DNA from: Deltaproteobacteria bacterium
Lineage (GTDB): Bacteria > JAMCPX01
DNA: 52,813 nucleotides
Reading direction: 5' to 3'
NCBI GenBank assembly: GCA_023382265.1
Contig: JAMCPX010000024.1
Location: forward strand, 1 to 52,813
The notes beneath the pieces are model-generated. The model was not told where the DNA came from. It saw nothing but the letters and a program-made list of their open reading frames with translations, and ran no database searches. Both the position numbers and the translations under genes were made by a program. This document shows, in pieces, positions 1 through 52,813 of this stretch (the first letter of the stretch is position 1; each line of letters begins with the position of its first letter).

Positions 1-66
1 GATGCCGTGACACGCAGGATTAAGGGTACCTTAATGGAGCATTCTCAATTAAAAATGGCTGTCTAA
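1..66 (+). CDS. 3' end of a truncated reading frame, possibly transposition-related
   Basis: Frame 1 is open from the first base and stops with TAA at 64-66, leaving 21 residues that end in LKMAV. The start lies outside the window. Insertion-sequence-like direct repeats follow within 20 bases, so this could be the tail of a transposase or its ATPase helper. That is inferred from position only. The fragment is too short to recognise and may not be coding. Confidence 0.22.
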   Translation, partial: DAVTRRIKGTLMEHSQLKMAV

Positions 67-79
67 TGAATACGCTTAC

Positions 80-168
80 TGACATTTTCACGTGGTAATT
101 AACTGACATATTGACGTGGCTTTAACATATGAAAGACTATGGTGTCATCTTTCATCGAAAAGTTGACA
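80..168. mobile_element. Putative insertion-sequence end (IS21-like direct repeats)
   Basis: Two 16-nt direct repeats, TGACATTTTCACGTGG (80-95) and TGACATATTGACGTGG (104-119), differ at two positions and are spaced 24 bases apart. Multiple short direct repeats at a terminus are typical of IS21-family ends, where they bind transposase. An 8-bp inverted repeat (129-136 and 148-155) and a TTGACA box (163-168) follow. The box could be an outward -35 element feeding the next gene. No transposase is visible, so the family is inferred. Confidence 0.4.
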
Positions 169-230
169 TCTTAAAGAGTAAATATTAATGGAGATAAGCT
201 GTCGATCCATATCATAAGGAGGAAAATCTG

Positions 231-2168
231 GTGCCTAAAAAACTTTACTGGAAAGGTTTTAAACAGACCGTATCAAATAGTAATATCCATGCATTTATGA
301 AAGAGAATAAGATTAAAGATTTTGATACCCTTGTTAAACGTTCTCAAAAGGATATTGAGTGGTTCTGGGATGCCGTTAATAAATTTCTCGGTATAGAATG
401 GTATACACCATACGGAAAAGTGCTTGATACAAAGAACGGGATAGAATGGCCAAGATGGTTTGTTAACGGTAAAATAAATATTGTTCACAATTGTGTCGAC
501 AGGCATATAAACACATATAGACGTCACAAGGCTGCTCTTGTATGGGAAGGCGAGGATGGGGCTGTTAGAAAACTCACATACCTTGATCTTTATCAAACGA
601 TTAATAAGGCTGCGGACGGCTTAAAAAAACTTGGAATTAACAAGGGTGATGCTGTAGGTGTGTTTATGCCAATGGTTCCAGAGACAGCAATAGTCCTTCT
701 ATCCATAGCAAAAATAGGGGCTATTTTTATTCCTATTTTTTCCGGATATGGTCCCGAGGCAATAGCATCAAGGCTTAATGACGCATCTGCAAAGGTGCTT
801 TTTACAGCGGATGGCTTTTATAGAAAGGGTAGTATCGTTGAGATGAAAAAAACAGCAGATGCAGCTTTACGGGTGTGCGATTGTGTAAAACATACTGTTG
901 TTTTTAAAAGGCTTAATATTGATGTTCCATGGACAGAATCAAGGGATATAAGCTGGGATGATTTTATAAAAGATAAGAGCGCTGTTGTGCCGTCCGAAAG
1001 GCTTGCATCGGAAACGCCGTGGATGGTCATATACACGTCAGGCACAACGGGTAAGCCAAAAGGTGCTGTCCATGTTCACGGCGGCTTTCTTGTAAAACAG
1101 GCAGAAGAGCTTGCCTTTCAGGTAGATCTGCAGGATCAAGATATCCTGTTCTGGTTTACAGACATGGGCTGGATCATGGGACCATGGGAGGTTGTCGGCG
1201 GACTTGCATTAGGCGGGACGATCTTTTTCTACGAAGGCGCACCGGATTATCCTAAACCTGACAGATTATGGGATATGATAGAAAGACACAGGATTACAGG
1301 ACTTGGCATATCACCGACTGCCATAAGGGCTCTTATGCGAAACGGGGACGAATGGGTATCATCACATGATCTTTCAAGTCTTCGTATATTTGGTTCGACA
1401 GGAGAAACTTGGAATCCTGATCCATGGATGTGGCTGTATAAAAACGTTGGCCGGGGCAGATGTCCCATTATAAACCTGTCGGGCGGTACGGAAATCGGCG
1501 CATGCTTCCTTTCCGTACATCCTGTTAAACCTTTAAAACCCTGTTCGCTCGGAGGGCCTTCACTCGGTATGGATGTAGATGTATTTGATGAAAATGCAAA
1601 ACCGATCCGCAATAAAGTTGGTGAACTTGTTTGTAAAAAACCCTGGCCCAGTATGACAAGAGGGATATGGCATAATTCAGAGCGTTACATAGATACATAC
1701 TGGAGCAGATGGGCTCATGTGTGGGTGCATGGCGACTGGGCATCCATTGACAAAGACGGATATTGGTTCTTGCATGGCAGATCTGATGATACGATAAAGA
1801 TAGCAGGGAAAAGACTTGGTCCGGCAGAAGTAGAATCGGTACTTGTTTCGAATAAAGCTGTTTCAGAATCAGCAGCAATAGGTGTACCCGATGAGTTAAA
1901 GGGTGAAGTACTCGTATGCTTTGTAATACTCAAGCAGCATTATGAACCCTCGGAAGAATTGAGAAAAGAGCTGATTCATCTTGTCGCAAATGCACTTGGC
2001 AAATCAATGCAGCCTAAAACAGTTAAGTTTGTTACAGAGCTTCCGAAAACCAGAAATGCAAAGATACTTAGAAGGTTTGTAAAGGCAAAATATCTTGGTG
2101 AGGAGATCAAAGATATCTCATCTCTTGATAATGTATCGGCACTCGTAGCTATAGAGCATGCTATTTGA
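231..2168 (+). CDS. AMP-forming acetyl/acetoacetyl-CoA synthetase-like acyl-CoA synthetase
   Basis: This ANL-superfamily ligase should activate a short carboxylic acid with ATP and CoA in the cytoplasm. The N-terminal 100 residues match the acetyl-CoA synthetase cap. The ATP-binding loop YTSGTTGKPKG is near residue 267. Further motifs are GGTEIG near 420 and GRSDDTIKIAGKRLGP near 520, and the adenylation lysine lies in TRNAKILRR near 611. The 645-residue length fits acetyl- or acetoacetyl-CoA synthetases. The start is GTG, chosen because AAGGAGG sits 8 bases upstream and leads straight into the cap. A second acyl-CoA ligase follows after 131 bases. The exact substrate (acetate, propionate or acetoacetate) cannot be read from the sequence. 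Confidence 0.88.
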   Translation: MPKKLYWKGFKQTVSNSNIHAFMKENKIKDFDTLVKRSQKDIEWFWDAVNKFLGIEWYTPYGKVLDTKNGIEWPRWFVNGKINIVHNCVDRHINTYRRHKAALVWEGEDGAVRKLTYLDLYQTINKAADGLKKLGINKGDAVGVFMPMVPETAIVLLSIAKIGAIFIPIFSGYGPEAIASRLNDASAKVLFTADGFYRKGSIVEMKKTADAALRVCDCVKHTVVFKRLNIDVPWTESRDISWDDFIKDKSAVVPSERLASETPWMVIYTSGTTGKPKGAVHVHGGFLVKQAEELAFQVDLQDQDILFWFTDMGWIMGPWEVVGGLALGGTIFFYEGAPDYPKPDRLWDMIERHRITGLGISPTAIRALMRNGDEWVSSHDLSSLRIFGSTGETWNPDPWMWLYKNVGRGRCPIINLSGGTEIGACFLSVHPVKPLKPCSLGGPSLGMDVDVFDENAKPIRNKVGELVCKKPWPSMTRGIWHNSERYIDTYWSRWAHVWVHGDWASIDKDGYWFLHGRSDDTIKIAGKRLGPAEVESVLVSNKAVSESAAIGVPDELKGEVLVCFVILKQHYEPSEELRKELIHLVANALGKSMQPKTVKFVTELPKTRNAKILRRFVKAKYLGEEIKDISSLDNVSALVAIEHAI

Positions 2169-2250
2169 CCGGTAAATTGCAGTATTAAGTTTTTTATCTG
2201 TAAATGTGTCATTCGTCTTGCACAGGTAAAATCGAAGAGTGCAGAAGATA

Positions 2251-2279
2251 TTGACTTAATTTAAATAAATGGCTAAAAC
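2251..2279 (+). promoter_or_regulatory. Candidate sigma70-type promoter for the long-chain acyl-CoA ligase
   Basis: TTGACT (2251-2256) and TAAAAC (2274-2279) are separated by 17 bases, just upstream of the AAAGGAGG ribosome-binding site of the gene starting at 2300. The -10 box is weak, so the call rests mostly on position and spacing. Confidence 0.35.
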
Positions 2280-2299
2280 CTTATAAAAGGAGGTATAAT

Positions 2300-4090
2300 A
2301 TGAAGTATAAAAGTATTCCTGGAATGTTTTTCTCGCAAGCCGACAAGTATGGGGATAAGCCTGTTCAACAATACAAAAGGGCAGGGCAATGGGTGAATAT
2401 TACATGGAATCAAATGAAAGGTGAGGTAGAACATATTGCCCTCGGTCTTTTAGAACTCGGTTTAAACAAGGGTGAAAATGTCTGCATACTTGCTGAGAAC
2501 AGGCCTGAATGGGCACATGCCGATCTTGGTATCGTAGCCGCCGGCGGTGTAAATGCAGCTATATATGCAACAAATACACCTCAGCAGGTTGAGTACATTA
2601 TTAATGATTCAGAGGCACGATTTATATTTGCATCAAACAAATTACAGCTTGATAAGATTATGAAGATAAGATCTAACATCCCAAAATTAAAAAAAGTGAT
2701 CGTATTTGACTCTCCCGATACAAACCCTGATCAGAATTTTATAATCAGTCTTGAATCATTAAAAAGCCTTGGCGCATCTGCAAAAGATAAAGCAGCTATT
2801 GAAAAACGTTATAATACTATACAGCCGGATGATCTGCTTACAATTGTATACACATCCGGTACAACAGGCGAGCCGAAAGGAGCCATGCTTACGCATAAAA
2901 ATTTACTTACAAATTGTGAAGACGTTGAAGCATATGTGCCGATAAAGGATACGTACCTCGCTTTATCGTTCCTGCCTTTAAGTCATTCATTTGAGAGAAT
3001 GGCGGGCTACTACACAATGCTGTTCTACGGCGCAACCATAGCATATGCAGAAAGTATAGATAAGGTAATAAGCAATATCGCAGAGGTAAAACCCAATGTT
3101 ATGGTATCCGTGCCAAGGGTTTATGAAAAGATGTACGCAAAGATCATTGAAGGAGTAGAGACTGGTTCTTCTTCAAAAAAGAAGATATTTTACTGGGCAC
3201 TTGATACCGGCAAACAAACAATGCCTTATAAACTTGGCGGTAAACCGATTCCATTTGGCTTAAATCTGAAATATGCAATTGCAAAAAAGCTTGTATTCAG
3301 AAAGATTAAGGAGATCCTTGGCGGGAGATTGCTGTTTTTTGTATCAGGCGGGGCTCCGCTATCTAAAGAGCTCGGCGAGTTTTTCTATGCCGCAGACATA
3401 ATGATTATAGAAGGCTATGGATTGTCGGAAACATCCCCTGTCCTTACGGTAAACCCTTTTGGCAAAATGAAGTATGGAACAGCAGGCAAGCCTATTCCAA
3501 ACTGTGAAATAAGAATTGCTCCGGACGGCGAAATACTGGCAAAGGGGCCCATGATCATGAAAGGCTATTTTAAAAAACCCGAAGCAACACAGGAAGTCAT
3601 AGATAAAGACGGCTGGTTTCACACAGGTGATATCGGCTTTCTTGATAATGAGGGTTATCTGCATATAACGGATCGAAAAAAAGACCTTATTGTTACAGCG
3701 GGCGGAAAGAATATTGCTCCGCAGCCTATCGAGAACCTTTTAAAAATGAACAGGTATATCGAGCAGGTAGCTATGATAGGCGATAAAAAACCATACTGCG
3801 TTGCTCTCGTTACTCCGAAATTTGATGCAGTAGAGGCTTATGCAAAACAGAACAATATCCTTTACAAGGATAGAAAAGAGCTTGTTAGCAACACTCAGGT
3901 TGTTGCACTTATCCAAAACGCAATTGACAATGTTAATGCATCACTTGCCAAGTATGAAACCATAAAAAAGTTTAAAGTGCTTCCAACCGAATTTTCTCAG
4001 GAAACGGGTGAATTAACACCAACCCTTAAAATAAAAAGAAGGGTTGTTATGGAAAAATATAAGGATACAATAGAGGAACTGTACGTTTAA
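2300..4090 (+). CDS. Long-chain fatty acid-CoA ligase (FadD15-type)
   Basis: AMP-dependent ligase that activates fatty acids to acyl-CoA for degradation or lipid synthesis. The ATP-binding motif YTSGTTGEPKGAMLTH is near residue 182. GYGLSETSP is near 371, the hinge region GWFHTGDIGFLD near 438, TAGGKNIAPQPIEN near 466, and the C-terminal lysine lies in TPTLKIKRR near 580. The 596-residue length and the YGLSETSP and NIAPQPIE signatures match the FadD15/long-chain family rather than the acetyl-CoA synthetase upstream. The ATG has AGGAGG 7-8 bases upstream. It is followed at a short distance by an MBL hydrolase and a GlcD-like oxidase on the same strand, a likely lipid or organic-acid catabolic cluster. 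Confidence 0.9.
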   Translation: MKYKSIPGMFFSQADKYGDKPVQQYKRAGQWVNITWNQMKGEVEHIALGLLELGLNKGENVCILAENRPEWAHADLGIVAAGGVNAAIYATNTPQQVEYIINDSEARFIFASNKLQLDKIMKIRSNIPKLKKVIVFDSPDTNPDQNFIISLESLKSLGASAKDKAAIEKRYNTIQPDDLLTIVYTSGTTGEPKGAMLTHKNLLTNCEDVEAYVPIKDTYLALSFLPLSHSFERMAGYYTMLFYGATIAYAESIDKVISNIAEVKPNVMVSVPRVYEKMYAKIIEGVETGSSSKKKIFYWALDTGKQTMPYKLGGKPIPFGLNLKYAIAKKLVFRKIKEILGGRLLFFVSGGAPLSKELGEFFYAADIMIIEGYGLSETSPVLTVNPFGKMKYGTAGKPIPNCEIRIAPDGEILAKGPMIMKGYFKKPEATQEVIDKDGWFHTGDIGFLDNEGYLHITDRKKDLIVTAGGKNIAPQPIENLLKMNRYIEQVAMIGDKKPYCVALVTPKFDAVEAYAKQNNILYKDRKELVSNTQVVALIQNAIDNVNASLAKYETIKKFKVLPTEFSQETGELTPTLKIKRRVVMEKYKDTIEELYV

Positions 4091-4120
4091 TATAATAGAT
4101 GAGCCGTTTATAAGGTCAAA

Positions 4121-4133
4121 GGGAGGAATCATT
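4121..4133 (+). promoter_or_regulatory. Strong Shine-Dalgarno placed for a non-AUG start of the MBL gene
   Basis: GGGAGG (4121-4126) is a strong ribosome-binding site. The next in-frame ATG of the MBL gene is 34 bases away (4161), far too distant. In-frame ATC (4128) and ATT (4131) codons lie beside it. Translation from ATT adds residues ending in KVCLPLPF, which matches the usual first strand of this family. A rare ATT start is therefore plausible. Confidence 0.45.
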
Positions 4134-4160
4134 TATAAGGTTTGTCTCCCTTTACCTTTT

Positions 4161-5063
4161 ATGCAAATGAAACATGTCAACGTGTACGTCATTGGTCATG
4201 AAGACCCGATCCTTATAGACACAGGCGCAGATTCGGATGAATCTTATAATGTCTTGTTAGCCTTTTTACGTGAACACGATATAAAGTATATCGATAATAT
4301 TTATCTAACACACGGGCATATCGATCATTATGGGGCCGCTAAAAGATTAATCGACGATGGTATTGCTAAAAATGTGTACGCACATAAAAATGAGCTAAGC
4401 AATATAAGCAGATCTTATGATATGCCTTCATACGCAGAATACCTAAAACAATACGGAATACCCGAAGAGTTGTTCAAGGGATTAAAAGACACATCATCAT
4501 ATTTCGACACCTTTGCACAAATTCCGCTGCACATATCCATAATAGAAACCGGTACAAAGATAAGCTATGATGGCGGCACACTGGAGGTTATACATACACC
4601 CGGGCATACAAAAGGATGCGTATGCTTTTATGATAAAGATAAACGTATTATGTTTTCGGGTGACACTCTATTATCAAGACTATCACCCAATCCCCTGCTC
4701 GATGTTGATGATACAGGCGGAAGACGAAAAAGCCTTGTAGAATACATTGGAACATTAAATAAGCTTTACAACATGGATATTGAAAAAGTTTATCCGGGCC
4801 ATTTTGAAATCATCAATGATCACAAAGCTATTATACAAAATTTAATGAACTTTCATTTCAAACGTATGATGCGAATACACAAGCTTATAAAGGATAAACC
4901 GGCTACGCCGTATGATATTATGAACATGCTTTTTAAGAATTTAAAACAACAGGAGCTGTTTCTTGGTATTTCAGAAGTCGTAGGGCATCTTGATCTACTT
5001 GAAGAAAAGGAAATGGTAACGAGTTTTGAACAGAACGGTTTAGTTTATTATACCGTAAACTGA
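4161..5063 (+). CDS. MBL-fold metallo-hydrolase with C-terminal winged-helix domain
   Basis: Cytoplasmic metallo-beta-lactamase-fold hydrolase of the LACTB2/GloB-like group. The metal ligands are visible: THGHIDH near residue 50, HTPGHTKG near 146, SGDTLLS near 169 and PGHFE near 215. The last 70 residues resemble the winged helix found in this group. The first ATG is at 4161, but the frame is open upstream and homologs normally begin with the strand encoded at 4131-4160, so the real start may be the ATT at 4131 under the GGGAGG site. The gene ends one base before the next start, so it is co-transcribed with the GlcD-like gene. The substrate is unknown; a thioester or lactoyl-type ester is possible. 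Confidence 0.85.
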   Translation: MQMKHVNVYVIGHEDPILIDTGADSDESYNVLLAFLREHDIKYIDNIYLTHGHIDHYGAAKRLIDDGIAKNVYAHKNELSNISRSYDMPSYAEYLKQYGIPEELFKGLKDTSSYFDTFAQIPLHISIIETGTKISYDGGTLEVIHTPGHTKGCVCFYDKDKRIMFSGDTLLSRLSPNPLLDVDDTGGRRKSLVEYIGTLNKLYNMDIEKVYPGHFEIINDHKAIIQNLMNFHFKRMMRIHKLIKDKPATPYDIMNMLFKNLKQQELFLGISEVVGHLDLLEEKEMVTSFEQNGLVYYTVN

Positions 5064-5064
5064 T

Positions 5065-6438
5065 ATGTCTCTTCAAAAAGCTGTTATTAAACAATTAAAA
5101 AAGATCTGCCCTGACAGAGTATTTACGGATCAGGAATCTCAAACCCTTTACAGTTATGATGCAACAAAAATAGCCCATAAGCCGGATGTTGTGGTATTCC
5201 CCGTAAACGTAAAAGAGATTTCTGAAATTGTTAAGACAGCAAATAATGAATCGATCCCGGTTGTGCCAAGAGGGGCGGGTACAGGACTTACAGGCGGGTC
5301 TGTACCCATTATTGCCGGAATTGTTTTGTCTATGGAAAAAATGAATCACCTGTTGTCACTAAAAAAGCCCGATCTCATCGCTGAGGTCGAGCCAGGTATC
5401 GTAACGGGTGATTTACAGAATGCTGTACAGGAAGTAAATCTGTTTTATCCCCCTGACCCGGCAAGTCATGAATTCTCAACTATCGGAGGAAATATCGCTG
5501 AGAACGCCGGCGGCTTAAGGGCGATAAAGTATGGAACAACATCAAATTACGTGCTCGGGCTTGAGGTTGTTTTACCATCCGGAGACATTTTATGGCTTGG
5601 CAAGTACACGCATAAAGGCGTTGTCGGATACAATCTTAATGATCTATTTATAGGCTCAGAGGGAACTTTAGGCATAATAACAAGAGCTGTTCTAAAGCTC
5701 ATTCCAAAGCCCCAAACAAAAGCTACTATGCTTGTTTCATACAGTGATGTACACACCTCTACAACAACCGTAACCGCTATACTTGATACTGGCATCTTAC
5801 CATCGGCACTTGAGTTTATGGATCAGGCATCCATAAAAGCGGTATCTCTCTATCAGGGAAAGAATATATTTGACCTGCGTGCAGGCTCTGCCCTGCTCGT
5901 AGAAGTAGACGGCTCAGAAGAAACTATACGAGCAGATCTTAATAAGCTAAAAACCACATGTGAAAGATATTTACCAATATCTTTGGAGATCGCATACAAT
6001 AATGACGCCGATAATTTGTGGAAGGCGCGCAGGGCAATTTCACCTGCACTTGCAAGAATAAAACCGGACAAACTGAACGAAGATATTGTTGTCCCCTTAT
6101 CAAAGTTGCCGGAACTTGTGGCAGGTGTAGAGCAGATCGGTGCATCTTTAAACGTTCATTATGCAAATTTCGGTCATGCGGGTGACGGAAACATACATGT
6201 AAACTTTTTATACGATGCAAAAGATGTATCGGAGTATAAAAGGGCTTTAAGTGCGGTTGAACGGACATTTGATCTTGTTTTGAATCTGGGAGGCTCTATA
6301 TCGGGCGAACACGGGGTAGGAATTACAAAACTCCCTTACATAACAAAAGAGTTATCCGCACAAACTTATAATCTTATGAAGGCTATCAAGGTGCTTATTG
6401 ATCCCAACAATATAATGAATCCAGGAAAGGCTGTATGA
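5065..6438 (+). CDS. glcD: FAD-linked oxidase, glycolate/D-lactate dehydrogenase GlcD-type
   Basis: Flavoprotein that oxidises a 2-hydroxyacid such as glycolate or D-lactate. The N-terminal PCMH-type FAD-binding domain carries PRGAGTGLTGGSVP near residue 70 and ENAGGLRAIKYG near 147. The C-terminal oxidase domain carries the metal-binding motif FGHAGDGNIHVNF near 370 and GSISGEHGVGITK near 412. The 457 residues are the usual length. The ATG begins one base after the stop of the MBL gene, indicating translational coupling. No GlcE or GlcF partner is nearby, so it may act with subunits elsewhere or as a stand-alone D-lactate dehydrogenase. The family call is firm and the substrate is inferred. 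Confidence 0.87.
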   Translation: MSLQKAVIKQLKKICPDRVFTDQESQTLYSYDATKIAHKPDVVVFPVNVKEISEIVKTANNESIPVVPRGAGTGLTGGSVPIIAGIVLSMEKMNHLLSLKKPDLIAEVEPGIVTGDLQNAVQEVNLFYPPDPASHEFSTIGGNIAENAGGLRAIKYGTTSNYVLGLEVVLPSGDILWLGKYTHKGVVGYNLNDLFIGSEGTLGIITRAVLKLIPKPQTKATMLVSYSDVHTSTTTVTAILDTGILPSALEFMDQASIKAVSLYQGKNIFDLRAGSALLVEVDGSEETIRADLNKLKTTCERYLPISLEIAYNNDADNLWKARRAISPALARIKPDKLNEDIVVPLSKLPELVAGVEQIGASLNVHYANFGHAGDGNIHVNFLYDAKDVSEYKRALSAVERTFDLVLNLGGSISGEHGVGITKLPYITKELSAQTYNLMKAIKVLIDPNNIMNPGKAV

Positions 6439-6462
6439 GTTTAACCTAAAAAATACAATATC

Positions 6463-6505
6463 AGGGGCAGACACGCATGTCTGCCCTGAATTCTTTTATT
6501 ACTGT
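6463..6505. terminator. Bidirectional intrinsic terminator between convergent genes
   Basis: The 9-bp stem GGGCAGACA (6465-6473) pairs perfectly with TGTCTGCCC (6478-6486) around a CGCA loop. A T-rich stretch follows on the + side, and an A-rich stretch (CTAAAAAATA) precedes it, giving a T-run on the - strand. It lies between glcD (+) and the ferritin gene (-), so it can end both transcripts. Confidence 0.75.
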
Positions 6506-6915
6506 TCTGCAAGTGTTGTAAATGTATTATGATGATCTTCTTCGTCTTCAAGTATGTCTTCAAACAGTTTCTTTGTAACCACATCATTTTCTGCAATAGC
6601 TGCTTTAATAATATCCCTGTAAAGTCCTATTGCGTCTTCCTCGTCTTTTATATCTTTGGCCAGTATCTGCTTTAGTTCCCCGCTTATTTCTATGGGTGTT
6701 GGTTTTACCGTTGGAATCCCACCAAGGTAATCAAGCCTTTCTGCTATTTTCTCAGCATGCTGCATCTCCTGAATGGCAATCTTTTTTATCGGCTCCCCGA
6801 CAGCATCTGCAAATGGTCCTCTTATGATGACGTGCTGCCACATGTATTGAATGGAGACCTGAAGCTCTCTTGCGATAGCATCATTTAACATGTCTAAAAG
6901 TTTTTTACTTGCCAT
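6499..6915 (-). CDS. Ferritin-like / bacterioferritin-type iron storage protein
   Basis: Small four-helix ferritin-fold protein that would oxidise and store iron as a cytoplasmic shell. Di-iron ligands are apparent: ELQVSIQYMWQH near residue 17, EMQHAE near 50 for the first half-site, then KDEEDAI near 90 and EDEEDHH near 125 for the second. At 138 residues it is slightly shorter than classic bacterioferritin (about 155). I saw no clear haem-binding methionine, so ferritin-like is the safer name. The ATG has AGGAGG about 6 bases upstream. It stands alone, convergent with glcD, ending on a shared terminator. Confidence 0.85.
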   Translation of the reverse strand: MASKKLLDMLNDAIARELQVSIQYMWQHVIIRGPFADAVGEPIKKIAIQEMQHAEKIAERLDYLGGIPTVKPTPIEISGELKQILAKDIKDEEDAIGLYRDIIKAAIAENDVVTKKLFEDILEDEEDHHNTFTTLAEQ

Positions 6916-7096
6916 ATTTCCTCCTTCCTATAATTTTCATAGTTCAATAACACTTTTTTGAAATAATTGCAAAGAAAAAAGTTATACAAACATGTTTAAA
7001 TGCATAGATAATAGTAATCACTGTTACTGAAAACTATGATAAAATACTCAATAGGCAACAAAAAAGAACAGCTCTAATAAACGAGATTTACTGAAT

Positions 7097-7816
7097 TCAT
7101 CTTGTATTGATCTTTTCTTTCATCTCCCGCACAGCATGCTCGAGTCCGATAAAGACAGCCCTTGCTATAATGGAATGACCTATATTGTATTCTGTTATAC
7201 TATCAATCTTTGTCAATGGTTCGATATTTACGTAGTTTAACCCATGTCCTGCTGCAATACCTAGCTTCAGTTTTTCCGCAGTTATAACCGCATTTATTAT
7301 CCGCTGAATTTCTTTTTCCCGTTCGTCCCTTGTTTTTGCTTCACTGTATCGTGCAGTGCTTATTTCAACCACATCAGCACCTGCCCTATGTGATGCTTTA
7401 ACCTGATCTATTTCTGGATCTATAAAAAGACTGATAATTATGTCTGCATCATGAAACAGCCTTATGTGTTTTTTAAATGTTTCCACATTCAAACTTACTT
7501 CAAGCCCTCCTTCTGTTGTAAGTTCTTCTCTCCTCTCGGGCACAATGGTTATGGTGTCCGGTTTAATATCAAGGGCTATCTTAATCATCTCCTGTGTAGA
7601 TGCCATTTCAAGATTAAACTTTGTTTTGATTAGCCTGCGGGCAAGTTCAAGATCCCTGTCCTGTGTATGCCTGCGATCCTCTCTTAAGTGCATAACAATA
7701 CTATCCGCTCCCGCAAGTTCAATAAGAGAAATCGCTGATACCGGATCGGGCTCTGCGATCTTTCTTGCCTGCCTAATGGTTGCTATATGATCTATATTAA
7801 CCCCAAGCTTTTTCAT
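7097..7816 (-). CDS. pdxJ: Pyridoxine 5'-phosphate synthase PdxJ
   Basis: Condenses 1-deoxyxylulose 5-phosphate with 3-amino-2-oxopropyl phosphate in the last step of the DXP-dependent vitamin B6 pathway. The protein opens with the family signature KLGVNIDHIATIRQAR and continues with HLREDRRHTQDRD near residue 43, an EMAST element near 70, TIVPERREELTTEGGL near 92, and a C-terminal phosphate-binding AAGHGLNY near 193. The 239 residues match the family. It lies five bases downstream of the diguanylate cyclase stop-to-start junction on the same strand, so the two may share a transcript without a functional link. The B6 pathway of this type is common in proteobacteria. Confidence 0.95.
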   Translation of the reverse strand: MKKLGVNIDHIATIRQARKIAEPDPVSAISLIELAGADSIVMHLREDRRHTQDRDLELARRLIKTKFNLEMASTQEMIKIALDIKPDTITIVPERREELTTEGGLEVSLNVETFKKHIRLFHDADIIISLFIDPEIDQVKASHRAGADVVEISTARYSEAKTRDEREKEIQRIINAVITAEKLKLGIAAGHGLNYVNIEPLTKIDSITEYNIGHSIIARAVFIGLEHAVREMKEKINTR

Positions 7817-7821
7817 AATTT

Positions 7822-9921
7822 TTAATCCTCATGTATAATATTAGCATAAATGGTAGTTTTATTTCTACCATTTTTTTTAGAATAGTAAAGTGCATTGTCA
7901 GAATGCTCTATAAGTTCTTGCTTATTTTTGGCGTCTTCTGAAAAACAGGCAACCCCTATACTTATGGTAATCTTAACACCTTCAATGTCTCCATCACCAA
8001 ATGTTACTGCTTCAACTTTCTTTCTCAACCTTTCTATGATCTTGAATGCGCCATTCGTATCTGTGTTTGGCAGAACAACTACGAACTCTTCCCCGCCATA
8101 CCTTGCAGCATAGTCAACATCTCTTATTGTCTGCATAACAATAGAGGCAAACTTTTTAAGGATAGTATCTCCAAATGGGTGACCGTACGTATCATTTATG
8201 GTTTTAAAGTGATCTATATCCATCATGACTACGGATAATTTATGCTTATATCTTTGTCCCTCCCTTATCTTTTCATCAAGATAACCCTGAAAATGCCTGT
8301 GGTTATACAGTCCTGTCAAACCGTCGGTAATGGAAAGTTTCTCTAATTTATCAAATAGTATGGAGTTATAAAGCGATATGGCGATCTGACTGATAAGTGT
8401 GTTCAGGATGATGCTTAGCCTTTCGCTTAGCGGCTTTTCCATAAATAATATTATTAACCCTACCTCTTCCTCCTTACCGAGTAACGATATGAATGATACA
8501 TATTTGAATTTTTTATCCGGTTCATAAATATCACAGAGTGATGGCGAGATCTGCTTCATCTGCGATGTATAAAACTGATTAATTGAGCTTACATCTTTTA
8601 TCTCTGCTCCACCAAGAATCATACCCGTATCTATAACAAATTCTTTATCGATAAGATTATCGCCGATTTCATAGGTCGACACAATTTCATACGTCTCCTC
8701 ATTGCTTCTCAATGCAAATATCCCCGTATCCATGTTTGTAATCCTTTTGATCTCCTGCAGTGCAATAGTGCCTATCTCGGATGAGTTTATACGGCTTGAA
8801 AGATTTTTTACAAATATGTACATAGCCCCCTTTTCATACATATCGTACCTTAACCTGTACTGCAGTTCCATGTTATCCATAAGATCCACAATCTGGTTCG
8901 CAATTACAGTAAGAATCTTAACATGCTCATCCGTAAAAGCCTGCACCTCAAGGCTGTCTGCACATATAATACCTATCACATCATCATTTTTTATAACAGG
9001 AACAGCCATAAAAGATTTTATCCCTTCATTTCTTGTATAGTAGGGAATATTCTTTATTTCATCCTTCATCTCATTGAGCAGCACACTTTTTCTATTTTTC
9101 AATACCCAGCCGATATATGTATCATCATTGCCTACGGTATTATCCATATTGATCCACTCACTGTTTGATAATATTTCTCTGCCTTTTAACTGTAAATCCT
9201 TGTCTATAAGGTATAAAATAACTGTATACGAATGGATCGCTGAACGAATCGTTTCTACGATAGAAAATAACCTTTCATTCATCAACGTCATCAACCTGCT
9301 TCTTTCCTTCTTAAGCCCCTCTTCCGATATTATCTCCGAATACTTAGGGTTATCTTTTTCTGCTCCTTGAATTATATTGAATTTCACAGGTGCTTCCCTG
9401 AGCATGCTGATTTGATTTCGCAGATACTTTATTGTTATTGTTTGGTGCTTTAGTATTAGACCGATAGTTAATACCGTTAACGTTGAGATCACTGCATAAA
9501 AAATATCGTTATGCAGCGGCAAAGAATATATATAGGCTCTCAAAAATAAGATGCCAATACCATAGATCACTGCAAGCAATCCGGAAACAATTCCAAAGAC
9601 AATCGTTATAATAGCAAATAACATGTAAATAGAAGCTGTAAAATTTGTTTTAAATGCGTAATCTCCGTACTGGAGAGCTATAATAAATACTATGCTCATA
9701 AATAAAGACAGCATTATATCTTTAATTGTTTGCTGATAATGTGAAAGCAGGTATATTAAGATTGTATAAACAAAAAATAATCCTATGAACGCGAGAAGAA
9801 ACAGACTGAATTTATTGGAAACAGTACTGAATAGATAGCCTGATGACGCAACACCCAAAAAAATAACAAATAAGCTTATTACAATAATCTGCCTGACTTT
9901 TTGATTGCTCATATAAAACAC
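7822..9921 (-). CDS. Membrane-anchored GAF-GAF-GGDEF diguanylate cyclase
   Basis: Makes cyclic di-GMP from two GTP at the inner membrane. About six hydrophobic segments fill residues 10-165. Two GAF-like sensor regions follow (about 210-360 and 380-520), then a GGDEF domain from about 533. The active-site loop is GGEEF near residue 610, and an RDVD inhibitory I-site lies five residues before it, so product feedback is expected. DIDHFKTINDTYGHPFGD contributes substrate and metal binding. The start is either GTG at 9921 or the ATG three codons later (9912); an AAGG element 12 bases before the ATG slightly favours that one. The sensed ligand is unknown. Downstream effectors could include the two PilZ proteins in this window. 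Confidence 0.92.
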   Translation of the reverse strand: MFYMSNQKVRQIIVISLFVIFLGVASSGYLFSTVSNKFSLFLLAFIGLFFVYTILIYLLSHYQQTIKDIMLSLFMSIVFIIALQYGDYAFKTNFTASIYMLFAIITIVFGIVSGLLAVIYGIGILFLRAYIYSLPLHNDIFYAVISTLTVLTIGLILKHQTITIKYLRNQISMLREAPVKFNIIQGAEKDNPKYSEIISEEGLKKERSRLMTLMNERLFSIVETIRSAIHSYTVILYLIDKDLQLKGREILSNSEWINMDNTVGNDDTYIGWVLKNRKSVLLNEMKDEIKNIPYYTRNEGIKSFMAVPVIKNDDVIGIICADSLEVQAFTDEHVKILTVIANQIVDLMDNMELQYRLRYDMYEKGAMYIFVKNLSSRINSSEIGTIALQEIKRITNMDTGIFALRSNEETYEIVSTYEIGDNLIDKEFVIDTGMILGGAEIKDVSSINQFYTSQMKQISPSLCDIYEPDKKFKYVSFISLLGKEEEVGLIILFMEKPLSERLSIILNTLISQIAISLYNSILFDKLEKLSITDGLTGLYNHRHFQGYLDEKIREGQRYKHKLSVVMMDIDHFKTINDTYGHPFGDTILKKFASIVMQTIRDVDYAARYGGEEFVVVLPNTDTNGAFKIIERLRKKVEAVTFGDGDIEGVKITISIGVACFSEDAKNKQELIEHSDNALYYSKKNGRNKTTIYANIIHED

Positions 9922-9938
9922 ATACCTTATTTACACAG

Positions 9939-10204
9939 TTAAACCAAAAAATGCAATAAGGAAGTCTGCTCATTTGTTCGGGGTACCCATGCAAGGCATG
10001 GGTCGGGAGTTATTTTTCCCTTTATTTCATTTAATCTGCCTTCAAATTTTTTCATAACATCATTGTCCCAGAGTTGGGTCATTGCGTATAAATTTCATAA
10101 CGCCCCCAGCCCCTCTTATCTCAAGGAGTCAAGCCATCCCGTGTCCAGCATTATTTGTGTGTTAGTAAAGGGGAGGATTTGTTATAAATACATTTTTGGG
10201 TTAA
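9939..10204. repeat. MITE-like segment with terminal inverted repeats beginning TTAA
   Basis: A 19-nt motif TTAAACCAAAAAATGCAAT (9939-9957) faces an inverted relative AAATACATTTTTGGGTTAA (10186-10204), giving imperfect terminal inverted repeats about 266 bases apart. Inside are a perfect 8-bp hairpin (9985-9992 and 9996-10003) and a 32-nt stretch (10129-10160) repeated at 41960-41991. The segment fills most of the gap between the cyclase gene and the FtsB-like gene. No convincing coding frame is present. A small non-autonomous mobile element is the best reading, but it is inferred. Confidence 0.45.
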
Positions 10205-10234
10205 GCAATATACTGCACTACATAAAATCTGAGA

Positions 10235-10558
10235 TTAGTTTTGCGCTGGCTTTTGTTCTGTAGGTGCAGTAACAGGTATACCAATCTTATTCTTTTTGAA
10301 TCTGATAATGATCTCGTTTTTTTTTGCCATACCAAGTTCTTCCCGGGCTATTTTTTCTATATAAAAATCATTATTTTCGAGTAACTTTATCTCTCCTGCA
10401 AGTTGTGAATCCTGCTCAAGTAAATGATCTCTTTTATTCTTTAGCTGTGAAACGGTTTTTTTTGATTTCCATAAATCGTATAAGCCGCCGCGCGAGAATA
10501 TCGTATAAAATGCAAGAGCTAAAGCAAATATAAACAGAAATCTATTAAACCACTTCAT
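10235..10558 (-). CDS. FtsB/DivIC-like septum formation initiator protein
   Basis: Small bitopic division protein, probably part of an FtsB-FtsL-FtsQ type complex. One transmembrane helix spans about residues 5-22, followed by a coiled coil from about 33 to 63. The family C-terminal signature YIEKIAREELGMAKKNE starts near residue 67. A Pro/Thr-rich tail closes the 107-residue chain. It starts seven bases after the stop of the CtpA-type protease, so the pair is an operon, with the protease first. The DivIC/FtsB family assignment is firm by architecture, but the exact ortholog is not certain. Confidence 0.82.
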   Translation of the reverse strand: MKWFNRFLFIFALALAFYTIFSRGGLYDLWKSKKTVSQLKNKRDHLLEQDSQLAGEIKLLENNDFYIEKIAREELGMAKKNEIIIRFKKNKIGIPVTAPTEQKPAQN

Positions 10559-10565
10559 CTTAAGA

Positions 10566-11885
10566 TCATTCCTTCGCCTGCGTTACCTTTCCAAACATGT
10601 ATATGCCTTGCAATATGTCCAGTGCACGTTTTATCTCATTATCCTTAAATAGTTCCTGTTCGTAATTAGTTTCTTTGTTGTTCTCTGTTTTCTGCAATGT
10701 TTCCGTCGCGGGGAAATGGCCTTCAAGGTCTTTTTCTCTAATAGCGAATATGTTGGTTGATTCTACACCAACGATTTTTTCTTCATGCATGGTTATATCA
10801 GGCTGTATGCCTTCTGCCTGAATCGATTTGCCATTTGGAGTATAGTAAAGCGCCGTCGTAAGCCTGAGTGCAGAGCCATCGTCAAGAGGAATAATGGTCT
10901 GGACAGAACCTTTCCCAAAACTCGGTGTACCAACAATGATTGCTCTACGATGATCCTGTAACGCGCCTGCCACTATTTCTGAAGCGCTTGCTGTACCGCC
11001 GTTGATAAGTACAACTATAGGATAATCGGGTTCTACATCCTTTCCATCCGCCTTAAATTGGATTTGCTGATCCGGCAACCTGCCTTTTGTATAAACAATC
11101 AAGCCGCTCTTAACAAAGCGGGAAGCAACATCAACAGCCTGATTCAACAATCCACCGGGATTATTTCTAAGATCAATGATCAAACCACGAACATTATTGT
11201 TTGTCTTTTCATGTATGGCTTTAAGGGCTTTTTCCAATTCATTGTTTGTTGTTTCCTGAAATTGTAAGATCCTTATATAACCATAATTATTATCCAGGAC
11301 CGCATATTTTACACTTTTAATCTTTATGATCTCCCTTGTAAGAACGAAGTTCCTGGGTTGCTTGAAACCTTCCCTCATAATGGTTAATGTAACTTTTGTC
11401 CCGATTGGTCCCCTGATCATGTTTAATGACTGCTCGAGTGTCATTTCCCTGGTAAATTTACCGTCTATCATAACAACCCTGTCCCCTGATTTAATCCCCG
11501 CTTTTGCTGCCGGTGTATCTTCTATTGGCGACACAACCGTAAGCCATCCATCTTTCATAGTAATAGTCATGCCTACACCGCCGAATTCACCACTTGTACT
11601 TACCTGCATGTCTCTATATTCGTTAGGGGTCATGAACGCCGAATGAGGATCAAGAGAGTTCACCATACCCTTTAAAGCTCCATATATAAGCTTCTGTGTA
11701 CTTACGGGTTCTACATAATCTTTTTGAACTTTATTTAAAACAGAGGTAAATAAACTAAACTCTTCATACTTGTTTTCGTTTTTGTTTTCGGTATTCTTTT
11801 TAGTAACAATGGTAGCTGCTACTGCTGATGTTACCACCAATATAAGTATAAGTATCATCAGCTTCTTAATATTCTTTGGCTTCAT
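10566..11885 (-). CDS. ctpA: S41-family C-terminal processing protease (CtpA/Prc-like)
   Basis: Periplasmic serine protease that trims or degrades envelope proteins from their C-terminus. A hydrophobic N-terminal anchor is followed by a PDZ domain with GEFGGVGMTI and GDRVVMIDGK. The S41 catalytic domain has DLRNNPGGLL, GGTASASEIVAGAL (nucleophile serine) and GKGSVQ (general-base lysine) 25-30 residues on. I place the start at the ATG at 11885 because GGAGG lies 8 bases upstream; a longer frame to 11915 adds ten charged residues and has its ATG only a few bases after a weak AAGG. That gives 439 residues. It is co-transcribed with the FtsB-like gene downstream. Confidence 0.92.
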   Translation of the reverse strand: MKPKNIKKLMILILILVVTSAVAATIVTKKNTENKNENKYEEFSLFTSVLNKVQKDYVEPVSTQKLIYGALKGMVNSLDPHSAFMTPNEYRDMQVSTSGEFGGVGMTITMKDGWLTVVSPIEDTPAAKAGIKSGDRVVMIDGKFTREMTLEQSLNMIRGPIGTKVTLTIMREGFKQPRNFVLTREIIKIKSVKYAVLDNNYGYIRILQFQETTNNELEKALKAIHEKTNNNVRGLIIDLRNNPGGLLNQAVDVASRFVKSGLIVYTKGRLPDQQIQFKADGKDVEPDYPIVVLINGGTASASEIVAGALQDHRRAIIVGTPSFGKGSVQTIIPLDDGSALRLTTALYYTPNGKSIQAEGIQPDITMHEEKIVGVESTNIFAIREKDLEGHFPATETLQKTENNKETNYEQELFKDNEIKRALDILQGIYMFGKVTQAKE

Positions 11886-11922
11886 TTCTTCTTCCTCCAC
11901 GGTTATTTTTTTCATACCTTAT

Positions 11923-11950
11923 ATCATATTGCCTTTTTTAGCAAAGGCAA
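11923..11950 (-). promoter_or_regulatory. Candidate ctpA promoter with an overlapping dyad
   Basis: On the minus strand TTGCCT and TATGAT are spaced by 16 bases, about 35 bases upstream of the ctpA start. A perfect 8-bp inverted repeat (TTGCCTTT at 11929-11936, AAAGGCAA at 11943-11950, loop of 6) covers the -35 box and spacer. It could be an operator, or an intrinsic-type hairpin between ctpA and the upstream operon. The role is inferred. Confidence 0.45.
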
Positions 11951-11997
11951 GTATATAATACTTATCAATTTAAATGGTAACTTATCCGTATAGGATC

Positions 11998-13398
11998 TTA
12001 ATCCGTTTTGTACCTTAATGTTCCTTTGTAATAGGGTCTTACCCTGAACTTAACCCCGAGCATTTCTGCAACCGCCCTTGTTGCATTAACATCAATATCG
12101 GGAAGCCCAACCATCGTTGCCGTCACGTCCTTAAATCGCGTTTTAGCCTGCTTTATAAATCCAATAACAGCTTCATAAGAAGCATCGCTGTACTCATTTT
12201 TACACAGTTTTATATAAGTCTTTGCATCCGGGGCATTAAGGCTTACCGAAACAGCATCTATATACCGGCTGAGCTCCTTTGTTATATCCCTTCCATAAAC
12301 AAGATTGCCAAGCCCATCCGTATCAAGCCGTACCGTTTTTGTGCCGTGTTCTTTAAGCCATTTACTTACTAACATAAGTATGTCAAGCCGCTGCGTCGGT
12401 TCGCCAAAGCCCACAAAAACGACCTCGTCAAATAATGGCAGCTTCTTTACCGCACCGATAATCTCTTCATAAGAAGGCTCTTTTTTAAACAGCTTCAATT
12501 GATAATTTTTTACATAGTAGTCGTTTTTAAATTTAGGGCAGAACACGCATACATTGGTGCATTTGTTCGTTATATTAAGGTAAAGTTTGTTATCAAACAC
12601 GTATACAATCGTTTTTTCTGTCCCGATACCAAAGGCTTTGAGTGCGTTGTCCAGCAGTATGCCCGACAGCTTATCTTCATTTATGTGTTTCAATTCCGAT
12701 ATTGCCTTTAAAACATACGCTGTGTAAGCCGGCTCATTGCGTTTGCCTCTATAAGGCACCGGAGATAAAAATGGACAATCCGTTTCTATAAGCAGCCGCT
12801 CGACAGGTAATTCTGCAACCGCATCTCTTAATGACTTTGCATTTTTAAATGTAATAATTCCATTGATAGAAAGATAAAAGCCAAGTTCAATTGCCTCTGC
12901 CGCCTGTTCCATATCACCGCCATAACTATGTATAACACCGCCGACATCCCCTGCATGTGCCTTTTTCAGCATACTCATGGATTCTTTATTTGCGTCCCTG
13001 CTGTGGATAACAAGAGGTAAACGCTTTTTTCTTGCAAGCTCTATGAACGCCTCAAAAGCCTTTATCTGTGCCTCTGCCGGTGAATGCATATAATGGTAAT
13101 CAAGCCCGACCTCCCCTATGGCGATGACCTTTGGCTCGTCCGAAAGTTTATCTATTTCTTGAAGGGTTTGTCCGCTGAACAGGGATGCCTCATGCGGGTG
13201 GAGTCCAACTGTCGCATACACATTCTCGTATGCATTCGCAATGTCAACGGCATCGCAATTGCCTTTCATACCCATGCCTGAACCTATGTTTATTATGAAT
13301 TCTATCCTTGCATTGAATGCGCGTTTAATAACATCTTCCCTGTCCTTACTGTAGTCATCAAAATTCAGGTGCGCGTGTGAATCATAAATTTTAATCAT
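11998..13398 (-). CDS. TatD-family hydrolase fused to a TatD-associated radical SAM domain
   Basis: Residues 1-255 form a TatD metal-dependent hydrolase, a nuclease or D-Tyr-tRNA deacylase-like fold. Visible motifs are DSHAHLNFDDY at the start, GEVGLDYHYM near 96, VIHSRDA near 131 and ETDCPFLSP near 206. Residues 265-466 form a compact radical SAM domain with the cluster motif CTNVCVFC near 282, followed by FVGFGEPTQR and RLDTDGLGN. Stand-alone TatD-linked radical SAM proteins are a known family; here the two are one chain. The start overlaps the stop of the upstream lipoprotein gene by 4 bases, so they are coupled. The radical chemistry is not characterised and I do not assign a substrate. 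Confidence 0.9.
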   Translation of the reverse strand: MIKIYDSHAHLNFDDYSKDREDVIKRAFNARIEFIINIGSGMGMKGNCDAVDIANAYENVYATVGLHPHEASLFSGQTLQEIDKLSDEPKVIAIGEVGLDYHYMHSPAEAQIKAFEAFIELARKKRLPLVIHSRDANKESMSMLKKAHAGDVGGVIHSYGGDMEQAAEAIELGFYLSINGIITFKNAKSLRDAVAELPVERLLIETDCPFLSPVPYRGKRNEPAYTAYVLKAISELKHINEDKLSGILLDNALKAFGIGTEKTIVYVFDNKLYLNITNKCTNVCVFCPKFKNDYYVKNYQLKLFKKEPSYEEIIGAVKKLPLFDEVVFVGFGEPTQRLDILMLVSKWLKEHGTKTVRLDTDGLGNLVYGRDITKELSRYIDAVSVSLNAPDAKTYIKLCKNEYSDASYEAVIGFIKQAKTRFKDVTATMVGLPDIDVNATRAVAEMLGVKFRVRPYYKGTLRYKTD

Positions 13399-15071
13399 TG
13401 TTTTAACCTCATCATCTCGGATCTGTAATTACCAAATACAGTGGGTCTGTAATTTTCAAGTCTGTCCGTATATGCCACAAAGTCTTCCTGCCTCACAATG
13501 GGTATAATCGGTAATTCCTTATGCAAGATTAGCTGGACTTTTTTATAATACGTAGCCCGCTTTTCTATATTATATGACTCCGCACCTTTATTCATAAGTG
13601 TATCTATCTCCTTTTCCCATGGTGTTGCAGGTGTCTTTTCTCTTGGATCCCATATATGAAGCATGCCGTTTGACATAAGTACATTTGCGCCGTCGTGGGG
13701 TTCATATCCGCCTGTAAGTGCTATAAGGGCACAATCCCAGTCAAAGTTTGTTGTTAGCTTTTCCACAAGCGTATTGAAGTCAAGCGGCTTGTAGTTCACC
13801 TTAATTCCAAGCCTTGTAATATTCTCAAGTATGATTGATGCAACACTTTCTCTTTGCTGGTTACCCGAATTAGTGAAGAAATCAAACTCAACCCTATTGC
13901 CATGCTTATCATAAAGTTTCCCATCTTTAAGATAAAAACCTGCCTTCTTTAATAGTGCCGCTGCCCTGCTGAGATCATAATTATAATCAGGCATGTTAAG
14001 GTGATACACCGGCACATTGCGAGGTATAAATGAAACGGCAGGCTCTCCATAGCCCCTGTAAACATCATTTATAATACCCTGTTTATCAATACTATGGGCA
14101 ATAGCCTTTAAAAAGTCTATGTTTGTAAACCATTCATATTTTGGATTAATTTTGCCATCTTTTGTATAATGCCTTTTGTTTCTATTAAACGAAAGAAACA
14201 ATATCCCTGTATCAAGCCCTATGTTTTTTACTGTAAAGTGCTTTTTTGTACTCATCTGCTCAAGTCTTGCTACCTCATCTGTTCTTGGCGCATAAATATC
14301 TGTTTCTCCTGTAACAAATTTTAGATATTGTGTATCTTGATCCGGGACAATAAGTATAACGCGGGTATTTATATAAGGCAGATGAACACCTTTTTGATCC
14401 TTTGCATAATAATGAATGTTCCTCTTAAAGATAATATACTGGCTTGGCACATAGGTATTGATCACATACGGTCCTGCACCTATAATGTCCTCTGGCGGTG
14501 TATTTATATTCCATGTTTTTTCAAAGAGATCAGCAGACAACGGCTTTTCCAGTATATTTGCAGGTAAAATAGGCAATCCTCCGAGTGATTCAAGAAATGG
14601 ATAGAATGGGGCAGGTAATATAAATTCAACTGTATACTTATTAATTTTTTCAACTTTTATCTGCTTACCCTTGATAGTAAAAATATCTCCGTATGATGAT
14701 AATACATCCGGAGAGTATATAACCTTGAAAGTAAATACGACATCATCCGCTGTTAACGGCTTACCATTGCTAAAATATAAATTATGCTTCAAATTCATCG
14801 TTATAATTCTTTTATCACTGCTTATGGTCCATGAACTTGCGAGCTGCGGCTCAACCCGCAAGGTAAAAGGATTTAATCTTGTTAATCCAATAAAAACAGG
14901 GTCAAGCACATCGGTTGAGCTTGTTTCATTTGCAACAATAGGATTAAATGTTTTTGGATCAGAGATAACCGCTGTCACAAGCATATTTTTTGGCAGGCTG
15001 CTGTACTTTCTAAAATTACAGCCGCCAAGTAAAGCAAGTAATATAAGTATATTAGCAAAAACTCTTTTCAT
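13395..15071 (-). CDS. Extracellular peptide/solute-binding lipoprotein (SBP family 5)
   Basis: Periplasmic solute-binding protein of the OppA/DppA type. The N-terminus has a signal helix and a lipobox LLGGC near residue 18, so it should be lipid-anchored. The mature part shows family features such as NPIVANETSSTDVLDP, LTADDVVFTFK near 105, IIGAGPYVI near 195 and a C-terminal IPIVRQEDFVAY. The 558-residue length is typical. No permease or ATPase gene is adjacent, so the transporter partners lie elsewhere, or the protein acts as an orphan binder. Its 3' end overlaps the TatD-radical SAM gene by 4 bases. Confidence 0.87.
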   Translation of the reverse strand: MKRVFANILILLALLGGCNFRKYSSLPKNMLVTAVISDPKTFNPIVANETSSTDVLDPVFIGLTRLNPFTLRVEPQLASSWTISSDKRIITMNLKHNLYFSNGKPLTADDVVFTFKVIYSPDVLSSYGDIFTIKGKQIKVEKINKYTVEFILPAPFYPFLESLGGLPILPANILEKPLSADLFEKTWNINTPPEDIIGAGPYVINTYVPSQYIIFKRNIHYYAKDQKGVHLPYINTRVILIVPDQDTQYLKFVTGETDIYAPRTDEVARLEQMSTKKHFTVKNIGLDTGILFLSFNRNKRHYTKDGKINPKYEWFTNIDFLKAIAHSIDKQGIINDVYRGYGEPAVSFIPRNVPVYHLNMPDYNYDLSRAAALLKKAGFYLKDGKLYDKHGNRVEFDFFTNSGNQQRESVASIILENITRLGIKVNYKPLDFNTLVEKLTTNFDWDCALIALTGGYEPHDGANVLMSNGMLHIWDPREKTPATPWEKEIDTLMNKGAESYNIEKRATYYKKVQLILHKELPIIPIVRQEDFVAYTDRLENYRPTVFGNYRSEMMRLKQ

Positions 15072-15171
15072 TCATCACCCGTGTCTGTTTTTACTTTCTT
15101 CTAATTGATTGTCTATGGTTTTGACAATCCTTTTATGATTTTTTTGATTACACGCTAATTTAAAGCTATTC

Positions 15172-15417
15172 ATGAATTTTATAAGATACAATAAGAATAA
15201 GGGTGTTACAATAAAAGATTTTAAAAAATGCTCATGCACTATGGATTCATGGTAGGTAATTGTTGTAGATCATGATGAGTATTTTTATGATAAAAGTACA
15301 ATTTATTACCACTGTGGCGCATGCGCTGAGGATTTTACAATAGTAGATTTCTATACACAAAGATACTTTATTTTAATAAGAATTATCGCTGGGATGACTG
15401 AATCATCTTGTGAATAG
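15172..15417 (+). pseudogene. Possible small Cys-rich protein interrupted by an in-frame TAG
   Basis: An ATG at 15172 opens a frame that meets TAG at 15253 and then continues open to a second TAG at 15415-15417. The first part holds a CSC motif just before the first stop, and the second part holds YHCGAC, so together they could form a zinc-ribbon-like site. Either a broken gene, a stop read-through case, or a chance open frame is possible. The rest of the 524-base gap (15072-15595) holds an inverted repeat near 15526-15575 and no other gene I can support. Confidence 0.25.
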
Positions 15418-15525
15418 AGCTTGCCGTTGACTTTGGAGTGATTTAAATGCATGTATTCAAACAGGACAGACAAGCCTTTCCCCTACAATAAAATACCGAT
15501 ATTCAAGTCCTGCCGTTAGTAAGGG

Positions 15526-15575
15526 GCGGGCCCATGCGTCTGCGCTAAATGAAAAAGGCAAACACATGGGTCCGC
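15526..15575. repeat. Inverted repeat (11-bp arms) downstream of the unknown lipoprotein gene
   Basis: GCGGGCCCATG (15526-15536) faces CATGGGTCCGC (15565-15575) with one G-U type mismatch and a 28-base loop. It sits just past the 3' end of the minus-strand lipoprotein gene. There is no T-run on the exit side, so it is not a clear terminator. Confidence 0.5.
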
Positions 15576-15595
15576 AATTATTAAAAGCCTCTATT

Positions 15596-17356
15596 CTATG
15601 GCAGGAAACTGGTTATTGCCTGTCCTATACGCTGTATTAAATAGTTAAGTTCGAGCAGGCTTGGATTATGCTCAGTACCTGATGCACTGCAAGTAGCCGA
15701 TACATTGATTCCACCAGCGTTAGGGGTACATGTAGCTGTCGTATACAGGACTTTCCCAAGTGTTGGATCAATAAATGGTATATAGGGCATGCTGCCGCCA
15801 ATACCATCAGGCGGTATCGGACCTATTGTTGAACCTGTAACAACAGGATTTGGTATACCATTTCCATTAGGACCAAGAAAATGCGGCACATCTGTAATAG
15901 TTGCTGTTTTGGGGCAGTAAAACAAGCTTATCTGGCTTGAGCTACATTCGTACTCAAGTATAATGGTAGTTACAATCGGAGCATTCGGGTCGGTTGATGC
16001 TGTAAATATATCGCCTGTTATCGTTGTTCCTGAGTAACCGGGCACAACCCACGCAGGAAAAACAGAACGCAAAGAGAACGGATTTTTAAAATACTGGTTA
16101 AGATCCAATTCTATATTTCCGGGTATCAAGGATGTCAATATGCCTGTAAGCGTATCAACAGAAAGAAACTTCAATAATTGCTGTATTTCACTCTTCGAAG
16201 ACGCGCTTAAACTTGCCAACGCCTCATTAAGAATGCCCTGAACAAGCCCTGATTGCAGTAATGTAACAACAACCATTGAAAGCACAGGTGCAATATCAGT
16301 ATCGAATGTTACAGGCTGTGCATTGGGAGCCCCGTTTATATCATTCTCCACCTGTTGTGCTATCTCTGTTATCGGGCCTCCGGCAGATGAACTAATGGGT
16401 ATTTGTACGGAGCCCGTAGAATATCCATTTGCTGTTATGGATTTTATATGTAAATAAAGATACTGCGCATTATTGTTAACACCATAGGTGATTACGTTGT
16501 TTGATTCATCATGCGGCGGTTTCATAATAAAATTAACCCCGTCTATCAACTGCTGCAATGCTGTTGAAAATGCAAGCTGTGCTGCCTGAATATTTTGCAT
16601 TCCATCCGCAGGTTCTATTGTCAATGCATCAGGACTTGAAACCATTACAAAACCTAACAGCTCCATGATAGTATCTATGTTTACATTGCTTAATCTGCCC
16701 GGAGCCGTTACATAGGACAAGATAGGGCCTAATTGAATATCCATATTAACCGACATCAATAGATCCAATGCACCGTCCAAACCATTTAGAACTGCATCAA
16801 GATAATAAACTTCTTCCATGTCATACGTACCGCCAAAATCACCGATCGGATAGAGATTTGCGATTGAGATTGGAAACGAATTTATCTGAAATGTAAAATT
16901 CTTATCGCCGCTCTTGATAATGGCATCAAGATAACCCTTTGCCTGATAAACATAAATCATTAAAGCCTGATAGAGTATACTGCCTATAAGCTGGTTTATA
17001 GCTGTTGTTCCTTGATAATTGTACTCAGGCATCAATACAGGTGAACTACTGTTAAACACCGAAAAACCGAATGTTGTTAAAAGCGATGAAAGGGTATTAA
17101 CAAGGACGTCTACCTGATTTAACAGAATGGCCGTTGCAGCCCCAAACCTTGCCTGATTGTTGTTTTGATCATAACTTGTAAGTACCGTTTCAAAGCTTGT
17201 TGCTGCATCCGTATATTGATGATTCGTTAACTGCACCTTACCCTGCGCTATAAGGCTGTCTATCTTTTGCTGAGTCGCATTCTGTGACGGACTACAGCTA
17301 TTGACAAAGAAAACTGCTGCCAGTGATGCCGCTATTAAAATCATTTTCCTGTACAT
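15596..17356 (-). CDS. Large lipoprotein with N-terminal TPR-like region, unknown function
   Basis: I do not recognise this family. The first 21 residues form a signal helix ending in a lipobox FVNSC, so the protein is secreted and lipid-anchored. Residues 30-75 look like one or two TPR-like helices (LIAQGKVQLTNHQYTDAATSFE). The remaining 500 residues are rich in Asn, Ile, Leu and Ser with few charges, consistent with an envelope or surface protein. The cysteine-bearing C-terminus (TCTPNAGGINVSATCS) could form a disulphide. It starts 13 bases after the REC-PilZ regulator, with GGGGGG before the ATG, so the two are co-transcribed and the regulator may act on envelope functions. Confidence 0.8.
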   Translation of the reverse strand: MYRKMILIAASLAAVFFVNSCSPSQNATQQKIDSLIAQGKVQLTNHQYTDAATSFETVLTSYDQNNNQARFGAATAILLNQVDVLVNTLSSLLTTFGFSVFNSSSPVLMPEYNYQGTTAINQLIGSILYQALMIYVYQAKGYLDAIIKSGDKNFTFQINSFPISIANLYPIGDFGGTYDMEEVYYLDAVLNGLDGALDLLMSVNMDIQLGPILSYVTAPGRLSNVNIDTIMELLGFVMVSSPDALTIEPADGMQNIQAAQLAFSTALQQLIDGVNFIMKPPHDESNNVITYGVNNNAQYLYLHIKSITANGYSTGSVQIPISSSAGGPITEIAQQVENDINGAPNAQPVTFDTDIAPVLSMVVVTLLQSGLVQGILNEALASLSASSKSEIQQLLKFLSVDTLTGILTSLIPGNIELDLNQYFKNPFSLRSVFPAWVVPGYSGTTITGDIFTASTDPNAPIVTTIILEYECSSSQISLFYCPKTATITDVPHFLGPNGNGIPNPVVTGSTIGPIPPDGIGGSMPYIPFIDPTLGKVLYTTATCTPNAGGINVSATCSASGTEHNPSLLELNYLIQRIGQAITSFLP

Positions 17357-17369
17357 AATCTATCCCCCC

Positions 17370-18059
17370 TTAATGTTTTATATTTTTACCTATGTACTCT
17401 TTTATCGCCGTAATCATCTTCTGTCCTGCTTCCACAAATTCAAGTCCTACACCCTGAATGGCACGCCCGTCCGTTTCTTCTTTGAATGTTCTCATAACCC
17501 GCGCCTTGCATTTATGGGTTTCCGCTTTCCCGTTTACATTAAGGATAAGACTTATGGGTAACACGGTGTTAAGCGAAATCATATCGTTTGTTATTATCGA
17601 GACACCTGAATAACTCATGTCTTTTGTAAAAGCTGAGATAAGTTTATCCTTGTGTTCATATTTAACCTCTATTGTTATGTTATATCTGTCTTCTTTTCTT
17701 ATCTTTATATTTACAAATTTCTTAATCTCTTCAAGAAATGAGGACTCATTAATAGGTTTTCTTACAAAATCATCACACCCTGCTTTAAGAGCCTCTGCTT
17801 TCCTATCCGTTGAGGTAACCATTACAACCGGGAGTTTCTTTAGTGATGGATCACTCTTGATTATCCTGCAGCACTCAATGCCATTCATCCTCGGCATCTC
17901 AAGGTCAAGCAATACTATATCAGGCTTCTCAATCTTTGCCAATTTTAATGCCTCCGCACCGTCCTTGGCTGTTATGATTTTACATTCTGCTCTTTTAAGA
18001 AATGAAACCTCAAGGTCAAGAAAGTTCCTCATATCGTCTACCAAAAGAATCTTTAACAT
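17370..18059 (-). CDS. Response regulator with REC receiver and PilZ c-di-GMP-binding domain
   Basis: Residues 1-120 form a CheY-like receiver: the acidic pair DD at 8-9, the phospho-acceptor Asp at 52 in VLLDLEMP, a conserved Thr in MVTST, and the lysine in FVRKP. Residues 125-225 form a PilZ domain with KDMSYSGVSI (the D-x-S-x-x-G element) and GVGLEFVE; the arginine-rich switch is reduced to EDRYN. Phosphorylation and cyclic di-GMP would thus be read by one cytoplasmic protein. There is no DNA-binding domain, so control is by protein contact. No histidine kinase is adjacent. It heads a two-gene operon with the lipoprotein downstream. Confidence 0.9.
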   Translation of the reverse strand: MLKILLVDDMRNFLDLEVSFLKRAECKIITAKDGAEALKLAKIEKPDIVLLDLEMPRMNGIECCRIIKSDPSLKKLPVVMVTSTDRKAEALKAGCDDFVRKPINESSFLEEIKKFVNIKIRKEDRYNITIEVKYEHKDKLISAFTKDMSYSGVSIITNDMISLNTVLPISLILNVNGKAETHKCKARVMRTFKEETDGRAIQGVGLEFVEAGQKMITAIKEYIGKNIKH

Positions 18060-18082
18060 ATTTACCCCCTTATGCTTGCTTA

Positions 18083-18111
18083 CTCATATAAAAAATATTA
18101 TAACTTGTCAA
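18083..18111 (-). promoter_or_regulatory. Candidate promoter of the REC-PilZ/lipoprotein operon
   Basis: On the minus strand TTGACA (18106-18111) and TATGAG (18083-18088) are spaced 17 bases apart. A GGGGG ribosome-binding site follows before the ATG at 18059. The -35 box is perfect and the -10 box is weak. Confidence 0.45.
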
Positions 18112-18187
18112 ATATTTATAGGAGTTTGTTAAATTATACTGATACGAATAGACGCGTTGGGCGTCTTAGTATGAGTAGTATAAAACG

Positions 18188-19411
18188 ATGGATAATCCCG
18201 GCAAAAATAAAAAAACAAAGATACTTAGAATCATAGCAAGGCTCAACATAGGTGGCCCTGCAATACATACAATCCTTTTAACCCGCTATCTTGACAATCA
18301 ATTTGAAACAAAACTCGTTGCAGGTAATGTATCTGAAGGTGAAAAAAGTATGGATTACCTTGCAGACGAACTTGAGGTAAAACCTATCTATATAGAAAAA
18401 ATGAAAAGGAAAATTTCACTTTTAAATGATATGTCCGCCCTTTTCTCCATTTATACGATTGTCGGAAAGTATAAACCCGATATCGTGCATACACATACTG
18501 CAAAAGCAGGAGCAATAGGTAGAACAGCCGTGATTATATATAATCTGACTCATCTGCGATTTGGAGAAGAAAGAATAAGGCTTGTACATACTTTTCATGG
18601 CCATGTATTTGATAAATACTTTGGCACATTCAAAACATCTGTTTTTATCCGTATAGAAAGAATATTAGCCGTGTTTACGGATAATATCATAGCAGTAAGT
18701 GACAGGTTAAAACATGAACTTGTAAATAAATATAAAATAGCATCTGATCTTAAAATAAAAGTCATCTATAACGGCTATAATCTCGAACCGTTCCTGAGCA
18801 TCGAAAAGAAATCTGGCGTGTTAAGAGAGCAAATATCTGCAAATTCAGACGAATTGATCATCTCTACCGTTGGAAGACTTGTACCCGTAAAGGGGCATGA
18901 ATATCTAATAAAGGCACTTAGCAAAATAGATATTCCCTCAAGGCTTGTTATCGTGGGAGACGGCATATTGAGGGATGAGCTTGAAGCACTGGTAAACAAA
19001 TATGGATTAAATACAAGGGTGCATTTCCTCGGTTATCAAAAGTATTTACAGAACATCTATGCAGGAACGGACATTTTTGTATTAAGCTCATTAAACGAGG
19101 GTGCTCCTGTCGCAATTATCGAAGCACTCGCATCCGCAAGGCCTGTAATTGCAACCGATGTCGGTGGCGTGAGAGATATTATAGGCAATATCAAACAATC
19201 CATTTCACCGGATACACATGTATGTGAGAGGGGAATGCTTATAGCCCCATCAAAAACTGGCAGCATAATAAAAGCTATTCAATATCTTGTAAATAATACC
19301 GGAACAGGGTATATGATGGGATTAAACGGAAGAAGATTTGTAGAAAATAATTTTAACATAAAAAGACTTTTGCATAACATGACTTTGCTTTATAGTGGAG
19401 TATTAAAATGA
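18188..19411 (+). CDS. Glycosyltransferase family 4
   Basis: GT-B retaining glycosyltransferase that should add a sugar to a lipid-linked polysaccharide intermediate at the cytoplasmic membrane. The N-terminal domain has the acceptor-side loop ARLNIGGPAIHT near residue 17 and DIVHTHTAKAGAIGR near 100. The C-terminal domain has VGRLVPVKGHEYLI near 227 and the donor-binding EGAPVAIIEALASARPVIATDVGG near 315, with the E-x7-E pattern of GT4. The 407 residues are typical. It opens the polysaccharide locus and overlaps the epimerase gene by 4 bases. No clear Shine-Dalgarno precedes the ATG. The sugar donor is not predictable. Confidence 0.9.
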   Translation: MDNPGKNKKTKILRIIARLNIGGPAIHTILLTRYLDNQFETKLVAGNVSEGEKSMDYLADELEVKPIYIEKMKRKISLLNDMSALFSIYTIVGKYKPDIVHTHTAKAGAIGRTAVIIYNLTHLRFGEERIRLVHTFHGHVFDKYFGTFKTSVFIRIERILAVFTDNIIAVSDRLKHELVNKYKIASDLKIKVIYNGYNLEPFLSIEKKSGVLREQISANSDELIISTVGRLVPVKGHEYLIKALSKIDIPSRLVIVGDGILRDELEALVNKYGLNTRVHFLGYQKYLQNIYAGTDIFVLSSLNEGAPVAIIEALASARPVIATDVGGVRDIIGNIKQSISPDTHVCERGMLIAPSKTGSIIKAIQYLVNNTGTGYMMGLNGRRFVENNFNIKRLLHNMTLLYSGVLK

Positions 19412-20367
19412 AATCATTAATTACAGGCGGTGCAGGATTCATAGGCTCACACCTAGCAGAAGAACTTCTTAGCATGGGTGATGAGGTTTTTATTCTTGAT
19501 AATCTTTCAACAGGCAGTTTAGATAATATAAAACACCTTAAAAATAATAAGAACCTGCATGTGACAATTGATACAATACTTAATGAACACATAATCAATG
19601 ATGCCATAAGTAATGTGGATAGGGTGTTTCATCTTGCAGCAGCAGTAGGAGTTAAGCTGATCATGGAAAGGCCTGTTGATACAATAGAAACAAATGTAAT
19701 TGGAACAGCAAAGGTTTTAAGTGCATGTAACACCTATAAAAGAAAGATACTGATAACTTCAACATCAGAGGTTTATGGTAAGCATAAGGAGCATCCATTG
19801 AGCGAAATGAACAATATGGTTTTGGGCCCGACAAAAAAAAGAAGGTGGGCTTATGCATGCACAAAGGCACTTGATGAATTTCTTGCATTTGCATATCATG
19901 AAGAAAAGGAATTGCCTGTTGTGGTTGTAAGATTTTTCAATACAATAGGACCAAAACAGACAAGCAGGTATGGAATGGTTGTACCAAAGTTTGTAAAGAA
20001 TGCATTGCTTGGCAAACCGATTCCTGTTTATGGAGACGGCTCACAATCCCGCAGCTTTACTTATGTAAAGGATGCCGTAAGAGCTGCTATTATACTGCTC
20101 GAAAAGCCGGAGGCAGAGGGGGATGTTTTTAACATAGGTGACAGCAGAGAGATTACAATCTTTGAACTCGCAAAAAAGGTAAAAACGCTTACAAAAAGTG
20201 ATTCTGAAATCGTTTTTATTCCCTATGATGAGGCATACGGAAAAGGGTTTGAAGATATGGAAAGAAGGGTGCCTGATATATCAAAGATACGTAAATTGAT
20301 AGGATACGAACCTTCGGTAAATCTGGAACAATCACTTGAGATTATCATAAACCACATGAAGCAGTGA
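19408..20367 (+). CDS. NAD-dependent nucleotide-sugar epimerase/dehydratase (extended SDR)
   Basis: Extended short-chain dehydrogenase acting on a nucleotide sugar. The Rossmann glycine motif GGAGFIGSHLAEEL is at residues 7-20. The catalytic YxxxK is YACTK near 150, preceded by a TSTSEVYG strand. FFNTIGPKQTSRYGMVVP and SRSFTYVKDAVRA complete the sugar-binding half. The sequence is closest in feel to UDP-glucuronate decarboxylase or UDP-glucose/galactose 4-epimerase groups, and I cannot separate these by eye. It overlaps the preceding GT4 and the following WecA-like fusion by 4 bases each, giving a coupled three-gene unit. Confidence 0.88.
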   Translation: MKSLITGGAGFIGSHLAEELLSMGDEVFILDNLSTGSLDNIKHLKNNKNLHVTIDTILNEHIINDAISNVDRVFHLAAAVGVKLIMERPVDTIETNVIGTAKVLSACNTYKRKILITSTSEVYGKHKEHPLSEMNNMVLGPTKKRRWAYACTKALDEFLAFAYHEEKELPVVVVRFFNTIGPKQTSRYGMVVPKFVKNALLGKPIPVYGDGSQSRSFTYVKDAVRAAIILLEKPEAEGDVFNIGDSREITIFELAKKVKTLTKSDSEIVFIPYDEAYGKGFEDMERRVPDISKIRKLIGYEPSVNLEQSLEIIINHMKQ

Positions 20368-22130
20368 TGTTAAAGTATTTACCGGTTATCGTTGGCCTGG
20401 CGGTATCAGCTGTACTTATTCCCTTTGTAAAAAGGTTCGCGAAGAGATTGGAAATAATATCAAGTCCAACAGAAGACAGATGGCATAAAAAACCAACCCC
20501 TTTGCTGGGCGGCATTGTTATATACATTTCTACAGTAACATCATTCTTATTATTTAAGGGCAATGATTTCCATAGCCTTTCACTCATATTAGCAGGAACG
20601 GTTATTTTTTTTCTGGGCGCTGTAGATGATTTCAGACATCTTACACCGCCTATAAAGCTTATAGTAGAGATATCGGTTGCAGTAGCTTTTATACTTTTTA
20701 CAGGCATAAAATGGGACATAATCGGGAACATCCCGTTGGATATATTTATTACTGTTATATGGCTTGTCGGCATCACAAATGCGTTTAATCTGCTTGATAA
20801 TATGGATGGTTTATCAGCGGGTATTGCTATCATATCCGGTTCTTTTATATTTCTGTACCTTTTCTCTAATACTCATACCTCCGTATCATCGCTTTTGCTG
20901 TCATTAATAGGTGCAATCGCCGGTTTTCTCATTTATAACTTTAATCCTGCATCAATATTTATGGGTGACTCTGGCAGCCTTTTTATAGGGTTTATGCTCG
21001 GTAGTATTGTGCTCGTTCCCGAAGTCAACTCACCTGCACAATTACTGCAAATCATATTGTTCCCTGTCCTTATATTTCTTATACCTATTTTTGATACAAT
21101 TTATGTGGTATTTATGCGAAAGCTGTCCGGTCTTGACGCCATGAAAGGAGGTAAAGACCATACATCTCACAGGCTCGTAAAAATAGGCTTATCGGAGAGG
21201 AGTGCGGTACTCCTCCTGTACACTGTCGGCATCTTATCGGGGATTATAGCGTTTTTTGAAAGAAGTATTCCGATCTATATCTATATAGAGGCACTATTTT
21301 TATTTATATTATTCCTTTTATTCCTCGGCATATACTTGTCAAAAATTAAAGTTCACGACGCAAATAAAAATGAGAAGGGTGTTGTATCTGTTATTGTAAA
21401 TATAACATACAAAAGAAGGATCATTGAGATCCTGCTTGATCTCATTCTAATATTTGTATCTTTTTATGGCGCCTACATATTAAGATTTGAAGGGCAGAGT
21501 TTTTACACGAATTCCGTAACCATGTTCCAGTCCCTGCCTCTTATACTCGGGCTGCAAATTATAGCATTCTACACAACGGGCGTATACAAAGCCGTATGGA
21601 AATATACGGGTGTAACAGAAATCTGGATCATAATAAAAGGGATTGTTATCGGCACAATATTCAGTATGCTTGGGATACTGTTTATATGGAGATTCAACAG
21701 CTATTCAAGGACCGTATTCATTATATATGCCATACTACTTTTTATCCTGATGACATTTTCAAGATATGTTTTTAAATCATTTGACCTGTTTTTAAAGAGA
21801 TCGAACGGTAAAAATCTAAAAAAAGTTCTTATTTATGGTGCGGGTGACGGCGGAGAATTTGCTTTAAATGAGCTTTTAAACAATGAACAACTTGAGCTTA
21901 TGCCTGTATGCTTTATCGACGATGACAAAATAAAACATGGGAGATCAATTCATAACTATCCTGTAATCGGAGGCATTGAAAAGCTTGAAGATGTAATAAC
22001 ACATTACAGTATAAACGAGGTTATTATATCAACTCCAAAAATAAAGGACAGCAGGTTAGAAAAGATAAAATCGGTATGTAAAAATAATGGTATAAGACTC
22101 AGAATATTTTCATTAAAACTTGAAGAATAA
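20364..22130 (+). CDS. WecA/MraY-type phosphoglycosyltransferase fused to a CapD-like N-terminal region
   Basis: Residues 1-320 form a multi-pass polyprenyl-phosphate sugar-1-phosphate transferase. Motifs include the DD of AVDDFRHLTPP near 92, NAFNLLDNMDGLSAG near 139, the Asp in IFMGDSGSLFIG near 202, and DHTSHRLVKIGLS near 267. Residues 345-588 resemble the membrane and Rossmann front half of CapD/PglF: four transmembrane helices, then VLIYGAGDGGEFALNEL near 490 and a CoA-binding-like fold, but the epimerase catalytic half is missing. The chain would start lipid-linked glycan synthesis and may hold a nucleotide sensor or partner-docking module. It overlaps the upstream epimerase gene. Confidence 0.87.
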   Translation: MMLKYLPVIVGLAVSAVLIPFVKRFAKRLEIISSPTEDRWHKKPTPLLGGIVIYISTVTSFLLFKGNDFHSLSLILAGTVIFFLGAVDDFRHLTPPIKLIVEISVAVAFILFTGIKWDIIGNIPLDIFITVIWLVGITNAFNLLDNMDGLSAGIAIISGSFIFLYLFSNTHTSVSSLLLSLIGAIAGFLIYNFNPASIFMGDSGSLFIGFMLGSIVLVPEVNSPAQLLQIILFPVLIFLIPIFDTIYVVFMRKLSGLDAMKGGKDHTSHRLVKIGLSERSAVLLLYTVGILSGIIAFFERSIPIYIYIEALFLFILFLLFLGIYLSKIKVHDANKNEKGVVSVIVNITYKRRIIEILLDLILIFVSFYGAYILRFEGQSFYTNSVTMFQSLPLILGLQIIAFYTTGVYKAVWKYTGVTEIWIIIKGIVIGTIFSMLGILFIWRFNSYSRTVFIIYAILLFILMTFSRYVFKSFDLFLKRSNGKNLKKVLIYGAGDGGEFALNELLNNEQLELMPVCFIDDDKIKHGRSIHNYPVIGGIEKLEDVITHYSINEVIISTPKIKDSRLEKIKSVCKNNGIRLRIFSLKLEE

Positions 22131-22270
22131 AACCGCTCAATCGAGAAATATGCAATGACCCGTTGTTTTGCTTACTCCACAGCCTTTGCCGGTTTTTTAA
22201 AATACATTTTCGGCTAAAGACTCATCAAAATATTGATAATAATCGTATACTGTACTATCCCTTAAAGTAT

Positions 22271-24691
22271 ATGAGCCTTCTTCCTGTTTTGATAGGACTT
22301 GTTTCGGGGATACTGTTAAGTTCCATTCAATTCTTTATCCCTGTTTATGCATACATCATGTATTGTATACTGATTTTGCTGGTATGGTTATTTGTGGATA
22401 ACAGGTACGTATGGATTGCAGCCATAGCATTGTCTATAGGCATGTTCTCATTATATCGAAACAAGCCTTTGCCGGATAATTGTGCAAGTAATCTTATCAA
22501 CCGCTCGGATAACAAGAAGATATATATATCAGGCTGGATAAAGGAACCTGTCGGCATTTATCCTGATAAAGAAAGACTATTGTTAAAAATAGAAAGGGTC
22601 AACGGCGGGATAACGAATGCCTATGGATGTCTTATTCAGATTACAGTTATTACGAAATATGGACAGAATAAAAATTATTTTACAGGAGACTATATCACTG
22701 TATATACAAAACCGAGGAAGCCGTTAAATTATAAAAACCCCGGCTCTTTCGATTATATTGCTTTTCTTGAAAGAAAAGGGATAAGCCTCGGCGGTTATAT
22801 AAACGATCCAGCCCTTATACAAAAAAATATTAACAGATCTAAAAATAGCGTTATCCGGATGATAGATGTTTTAAGACTGAGTATAAAAGATACAATCGAA
22901 CTTCATGTTAAAGAACAGGCACCAAGAGGCATTATAGAGGCGCTTGTTATCGGAGAACAAGGCTTTGTATCCCAGGACATAAGAAAGGCATTTGCATCAA
23001 CGGGCATTATTCACATCATTGTTGTAGCGGGCTTGCACCTTGCAATTATAAGCCACATTTTTTATTTATTCTTTAAATTTCTGCTGTCAAGACTTAGATA
23101 TCTATGCCTGCATACAAACATACCGAAGCTATCGCTTATATTTACCATATTCCCGACTTTTGCATTTGTGTTAATAAGCGGGGCCAACCTGCCTGTTATA
23201 AGAAGCTGTATAATGATTACAGTTTATATTGTCTTTTTTGTATTAAACAGGAATAAGGCAAGATGGAATGCATTATTTTTATCTGCACTGATAATATTAC
23301 TCTTTGAGCCTTATGCACTCTACAGCGTATCTTTTCATTTATCTTTTTTATCGGTCGGCTCTATCATTGCGTTTGGGCCTTTAATCAAAAGGCTCTCAGA
23401 GAATATGCCAATATTGCAGAAACATATATTGGGAAGAGTATTAAAAGGTTCGATAGGAATGTTATGTGTCAGCCTTTTTGTTACGATCGGGCTAGCCGGT
23501 GTTCTTGTATACTATTTCAATACATTACCCCTGTTCGGCATTTTATTGAATGTTATAATAATTCCTCTGTTCGGCTATATTATACTGCCTCTGTCATTTT
23601 TGTCTTCTTTAACAGGAATCATTATGCCGCAGCTGTCTAACCATTTTTTTGCTGTGTTATCGTTGATTATTAATCTATCTGTGGAGTTTGTGAAAGCTGC
23701 CTCGAACCTGTCTTATACTTCAATAACTCTACCAACCCCGGATGTATCGGAACTTGTTCTTTATTATATTATCGTCCTCCTCTTTTTAAATATAAAACGT
23801 ATTGGATCAAAGTTTACGATTATAGGAGTTAGTATAACAGCCTTAGCCATGTTTCTGGATGCAGGAGCCTGCGTATATAAAACGCATTATAACAAAGAGC
23901 TTTCAATCACATTCCTTGACGTAAGGCAGGGTGATTCGGCTCTTATTGAATTTCCTTACGGCAGAACAATGCTCATAGACGGAGGCGGCAGTTTTTCCGG
24001 TAACTTCGATATAGGTGAGTCGGTGGTCGCAAGGTATATATGGTCATTAAAAAGAACCTCAATTGATTATGCAGTAGCGTCGCATCCGCAATTTGATCAC
24101 ATAGGCGGACTCGGTTTTATAATAAAGGGTTTTAAGCCGAAAGATATTTATAAAAATGATTGCGATCCGGATACCGTTGTATATGATAATGTCGATCGTG
24201 CCATAAAAGGTTCAAATGCCGTACTGCATGTTGTTGATGCTTACACCTCAATAAACGACATAAATGGTGCAAAGGTTGAATTTTTCATAATACCTCATGA
24301 TAACTGTCTGGCATCACAAAAGGCAATAAACAACACCGCTATTATAACGAAAATAACATACAAAAAGGTCAGCATACTTTTTACCGGAGATATTGAGAAG
24401 GATGCGGAGTTTGAAATTGCCGGTTTGTATGGTGATAAAATAAGCGCTACAATTCTAAAAGCAGCGCATCACGGCAGCAACACATCAAACACGGAAGATT
24501 TTATAGATGCGGTAAAACCGTCTATCGCTATCATCTCTGTTGGAGAGGGTAATGCATTCCGCATGCCCGCTAAAGCCGTTTTAAAAAGGTTTTTTAAAAG
24601 AGATGTACGCGTTTTCAGAACAGACAGAAGCGGCGCAATAAAGGTCACAACAGATGGAGAAAAGATACATATCGTTCCCTATATCAAATGA
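22271..24691 (+). CDS. comEC: ComEC/Rec2-family DNA uptake channel protein
   Basis: Inner-membrane channel that carries single-stranded DNA into the cytoplasm during natural transformation. An N-terminal DUF4131-type region precedes the Competence transmembrane core (VIGEQGFVSQDIRKAF and GIIHIIVVAGLHLAI, then about ten helices). The last 270 residues form an MBL domain with DVRQGDSALIEFP, the metal motif SHPQFDHIGG, FTGDIEKDAE and KAAHHGSNTS. The open frame extends to a TTG at 22163, but the upstream part contains a recurrent intergenic motif and the membrane protein begins properly at the ATG at 22271 (807 residues), so I use that. It sits oddly inside a polysaccharide locus. No comEA is nearby. 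Confidence 0.9.
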   Translation: MSLLPVLIGLVSGILLSSIQFFIPVYAYIMYCILILLVWLFVDNRYVWIAAIALSIGMFSLYRNKPLPDNCASNLINRSDNKKIYISGWIKEPVGIYPDKERLLLKIERVNGGITNAYGCLIQITVITKYGQNKNYFTGDYITVYTKPRKPLNYKNPGSFDYIAFLERKGISLGGYINDPALIQKNINRSKNSVIRMIDVLRLSIKDTIELHVKEQAPRGIIEALVIGEQGFVSQDIRKAFASTGIIHIIVVAGLHLAIISHIFYLFFKFLLSRLRYLCLHTNIPKLSLIFTIFPTFAFVLISGANLPVIRSCIMITVYIVFFVLNRNKARWNALFLSALIILLFEPYALYSVSFHLSFLSVGSIIAFGPLIKRLSENMPILQKHILGRVLKGSIGMLCVSLFVTIGLAGVLVYYFNTLPLFGILLNVIIIPLFGYIILPLSFLSSLTGIIMPQLSNHFFAVLSLIINLSVEFVKAASNLSYTSITLPTPDVSELVLYYIIVLLFLNIKRIGSKFTIIGVSITALAMFLDAGACVYKTHYNKELSITFLDVRQGDSALIEFPYGRTMLIDGGGSFSGNFDIGESVVARYIWSLKRTSIDYAVASHPQFDHIGGLGFIIKGFKPKDIYKNDCDPDTVVYDNVDRAIKGSNAVLHVVDAYTSINDINGAKVEFFIIPHDNCLASQKAINNTAIITKITYKKVSILFTGDIEKDAEFEIAGLYGDKISATILKAAHHGSNTSNTEDFIDAVKPSIAIISVGEGNAFRMPAKAVLKRFFKRDVRVFRTDRSGAIKVTTDGEKIHIVPYIK

Positions 24692-24780
24692 TGCCGTCCA
24701 AACATAATTTTATGGACAGTTCCGTTGAATAAAGTTATAGGATACTCTCATTAATTAATAATATATAAAAGGAGATAAAA

Positions 24781-25806
24781 GTGAAAACAGCACTAATTAC
24801 AGGTATCACGGGCCAGGACGGAGCTTATCTCGCAGAGCTGCTTTTGGAAAAGGGCTATGCAGTGTACGGATCATACAGAAGACTATCAATGCCGAACTTC
24901 TGGAGGCTTGAAGAGCTTGGCATCTTAAACGATGTAAAACTCATAGAAATGGATCTTCACGATACGGGCAATATAATAAGGGTGCTTGAAAAGATAAAAC
25001 CTGATGAGGTTTACAATCTTGCCGCACAAAGTTTTGTTGCCGTATCTTTTGAAGAGCCCATTCTTACCGGTGAGGTTACGGCACTCGGTGCCGCAAGGGT
25101 CCTTGAATCGATAAGGATCGTAAACCCGGGTATAAAGTTCTATCAGGCATCCTCATCCGAGATGTTCGGCAAGGTCCAGCAAATTCCACAGAATGAAAAC
25201 ACGCCATTTTATCCAAGAAGCCCGTACGCTGTTGCAAAGCTCTATGCCCATTGGCTCACAGTAAATTATAGAGAGTCTTACAACATATTCGGATGTTCCG
25301 GGATCCTCTTCAATCATGAATCTCCTCTCAGGGGTATTGAGTTTGTTACAAGAAAGATCACGGATGCCGCTGCAAGAACAAGGTATGGATTAATGCGCAC
25401 ACTTGAACTTGGTAACCTTGATGCAAAGAGAGACTGGGGATACGCACCCGAGTATGTTGAATCCATGCGGCTTATGCTTCAACAAAAAGAACCAGACAAT
25501 TATGTTGTTGCTACCGGCAGGTCCCATTCTGTAAGAGACTTTGTTAATTACGCTTATGAGTATGCAGGACTCAAACTCGAATGGTCGGGCAAAGGTTACG
25601 GCGAATCGGCAAGGGATAAAAAAACCGGCAAGGTGGTTGTAAAAAGTTCTAAAAGGTTCTACAGGCCTTCAGAGGTTTACGAGCTTACGGGTGATTTTCA
25701 AAAAGCAAAAAAGAAGCTTAAATGGAAACCGGAAACGGATTTTAAAAAGCTTGTGGAGATAATGGCAGAGGCTGATCTGAAAAGAATTTCAACCCTCAAG
25801 AAATGA
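24781..25806 (+). CDS. gmd: GDP-mannose 4,6-dehydratase
   Basis: Converts GDP-D-mannose to GDP-4-keto-6-deoxymannose, the entry to GDP-fucose, rhamnose and perosamine. The coenzyme motif [15 protein letters not shown] is at residues 7-21. The catalytic set is SSSEMFGKV near 124 and [10 protein letters not shown] near 149 (YxxxK). Further signatures are [10 protein letters not shown] near 178, [16 protein letters not shown] near 212 and a C-terminal [11 protein letters not shown]. The 341 residues are the usual length. The start is GTG with AGGAG 5-6 bases upstream. The stop overlaps the start of the reductase gene by 4 bases, so the two make one pathway unit. Confidence 0.95.
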
Positions 25807-26699
25807 AAGTACTTATAACAGGTATAAACGGATTTGTCGGGAGATACTTGAAAAGCCATCTTTTATCTCTCGGATATGATGTTTATGGTACCGATAATCA
25901 ATCACATGACGTGGATACGTTTCAAGCGGATATAAAGGATAAGGATGAACTCTCTAAGATTCTATCATGGGTAAAGCCTGACGAGATATATCATCTTGCC
26001 GGTATATCTCATGTCACTCTCGGTAAGACGGAAGATTATTATCAGGTCAATACGGTAGGCACGTTAAATCTATACGAGGCAGTCAAGCAATCATGCCCGG
26101 AAGCAAAGATATTGTTTATCAGTTCTTCAAATGTGTACGGCACTGTTCCTGAACATGAACAGCCGATAACAGAACGGCAGCCGTTACATCCGGTCAGCCA
26201 TTATGCATCGAGTAAGGCCGGTGCTGAGATGCTTTCATACACATACATATCCGAAGGGTTGCACATAGTAATATCAAGATCATTCAATCATACTGGCACC
26301 GGTCAATTGGAGAATTTTATTATACCGAAGCTTGTCAAGGCATTCGCTGCAAAACAGCCGTTTATCGAGCTCGGAAACACACATACAAAGAGGGACTTTC
26401 TTGATGTAAGGGATGTCGTTAGAGCGTACAGAATTATTGCTGAAAACGGCAGTCCCGGGGATGTGTTTAATGTATGCTCAGGAACCACATACTCCATTGA
26501 TGATATTATAGGTTATATGCATGGTTTAACAAATCATAGAATCGAGATAAGGCATGCAAAGGCGTTCATGCGAAGCATTGATCCGGTGCTCTTTGTCGGC
26601 GATAATACAAAGATTAAAAAACTCGGCTGGAACCCTGAAATCCCATTAACAAAAACAATAGAAGACATGCTGAAAGCTTGCAGTGAGAGGCTGATATAG
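25803..26699 (+). CDS. rmd: GDP-4-keto-6-deoxy-D-mannose reductase (Rmd-like)
   Basis: Extended SDR that should reduce the product of the preceding dehydratase to GDP-D-rhamnose. It has [14 protein letters not shown] at residues 7-20, HLAGISHV near 65, SSSNVYG near 105 and [11 protein letters not shown] near 135 (YxxxK). The loop [12 protein letters not shown] near 158 and [17 protein letters not shown] near 195 are characteristic of the Rmd group rather than of GDP-fucose synthase. The 298 residues fit. It is coupled to gmd by a 4-base overlap. The stereochemical product (rhamnose versus talose) is inferred from family resemblance only. Confidence 0.85.
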
Positions 26700-26706
26700 A
26701 TCTTAT

Positions 26707-26741
26707 AAAATGTATTTTTGGCTTAACCTAAAAATGCATTT
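26707..26741. repeat. Two overlapping inverted copies of the recurrent TTAACC motif
   Basis: AAAATGTATTTTTGGCTTAA (26707-26726) and TTAACCTAAAAATGCATTT (26723-26741) face away from each other and share a TTAA, forming an AT-rich palindrome just after rmd. The same motif recurs at 6441-6459, 9939-9957, 10186-10204 and 39140-39159, with a degenerate copy at 22199-22217. It may act as a weak hairpin, but its recurrence suggests a repeat family. The rest of the 265-base gap to 26964 shows no gene. Confidence 0.6.
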
Positions 26742-26964
26742 GAAAAAACAGAACCCATAATCTCAATATTTAAGTCCATTTCCTTTGCTTATCAATGTTT
26801 TGTTCCCTTTATTGTCATTCAGCGATTGAAGCGAATCCGGTTCTCTTTCCCTCTGAAAAGAGTGCATGGATGCTTCTCCTGCTGTTTTCCCCTGGCAAAG
26901 GAACCGTGATTTGTCGTTTTAAAGTATTGTAATCTACCCTGTATTCTTGTAGTTTAAAACATAT

Positions 26965-27816
26965 ATGCCGGACATTGATCACATATACCGATGGGCTGAT
27001 ACTTATTTTAATAAAACGGGTCTACCGATACCCTACAGGGAATTAAAGATTATTATTTCCGAAATAGCCGGCATCCCAAAGCAAAAGGTCATAGCAAAAA
27101 ACAATATTGTCATATCAGAATCAAACTTTAGAAGGTTAAAGTATACTATAAAAAAACGTGCTGGCGGTTATCCACTACAATACTTGTTAGGACATATTGA
27201 ATTCATGGGGATTGATTTCTTCACCGGCCGGGGTGTTTTTATCCCGAGACCTGAGACAGAACTTGTTGTAGAAACAGCTATAAAGTTCATCGAGCAATAT
27301 CAATACAAACATGTCCTGGATCTGTGCTGCGGCAGCGGCGTGATTGGATTAAGTATTGCCCTTTTAAAACAACCCGTAAATGTAAGTCTTACCGATATAT
27401 CCAAAAAAGCCATTATACTATCCAAAAAGAATTGTGAAAAACTCGGAATTTGTTCCACAGTAACATTCTACAGAGGTGAACTCTTCTCATCGTTACCGAG
27501 GGATATCAAATTTGATCTTATCGTAACAAATCCGCCTTACGTGCCTCATCACAGGATTGCTCATCTGCAGAAAGAACTTTATTACGAGCCGCTAAATGCA
27601 CTGGACGGAGGTTCAAAAGGTATGAAATTAATAAATAGTATAATCGGGCAGGCCGGCGATTTTCTTACTGAAAGGGGTATGCTTGTAATGGAGCATGATC
27701 ACACAGAGACGGAGCATATTAAGGCACTTACCCGGAAAACAAAAGGTTTTAAGAGCCTTAAGATCTTAAATGATCTTGCAGGTTTTCAACGAGTAAGTAT
27801 ACTTGGTAAATCTTAA
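26965..27816 (+). CDS. prmC: Release-factor glutamine methyltransferase PrmC (HemK)
   Basis: SAM-dependent methyltransferase that methylates the GGQ glutamine of peptide-chain release factors. The N-terminal helical region includes PLQYLLGHIEFMG near residue 70, then IPRPETELVVE near 92. The SAM-binding motif VLDLCCGSGVIGLSIAL is near 115. The catalytic NPPYVP is near 193 and the C-terminal GMLVMEHDH near 238. The 283 residues are typical. It precedes murA with a small gap, an arrangement found in many bacteria. No obvious Shine-Dalgarno precedes the ATG. Function follows from strong family identity. Confidence 0.93.
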   Translation: MPDIDHIYRWADTYFNKTGLPIPYRELKIIISEIAGIPKQKVIAKNNIVISESNFRRLKYTIKKRAGGYPLQYLLGHIEFMGIDFFTGRGVFIPRPETELVVETAIKFIEQYQYKHVLDLCCGSGVIGLSIALLKQPVNVSLTDISKKAIILSKKNCEKLGICSTVTFYRGELFSSLPRDIKFDLIVTNPPYVPHHRIAHLQKELYYEPLNALDGGSKGMKLINSIIGQAGDFLTERGMLVMEHDHTETEHIKALTRKTKGFKSLKILNDLAGFQRVSILGKS

Positions 27817-27823
27817 ATTTATT

Positions 27824-29095
27824 ATGGACAAATTTGTTATAGAAGGCGGATATAAATTAAACGGCTCCGTAAAAATAAGCGGGGCCAAGAACGCAGCATT
27901 GCCTGCAATGGCTGCGTCTATACTTACAACCGGGGACGTCTTTCTCAAGGGTGTCCCGGCACTTCTGGATGTAATCACAATGCAGAAGCTCCTTATTAAA
28001 ATGGGCGCAGAGATAAAAGAAGATAAAGACGGCAGTGATACGGTATTAAAGATCAACACATCAAATCTGAATACGTATGAGGCACCCTATGAACTTGTTA
28101 AAACAATGCGTGCATCCATACTCGTGCTAGGTCCCATGGTGGCAAGATTCGGAAAGGCAAGGGTATCAATGCCTGGCGGCTGTGCGATCGGCGAAAGACC
28201 TGTTAATCTGCATTTAAAAGGGCTTGAAGCACTTGGTGCAAAGGTTTCGATAGATCATGGATACATTGATGTAGCAGCCGGCAGCCTGAAAGGCGCAAAA
28301 ATTGTTTTTGATGAGATTACCGTAACGGGTACAGAAAACATAATAATGACGGCAATATTTGCAAAGGGCACAACAATTATAGAGAATGCGGCAAAAGAGC
28401 CCGAGGTTGTAAGCCTTGCAGATCAATTGAATCTTATGGGTGCAAAGATACATGGTGCTGGTACGAATAAAATTGTTATTGAAGGGATCGATAGATTGCA
28501 TGGATGCACTTATGATATCATTCCTGACCGCATTGAGGCAGGAACTTATATCATAGCCGCATCCGCAGGCGGGAACGAAGTGGAGGTAAAAGGATGTATC
28601 CCAAGACATATCGACGCATTGCTGTTCAAGTTAAAAGAGGCTGGCATCAGATGCAGAGAAGAAAAAAACAGAATAATAGTTAAAAATGATAAAAAGCACC
28701 GGCTCATGAGTGTTAGCGTAAAAACAATGCCTTATCCAAATTTTCCTACGGACCTTCAAGCACAATTTATGGTACTTATGACTCAGGGAAACAGCTCAAG
28801 CATTATAACAGAAACCATATTTGAAAACAGGTTCATGCATGTCGCAGAACTAAGAAGGATGGGAGCTGATATCAAGATTGAAGGTAATGTGGCAAAAATA
28901 AACGGGAAAACAAAATTGATGGGTACGCAATTAATGGCGACGGATCTTAGAGCAAGTGCATCTCTCGTTATAGCTGGGTTAATAGCTGAGGGTACGACAG
29001 AGATATCAAGGATCTATCATTTGGACAGAGGTTATGAAACAATGGAAAAGAAATTATCTATACTCGGAGCTAAAGTAAGAAGGATAAATGTATGA
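27824..29095 (+). CDS. murA: UDP-N-acetylglucosamine 1-carboxyvinyltransferase MurA
   Basis: Transfers enolpyruvate from PEP to UDP-GlcNAc, the first committed step of peptidoglycan synthesis. The chain opens with KFVIEGGYKLNGSVKISGAK. The active-site cysteine is in MPGGCAIGERP near residue 116, the fosfomycin-target position. DRIEAGTYIIAAS near 228 and FPTDLQAQFM near 305 are further signatures. I take the ATG at 27824 because the MurA fold starts there; an upstream in-frame TTG (27803) lies within the end of prmC and adds residues atypical for the family. The gene overlaps hisG by 4 bases, continuing a coupled prmC-murA-hisG-hisD series. Confidence 0.95.
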   Translation: MDKFVIEGGYKLNGSVKISGAKNAALPAMAASILTTGDVFLKGVPALLDVITMQKLLIKMGAEIKEDKDGSDTVLKINTSNLNTYEAPYELVKTMRASILVLGPMVARFGKARVSMPGGCAIGERPVNLHLKGLEALGAKVSIDHGYIDVAAGSLKGAKIVFDEITVTGTENIIMTAIFAKGTTIIENAAKEPEVVSLADQLNLMGAKIHGAGTNKIVIEGIDRLHGCTYDIIPDRIEAGTYIIAASAGGNEVEVKGCIPRHIDALLFKLKEAGIRCREEKNRIIVKNDKKHRLMSVSVKTMPYPNFPTDLQAQFMVLMTQGNSSSIITETIFENRFMHVAELRRMGADIKIEGNVAKINGKTKLMGTQLMATDLRASASLVIAGLIAEGTTEISRIYHLDRGYETMEKKLSILGAKVRRINV

Positions 29096-29739
29096 AGATA
29101 AAAATAGGATTACCCAAAGGCAGACTTTTAAGCGATGCGGTCTATGCGTTGAAAAAAGCGGGTTTTGATTTTTCGGATGCACTTAAAGAATCACGCAAGC
29201 TCGTCTTTAAAGATAAAAATGGTTTATCAGAGGCGATCGTTATAAGGGCTGTTGATCTGCTGACTTATGTTGAATACGGTGCGGTTGATCTCGGTATAAT
29301 CGGTTATGATCTGGTTCTGGAACAGAGGAGGGATATCATAACGGTAATGGCGTTCAATTTCGGTAGATGCCACCTGTCTATAGCAGAGCCCGTAAAAAGC
29401 AACGTAATGAAACGTGCTGTAGCAGGTTATCAGGCATCTCTCTCCGGTATAAGGGTAGGGACAAAATATCCTTACCTCGCATACAAATATTTTAATGAAA
29501 AAGGGTATCAGGCTGACATTATCAAATTATACGGTGCTATCGAGCTTGCCCCGCTATATGGACTTTCTGATATAATAGTAGATCTTGTCTCAACCGGTGA
29601 GACACTAAAGGCAAACGGACTTATCGAAAGAGAACACATAATACAATCGTCTGCAAGACTTGTTGCAAATAAAGCCTCCTTAAGACTTAATGAAACCGTG
29701 ATGCAAAATGTTATCGAAAAGCTAAAGAAGGTGTCATGA
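29092..29739 (+). CDS. hisG: ATP phosphoribosyltransferase, short form
   Basis: Catalyses the first step of histidine synthesis, joining ATP and PRPP. It begins with KIGLPKGRLLSDAV, has VDLGIIGYDLV near residue 65 and GTKYPYLAYKYF near 124. The PRPP-binding loop DIIVDLVSTGETLKANG lies near 163. At 215 residues it lacks the C-terminal regulatory domain of the long form, so activity and histidine feedback should require a HisZ partner, which is not in the window. It overlaps murA by 4 bases upstream and hisD by 4 bases downstream. Confidence 0.95.
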   Translation: MKIKIGLPKGRLLSDAVYALKKAGFDFSDALKESRKLVFKDKNGLSEAIVIRAVDLLTYVEYGAVDLGIIGYDLVLEQRRDIITVMAFNFGRCHLSIAEPVKSNVMKRAVAGYQASLSGIRVGTKYPYLAYKYFNEKGYQADIIKLYGAIELAPLYGLSDIIVDLVSTGETLKANGLIEREHIIQSSARLVANKASLRLNETVMQNVIEKLKKVS

Positions 29740-30992
29740 TAAGGATTATTCCTCAATCTGAGATTCAATCCGCTCTATCAAAAAGAAAAGTCCTAAGTGA
29801 AGACATATATCCATTAGTTTTCAAGATCGTTAATGATGTAAAGGACCATGGGGACAGATCTCTTTTTAAATTCATAAAGCAATATGATCATAAAAGCAGC
29901 GGTTCGTTCATTGTGGAAAATAAAGTAATGGATCAATCCATGAAACAGATTCCAAGCGATGTAGAACAGGCATTGATATTTGCTATCGAAAGGGTAACCG
30001 CGTTTCATGAGCAAGAAAAGAGTCACATCAGTTCATGGATAAAAAAAGATGTAAGCAACGTTACATACGGAGAGCTGTTTTCACCCATAGACAGTGTTGG
30101 ATTATATGTACCCGGGGGCAGCGCCTCTTATCCATCTTCCGTAATAATGAATGCCGTACCTGCAATTGTAGCAGGGGTACATGATATATACATTGCAACA
30201 CCTTCCGATGATAAACATATCTATGCCGCTGCAAGAATGCTTGGTATCAAAAAGATATATAGAATGGGCGGTGCTCATGCTGTTTCTGCATTGGCATACG
30301 GAACAGAAAGCGTAGGCAAGGTTGATAAAATCGTAGGACCCGGCAACAGATACGTAACACTTGCCAAAAAGCTCGTGTACGGGGATGTCGGCATTGATAC
30401 TATAGCAGGGCCAAGCGAGGTCGTCGTTATAGCCGACCACACAGCGAACCCGGCATTTATAGCAATGGATCTTATGGCACAGGCGGAACATGATGAACAC
30501 GCGATGAGTGTTCTTATTACATTTAAAAAAAGTTATGTAAACGACGTTAATGAAAAGATCAATCAAAACATAAACACGCTCAACAGAAGGCGGATAATAA
30601 AGAAAAGTTTAGACAAATATGGTTTTGCGGTAATAGCAAGGGATGCAAAGCATGCAATGGATATTGCAAACGCGATTGCACCTGAACACCTTGAACTTGC
30701 AGTGGGCTCGCCAAAATCATATCTAAAATACCTCAAGCACGCAGGTGCTGTGTTCATCGGCAGCTTTACTCCGGAAGTCCTTGGAGATTATGTTGCAGGC
30801 CCGGATCATGTTTTACCAACAATGGGTACGGCAAGATTTTCATCAGGACTCGGGGTACACGATTTTATGAAAAGAACCACCATGCTTGAGGTAAATAAAG
30901 ATTCGTTTGGATTTTTAGGCACCCACGCAATAACATTGGGAACAATGGAAGGGCTTGATGCACATGCAATGGCAGTAAAAATAAGGCTGTGA
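29736..30992 (+). CDS. hisD: Histidinol dehydrogenase
   Basis: Zinc- and NAD-dependent enzyme that oxidises L-histidinol to histidine in two steps, the end of the histidine pathway. Signatures include GLYVPGGSASYPSSV near residue 122, MGGAHAVSALAYGTESV near 170 and the core IVGPGNRYVTLAKKLVYGDV followed by DTIAGPSEVVVIAD. Catalytic and zinc-site residues lie in QAEHDEHAMS near 250, with HLELAV near 325 and VAGPDHVLPT near 355. The 418 residues are typical. It is coupled to hisG and converges on the phosphoesterase-nucleotidyltransferase gene with only 13 bases between, where I see no terminator. Confidence 0.96.
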   Translation: MIRIIPQSEIQSALSKRKVLSEDIYPLVFKIVNDVKDHGDRSLFKFIKQYDHKSSGSFIVENKVMDQSMKQIPSDVEQALIFAIERVTAFHEQEKSHISSWIKKDVSNVTYGELFSPIDSVGLYVPGGSASYPSSVIMNAVPAIVAGVHDIYIATPSDDKHIYAAARMLGIKKIYRMGGAHAVSALAYGTESVGKVDKIVGPGNRYVTLAKKLVYGDVGIDTIAGPSEVVVIADHTANPAFIAMDLMAQAEHDEHAMSVLITFKKSYVNDVNEKINQNINTLNRRRIIKKSLDKYGFAVIARDAKHAMDIANAIAPEHLELAVGSPKSYLKYLKHAGAVFIGSFTPEVLGDYVAGPDHVLPTMGTARFSSGLGVHDFMKRTTMLEVNKDSFGFLGTHAITLGTMEGLDAHAMAVKIRL

Positions 30993-31005
30993 AACCAGAG
31001 AAACT

Positions 31006-32661
31006 TCACTCATCCATCTGTAAATATTGTTTCAATCTTTTTCTGATAGGCTGAGGAATAGGGACATCCAGTTCCAAAAGCCTTGCCTCATATTTTTTAA
31101 ACGACTCAAAGTGCCTGGATGTTCTTACAAGTGTATGTATTACCTCTCTCATAGTTGCTTCTACTTCTTTCCTGTAATTATCCTTTTCATATAGCAATGC
31201 TTCATATTTTCTGAATAGCCTGTGATGAACAGGCCTGCAAATAGCCCTGTAAAATATAAATCTGCCTGTAACACTTGATGAATAATCTTCGTTTATAATA
31301 GCCTCCTCGACAGCTTTCAGATTTATCGCATCCACTATTTCAACCGGGTATGTTTCACTGCCGTATTCCTTTAATACTGATTTGAACTTTTCAATCCTCT
31401 CTTCAAGATTGGCGTCGGGGTCTCCCTCCGTGATCGGTGCCTCATAATAAACAACAATATCTATATCGGATTCTTTATCTGCCATACCAAACAATGTTGA
31501 ACCAACGAGATCAAAAGCAATGGGTGAGCCTTTTGCCTCCATTGCCAGAGCAACATTCTTCAGCATTTTTATTCTATCATTTGTTTCCGGTGATTCATAA
31601 TGCCTAAAGAAATGTTTAACCGTATTAAAAAGCTGGATCTCTTCAACATGATAAACGGGAACCGGTTTGGATAACTCATCATGAATATTTTCTTTTAAAC
31701 CTTTGTATCTCGCTTCATCGAGAACTATTGTTCTTAAACTGTCTCCCTCCGGGATATAATCTACTATATCATAAGGTCTATATTCTTCCACTCGCTTCAA
31801 AATCACCCTTTTTATCTTATGCTCTTCTATGGTGATTTTAGCATAATAACCGCCGTCCATAAACTTGCCTTCAGGAGTTGCAACCGCACCAAAATTTGAT
31901 GGATTACTATAAAACACATTATTATTATATTCACATCCGTACGCCTCATGTAAATGTCCGCTCAAAACAATAAGGGGTTTTATCTCATCCGCTGCACTTG
32001 CAATTCCTCTACTGCCTATGGAGCCGTAAGAAGCAAAATAGTCAAGGTGTCCGTACGCGGGTTGATGACATACAAAGATATCAGGCTTAGTTTCAACAAA
32101 AAACTCATAAGGCTCCGAATATTCATTACTCTCTATAAATCTTACTGCCTTTCTTTCTGGAACACCCGGTGTCCTGATGTTGGCACCGCCATAACCGCCT
32201 ATCCTTATTCCATCCATTTCATATATTTTTTTATGTATTTGTCTATGTGCCATAGCCGTGAACGATAGGTCCATATCATAATTACCTGGCAAAACTATTA
32301 TAGGGGCTTTTCTTACCATAGAGAATACCAGCTCCATTTTTGAATATTTATCAGCCATTGTGGCAAGCGCTCTCTCGGACAATCTTAGATACTCCTCTGC
32401 CTTATTCTTAAAATCATCATTTATTTCTTTTTTTAAAAGGCCTTCCACATATTCTTCCAAAACCGTTCCAGGGGATTCCCTCTCCCTCATTACATGAAAG
32501 ATATCCTGCAGTTCAACGAACCTTGTTGATGTATTAGGCGAATAAAACGGTGCATAAATCAAATCTCCGCTTATTATGTATAGATCCGCAAATGTTACTT
32601 CGAGCAATTTTTCCATAGATGATCTTGCTCCATGTACATCCGTAATGTAAATTATTTCCAT
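31006..32661 (-). CDS. Metallophosphoesterase fused to a minimal nucleotidyltransferase domain
   Basis: Residues 1-270 form a calcineurin-like phosphoesterase with all metal motifs visible: TDVHGARSS near 7, ISGDLIY near 30, LPGNYDMD near 137, VCHQPAYGH near 197 and LSGHLHEAYG near 235. Residues 360-500 contain a nucleotidyltransferase core, LVGSTLFG followed by SDIDIVVYYE near 385, the GS-x10-DxD pattern of the pol-beta/MNT superfamily. The 551-residue fusion suggests opposing phospho-transfer and phospho-hydrolysis on one substrate, but I do not know which. It begins 11 bases after the stop of the PEP carboxylase gene on the same strand and is probably its operon partner. Confidence 0.85.
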   Translation of the reverse strand: MEIIYITDVHGARSSMEKLLEVTFADLYIISGDLIYAPFYSPNTSTRFVELQDIFHVMRERESPGTVLEEYVEGLLKKEINDDFKNKAEEYLRLSERALATMADKYSKMELVFSMVRKAPIIVLPGNYDMDLSFTAMAHRQIHKKIYEMDGIRIGGYGGANIRTPGVPERKAVRFIESNEYSEPYEFFVETKPDIFVCHQPAYGHLDYFASYGSIGSRGIASAADEIKPLIVLSGHLHEAYGCEYNNNVFYSNPSNFGAVATPEGKFMDGGYYAKITIEEHKIKRVILKRVEEYRPYDIVDYIPEGDSLRTIVLDEARYKGLKENIHDELSKPVPVYHVEEIQLFNTVKHFFRHYESPETNDRIKMLKNVALAMEAKGSPIAFDLVGSTLFGMADKESDIDIVVYYEAPITEGDPDANLEERIEKFKSVLKEYGSETYPVEIVDAINLKAVEEAIINEDYSSSVTGRFIFYRAICRPVHHRLFRKYEALLYEKDNYRKEVEATMREVIHTLVRTSRHFESFKKYEARLLELDVPIPQPIRKRLKQYLQMDE

Positions 32662-32672
32662 AAATTATATCC

Positions 32673-35366
32673 TTATCCTGTGTTTTTAAGCCCTGCTGAT
32701 ATTGCATTGATGCTTAACAGAACAGGGTAGATAAACTCTTTTTTATGCACATCCGTTATCTTACCATATTTTAGTTCTCTTAAAAGGATTATTTGAATAT
32801 ATGTTGGAGCGTCTATGTATGGATTCCGCAACTCTAATGATCTATTCAATTGAGGCTGTTTCTCGAGCAAATTACCCTGCCCTGTTATAAGTAAAAGCAT
32901 GCTTTTACTTAATTTATATTCCTTTTCTATTACGTTAAAGAATGTTTTGGAACCATTTATAGCATCTGCCAATGCAGAATATAATTTTGCAATATGCATG
33001 TCGGCTTTTTTCATACTCATCTCTATACCATCTATAAGAACATTAAAGAACTGCCATTCATTATACATATCTTTTAGATAATTAAGGTTTTTCTTTCCCG
33101 CGCTGATAAATTTATTTATAGCGTAACCAAAGGAAAACCAGCCCGGTATATTGTACCTGCTCTGTGCCCAGCTAAACGTCCACGGAATCGCCCTGATAGA
33201 ATTAATAGTTTTTGCCTTTACACGGAATGCAGGCCTTGAACTTATGTTTAACATGGATATCTCACTAATAGGTGTTACCGAGAAAAAATAATCGGCTAAT
33301 AAAGGATTATTACGTATATTTTTGGTATAAAACATGTACGCATCATCTGCAATTTGATCCATGATATTCTCATATAAATTAAGCTTATCTGCGTTCAGCT
33401 TTTTGTTATCAAGATCAGCAGAAACAACCCCAGATACAATTGATTCAAGGTTGTAAAATGCGGTGTTAATATTTGCATATTTAGATGAAACGACTTCACC
33501 CTGCTCGGTAAGTTTTACGTAGCCATTGACGCTGCCTTCCGGCTGTGACTTAACAGCGTCATAAGCTGGTCCACCTCCCCTTCCAATGCTGCCGCCTCGG
33601 CCGTGAAAAAACAATAATCTCACGTTATGCTCAGATGCCAAATTGATTAGCCTTTCCTGGGCTTTGTAAAGCGACCATCTTGATTTAAGGATACCTCCAT
33701 CCTTGTTACTGTCGGAGTAACCAAGCATTATTTCCTGTTTCATGCCGGAATGTTTTAAAATCTGTTTATAAAATGGATCTTCAAATGCCTGCTTCATTAC
33801 GGAGGCAGAGTTGTCGAGATCATTTATGGTTTCAAAAAGCGGCACAATACCAATATCAGATCTGAATCCAATTTTATCCTTATGCAGCAGGCCTGCTGTT
33901 TTAAAAAGTAATGCGACTTCAAGGATATCACTAAAGTCGTGAGCCATACTTATTACATAACTTTTTATAGCATCGTTACTTATAGAATTCTTTATTACTT
34001 TTATAGTCTCAAAAACCTTAATATCCCCCATTACAGTATCCAAATGCTTTAAAGATACCTTACGGTTCCCTTGCAGATTGTTTTTCAGTATCCGTTGTTT
34101 TTCCGTTTCTTTCTTGCCTGCATAATTACCGTTAAGGAGTTTATCTATAACATGCTCATGAATACTATGATGCTGCCTTATATCAAGTGATGCAAGGTGA
34201 AATCCGAAGATATGCGCTTTTATAATAAGCGGCTCTAATTCTTCTGCTGCTATATCACCCGCTTTCCCGGAGCACAGGCTGTTTTTAATTAAATTCATGT
34301 CATCAATGAATTCTTTGGCAGAGCGGTATCCACCCCTCAACCCATCTCTCCGTGCCATAAGCCTTCCATAAATCAACGTGAGTTTCTGTCTGTAATATTC
34401 CGAGGAACTGATATTGTTATAATCCATTTTTGACAGCAGATGTTTTAATATATATTTATCAATCTCTATGGATCGTTTCATAATGGCTGTTGCAGGAATG
34501 CGTCTGTCCGACATAGAAAGGCTTCTAAATAGCACCCTTATATCATCCATGTATAAATCCAATATGACTTTTTGTTGTGTAAGAACCGTTTCATGTACAG
34601 TCTTATATGTAACATTTGGATTGCCATCCATGTCCCCGCCTATCCACGATCCAAAACTTATAAAATCATGCGGGGCGGTTAAATCAGGGTATGCATTCTT
34701 AACCGCATTATTTGTTTTTTTATAAAGCTTATAGATTAAAGGATAAAATGAATGTCTAAAATAAAACATCCCATTAAATACTTCATCCGATACCTTTATC
34801 CTCTTATGTCTGATCTCGTCCGTCTGCCAGAGTTTTGTAATTTCATTTTTTATTTTATATAAGGTTTCTCTTTTTTGGTGAACAGTTAAATGATCCCGTT
34901 CATATATCTCCAGATACTCATATATCACGCGATGTTTTCTTAGAATGGTGTGTCTCTTTGTCTCTGTTGGATGGGCGGTTATGACAGGTATTACTTTTAG
35001 ATTTTCTACAATACCTCTTACCCGATCAAGACTTTCCCCTTGTTTTTTGATATGTGCTAAACACGCTTCTATGGATGTATAATCGGTTTTTTTATAACCA
35101 GGATCAAGCCTGTACTTTTGCGCATGGTATTCTTCTGCAATATTAACAAGCTGGAAGTAAACCGCAAAAGCCCTTATTAAGCCTTCCAATCTTGAAGGAT
35201 TAAGCTTGTACAGGTAATCTATTATCTGCTTCTCGAGAAACCCGCTGTATTTTTTTCTAAGTTTTTTTACGCTTAACCGTATAAACTCTTCCTGCCCAAA
35301 GAAATCTTCGCCCTCTTGTTCTTTCAATACTTCACCCAGCAAATGGCCAAGCAGATTTATGGTCAT
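32673..35366 (-). CDS. ppc: Phosphoenolpyruvate carboxylase
   Basis: Fixes bicarbonate onto PEP to replenish oxaloacetate. Catalytic signatures are in place: the histidine region VITAHPTETKRHT near residue 130, GSWIGGDMDGNPNVT near 242, YSDSNKDGG near 552 and the arginine/glycine loop FHGRGGSIGRGGGP near 590. The protein ends with the family C-terminal tail GLKNTG, so it is complete. At 897 residues it matches bacterial enzymes. The phosphoesterase-nucleotidyltransferase fusion follows directly. The 189-base gap upstream (35367-35555) shows no gene and no clear promoter. Confidence 0.96.
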   Translation of the reverse strand: MTINLLGHLLGEVLKEQEGEDFFGQEEFIRLSVKKLRKKYSGFLEKQIIDYLYKLNPSRLEGLIRAFAVYFQLVNIAEEYHAQKYRLDPGYKKTDYTSIEACLAHIKKQGESLDRVRGIVENLKVIPVITAHPTETKRHTILRKHRVIYEYLEIYERDHLTVHQKRETLYKIKNEITKLWQTDEIRHKRIKVSDEVFNGMFYFRHSFYPLIYKLYKKTNNAVKNAYPDLTAPHDFISFGSWIGGDMDGNPNVTYKTVHETVLTQQKVILDLYMDDIRVLFRSLSMSDRRIPATAIMKRSIEIDKYILKHLLSKMDYNNISSSEYYRQKLTLIYGRLMARRDGLRGGYRSAKEFIDDMNLIKNSLCSGKAGDIAAEELEPLIIKAHIFGFHLASLDIRQHHSIHEHVIDKLLNGNYAGKKETEKQRILKNNLQGNRKVSLKHLDTVMGDIKVFETIKVIKNSISNDAIKSYVISMAHDFSDILEVALLFKTAGLLHKDKIGFRSDIGIVPLFETINDLDNSASVMKQAFEDPFYKQILKHSGMKQEIMLGYSDSNKDGGILKSRWSLYKAQERLINLASEHNVRLLFFHGRGGSIGRGGGPAYDAVKSQPEGSVNGYVKLTEQGEVVSSKYANINTAFYNLESIVSGVVSADLDNKKLNADKLNLYENIMDQIADDAYMFYTKNIRNNPLLADYFFSVTPISEISMLNISSRPAFRVKAKTINSIRAIPWTFSWAQSRYNIPGWFSFGYAINKFISAGKKNLNYLKDMYNEWQFFNVLIDGIEMSMKKADMHIAKLYSALADAINGSKTFFNVIEKEYKLSKSMLLLITGQGNLLEKQPQLNRSLELRNPYIDAPTYIQIILLRELKYGKITDVHKKEFIYPVLLSINAISAGLKNTG

Positions 35367-35555
35367 TGAAAGTGAATTAATCTTTTCACCGGAATTGCCT
35401 GAAGTTTCGTGATTTTGTGAGCTTATACTGTAGCCCTTTCCACACCCATATTACCATGTACCAAGCCGTACAAGATTAAACACCTCATTTACAGCCCTAT
35501 GGGCCGGCATTACCGTGTACATGATTAAAATATTTAGGCAGCGTTTTCTCATAAA

Positions 35556-38362
<2,807 letters not shown>

Positions 38363-38370
38363 ATCTCCCC

Positions 38371-38697
38371 CTATATATTGTTTATACCTTTTTTCAGATC
38401 AAGCTTTATGCTTTCATTCATGTCTAAAAATTCAATACCCATACCGGGTGTTTTGTACTGTCCAATAGCTTTGCTCTCTTCTACCCATATTACCTTACCT
38501 TTAAGTTTCAACTTTTTTTTAATGCCCGGCATGTAGAAATCAACGAATACAATTGAACCGGGTCTTACCACCCTTTCCGTTTCAATAAAAACTCCGCCAA
38601 CGGCTATATCTTTGGTATATCCTATTTCCATATCACTACCATCCATAAAGTCTATCATAACCTTTATTTTTTTTCTAATATATTTTCTTTTTTCCAT
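38371..38697 (-). CDS. PilZ-domain protein
   Basis: A single PilZ domain of 108 residues, expected to bind cyclic di-GMP and signal by protein contact. The N-terminal arginine-rich switch is EKRKYIRKK at residues 2-10. The second motif reads KDIAVGGVFIE near 29, where the usual serine of D-x-S-x-G-G is alanine, so ligand affinity may differ. PGMGIEFLDM near 87 closes the barrel. It is the first gene of the PilZ-XRE-gyrB unit. The cyclase at 7.8-9.9 kb and the REC-PilZ regulator at 17.4 kb are other members of the same signalling layer in this window. Confidence 0.86.
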   Translation of the reverse strand: MEKRKYIRKKIKVMIDFMDGSDMEIGYTKDIAVGGVFIETERVVRPGSIVFVDFYMPGIKKKLKLKGKVIWVEESKAIGQYKTPGMGIEFLDMNESIKLDLKKGINNI

Positions 38698-38710
38698 AAT
38701 TCAATGTTCT

Positions 38711-38738
38711 ATTATAGCAACAATTAGTAGATAGTCAA
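38711..38738 (-). promoter_or_regulatory. Strong sigma70-type promoter for the PilZ-XRE-gyrB operon
   Basis: On the minus strand TTGACT (38733-38738) and a perfect TATAAT (38711-38716) are spaced 16 bases apart. The -10 box ends 14 bases before the PilZ start codon, so the transcript would have a very short leader. The 3' side of the rest of the gap to 39167 holds a TTAACC motif copy at 39140-39159 and no gene I can support. Confidence 0.7.
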
Positions 38739-39139
38739 TTATATAAATATCCTTGCCGGGTTTTATCTTTGTAAGGCAATTATTCCTGATGTGATTTCCA
38801 TGCAAATTTATTGTAGGGGCGGTTCGGAGAATCACACTGTTTGGAGCAAGCCGAAGGTTTGAGAAGGTACTATGTTACTTCCCCTCACCCCAAGCTTAAA
38901 AAGCTATATATTTTTGAACTAATTATGATATCTTAAAAATAAACCCGGATAGAAAGCAAAAAATGGCAACCCATCGGCCGCCACTACATAATAATCCAAT
39001 TCTACACACCAATGAGATCTACTGTTAGAGGAGAAAGAAAAACCGGATTCCAGTTCCCCGTTTTTATGAGGACGAATTTCATAGAAATGACACTATATGA
39101 CCCCGGTTTATCGCTTACTACACACACTTCTTTATTTTT

Positions 39140-39159
39140 AAAATGTATTTTTTGGTTAA
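39140..39159 (-). repeat. Copy of the recurrent TTAACC intergenic motif
   Basis: Read on the minus strand this is TTAACCAAAAAATACATTTT, a near-exact member of the motif family found at 6441, 9939, 10186 and 26707. It lies just past the tldD stop codon. The upstream stretch 38740-39139 is non-coding as far as I can see, with a GGGGCGGTTCGG stretch near 38816 of the kind seen in dispersed repeats. Confidence 0.55.
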
Positions 39160-39166
39160 GCTATCT

Positions 39167-40549
39167 CTATTTTTTACCGCCGACAAGGATTCTTGGTATT
39201 CTAAGTGTTGGTTGACCGTCTGCAACCGGTACACCCTGTGACTCTTTACCGCATGTGCCTATGCCGTAACCTATATCACTGCCTACCCTGTCTATCTCGC
39301 CAAGCACTTTCGGACCATTACCAAGCATCGTTGCACCTTCTACAGGAGGCCCTATCTTACCATGTTCTATGATATGTGCTTCCGTAATCTCAAAAACAAA
39401 ATCACCTGTTGCCGTATTAACCTCTCCGCCCCCCATTTTAAAAACGAGCAGTCCATTATCAACCTCCGCTATGATCTCATCGGGATTATCTTTCCCGCTA
39501 AGGATAAGGGTATTTGTCATTCTCGGTATAGGCGGATATCTGAATGATTCTCTCCTGCCGTTTGATGTCGGCTGTGAATGCTGTTCCATGGCGTGTTTGA
39601 GATCAAAGAGATAGCCTTTTAAAATCCCCTCCTCTATAACGACATTGCGTTTTGCTTTTGTACCTTCATCATCGTAGTTAAACGATCCCCTCATGCCGGG
39701 AATGGTTGGATCATCGACCACATTTATGGTGCTTGCTGCTACCTGCTGGCCCAGTTTTCCTGTGTAAACGGACAGTCCTCTGTATACAAGATCAGCTTCA
39801 AGCCCGTGCCCCACGGCTTCATGGATCATCGTTCCTCCTGCCTCGCTTGATAAAACAACCGTCATTTGTCCACCCGGTATTGATATGCTATTAGACATCT
39901 TTACAGCCCTGTTAGCTGCTGTTTTTGCCGTTCGGATGTGTGCATCATTATCAAATAGCTCCATGCCGATGGAACCACCGAGAGACTCATAACCCGTATA
40001 TAGCCTGCCGTCCGTTTGAAGTATTGTATTCACACTTATAGTCGTTCTAATCTGTTCGTCTTCTACAGATGCGTCTTCTGTCGAAAAAACCGCAATCTTT
40101 CTTACACTATCGATATACCCTGACTGAACCTGTATTATTTGATCGCTTACTTTATATGCTTCTCTCTGTGCCGCCATAAGGATACCGGCCTTCCTGCTCA
40201 TGCTTGCACCAGGCGGGGTTTGGATCACGTTAGTTGCAGCCCTGATAAGACCTGGTAAAACGATACGCTTGTGTGCAATATTGGTTATCATGTATTCCGA
40301 CAGCGTGCTTAAAAGTGTTCTGATGCCCTCCTCTGTTGTAGTGGTTGTTGATGCGTAATACACGGTGTTATTGTAAAACAATCTTAATCCAACGCCGGAG
40401 TCTATGCCAGATATCGCCTTGTCCACCTTTTTCGATTCGCCCCTGATGTTTGTAAAAGTTGTCTCTTCAAAAAATAGTTCTGCAAATCCAGCTCCGCCTT
40501 TGAGTGCATCCTCAAGTATATTATCGATATTTATCCCTTTATAATTCAT
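39167..40549 (-). CDS. tldD: Metalloprotease TldD
   Basis: Zinc-dependent peptidase subunit that with TldE trims small proteins and peptides. The unusual zinc motif HEAVGHGLEAD near residue 240 (HExxxH) is intact. Other conserved parts are GSFNYDDEGTKAKRNVVIEEG near 285 (in pieces), MGGGEVNTATGDFVFEIT near 372 and the C-terminal CGKESQGVPVADGQPTLR. The 460 residues are usual. The start lies 11 bases inside the end of folC, so both are translationally linked. No TldE/PmbA partner is within the window. Confidence 0.94.
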   Translation of the reverse strand: MNYKGINIDNILEDALKGGAGFAELFFEETTFTNIRGESKKVDKAISGIDSGVGLRLFYNNTVYYASTTTTTEEGIRTLLSTLSEYMITNIAHKRIVLPGLIRAATNVIQTPPGASMSRKAGILMAAQREAYKVSDQIIQVQSGYIDSVRKIAVFSTEDASVEDEQIRTTISVNTILQTDGRLYTGYESLGGSIGMELFDNDAHIRTAKTAANRAVKMSNSISIPGGQMTVVLSSEAGGTMIHEAVGHGLEADLVYRGLSVYTGKLGQQVAASTINVVDDPTIPGMRGSFNYDDEGTKAKRNVVIEEGILKGYLFDLKHAMEQHSQPTSNGRRESFRYPPIPRMTNTLILSGKDNPDEIIAEVDNGLLVFKMGGGEVNTATGDFVFEITEAHIIEHGKIGPPVEGATMLGNGPKVLGEIDRVGSDIGYGIGTCGKESQGVPVADGQPTLRIPRILVGGKK

Positions 40550-41831
40550 AAGTCCCGTCCTTTGAATTGGTTAATTTAATATCTTCAAGATAATGCTTTA
40601 TCTCACCTATAAGGTATATCGAGCCTGTAACTATTACTAAACCGTCATCAGGAGTATATCTTACAGCTGCATCATACGCTTTATAAGATGAAATAACAAT
40701 TGCCGACTCAATGCCTTTTACATGATTATTTAGCTCAACAGGTGCCAATGAGCGCTCTCCCTGGTATGCTGTAAAGATATAATAATCTGCAACCTCAGAA
40801 AGCATGTCCAACATCTGGCGCCACTCCTTATCGCGTGATACCCCGAACAATACGGTTATACGCTTATTATTATAAAACCTTTTCACTGTCTCTATAAGTG
40901 TCTTAATACCTGCAGGATTATGTGCAACATCCATTATTACAACAGGCTTTTCTCTAATCTTTTCAAACCTGCCCTGCCATACTGTATTGATAAGCCCTCT
41001 TTTTATTTCTTCGTCTGAAATTCCGGTCCCTAACCTTTCAAGAAGGATTACGGTTTGTATCGCAGCAGACGCATTGCTCATTTGATGTGTACCTGTAAGT
41101 GATAACTTTACATTATGTACGGTCCTTAAGATACTTCTAAACTCCATACCAGACTCATTTTCATCATAAAAGAAATCCTTATCGATGGCGTATAAAAGGC
41201 CGCCTTTGTTTTTACTTGTTGTTTCCAGTATATCCCTCGATACAATAGTTTTATCTGTCGTAACAAAAGGTTTCCCGGTTCTTATTATCCCCGCCTTCTC
41301 ATAAGCTATCTCTTCAAGTGTAGTCCCAAGATATCTCTGGTGATCCATCGCAATATTTGTTATTACTGATATGTCGGGTTCTGTTGCATTTGTAGCATCA
41401 AATCTGCCGCCCATACCGACTTCAAGCACTGCCATGTCAATACGTTGTTCGCTAAAGTATTTTAATGCAACGGCTGTCAGGAACTCAAAGTACGTTGTAT
41501 CCGAAAGCCCTGAATGTTGATCTATAATATTAAAAAGCTGCCCTGATATACTTTCAATATCCTCATCTCCTATTGCATTGAAGTTTACCCTTATGCGTTC
41601 GTTCATCATCATAAGATGCGGTGATGTGTATAAACCAGTTTTATGACCCGCTGCTCTGAGGATTGATTCTATCATTGCGCATGTTGAACCTTTTCCATTT
41701 GTCCCGCCGACAATGATAATTCCGTAATCCTTTTCAGGATGTCCCATATATGAAAGTATTGCAGATATACGTTCAAGTCCCGGCTTTATCCCGTATTTTT
41801 CAAGAAGTTGAATGCGTTTCTTTATTTCCAT
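40539..41831 (-). CDS. folC: Folylpolyglutamate/dihydrofolate synthase FolC
   Basis: Mur-ligase-type enzyme that adds glutamate to folates and may also make dihydrofolate. The ATP-binding P-loop is VGGTNGKGSTC near residue 43. GLYTSPHLMMMNERIRV near 72, VLEVGMGGRFDATN near 138 and NIAMDHQRYLGTTLEEIAYEK near 160 (in part) are diagnostic. The C-terminal domain has VMDVAHNPAGIKTL near 308 and LFGVSRDKEW. At 430 residues it is full-length. It heads a two-gene unit with tldD. There is no clear Shine-Dalgarno; a TATATT box close to the start hints at a leaderless message. Confidence 0.93.
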   Translation of the reverse strand: MEIKKRIQLLEKYGIKPGLERISAILSYMGHPEKDYGIIIVGGTNGKGSTCAMIESILRAAGHKTGLYTSPHLMMMNERIRVNFNAIGDEDIESISGQLFNIIDQHSGLSDTTYFEFLTAVALKYFSEQRIDMAVLEVGMGGRFDATNATEPDISVITNIAMDHQRYLGTTLEEIAYEKAGIIRTGKPFVTTDKTIVSRDILETTSKNKGGLLYAIDKDFFYDENESGMEFRSILRTVHNVKLSLTGTHQMSNASAAIQTVILLERLGTGISDEEIKRGLINTVWQGRFEKIREKPVVIMDVAHNPAGIKTLIETVKRFYNNKRITVLFGVSRDKEWRQMLDMLSEVADYYIFTAYQGERSLAPVELNNHVKGIESAIVISSYKAYDAAVRYTPDDGLVIVTGSIYLIGEIKHYLEDIKLTNSKDGTYEL

Positions 41832-41959
41832 ACTGGTAAATATAAAACTTATTTTGTAAAATAATCAAAGCATTTATACAAATTCCCCCGCTCTGTTATC
41901 CCGCGATTGATGCGTGGGACTTTATAGCCCTAAAACTCCTTTAGCAAACTGATCGATAA

Positions 41960-41991
41960 ACACAAATAATGATGGACACGGGATGGTTTGA
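41960..41991 (+). repeat. Dispersed 32-nt repeat, second copy of 10129-10160
   Basis: This stretch matches the reverse complement of 10129-10160 at 30 of 32 positions, with the shared core TGGACACGGGATGG. Similar G-rich flanks (AAGGGGGATGG here) follow in both. It lies in the non-coding gap between folC and the defence island. The gap 41832-42240 holds no gene I can support. Confidence 0.6.
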
Positions 41992-42240
41992 TCCACCTCT
42001 TAATCTAAAAGGGGGATGGAGAACAGATCCTTGTTTCTCTCTATATTGCGTGTCAGGCAAGAGTTGTGGGTAATGATTAGATGGGCTTTGTTTTTCATAA
42101 ATATCCCTCTCTTTTCTCCAGTATCCGCGACATAAATACGGATAACGTTGCCCTACAAGTGAATCTTACAGTCATTATGCCATCACTGATCTCTTGACAG
42201 GTGCACTTTAAATGAGTGATCCCTGTCTCTCCTTTATCAA

Positions 42241-42341
42241 AGGCAGACTATAATATCCATCTCTGAAGCTGTATCTTTCGGTTAGATTTTTACATGACAA
42301 GATGATACCCTCCATGGTTAGATTTTACATGACTCGATTCG
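42241..42341 (+). repeat. Left arm of a perfect 101-bp inverted repeat flanking the hsd island
   Basis: Every base of 42241-42341 is the reverse complement of 52713-52813, and the match breaks at 42342/52712. On its minus strand it carries two tandem sites, GTCATGTAAAATCTAACC and GTCATGTAAAAATCTAACC, 35 bases apart, resembling transposase-binding repeats at IS21-like or Tn7-like ends. The outer limit cannot be set because the right arm runs off the window. No transposase frame is seen to the left, so this arm may be a solo or decayed end. Confidence 0.9.
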
Positions 42342-42346
42342 AAGTC

Positions 42347-42375
42347 TTGAGTATTTCGTAGAATGAGTCTATAAC
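42347..42375 (+). promoter_or_regulatory. Candidate promoter of the hsd operon
   Basis: TTGAGT (42347-42352) and TATAAC (42370-42375) are spaced 17 bases apart, starting six bases inside the inverted-repeat arm. The leader to hsdM is about 130 bases and contains an 8-bp hairpin (42468-42475 and 42481-42488) followed by a G-rich stretch shared with the repeat at 10.1 kb. No strong Shine-Dalgarno precedes hsdM. Confidence 0.5.
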
Positions 42376-42467
42376 GAATCAGTTAACCCGTCATCGAATA
42401 CAGACCTTTCAGGGGATTTGGGTTATGAAGTTCAGTAAAATCGCAAAAACGGAATTCTTCTGCATCA

Positions 42468-42488
42468 CCCCTCTTAGAGTAAGAGGGG
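42468..42488 (+). repeat. Hairpin in the hsdM leader
   Basis: CCCCTCTT (42468-42475) pairs perfectly with AAGAGGGG (42481-42488) around AGAGT. It is followed by TGGGGGCGTTA, which also occurs (inverted) at 10097-10107. The hairpin lies 23 bases before the hsdM start and could modulate translation or be a piece of a dispersed repeat. Confidence 0.55.
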
Positions 42489-42511
42489 GTGGGGGCGTTA
42501 CGGTATAGCTC

Positions 42512-44077
42512 ATGGCACGCAAGGTAAAGACTGATAAAAAGCAGAACAGCAACGGCGCAACACTTGGGTTTGAAGAAAAACTGTGGCAGGCCGCAGACAA
42601 GATGCGCAACAACATGGACGCAGCCGAGTACAAACACGTTGTTCTTGGCCTTATCTTTCTGAAATATATATCAGACGCCTTCGAGGAACTTCGCGCAAAA
42701 CTTGATGCAGATAAAAAGAGTGGAGCAGATCCAGAAGACCGTGATGAATACATGGCTGCGAATATCTTCTGGGTACCCAAAAAAGCCCGCTGGGCATACC
42801 TTCAGGCCAATGCAAAACAACCCAGCATAGGCAAGCTCATTGATGATGCCATGTTTGCTATCGAGAGCGACAACAAGGTATTGAAAGGTGTGCTGCCGAA
42901 GACCTATGCACGCCAGGAACTCGACAAGAAGCGGCTCGGCGAGCTGATAGACCTTATCGGTACTATAGGCATGGGCGACAAAGAGAACCGTTCAAAAGAC
43001 ATTCTCGGCCGTGTTTATGAATATTTTCTTTCCGAGTTTGCCAGTGCAGAGGGTAAAAAAGGCGGCCAGTTCTATACGCCGCGATGTGTAGTCCAGACGC
43101 TTGTCGAGATGCTTGCGCCGTATAAAGGCCGCGTATATGACCCGTGCTGCGGCTCAGGAGGCATGTTTGTCCAGAGCGAAAAGTTCATTGAACAGCATGG
43201 CGGAAAGGTCGGGGATATCAGCGTTTATGGACAGGAGTCCAATCCCACGACATGGCGGCTTGCAAAGATGAACCTTGCCATACGGGGTATTGACGCAAAC
43301 CTTGGACAGGAGAATGCAGACAGCTTCCATCGCGACCTCCATCCCGATTTGAAGGCAGATTACGTACTCGCCAATCCGCATTTTAATGATAGCGACTGGG
43401 GAGGTGCGCGTTTGCGTGAAGACAAGCGCTGGAAATACGGCATACCTCCTGTTGGTAATGCTAACTTCGCATGGGTACAGCATTTTATCTACCATTTAAG
43501 CCCGACCGGTATTGCCGGGTACGTACTTGCAAACGGCAGTATGTCCAGCAACACGAGCGGCGAGGGAGAGATTCGTAAAAATATGATAGAGGCCGATCTG
43601 GTTGATTGCATGGTTGCCCTGCCGGGTCAGCTTTTCTACTCTACACAGATACCGGTATGCCTGTGGTTTGTAGCACGTGATAAGAGAAACAACCGGTTCC
43701 GTGACAGACGCGGGCATGTACTTTTTATTGATGCCCGTAATCTTGGCACCATGATCGACCGTGTGCATAGAGAGCTTACAGAAGAAGACATCCATAAAAT
43801 TACTGACACCTATCACGCGTGGCGAGGAGACCTTAAGCAGAAATATAAAGACATTCCGGGCTTCTGCAAATCAGCCACCCTTGATAAAATCCGTAGTCAC
43901 GGACACATTCTCACCCCGGGACGGTACGTCGGAGCAGAGGAAATCGAGGATGACGGCGAGCCATTCGATGAAAAAATGACCCGACTCACCAAACAGCTCG
44001 AACAACAATTATCAGAAAGTGCAAAACTCGAAGAGCAGATTCGGAAAAATTTGAAAGGGTTGGGATATGGGTTATAG
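42512..44077 (+). CDS. hsdM: Type I restriction-modification methyltransferase subunit HsdM
   Basis: N6-adenine DNA methyltransferase that with HsdS modifies host DNA. The N-terminal helical domain (residues 15-150) is followed by [20 protein letters not shown] near 188, SAM motif [10 protein letters not shown] at 210-219 and the catalytic motif at 288-291, which reads NPHF where NPPF is usual. The following residues FNDSDWGG fit the family. The 521 residues are typical and the frame is intact. It is the first gene of the island behind a 17-base-spaced promoter. Its last codons overlap a 49-codon small frame. Whether the NPHF variant is active cannot be judged from sequence. Confidence 0.94.
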
Positions 44078-44216
44078 AAAAGGGTGGTCACTGCCCGCAC
44101 AATTCAGATACGGCGCTACCCGCATGACAATTATTTCACGCACCATCACCGCTGCCCTACAAAACAGCCTTCCCAGCATTAAAGATCTGGAAAAGGAGCA
44201 TGGGTATGGCGAGTAA
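44067..44216 (+). CDS. Small reading frame (49 aa) bridging hsdM and hsdS
   Basis: An ATG at 44067, 11 bases inside the hsdM end, opens a 49-codon frame ending in TAA at 44214-44216, 11 bases inside the favoured hsdS start. AAAGGG lies about 8 bases upstream of the ATG. The product is basic in its first half ([18 protein letters not shown]) and ends in [12 protein letters not shown] do not recognise it. It fills an otherwise empty 122-base gap and would couple translation of hsdM to hsdS. It may be a real small protein or the remnant of a lost gene. Confidence 0.4.
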
Positions 44217-45441
44217 AAGAGTAATGATTCGGATAGGTGATATAGGAAGAGTTGTAACTGGTAAGACACCACCGACAGCTGATACTGAAAATTATGGTGG
44301 CAAGCTACCTTTTATTACCCCATCCGATATGGATGGCAATAAATATATATATCGAACCGCGCGTACTATAAGCGAAAAGGGAGCTAAACCTCTAAAGAAT
44401 TTGCACGTACCACCAAAAACAGTTTTTGTTTCTTGTATCGGATCTGACATGGGTAAGGTTGGTATGACAAGAGTTGAATCGGTGACCAATCAGCAGATCA
44501 ATTCTATTGTTGTAAAGAACGGAATAGACCCAGACTATATCTACTACAATCTTTACTCACGTAAAAATGAATTTCAGCGATTAGCGACAAGCGGCTCGGC
44601 ACAACCTATACTTAATAAAGGTCATTTTTCGCAGCTGAAAATTATTCTACCGACTATTGCCGAGCAGCGTGCCATTGCTCGTGTCCTTGGCACGCTTGAC
44701 GAAAAGATCGAACTGAACAAGAAAATGAACGAGATACTTGAGGCAATGGCAAGGGCAATATTCAAATCATGGTTCATTGATTTTGACCCCGTTCATGCCA
44801 AAGCCAAAGGCCGCGATCCCAAACTCCCCAAACAAATCACCGACTTATTTCCCGATAGCTTTGAACAATCCCAGCTTGGGGAAATTCCGAAGGGTTGGAG
44901 AGGAGAGACTCTTGGTAGTATCCTTGAGCTAGCTTATGGTAAAGGCCTCAGAGAACAAGACAGACGCTTGGGGTATATCCCTGTACACGGCTCCAATGGT
45001 CAAGTTGGCTGGCATGACAAAAAACTTGTTGACGGGCCAGGTATCATAGTTGGGCGTAAAGGTAACCCGGGGATTGTAACATGGTCTCACACAGACTTTT
45101 ACCCTATTGATACTACATTCTACGTAGTACCTAAACAGAAAGAATTAAGTCTTTATTACTTATTCTATGCTCTTCAGTTACAAGATTTGCCTTCGCTAAA
45201 TGCAGATTCCGCAGTGCCTGGACTAAACCGCCACCTCGCTTATATGAACTTGCAAGTTGTTCCAGAAAATAAAGTAGTAAAAATATTCGATGCATTTGTT
45301 ATACCGGTTTATAAGAAAATATTTAAAAATGAACAAGAAATTAGCATTCTCGCCGCCATCCGCGACACTCTTTTGCCAAAGCTATTGTCGGGTGAGATAA
45401 GGATAAAGGATACGGAGAAATTTGCGGAGGCAACTATATGA
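44206..45441 (+). CDS. hsdS: Type I restriction-modification specificity subunit HsdS
   Basis: Determines the DNA sequence recognised by the methylase and nuclease. Two target-recognition domains are evident: residues 1-150 (IGDIGRVVTGKTPPTADTEN) and 225-370 (GWRGETLGSILELAYGKGLR), each followed by the conserved helix region; the central helix contains LPTIAEQRAIARVLGTLDEKI and the linker FKSWFIDFDPVHAKAKGR. I prefer the second ATG at 44206, as AAAGGAG is 8 bases upstream; the ATG at 44200 is only 2 bases from it. The gene ends in ATGA overlap with the nuclease gene. Only one copy exists, so no shufflon is seen. Confidence 0.93.
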   Translation: MASKRVMIRIGDIGRVVTGKTPPTADTENYGGKLPFITPSDMDGNKYIYRTARTISEKGAKPLKNLHVPPKTVFVSCIGSDMGKVGMTRVESVTNQQINSIVVKNGIDPDYIYYNLYSRKNEFQRLATSGSAQPILNKGHFSQLKIILPTIAEQRAIARVLGTLDEKIELNKKMNEILEAMARAIFKSWFIDFDPVHAKAKGRDPKLPKQITDLFPDSFEQSQLGEIPKGWRGETLGSILELAYGKGLREQDRRLGYIPVHGSNGQVGWHDKKLVDGPGIIVGRKGNPGIVTWSHTDFYPIDTTFYVVPKQKELSLYYLFYALQLQDLPSLNADSAVPGLNRHLAYMNLQVVPENKVVKIFDAFVIPVYKKIFKNEQEISILAAIRDTLLPKLLSGEIRIKDTEKFAEATI

Positions 45442-46658
45442 CTGATCAGTTATTTTCAATAGAGAATCTTTACAGTTTTTTACAAGATCGTGAACAAGGG
45501 ATGTTTCAAGAAATTGAGGAAATGCAAGCGGATAGATTACTCAACACTAAAGTTGACGATTTATATGATTATTTTGAACAAAGGTATAAAATTGACATTC
45601 CAAGTTTGAAAGAAAATGAAATCGCTACCGATCAAGAAGAAGCGAATGTAGACATTAGTCGCGATCCTTATCGTAGAATAGTTGCCCCAGGAAGCCCATT
45701 CTACATTAAAGGAACAGCATTGAAATTTTTTGTTCCTTTTGAAGGTGATCCGGAATTGTTAAAATACAAGCCGTCTACTTTTACCTACAATTCTCCGCTC
45801 TGTACGATTAAACAAAATGAAATCGTATTTACTTATACGCGAACGGATCATAACGCTGAAGCAGTAAAAGCGGAATTTACACGCCACTTATCTGTTGTCC
45901 GTCAAAACCTTAAATCAGTAATAAATGATGCTGGGGCGTTTAACAATTCGATACGAACAAAAGCACAAAATAGGATAGAGATACGCCGACAGAAGTTACT
46001 TAATGATCAGGGATTGGCAGCTTCCTTAGGTTTTCCTCTCAGACGAAGAGATAATGCGCCACAGACATTTGCTGTTCCAACGGTTCGTAAAAAAATTCAA
46101 ATACCTGTACCTTCAAGCAGCACCCCTTTAGCTCCAGAACCAACACTTGATATGAAAGAATATGAGAACATACTATCAATCATTTCTAATATGGTTAAGG
46201 TAATAGAAAGAAGTCCAAACTCTTTTAAAACAATACGTGAAGAAGATCTAAGACAACACTTCTTGGTGCAGCTAAATGGCCAATATGAAGGACAAGCTAC
46301 TGGTGAAACCTTTAATTCTCAAGGCAAGACGGATATATTGATAAGGCATGAGGACAAAAATATTTTCATTGCCGAATGTAAATTCTGGTATGGTCAGGAA
46401 TCTTTAACAAAAGCAATAGATCAACTACTGGGCTATATCACATGGCGTGATACCAAAACGGCTTTATTGATATTCAACAGGAACAAAAACTTTTCATCGG
46501 TTTTATCTAAGATTCCCGAAGTCATAAAAGCTCATCCAAATTATAAGGAGGCATTATCGTATAGTTCTGCATCTGGTTTTAGATACATTCTACATCACAA
46601 AGATGATAAATACCGCGACATCATATTAACTATACTTGCTTTCGAGGTGCCTGCATGA
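45438..46658 (+). CDS. PD-(D/E)XK-like nuclease of unknown family inside the hsd operon
   Basis: I do not recognise a named family over the full 406 residues. The C-terminal third has a restriction-endonuclease-like core: GKTDILIRHEDKNIFIAECK gives Asp 299, Glu 313 and Lys 315, the PD-(D/E)XK spacing. It is followed by a helix with AIDQLLGYITWRD and the strand TALLIFNRNKN. Residues 1-130 are acidic and possibly helical; 140-240 are basic and helical with a Pro-rich linker near 235-260. The start overlaps hsdS by 4 bases, and the stop overlaps a 12-codon mini-frame before the OLD gene. Visibly more AT-rich than hsdM. A defence nuclease acting with the OLD protein is a reasonable inference. Confidence 0.78.
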   Translation: MTDQLFSIENLYSFLQDREQGMFQEIEEMQADRLLNTKVDDLYDYFEQRYKIDIPSLKENEIATDQEEANVDISRDPYRRIVAPGSPFYIKGTALKFFVPFEGDPELLKYKPSTFTYNSPLCTIKQNEIVFTYTRTDHNAEAVKAEFTRHLSVVRQNLKSVINDAGAFNNSIRTKAQNRIEIRRQKLLNDQGLAASLGFPLRRRDNAPQTFAVPTVRKKIQIPVPSSSTPLAPEPTLDMKEYENILSIISNMVKVIERSPNSFKTIREEDLRQHFLVQLNGQYEGQATGETFNSQGKTDILIRHEDKNIFIAECKFWYGQESLTKAIDQLLGYITWRDTKTALLIFNRNKNFSSVLSKIPEVIKAHPNYKEALSYSSASGFRYILHHKDDKYRDIILTILAFEVPA

Positions 46659-46693
46659 AAGAGACAGAGCTATTTGCAGAGAAAATGATATGA
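46655..46693 (+). CDS. Twelve-codon mini-frame between the nuclease and OLD genes
   Basis: ATG at 46655 overlaps the nuclease stop (ATGA) and the frame ends in TGA at 46691-46693, overlapping the ATG of the OLD gene at 46690. The peptide MKETELFAEKMI is too short to call a protein. It may relay ribosomes across the 31-base gap, or be the leftover start of a displaced gene. Confidence 0.3.
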   Translation: MKETELFAEKMI

Positions 46694-48390
46694 AAATCAG
46701 TCATCTATCAATAAGAAATTTCCGTTCCATAGAAGAACTCGATATAGAACTACCACAGATTTGTGCTCTTGTTGGTCCAAACAATGCTGGCAAAAGCAAT
46801 ATTCTTCTTGCTATTTATAAAGTTCTTGGCCATGAATGGGCGAATGTTAATTCGTTTGATGAGGACGATGTCTACCTAAGAAACAATGAAAGAGATATAA
46901 CATTATCCTTAACTTTTGAGTCACCTCTTCCATATCAAAAATTCAAGAATTCAGAACCAACAAATATTCATGGCATTTCATTTTTCTATACGCGTTATAA
47001 AGTTGGAGAAAACAAAGGTCAAAGGAGATTAGAACAGCAATGTTTTGATGATAAAGGCAAAGTGGTAAATATATTAGCAAAAGCACCCCAAAAAGGTGAA
47101 CAACACCAATACCAGCCACTTCTTGGAATACCATCAGAAGTAAAAGAAAGCATACCTCTTATATACATTGGGACAAATCGCTCTTTGAAGGAACAGTTAC
47201 CCGCTGCAAAATATTCTCTGCTTCGACAGCTATTCGAAGATATAAATAAAGACTTCCACTCTTCAAGTCAAATAGCTCAAGTCACACAAGACGATGGCAC
47301 ATTTAAAAGCATCACCAAGTCTGAGAAGTTCTACAAGTTGTTAGAAGAAGCGATGGATTGTCTTAGAACAGATTCTTTTGTGGAACTGGAAACCGCGATA
47401 AAAAAGCACGCATTGCAACAACTTGGTTTTGATCCCGATGTTGATACCGATAAACTGGATTTCTACTTTGCCCCCTTTAATGCTATTGAGTTTTACAAAT
47501 CTCTTGATCTTCGGGTTAAAGAAGGGAAATTTAATATAAGTGCAACAGAGTTAGGGGGTGGAATACAAAACGCTCTTGTCTTATCCATACTACAGGCCTT
47601 CGAAGAAAGGAGGAAAAGAGGAGCCATTTTTCTTATAGAGGAGCCAGAGATGTTTCTTCACCCTCAGATGCAGCGTACATTGAACAAAACACTGCGGCAA
47701 ATCGGCGAAAATAATCAAATAATCTATACTACTCATTCTACTCATTTTGTTTTGATTCCTAACTATCATGAGATTCTACTTGTGCGTAAAGAAAGTAACG
47801 GTTCTTATGTTATTAAATCGAACCTTCCAAAAGATGAACATATGAAAGAAAAAATGATTAAAGAACTTGACCCAGAAAGAAACGAATTGTTCTTTGCATC
47901 GAGACTGTTACTTGTTGAAGGGGATACTGAGAAGCTCGCCCTACCTGAATATGCCAAGAGGCTTAATCTGGATTTAGACAGAGAAGGAGCGACAATTGTG
48001 GAGGTGGGGGGCAAACGGAATCTGCCCGAATTTGCTGACGTGGCCACCTCTTTTGGTATTCCAACAGGAATTCTTTATGATATTGATTCCTCAGATTTTG
48101 ATAATAAAGAAGATGAGAAGAAATTTAACAAAGGTCTTGATGATAGAAACAATCCTTCAAAAAATATTCGTGTTTGGGCACTTGATAAGAAATATGAAGA
48201 TCATTTAAAAAGAGCTCTCGGAGGAGATGGTAAGTATGCTGAAGTTTGTCAAAAGTATTCTCATACAGGTAAACCTACCAAAGCACGTCTTATAGCAATG
48301 GATATGGCATTGCCTATACCGGAACCAATAGAGGGTGTACTAACATGGCTTGCCAACAGAGAAGGTAAGAAGCAGAAATATAAAATATAA
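46690..48390 (+). CDS. OLD-family ATPase-TOPRIM endonuclease
   Basis: ABC-type ATPase joined to a TOPRIM nuclease, the architecture of phage P2 Old and GajA. From the ATG at 46690 (566 residues) the Walker A is GPNNAGKSN at 29-37. The signature region ATELGGGIQNALVLS near 280 and Walker B IFLIEEPEMFLHP near 310 precede the H-loop IIYTTHSTH near 345. The TOPRIM domain begins with LLVEGDTEKLALPEYAKRL near 410 and has GILYDIDSSDFDN near 455. A longer frame from a TTG at 46636 lies inside the previous gene and is unlikely. No UvrD-like helicase is next to it, so it is not a standard Gabija pair. Codon use is AT-rich. Confidence 0.9.
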   Translation: MKISHLSIRNFRSIEELDIELPQICALVGPNNAGKSNILLAIYKVLGHEWANVNSFDEDDVYLRNNERDITLSLTFESPLPYQKFKNSEPTNIHGISFFYTRYKVGENKGQRRLEQQCFDDKGKVVNILAKAPQKGEQHQYQPLLGIPSEVKESIPLIYIGTNRSLKEQLPAAKYSLLRQLFEDINKDFHSSSQIAQVTQDDGTFKSITKSEKFYKLLEEAMDCLRTDSFVELETAIKKHALQQLGFDPDVDTDKLDFYFAPFNAIEFYKSLDLRVKEGKFNISATELGGGIQNALVLSILQAFEERRKRGAIFLIEEPEMFLHPQMQRTLNKTLRQIGENNQIIYTTHSTHFVLIPNYHEILLVRKESNGSYVIKSNLPKDEHMKEKMIKELDPERNELFFASRLLLVEGDTEKLALPEYAKRLNLDLDREGATIVEVGGKRNLPEFADVATSFGIPTGILYDIDSSDFDNKEDEKKFNKGLDDRNNPSKNIRVWALDKKYEDHLKRALGGDGKYAEVCQKYSHTGKPTKARLIAMDMALPIPEPIEGVLTWLANREGKKQKYKI

Positions 48391-48402
48391 GGAGTCACTA
48401 TA

Positions 48403-48852
48403 ATGGCAGAAATAAACCTTACCCAATCTGAAGCCAACTTACTCATCTCGATGGAGAAGCATCGAGTGGATGAGACCAAATGGGAATATCCGGGGCTTGG
48501 TGGTGCCATTTGTATCCCACTAACCTCTGCAAATAAGAGAGAAAATTTCTTGCTTGATATGAGCCGTGGCCGAATTAATTTGTTAAAAGGTAAATATCAA
48601 AACCGTTCCCGGAATGTTATCGTTCTTGTACGTCTATGTTTTGGTGGCCCACCGCATCATAACCCAGATGGTCAAGATGTGATACCACCCCATTTGCACG
48701 TTTACCATGAAGGATTTGGTGATAAATGGGCTATAGAAGTTCCGCCAGATAAATTCGGTAACCCTGCTGATCTATGGCAGACATTGCATGATTTTATGGA
48801 ATTTTGTAATATCGTAGAGCCACCAATTATTGAGAGAGGACTTTTTATATGA
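48403..48852 (+). CDS. DUF6978-like protein
   Basis: A 149-residue protein that I match by memory to the DUF6978 family: [19 protein letters not shown] at the start, [20 protein letters not shown] near 53, then [18 protein letters not shown] near 97 and a tail [14 protein letters not shown]. The His-rich centre ([22 protein letters not shown]) might bind a metal, which is inferred. The family is usually found beside a DUF1828 protein, as here, with a 4-base overlap to it, and in mobile or defence neighbourhoods. Biochemical function is not known to me. The ATG has AAGGAG 8 bases upstream. Confidence 0.8.
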
Positions 48853-49613
48853 TTGATGAAATTCAAAAGCTATTGGACGATTACGTAAATTGGCTAAAGG
48901 ATAAAACAAAACTTCGTCAGTTGAAAGATATAGTCGAGATTACTACACCTTATCTCGACAGACACAATGATTATCTACAGATATATGCCAAACGTGACAA
49001 TGGAGGATTCTTTCTTACCGATGACGGCTATATTATCACAGACTTGAAGCAGTCAGGCTGTGAGCTGGAAAGCAAAAAGCGAAAGGACCTGCTGACTATG
49101 ACACTCAACGGCTTTGGCGTTAGATTGGATGGGGATGCATTAGTGGTACATGCTTCGCCGGACAATTTCGCTATGCAGAAACATAATTTAGTCCAGTCGA
49201 TGTTAGCAGTTAACGATCTTTTTTACCTTGCAGAGCCTATCGTTGCCAGTCTTTTTCTGGAAGATGTTACTGCATGGCTTGACTTGAATGAGATCCGTTA
49301 TACCCCAAAAGTAAAGTTTACAGGCAAGACAGGTTATGATCATTTGTTTGATTTTGTTATTCCAGCTTCAAGAAGACGCCCGGAACGTATCTTAAAAGCG
49401 ATCAATTCACCTAATCGAGACACTGCCCAGGTTGTAGCTTTTTCCTGGATAGATACAAAAGAAGTCAGACCTGCAAATTCAAAAGCATACGCTGTTTTAA
49501 ACGATATAGAACATGCTCCGTTGGTATCAGTACTGGACGCACTGAGAAACTATGATGTATACCCAGTGCTGTGGAGTAAGAGAGAAGAAATAAAAGAAGA
49601 GCTTGCCGCATAA
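48849..49613 (+). CDS. DUF1828/DUF1829-domain protein
   Basis: A 254-residue protein with an N-terminal DUF1828 region (residues 20-110: [34 protein letters not shown]) and a C-terminal DUF1829 region (about 150-240: [30 protein letters not shown]). The two form a common pair of uncharacterised domains. Coupling by 4 bases to the DUF6978-like gene suggests a two-protein module. It may be an accessory or toxin-antitoxin-like unit of the island, but I cannot assign a function. It is followed by 111 bases that hold only a small remnant frame before hsdR. Confidence 0.82.
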
Positions 49614-49614
49614 A

Positions 49615-49728
49615 ATGCAGATGAATAACCCAACCTCCGATTTAATTCCGCCGCACGGCGGGTATCGCAAGCTGAAAAGCTTTCAAATTTCACAGTTGGT
49701 GTATGAGGTCGTAAGGAAAACCCAATGA
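49615..49728 (+). pseudogene. N-terminal remnant of a four-helix-bundle (S23-like) protein gene
   Basis: A 37-codon frame starts right after the DUF1829 stop and ends in TGA overlapping the hsdR ATG (ATGA). Its product contains IPPHGGYRKLKSFQISQLVY, which I recognise as the opening of four-helix-bundle proteins related to 23S rRNA intervening-sequence proteins, genes often seen inside type I RM loci. The normal protein continues for over 100 residues, so about three quarters is lost and the frame runs out at hsdR. It may still serve as a coupling leader for hsdR. Confidence 0.55.
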
Positions 49729-52700
49729 GTGCTGTTGCAGAATCCACGGTAGAGCAGGCTGCTCTGGATTGGTTCAGGGAACTTGGATATGGGATTAAAT
49801 TTGGGCCAGAGATAGCAGCAGGGGAGTTGTTTGCAGAGCGCACAAGCTACAGCGAAGTCATCCTTGAAAACAGGCTCCACACTGCATTGCTAAACATCAA
49901 TCCAAAAATCCCTTCTGAGGCTATTGAAGATGCCTTCCGAAAGATTTCCCGAATCGACTTTCCATCACCCGTGCAAGCCAATCATCTGTTTCATCAGATG
50001 CTGGTAAATGGCGTGGATGTAGAATATCGTGCAGACAATCGGGTGGTGCATGATATTGTTCGGCTTGTTGATTTTGAGAACCGGGATAATAATGATTGGT
50101 TGGTAGTCAATCAGTTTACCGTGATCGAAGGCCAAAGTAACCGACGCCCCGATATCATTCTTTTTCTCAACGGCCTGCCGCTTGTTGTGATCGAACTCAA
50201 AAATCCTGCCGACGAAAATGCCACGATCTGGACAGCGTTCAATCAGCTTCAGACCTACAAACAGCAGATCCCCTCTCTTTTTACTTTCAATGAGGTGCTT
50301 GTTGTGTCAGACGGACTTGAAGCGCGTTGTGGCTCTCTGACCGCTGATCATGAATGGTATCTGCCATGGCGTACGATCGAGGGGCAGAAACTTACCTCAG
50401 AGTCTGTTCCACAATTAGAAGTGCTTATCAAGGGAATGTTTGATCGTAACAGGTTCTTGCGCTTTCTCAGGCATTTTATCGTTTTTGAGGAAGAAAACAA
50501 CGGATTGAGTAAAAAGCTGGCAGGCTATCATCAATACCATGCTGTTAATGTTGCAGTGCTGGAAACAATCAGGGCTTCTTACGAGCGTAGTTTACCCTTG
50601 TATATTCTGGAAGGCGAAGAAGCGAAGCAGGGCATTTACCAGACAATATCGGGCCACGGTGTTCAGGGTGACCATAAAATAGGGGTTGTATGGCATACCC
50701 AAGGATCAGGGAAAAGCCTGACCATGGCGTTTTACGCAGGACGGATTGTTCTTGAGCCCGCAATGAAAAACCCAACACTTGTAGTCATTACTGACAGAAA
50801 TGACCTTGACGATCAGCTCTTTGGTACCTTCTCCAGGTGTCATGAACTCCTGCGACAGAAGCCTGCGCAGGTGGAGAGCCGCGCGCAGTTGCGTGAGCTG
50901 TTACAAGTTGCATCAGGCGGTATTGTCTTTACGACCGTTCAAAAGTTCTTGCCGGAACAAAAAGGCGACAACTTTCCCAAACTTTCAGACAGACATAATA
51001 TTGTGGTTATTGCGGATGAGGCGCATAGGAGCCAGTATGATTTTATAGACGGGTTTGCGCGGCACATGCGGGATGCCCTGCCGAACGCCTCTTTTGTCGG
51101 GTTTACCGGAACACCGATAGAACTTACCGACAAAAACACACGAAATGTTTTTGGCGATTACATAAGCATTTACGACATTCAGCGGGCTGTGCAGGACGGT
51201 GCAACCGTGCCGATCTATTATGAGAGCAGACTCGCCAGGCTTGAATTGAAAGAATCAGAAAAGCCACGTCTTGATGAAGAGTTTGAGGAAATTACAGAAC
51301 AGGAAGAAGAAGCATACAAAGAAAAACTAAAAACGAAATGGGCGCAGCTTGAGTCCGTAGTAGGTACGGACAAGCGCATTCGGCTTATAGCACAGGACAT
51401 AGTAAACCACTTTGAAAACCGTCTCGATGCTATGGACGGGAAGGGAATGATTGTGTGCATGAGCCGCAGGATATGCATTGAGCTTTACAATGCCATCATC
51501 AAGCTTCGGCCTGGATGGCACAGTGATGAAGATGATAAGGGGTTCTTAAAGGTTGTCATGACCGGCTCTGCATCCGATCCGCTCGATTGGCAGCAGCATA
51601 TAAGAACCAAGCCAAGGCGTGAAGCGATGGCCAATAACTTCAAAAAAGTAGATCATCCTTTCAAATTAGCCATTGTCCGGGATATGTGGCTGACAGGGTT
51701 TGATGCCCCAAGTCTGCACACGATGTATGTGGACAAACCTATGCGTGGTCACAGCCTGATGCAAGCCATTGCAAGGGTCAACCGGGTATTCAGAGACAAA
51801 CCCGGAGGGCTAGTTGTGGATTATCTCGGACTTGCAGATTATCTTCGTAAGGCGCTTGCCAACTATACAGAGAGCGGGGGTACAGGAAGAACAGCCATTA
51901 ATCAAGAAGAGTCAGTTGCCGTGATGATGGAAAAATATGAAGTTTGCTGTGATTTGTTCCACGGCTTTGACTGGACGCTCTGGACAACGGGTTCTCCGAT
52001 TGAGCGTATCCGCCTGCTGCCTATGGCGCAGGAGCATATTCTGGAACAGGAAGACGGGAAGACCAGACTATTAAAAGCTGTAACAGAACTATCTCAGGCT
52101 TTTGCCTTGTCTGTTCCGCATAATAAGGCAATAGCTATCAGGGACGATGTGGCTTTCTTTCAGGCAGTTAGATCCGCGCTGAGCAAGTCAGGTGCACCAA
52201 GTCCTAAAGCAGAGGAAACGCTGGAGCATGCCATCAGACAACTTGTTTCCAAGGCTATAGCATCGGATCAAGTCGTTGATATATTTGCAGCGGCAGGGCT
52301 CAAAAAACCAGACATTTCAATTCTATCCGATGACTTTCTGGCAGAAGTGCGTGGCATGCCCCAGAAAAACCTTGCTGTCGAACTTCTCCGCAAGCTTCTG
52401 AATGACGAGATCAAGTCACGAGCGCTGAAAAACCTCGTACAGTCCCGCTCATTTGCAGAGATGCTTGAACGCTCCATACGCGCGTATCGGAATAGGGCCA
52501 TTGAAAGCGCTCAAGTGATTGAAGAGCTGATTGTTATTGCGAAAGAAATGAGGAAAGCAAACCTCAGAGGTGAGAAACTCAATCTTTCTGATGATGAGGT
52601 CGCATTCTACGATGCTCTGGAAACCAATGATAGCGCAGTAAAAGTCCTCGGTGACGAGACACTGAGAATCATCGCACAGGAGCTTGTTAAAGCAGTGCAT

Positions 52701-52736
52701 AACAGCGTTACCCGAATCGAGTCATGTAAAATCTAA
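49725..52736 (+). CDS. hsdR: Type I restriction subunit HsdR, probably C-terminally truncated
   Basis: Cuts unmodified DNA after ATP-driven translocation. The nuclease core has Asp 143 in RRPDIILF and ELK at 157-159. The SF2 motor has the Walker [10 protein letters not shown] near 325, the helicase motif IADEAHRSQ near 429 and [11 protein letters not shown] near 465, then [15 protein letters not shown] near 658. The last seven residues RIESCKI and the stop are encoded by the right arm of the 101-bp inverted repeat. Family members I recall continue about 50-60 residues further with a conserved helical tail, so an insertion seems to have cut the gene. Whether it still works is unknown. Confidence 0.92.
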
Positions 52737-52813
52737 CCATGGAGGGTATCATCTTGTCATGTAAAAATCTAACCGAAAGATACAGCTTCAGAGATGGATA
52801 TTATAGTCTGCCT
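52713..52813 (-). repeat. Right arm of the 101-bp inverted repeat, entering the hsdR 3' end
   Basis: This is the exact reverse complement of 42241-42341. It begins within hsdR and contains two direct sites GTCATGTAAAATCTAACC (52721-52738) and GTCATGTAAAAATCTAACC (52756-52774) that read as an element end pointing into hsdR, with its body lying to the right. The window stops inside the arm, so the element itself is not visible. Confidence 0.9.

Follow-up and report, generated by a model that had tools for sequence, protein, structure and literature searches.

Defences embedded in type I restriction operons have reportedly been described by Payne et al. in 2024, a work cited in the paper on TgvAB. 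According to the cited passages of the respective reports, PrrC is a latent toxin gene lying inside the EcoprrI type IC restriction-modification (R-M) operon (PMC3874165; the embedding is also described in PMC2610378), and its product is an anticodon nuclease silenced by the R-M enzyme itself. TgvAB consists of two genes situated between hsdR and hsdS in the type I cluster of V. cholerae VPI-2 (PMC11411939) and represents GmrSD-related type IV restriction. In the laboratory-tested HipAD system (DS-6) of E. coli, a DUF1829 protein, with DUF3037 as its companion domain, partners a HipA-like toxin/kinase, and the authors hypothesise a toxin-antitoxin system in which the DUF1829 protein is antitoxin-like (PMC13092281).

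The gene pair studied here, encoding a DUF6978 protein and a DUF1828+DUF1829 protein (DUF1828/29), is already present in PADLOC-DB as the defence candidate PDC-M24, the model of which comes without a description of mechanism. The adjacent M24A and M24B genes of this candidate were both found at our locus. The model PDLC04538 matched residues 5-148 of the DUF6978 protein (E 2.1e-54) and PDLC04539 matched residues 4-254 of DUF1828/29 (E 5.9e-106), nearly the full length of both proteins, and no difference from PDC-M24 was seen. A full-text literature search, which extended to the accessible parts of papers outside bioRxiv preprints, found no description of the DUF6978-DUF1828/29 pair there. What is new here is the fold assignments, a hint of similarity to the toxin domain Ntox24, and viral half-proteins, while the pair itself is an already catalogued candidate.

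The window, which is the whole 52,813-nucleotide stretch of DNA analysed, belongs to a host assembly of 2.63 Mb and contains the following features.

42512 to 44077, + strand: hsdM (Pfam N6_Mtase, E 3.2e-110, and HsdM_N)
44200 to 45441, + strand: hsdS (Pfam Methylase_S, E 4.9e-32)
45438 to 46658, + strand: PDC-S54 candidate, a cargo gene encoding 406 aa (PADLOC, E 1.9e-159)
46684 to 48390, + strand: OLD-like ATPase with TOPRIM, cargo (Pfam AAA_15, E 2.6e-36, and OLD-like_TOPRIM, E 3.2e-20; PADLOC Old, E 3.4e-54)
48389 to 48394, + strand: AAGGAG, a Shine-Dalgarno-like motif in the sequence, 8 bases 5' of the DUF6978 start
48403 to 48852, + strand: DUF6978 protein, 149 aa, PADLOC PDC-M24A, proposed toxin/effector
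48849 to 48852, + strand: ATGA start/stop overlap of the DUF6978 and DUF1828/29 genes, read from the sequence
48849 to 49613, + strand: DUF1828+DUF1829 protein, 254 aa, PADLOC PDC-M24B, proposed antidote/sensor
49725 to 52736, + strand: hsdR, directly 3' of the pair (Pfam T1RH-like_C, E 1.6e-106, SWI2_SNF2 and HSDR_N)

The genes are co-directional in the order hsdM, hsdS, PDC-S54, OLD-like ATPase, DUF6978, DUF1828/29 and hsdR, and the pair is the last cargo in the hsdS-hsdR interval of this type I restriction operon. The GC content (0.36-0.42) and GC3 (0.29-0.37) of the four cargo genes were below those of hsdM and hsdR (0.47-0.49 and 0.48-0.53), and the composition of hsdS was cargo-like (GC 0.42, GC3 0.37). 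No DUF6978 match was obtained in the other eight of the nine genomes of the host phylum in the collection. The PDC-S54 and OLD-like genes would also overlap if the latter starts at TTG 46636.

The likeness of the pair to PrrC is one of location, both lying within the operon of a type I R-M system (between hsdS and hsdR in our case); PrrC differs in being an anticodon nuclease that the R-M enzyme silences. The two TgvAB genes likewise lie inside a type I cluster, but no GmrSD-related family was matched at the window by Pfam. A DUF1829 protein is shared with HipAD, the companion domain being DUF1828 instead of DUF3037; a HipA-like kinase was absent beside the DUF1829 protein of the window, the neighbours of which are DUF6978, the OLD-like gene and hsdR. 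We tentatively favour the reading, with a probability of roughly 0.4, that the two genes constitute an anti-phage module of the toxin-antitoxin or abortive-infection-like kind, autonomous and spread by horizontal transfer, here carried as cargo between hsdS and hsdR, with DUF6978 as the toxin and DUF1828/29 as both antidote and sensor.

The two proteins were assigned by Pfam to DUF6978 (PF22398, E 8.5e-44) and to DUF1828 (PF08861, E 1.4e-27) plus DUF1829 (PF08862, E 3.7e-29). The dN/dS values against the closest relative, L014, were 0.10 for DUF6978 and 0.03 for DUF1828/29, rough figures at high dS (1.2 and 2.1, respectively; dS was saturated in 13 of 15 pairs for DUF6978 and in 14 of 15 for DUF1828/29), and with such low ratios both open reading frames are truly coding. 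When the window was counted together with the 80 relatives, 61 of the 81 loci had an in-frame ATGA overlap, which is therefore not a matter of chance. Two small, overlapping, co-oriented and adjacent genes that are inherited together correspond to the layout of a type II toxin-antitoxin system. A separate promoter for the pair was considered and rejected, as three promoter-like sites were found against 3.7 expected; terminator-like sites were likewise absent.

Species genomes were scanned for DUF1828/29, and of the 356 relatives obtained the best 80 (63-88% identity) were analysed as loci; these came from a wide range of bacterial phyla and from some archaea. A DUF6978 frame was found upstream of DUF1828/29 in 71 of the 80, two of these being damaged (a frameshift in L016 and apparently an in-frame stop in L079). 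Gene starts were taken by script as the first start of each frame, often 5' of the true one, and the neighbour table displayed an antisense frame (c5) at the DUF6978 position in nine loci. The remaining nine relatives lacked a DUF6978 frame. Two of them lay at contig ends, L022, L078 and L080 retained DUF6978 remnants, and no DUF6978 trace was detected upstream of DUF1828/29 in L048, L083, L084 and L090. In L090, the start of the DUF1828/29 frame is overlapped by the gene of a CARF-domain protein (877-1656), reminiscent of a change of partner, and in L048 an AbiJ-like protein of 446 aa (2294-3634) replaces DUF6978 and has a 4-base overlap with the DUF1828/29 start.

As the best-80 set was too close to the window to yield a family-wide rate, a DUF6978-centred sample was added around the genomes G060, G480 and G483, which were picked because they bear the pair. 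The searches covered 398 Pseudomonadota, 395 Nitrospirota and 400 Chloroflexota genomes and detected DUF6978 in 4, 26 and 13 of them, respectively (the centre genome counted in each), a patchy distribution. DUF1828/29 adjoined 43 of the 44 DUF6978 hits, and the lone exception, L114, was a match below the cut-off. Eight of the 44 had already been sampled in the first set (L014, L016, L019, L021, L062, L067, L074 and L087). Wider stretches were fetched for 40 hits, 35 of them new, excluding L114 and the hits L111, L134 and L154 already among the 80. The original prediction that the two genes form a coupled two-protein module was thus borne out by the overlap and by the constancy of the partnership seen from either side.

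Restriction genes were frequent around the pair. The fetched stretch contained hsd genes in 51 of the 80 relatives, which, given the closeness of this set to the window, is not a family-wide rate, and in 22 of the 39 for which at least 5 kb was available on both sides. Within 5 kb, hsdS on the same strand lay upstream in 23 of 46 loci and hsdR downstream in 27 of 52, with both in 14 of 39. An HsdR-cluster gene was present in 47 of 81 loci, an approximately hundredfold excess over a chance rate of about 0.5% per 17 kb estimated from 20 carrier genomes (about 82.5 Mb), in which the HsdR domain PF11867 has 26 copies, a rate that is underestimated, as the carrier genomes of L062 and L092 gave no PF11867 match in spite of an HsdR-cluster gene at the locus. 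The best HsdR segments in the loci had 22 to 84% identity to the HsdR of the window, and different operons have therefore taken up the pair. In the DUF6978-centred sample, hsd genes were found in 14 of 40 loci (10 of 35 among the new ones), and the pair was located between hsdM and hsdS in L180, L181 and L199; for the other 26 of the 40, the 3 to 16.5 kb that were fetched contained none.

These figures bear on the possibility that the pair is an accessory factor of type I restriction, in which a chaperone-like protein would control the assembly or turnover of HsdR. The hsdR frame shares a 4-base overlap with the DUF1829 stop in 10 of the 41 loci having hsdR downstream within 5 kb, and a chaperone-like fold was predicted for part of DUF1828/29 (see below). 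We nevertheless consider such a role very unlikely, since the pair occurs without hsd genes in phages, on plasmids and in those 26 DUF6978-centred loci.

Other defence genes were also found in the vicinity. Five of six sampled representatives of neighbour clusters matched PADLOC models (an AbiP2 reverse transcriptase, PDC-S02, PDC-S05, an AbiJ-like protein and SoFic), and the sixth matched none. A scan of 117 neighbouring genes (up to two per side, below 1,300 aa) from 32 loci, of which L019, L047 and L093 have an hsd gene and the other 29 none, reported as family counts and not per gene, contained two matches to type III methylases and two to type III restriction enzymes; other neighbours were ordinary genes, such as the release factor beside L018. 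An AbiP2-like reverse transcriptase is carried as cargo between hsdS and the pair at L035 (5604-7541).

The pair was also found on mobile elements. In the Lactobacillus prophage Lj965, the Streptococcus phages MissF and Javan642 and the Staphylococcus phage 37, it is flanked by the integrase on one side and by a repressor or HTH regulator on the other. The satellite Javan357 has the same placement, with a DUF6978 gene (L012, 2514-2978) that is missing from the public annotation. In Latilactobacillus phage TMW 1.1365 P3, which has no annotated repressor, the pair is again upstream of the integrase, bringing the phage or satellite records with this position to six. The IncP plasmid pRSB223 bears the pair beside a CHAT-domain protein matching PADLOC BovA, and another copy is located on an Acetobacter plasmid. 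DUF6978 is reduced to a remnant in Lactobacillus intestinalis, and in S. epidermidis the gene is annotated with 78 aa where a 149-aa open frame with full-length similarity is present. When the phage members were used as queries against named phages, all ten DUF6978 records fell within the 17 DUF1828/29 records; the DUF6978 protein of the window as query had no match among named phages or viral contigs. With copies in prophages, a satellite and plasmids, the pair is autonomous.

The position beside integrases, the plasmid copies and the loci lacking hsd genes are what one would expect if the pair selfishly served mobile elements, for addiction or superinfection exclusion, and its placement in R-M operons were hitch-hiking with no functional link to restriction. 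We regard this as quite unlikely. The pair recurs with hsd operons as different as the HsdR identities above indicate and in varying slots (S-R, or M-S in the three loci named), and addiction and defence are in any case mutually compatible. The defence or addiction role put forward in the original prediction accordingly gained support from context, namely the PADLOC candidate, the R-M operons and the integrase-side copies in phages and a satellite. A predominance of housekeeping contexts, which would have spoken against that proposal, was not seen among the closest relatives with their frequent hsd genes, but the DUF6978-centred loci were mostly free of hsd within the sequence fetched. A defence role of the pair is well supported by context.

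The conservation of DUF6978 was concentrated in the centre of the protein.

48631 to 48705, + strand: conserved centre of DUF6978 with R77, C79 (usually D), H85, N87, H97, H99 and Y101 (conservation in 78 and 124 sequences)

Each of H85, H97 and H99 was conserved in 77 of 78 aligned sequences, and position 79, a cysteine in the copy of the window, was aspartate in 72 of the 78. The weighted core calculated from 124 diverse sequences (effective number 34.9) consisted of N87 (1.00), H85 (0.97), K19 (0.94) and H97/H99 (0.91). With its three conserved histidines and an aspartate the protein could bind metal, and some loci do lie beside ordinary genes, as might be anticipated for a metal-binding or housekeeping pair having no part in defence. 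Such a pair appears scarcely credible in view of the patchy presence in all three phyla, the mobile contexts and the PADLOC candidate status. The conserved set of H, R, D and N would also fit a metal-independent RNase.

An AlphaFold2 model of DUF6978 based on the 78-sequence alignment (mean pLDDT 92.7) was mostly beta with two helices. Fold searches with this model gave no match (Foldseek best E 0.085 against the PDB and 0.11 against viral models; VIA Z at most 4.8), and a sequence search of solved structures with DUF6978 gave no match; the absence of a fold match in these predictions does not show that the fold is new. The only other Pfam family matched by more than two of the 78 members was Ntox24 (PF15529), with 28 members matching at E up to 5. 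The best match, with E 0.0077, scored 16.9 bits against the Pfam cut-off of 24, and the DUF6978 protein of the window did not match Ntox24 even at E up to 5. When ten members were rescanned singly, three matched Ntox24, two of them only at E of about 0.1, over residues 63-116 or less, a range that includes R77, D79, H85, H97 and H99. The pattern R-x-D, H and P-H was common to three Ntox24 sequences.

Profile comparison by hhalign of DUF6978 with these three sequences scored 26.5, against 21.1 for the best of 200 column shuffles and 8.8 for the reversal; a more diverse profile scored 25.1 against 20.6 for the best of 150 shuffles. The hhalign probability was low, at 37% for a single Ntox24 sequence and 3.6% for three (32% in a rerun on the same three and 29% with the diverse profile), and the alignment covered only 27-28 columns and stopped at H85, leaving out H97 and H99. 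Ntox24 is reported as all-beta, with Y, H and H given in the table and one conserved histidine in the text of the source passages, to occur also in toxin-antitoxin systems and to be conceivably a metal-independent RNase (PMC3482391, Zhang et al.). DUF6978 compares with this as a mostly-beta model with two helices and with H85, H97, H99 and Y101 conserved, and shares the R-x-D ... H ... P-H pattern at a similarity below the cut-off. Unlike DUF6978, Ntox24 forms the terminal part of a longer polymorphic toxin in Nostoc and Streptomyces records. The sequence resemblance of DUF6978 to this toxin domain is weak and recurrent.

The AlphaFold2 model of DUF1828/29 from an 85-sequence alignment (mean pLDDT 85.9, pTM 0.49) consisted of two domains joined by an uncertain hinge at 126-132.

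48885 to 49226, + strand: DUF1828 structural domain, residues 13-126, predicted YbjN/type III secretion chaperone-like fold (model)
49242 to 49610, + strand: DUF1829 structural domain, residues 132-254, predicted PD-(D/E)XK-like fold with no recognisable (D/E)xK (model)

The best Foldseek match of the model was VC1899 (1xmx, E 6.3e-4). VIA-align matched residues 132-254 to AF1548 (1y88, Z 12.0, rmsd 3.1 over 110), Can2 (7bdv, Z 11.2, rmsd 2.9 over 112) and a NucS-like nuclease (2vld, Z 10.9, rmsd 2.2 over 98), which we take to be PD-(D/E)XK proteins, and many members of this fold aligned at Z of 12.0 to 8. Residues 13-126 matched 3cxj (Z 9.5, rmsd 3.2 over 106), Spa15 (1ry9, Z 7.9, rmsd 3.1 over 100) and YbjN (6vu7, Z 6.7, rmsd 3.2 over 101), presumably secretion-chaperone proteins, where Z below 8 may reflect a mere common arrangement. 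A sequence search of solved structures with DUF1828/29 gave two matches, both at chance level. Conserved acidic residues of the DUF1829 domain were D168 (80 of 85 sequences), E179 (82), D202 (81) and D219 (83). The strand following D168 reads Q-T-I in the consensus (183-185), where (D/E)xK is expected, in a register inferred from the strand limits of the model and not from coordinates, and for this reason the predicted domain is taken as apparently catalytically degenerate. Alternatively, it might have nuclease activity based on unusual residues.

In another reading, the pair would be a two-subunit defence enzyme, both proteins being needed and neither toxic; DUF1829 would bind or cut phage DNA and DUF6978 would be a second catalytic or sensing subunit. 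The nuclease-like fold and its four conserved acidic residues point in this direction, and the unrelated pair TgvAB requires both of its genes, according to the cited part of that report (PMC11411939). Against it stand the missing (D/E)xK and the persistence of DUF1828/29 without intact DUF6978 in 9 of 78 loci not cut at a contig end. L164 and L165, in which DUF6978 is open although DUF1828/29 is broken, favour it in turn and count against a strict toxin, as a strict toxin should forbid such a state. We judge the two-subunit enzyme to be somewhat unlikely.

Both samples together contained 13 loci with an open DUF1828/29 beside a lost or broken DUF6978. Among the 44 DUF6978-centred hits, some of whose breaks are possibly assembly errors, DUF6978 alone was broken in five (L147, identical to L016, and L148, L149, L150 and L163), DUF1828/29 alone in L164 and L165 with L135 ambiguous, and both genes in L113. 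This asymmetry of five against two or three was not significant (P 0.07 to 0.13), the binomial values being only a guide for related loci that are not independent. The pooled comparison of 13 against two or three (P 1e-4 to 4e-4) was rejected, as 9 of the 13 came from the set found through DUF1828/29. At L188 (7962-9515; the locus is identical to L150), a 517-aa frame of another family carries the fused end of DUF6978, next to an open DUF1828/29. We infer that DUF6978 is the toxin and DUF1828/29 the antidote.

Under the preferred reading of a toxin-antitoxin or abortive-infection-like module, DUF6978 would be a mostly-beta, histidine-based RNase related to Ntox24. The N-terminal, secretion-chaperone-like domain of DUF1828/29 would hold this toxin, and the degenerate PD-(D/E)XK-like domain at the C-terminus would recognise nucleic acid or a partner. 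Phage attack would disturb DUF1828/29 or, at this locus, the restriction complex, as in PrrC/EcoprrI, and DUF6978 thereby freed would halt the infected cell. By analogy, the pair perhaps guards the restriction operon in the manner of PrrC.

Five IMG/VR contigs (L105-L109) encode the DUF1828 half alone, with 125-149 aa and with no DUF1829 nearby; four of these proteins are mutually related. The gene lies directly 3' of a Pfam DNA methylase in L109 (D12-class) and L108 (C5), and directly downstream of a weak VRR-NUC match in L107. All 11 tested invariant residues were kept in three of the five, and L109 has lost two otherwise invariant residues. The dN/dS of the viral genes was 0.41 to 0.72 in pairs with synonymous changes, at 8 to 11 nonsynonymous differences, too few for selection on them to be shown. 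In L105 (5001-5450), the DUF1828 half is fused to the C-terminus of a GapR-like protein; a weak remnant of DUF6978 (E 0.015) lies just upstream, and this copy may be a captured fragment. The stand-alone viral DUF1828 could, judging from sequence, be a decoy antitoxin, which offers a lead to counter-defence. A fuller scenario, decidedly improbable as a whole, would have a chaperone-fold antitoxin, DUF1828/29, with a dead nuclease as nucleic-acid sensor, hold an Ntox24-like RNase toxin and booby-trap type I operons, the phages answering with DUF1828 decoys, some of them beside methylases.

A widespread pair on the public list of defence candidates has now been given a proposed division of labour and the candidate key residues H85, N87, H97 and H99. 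Each half of DUF1828/29 now has a predicted fold, and a viral counter-measure is possible. If the preferred reading is true, this would be another restriction operon carrying a second, suicidal line of defence.
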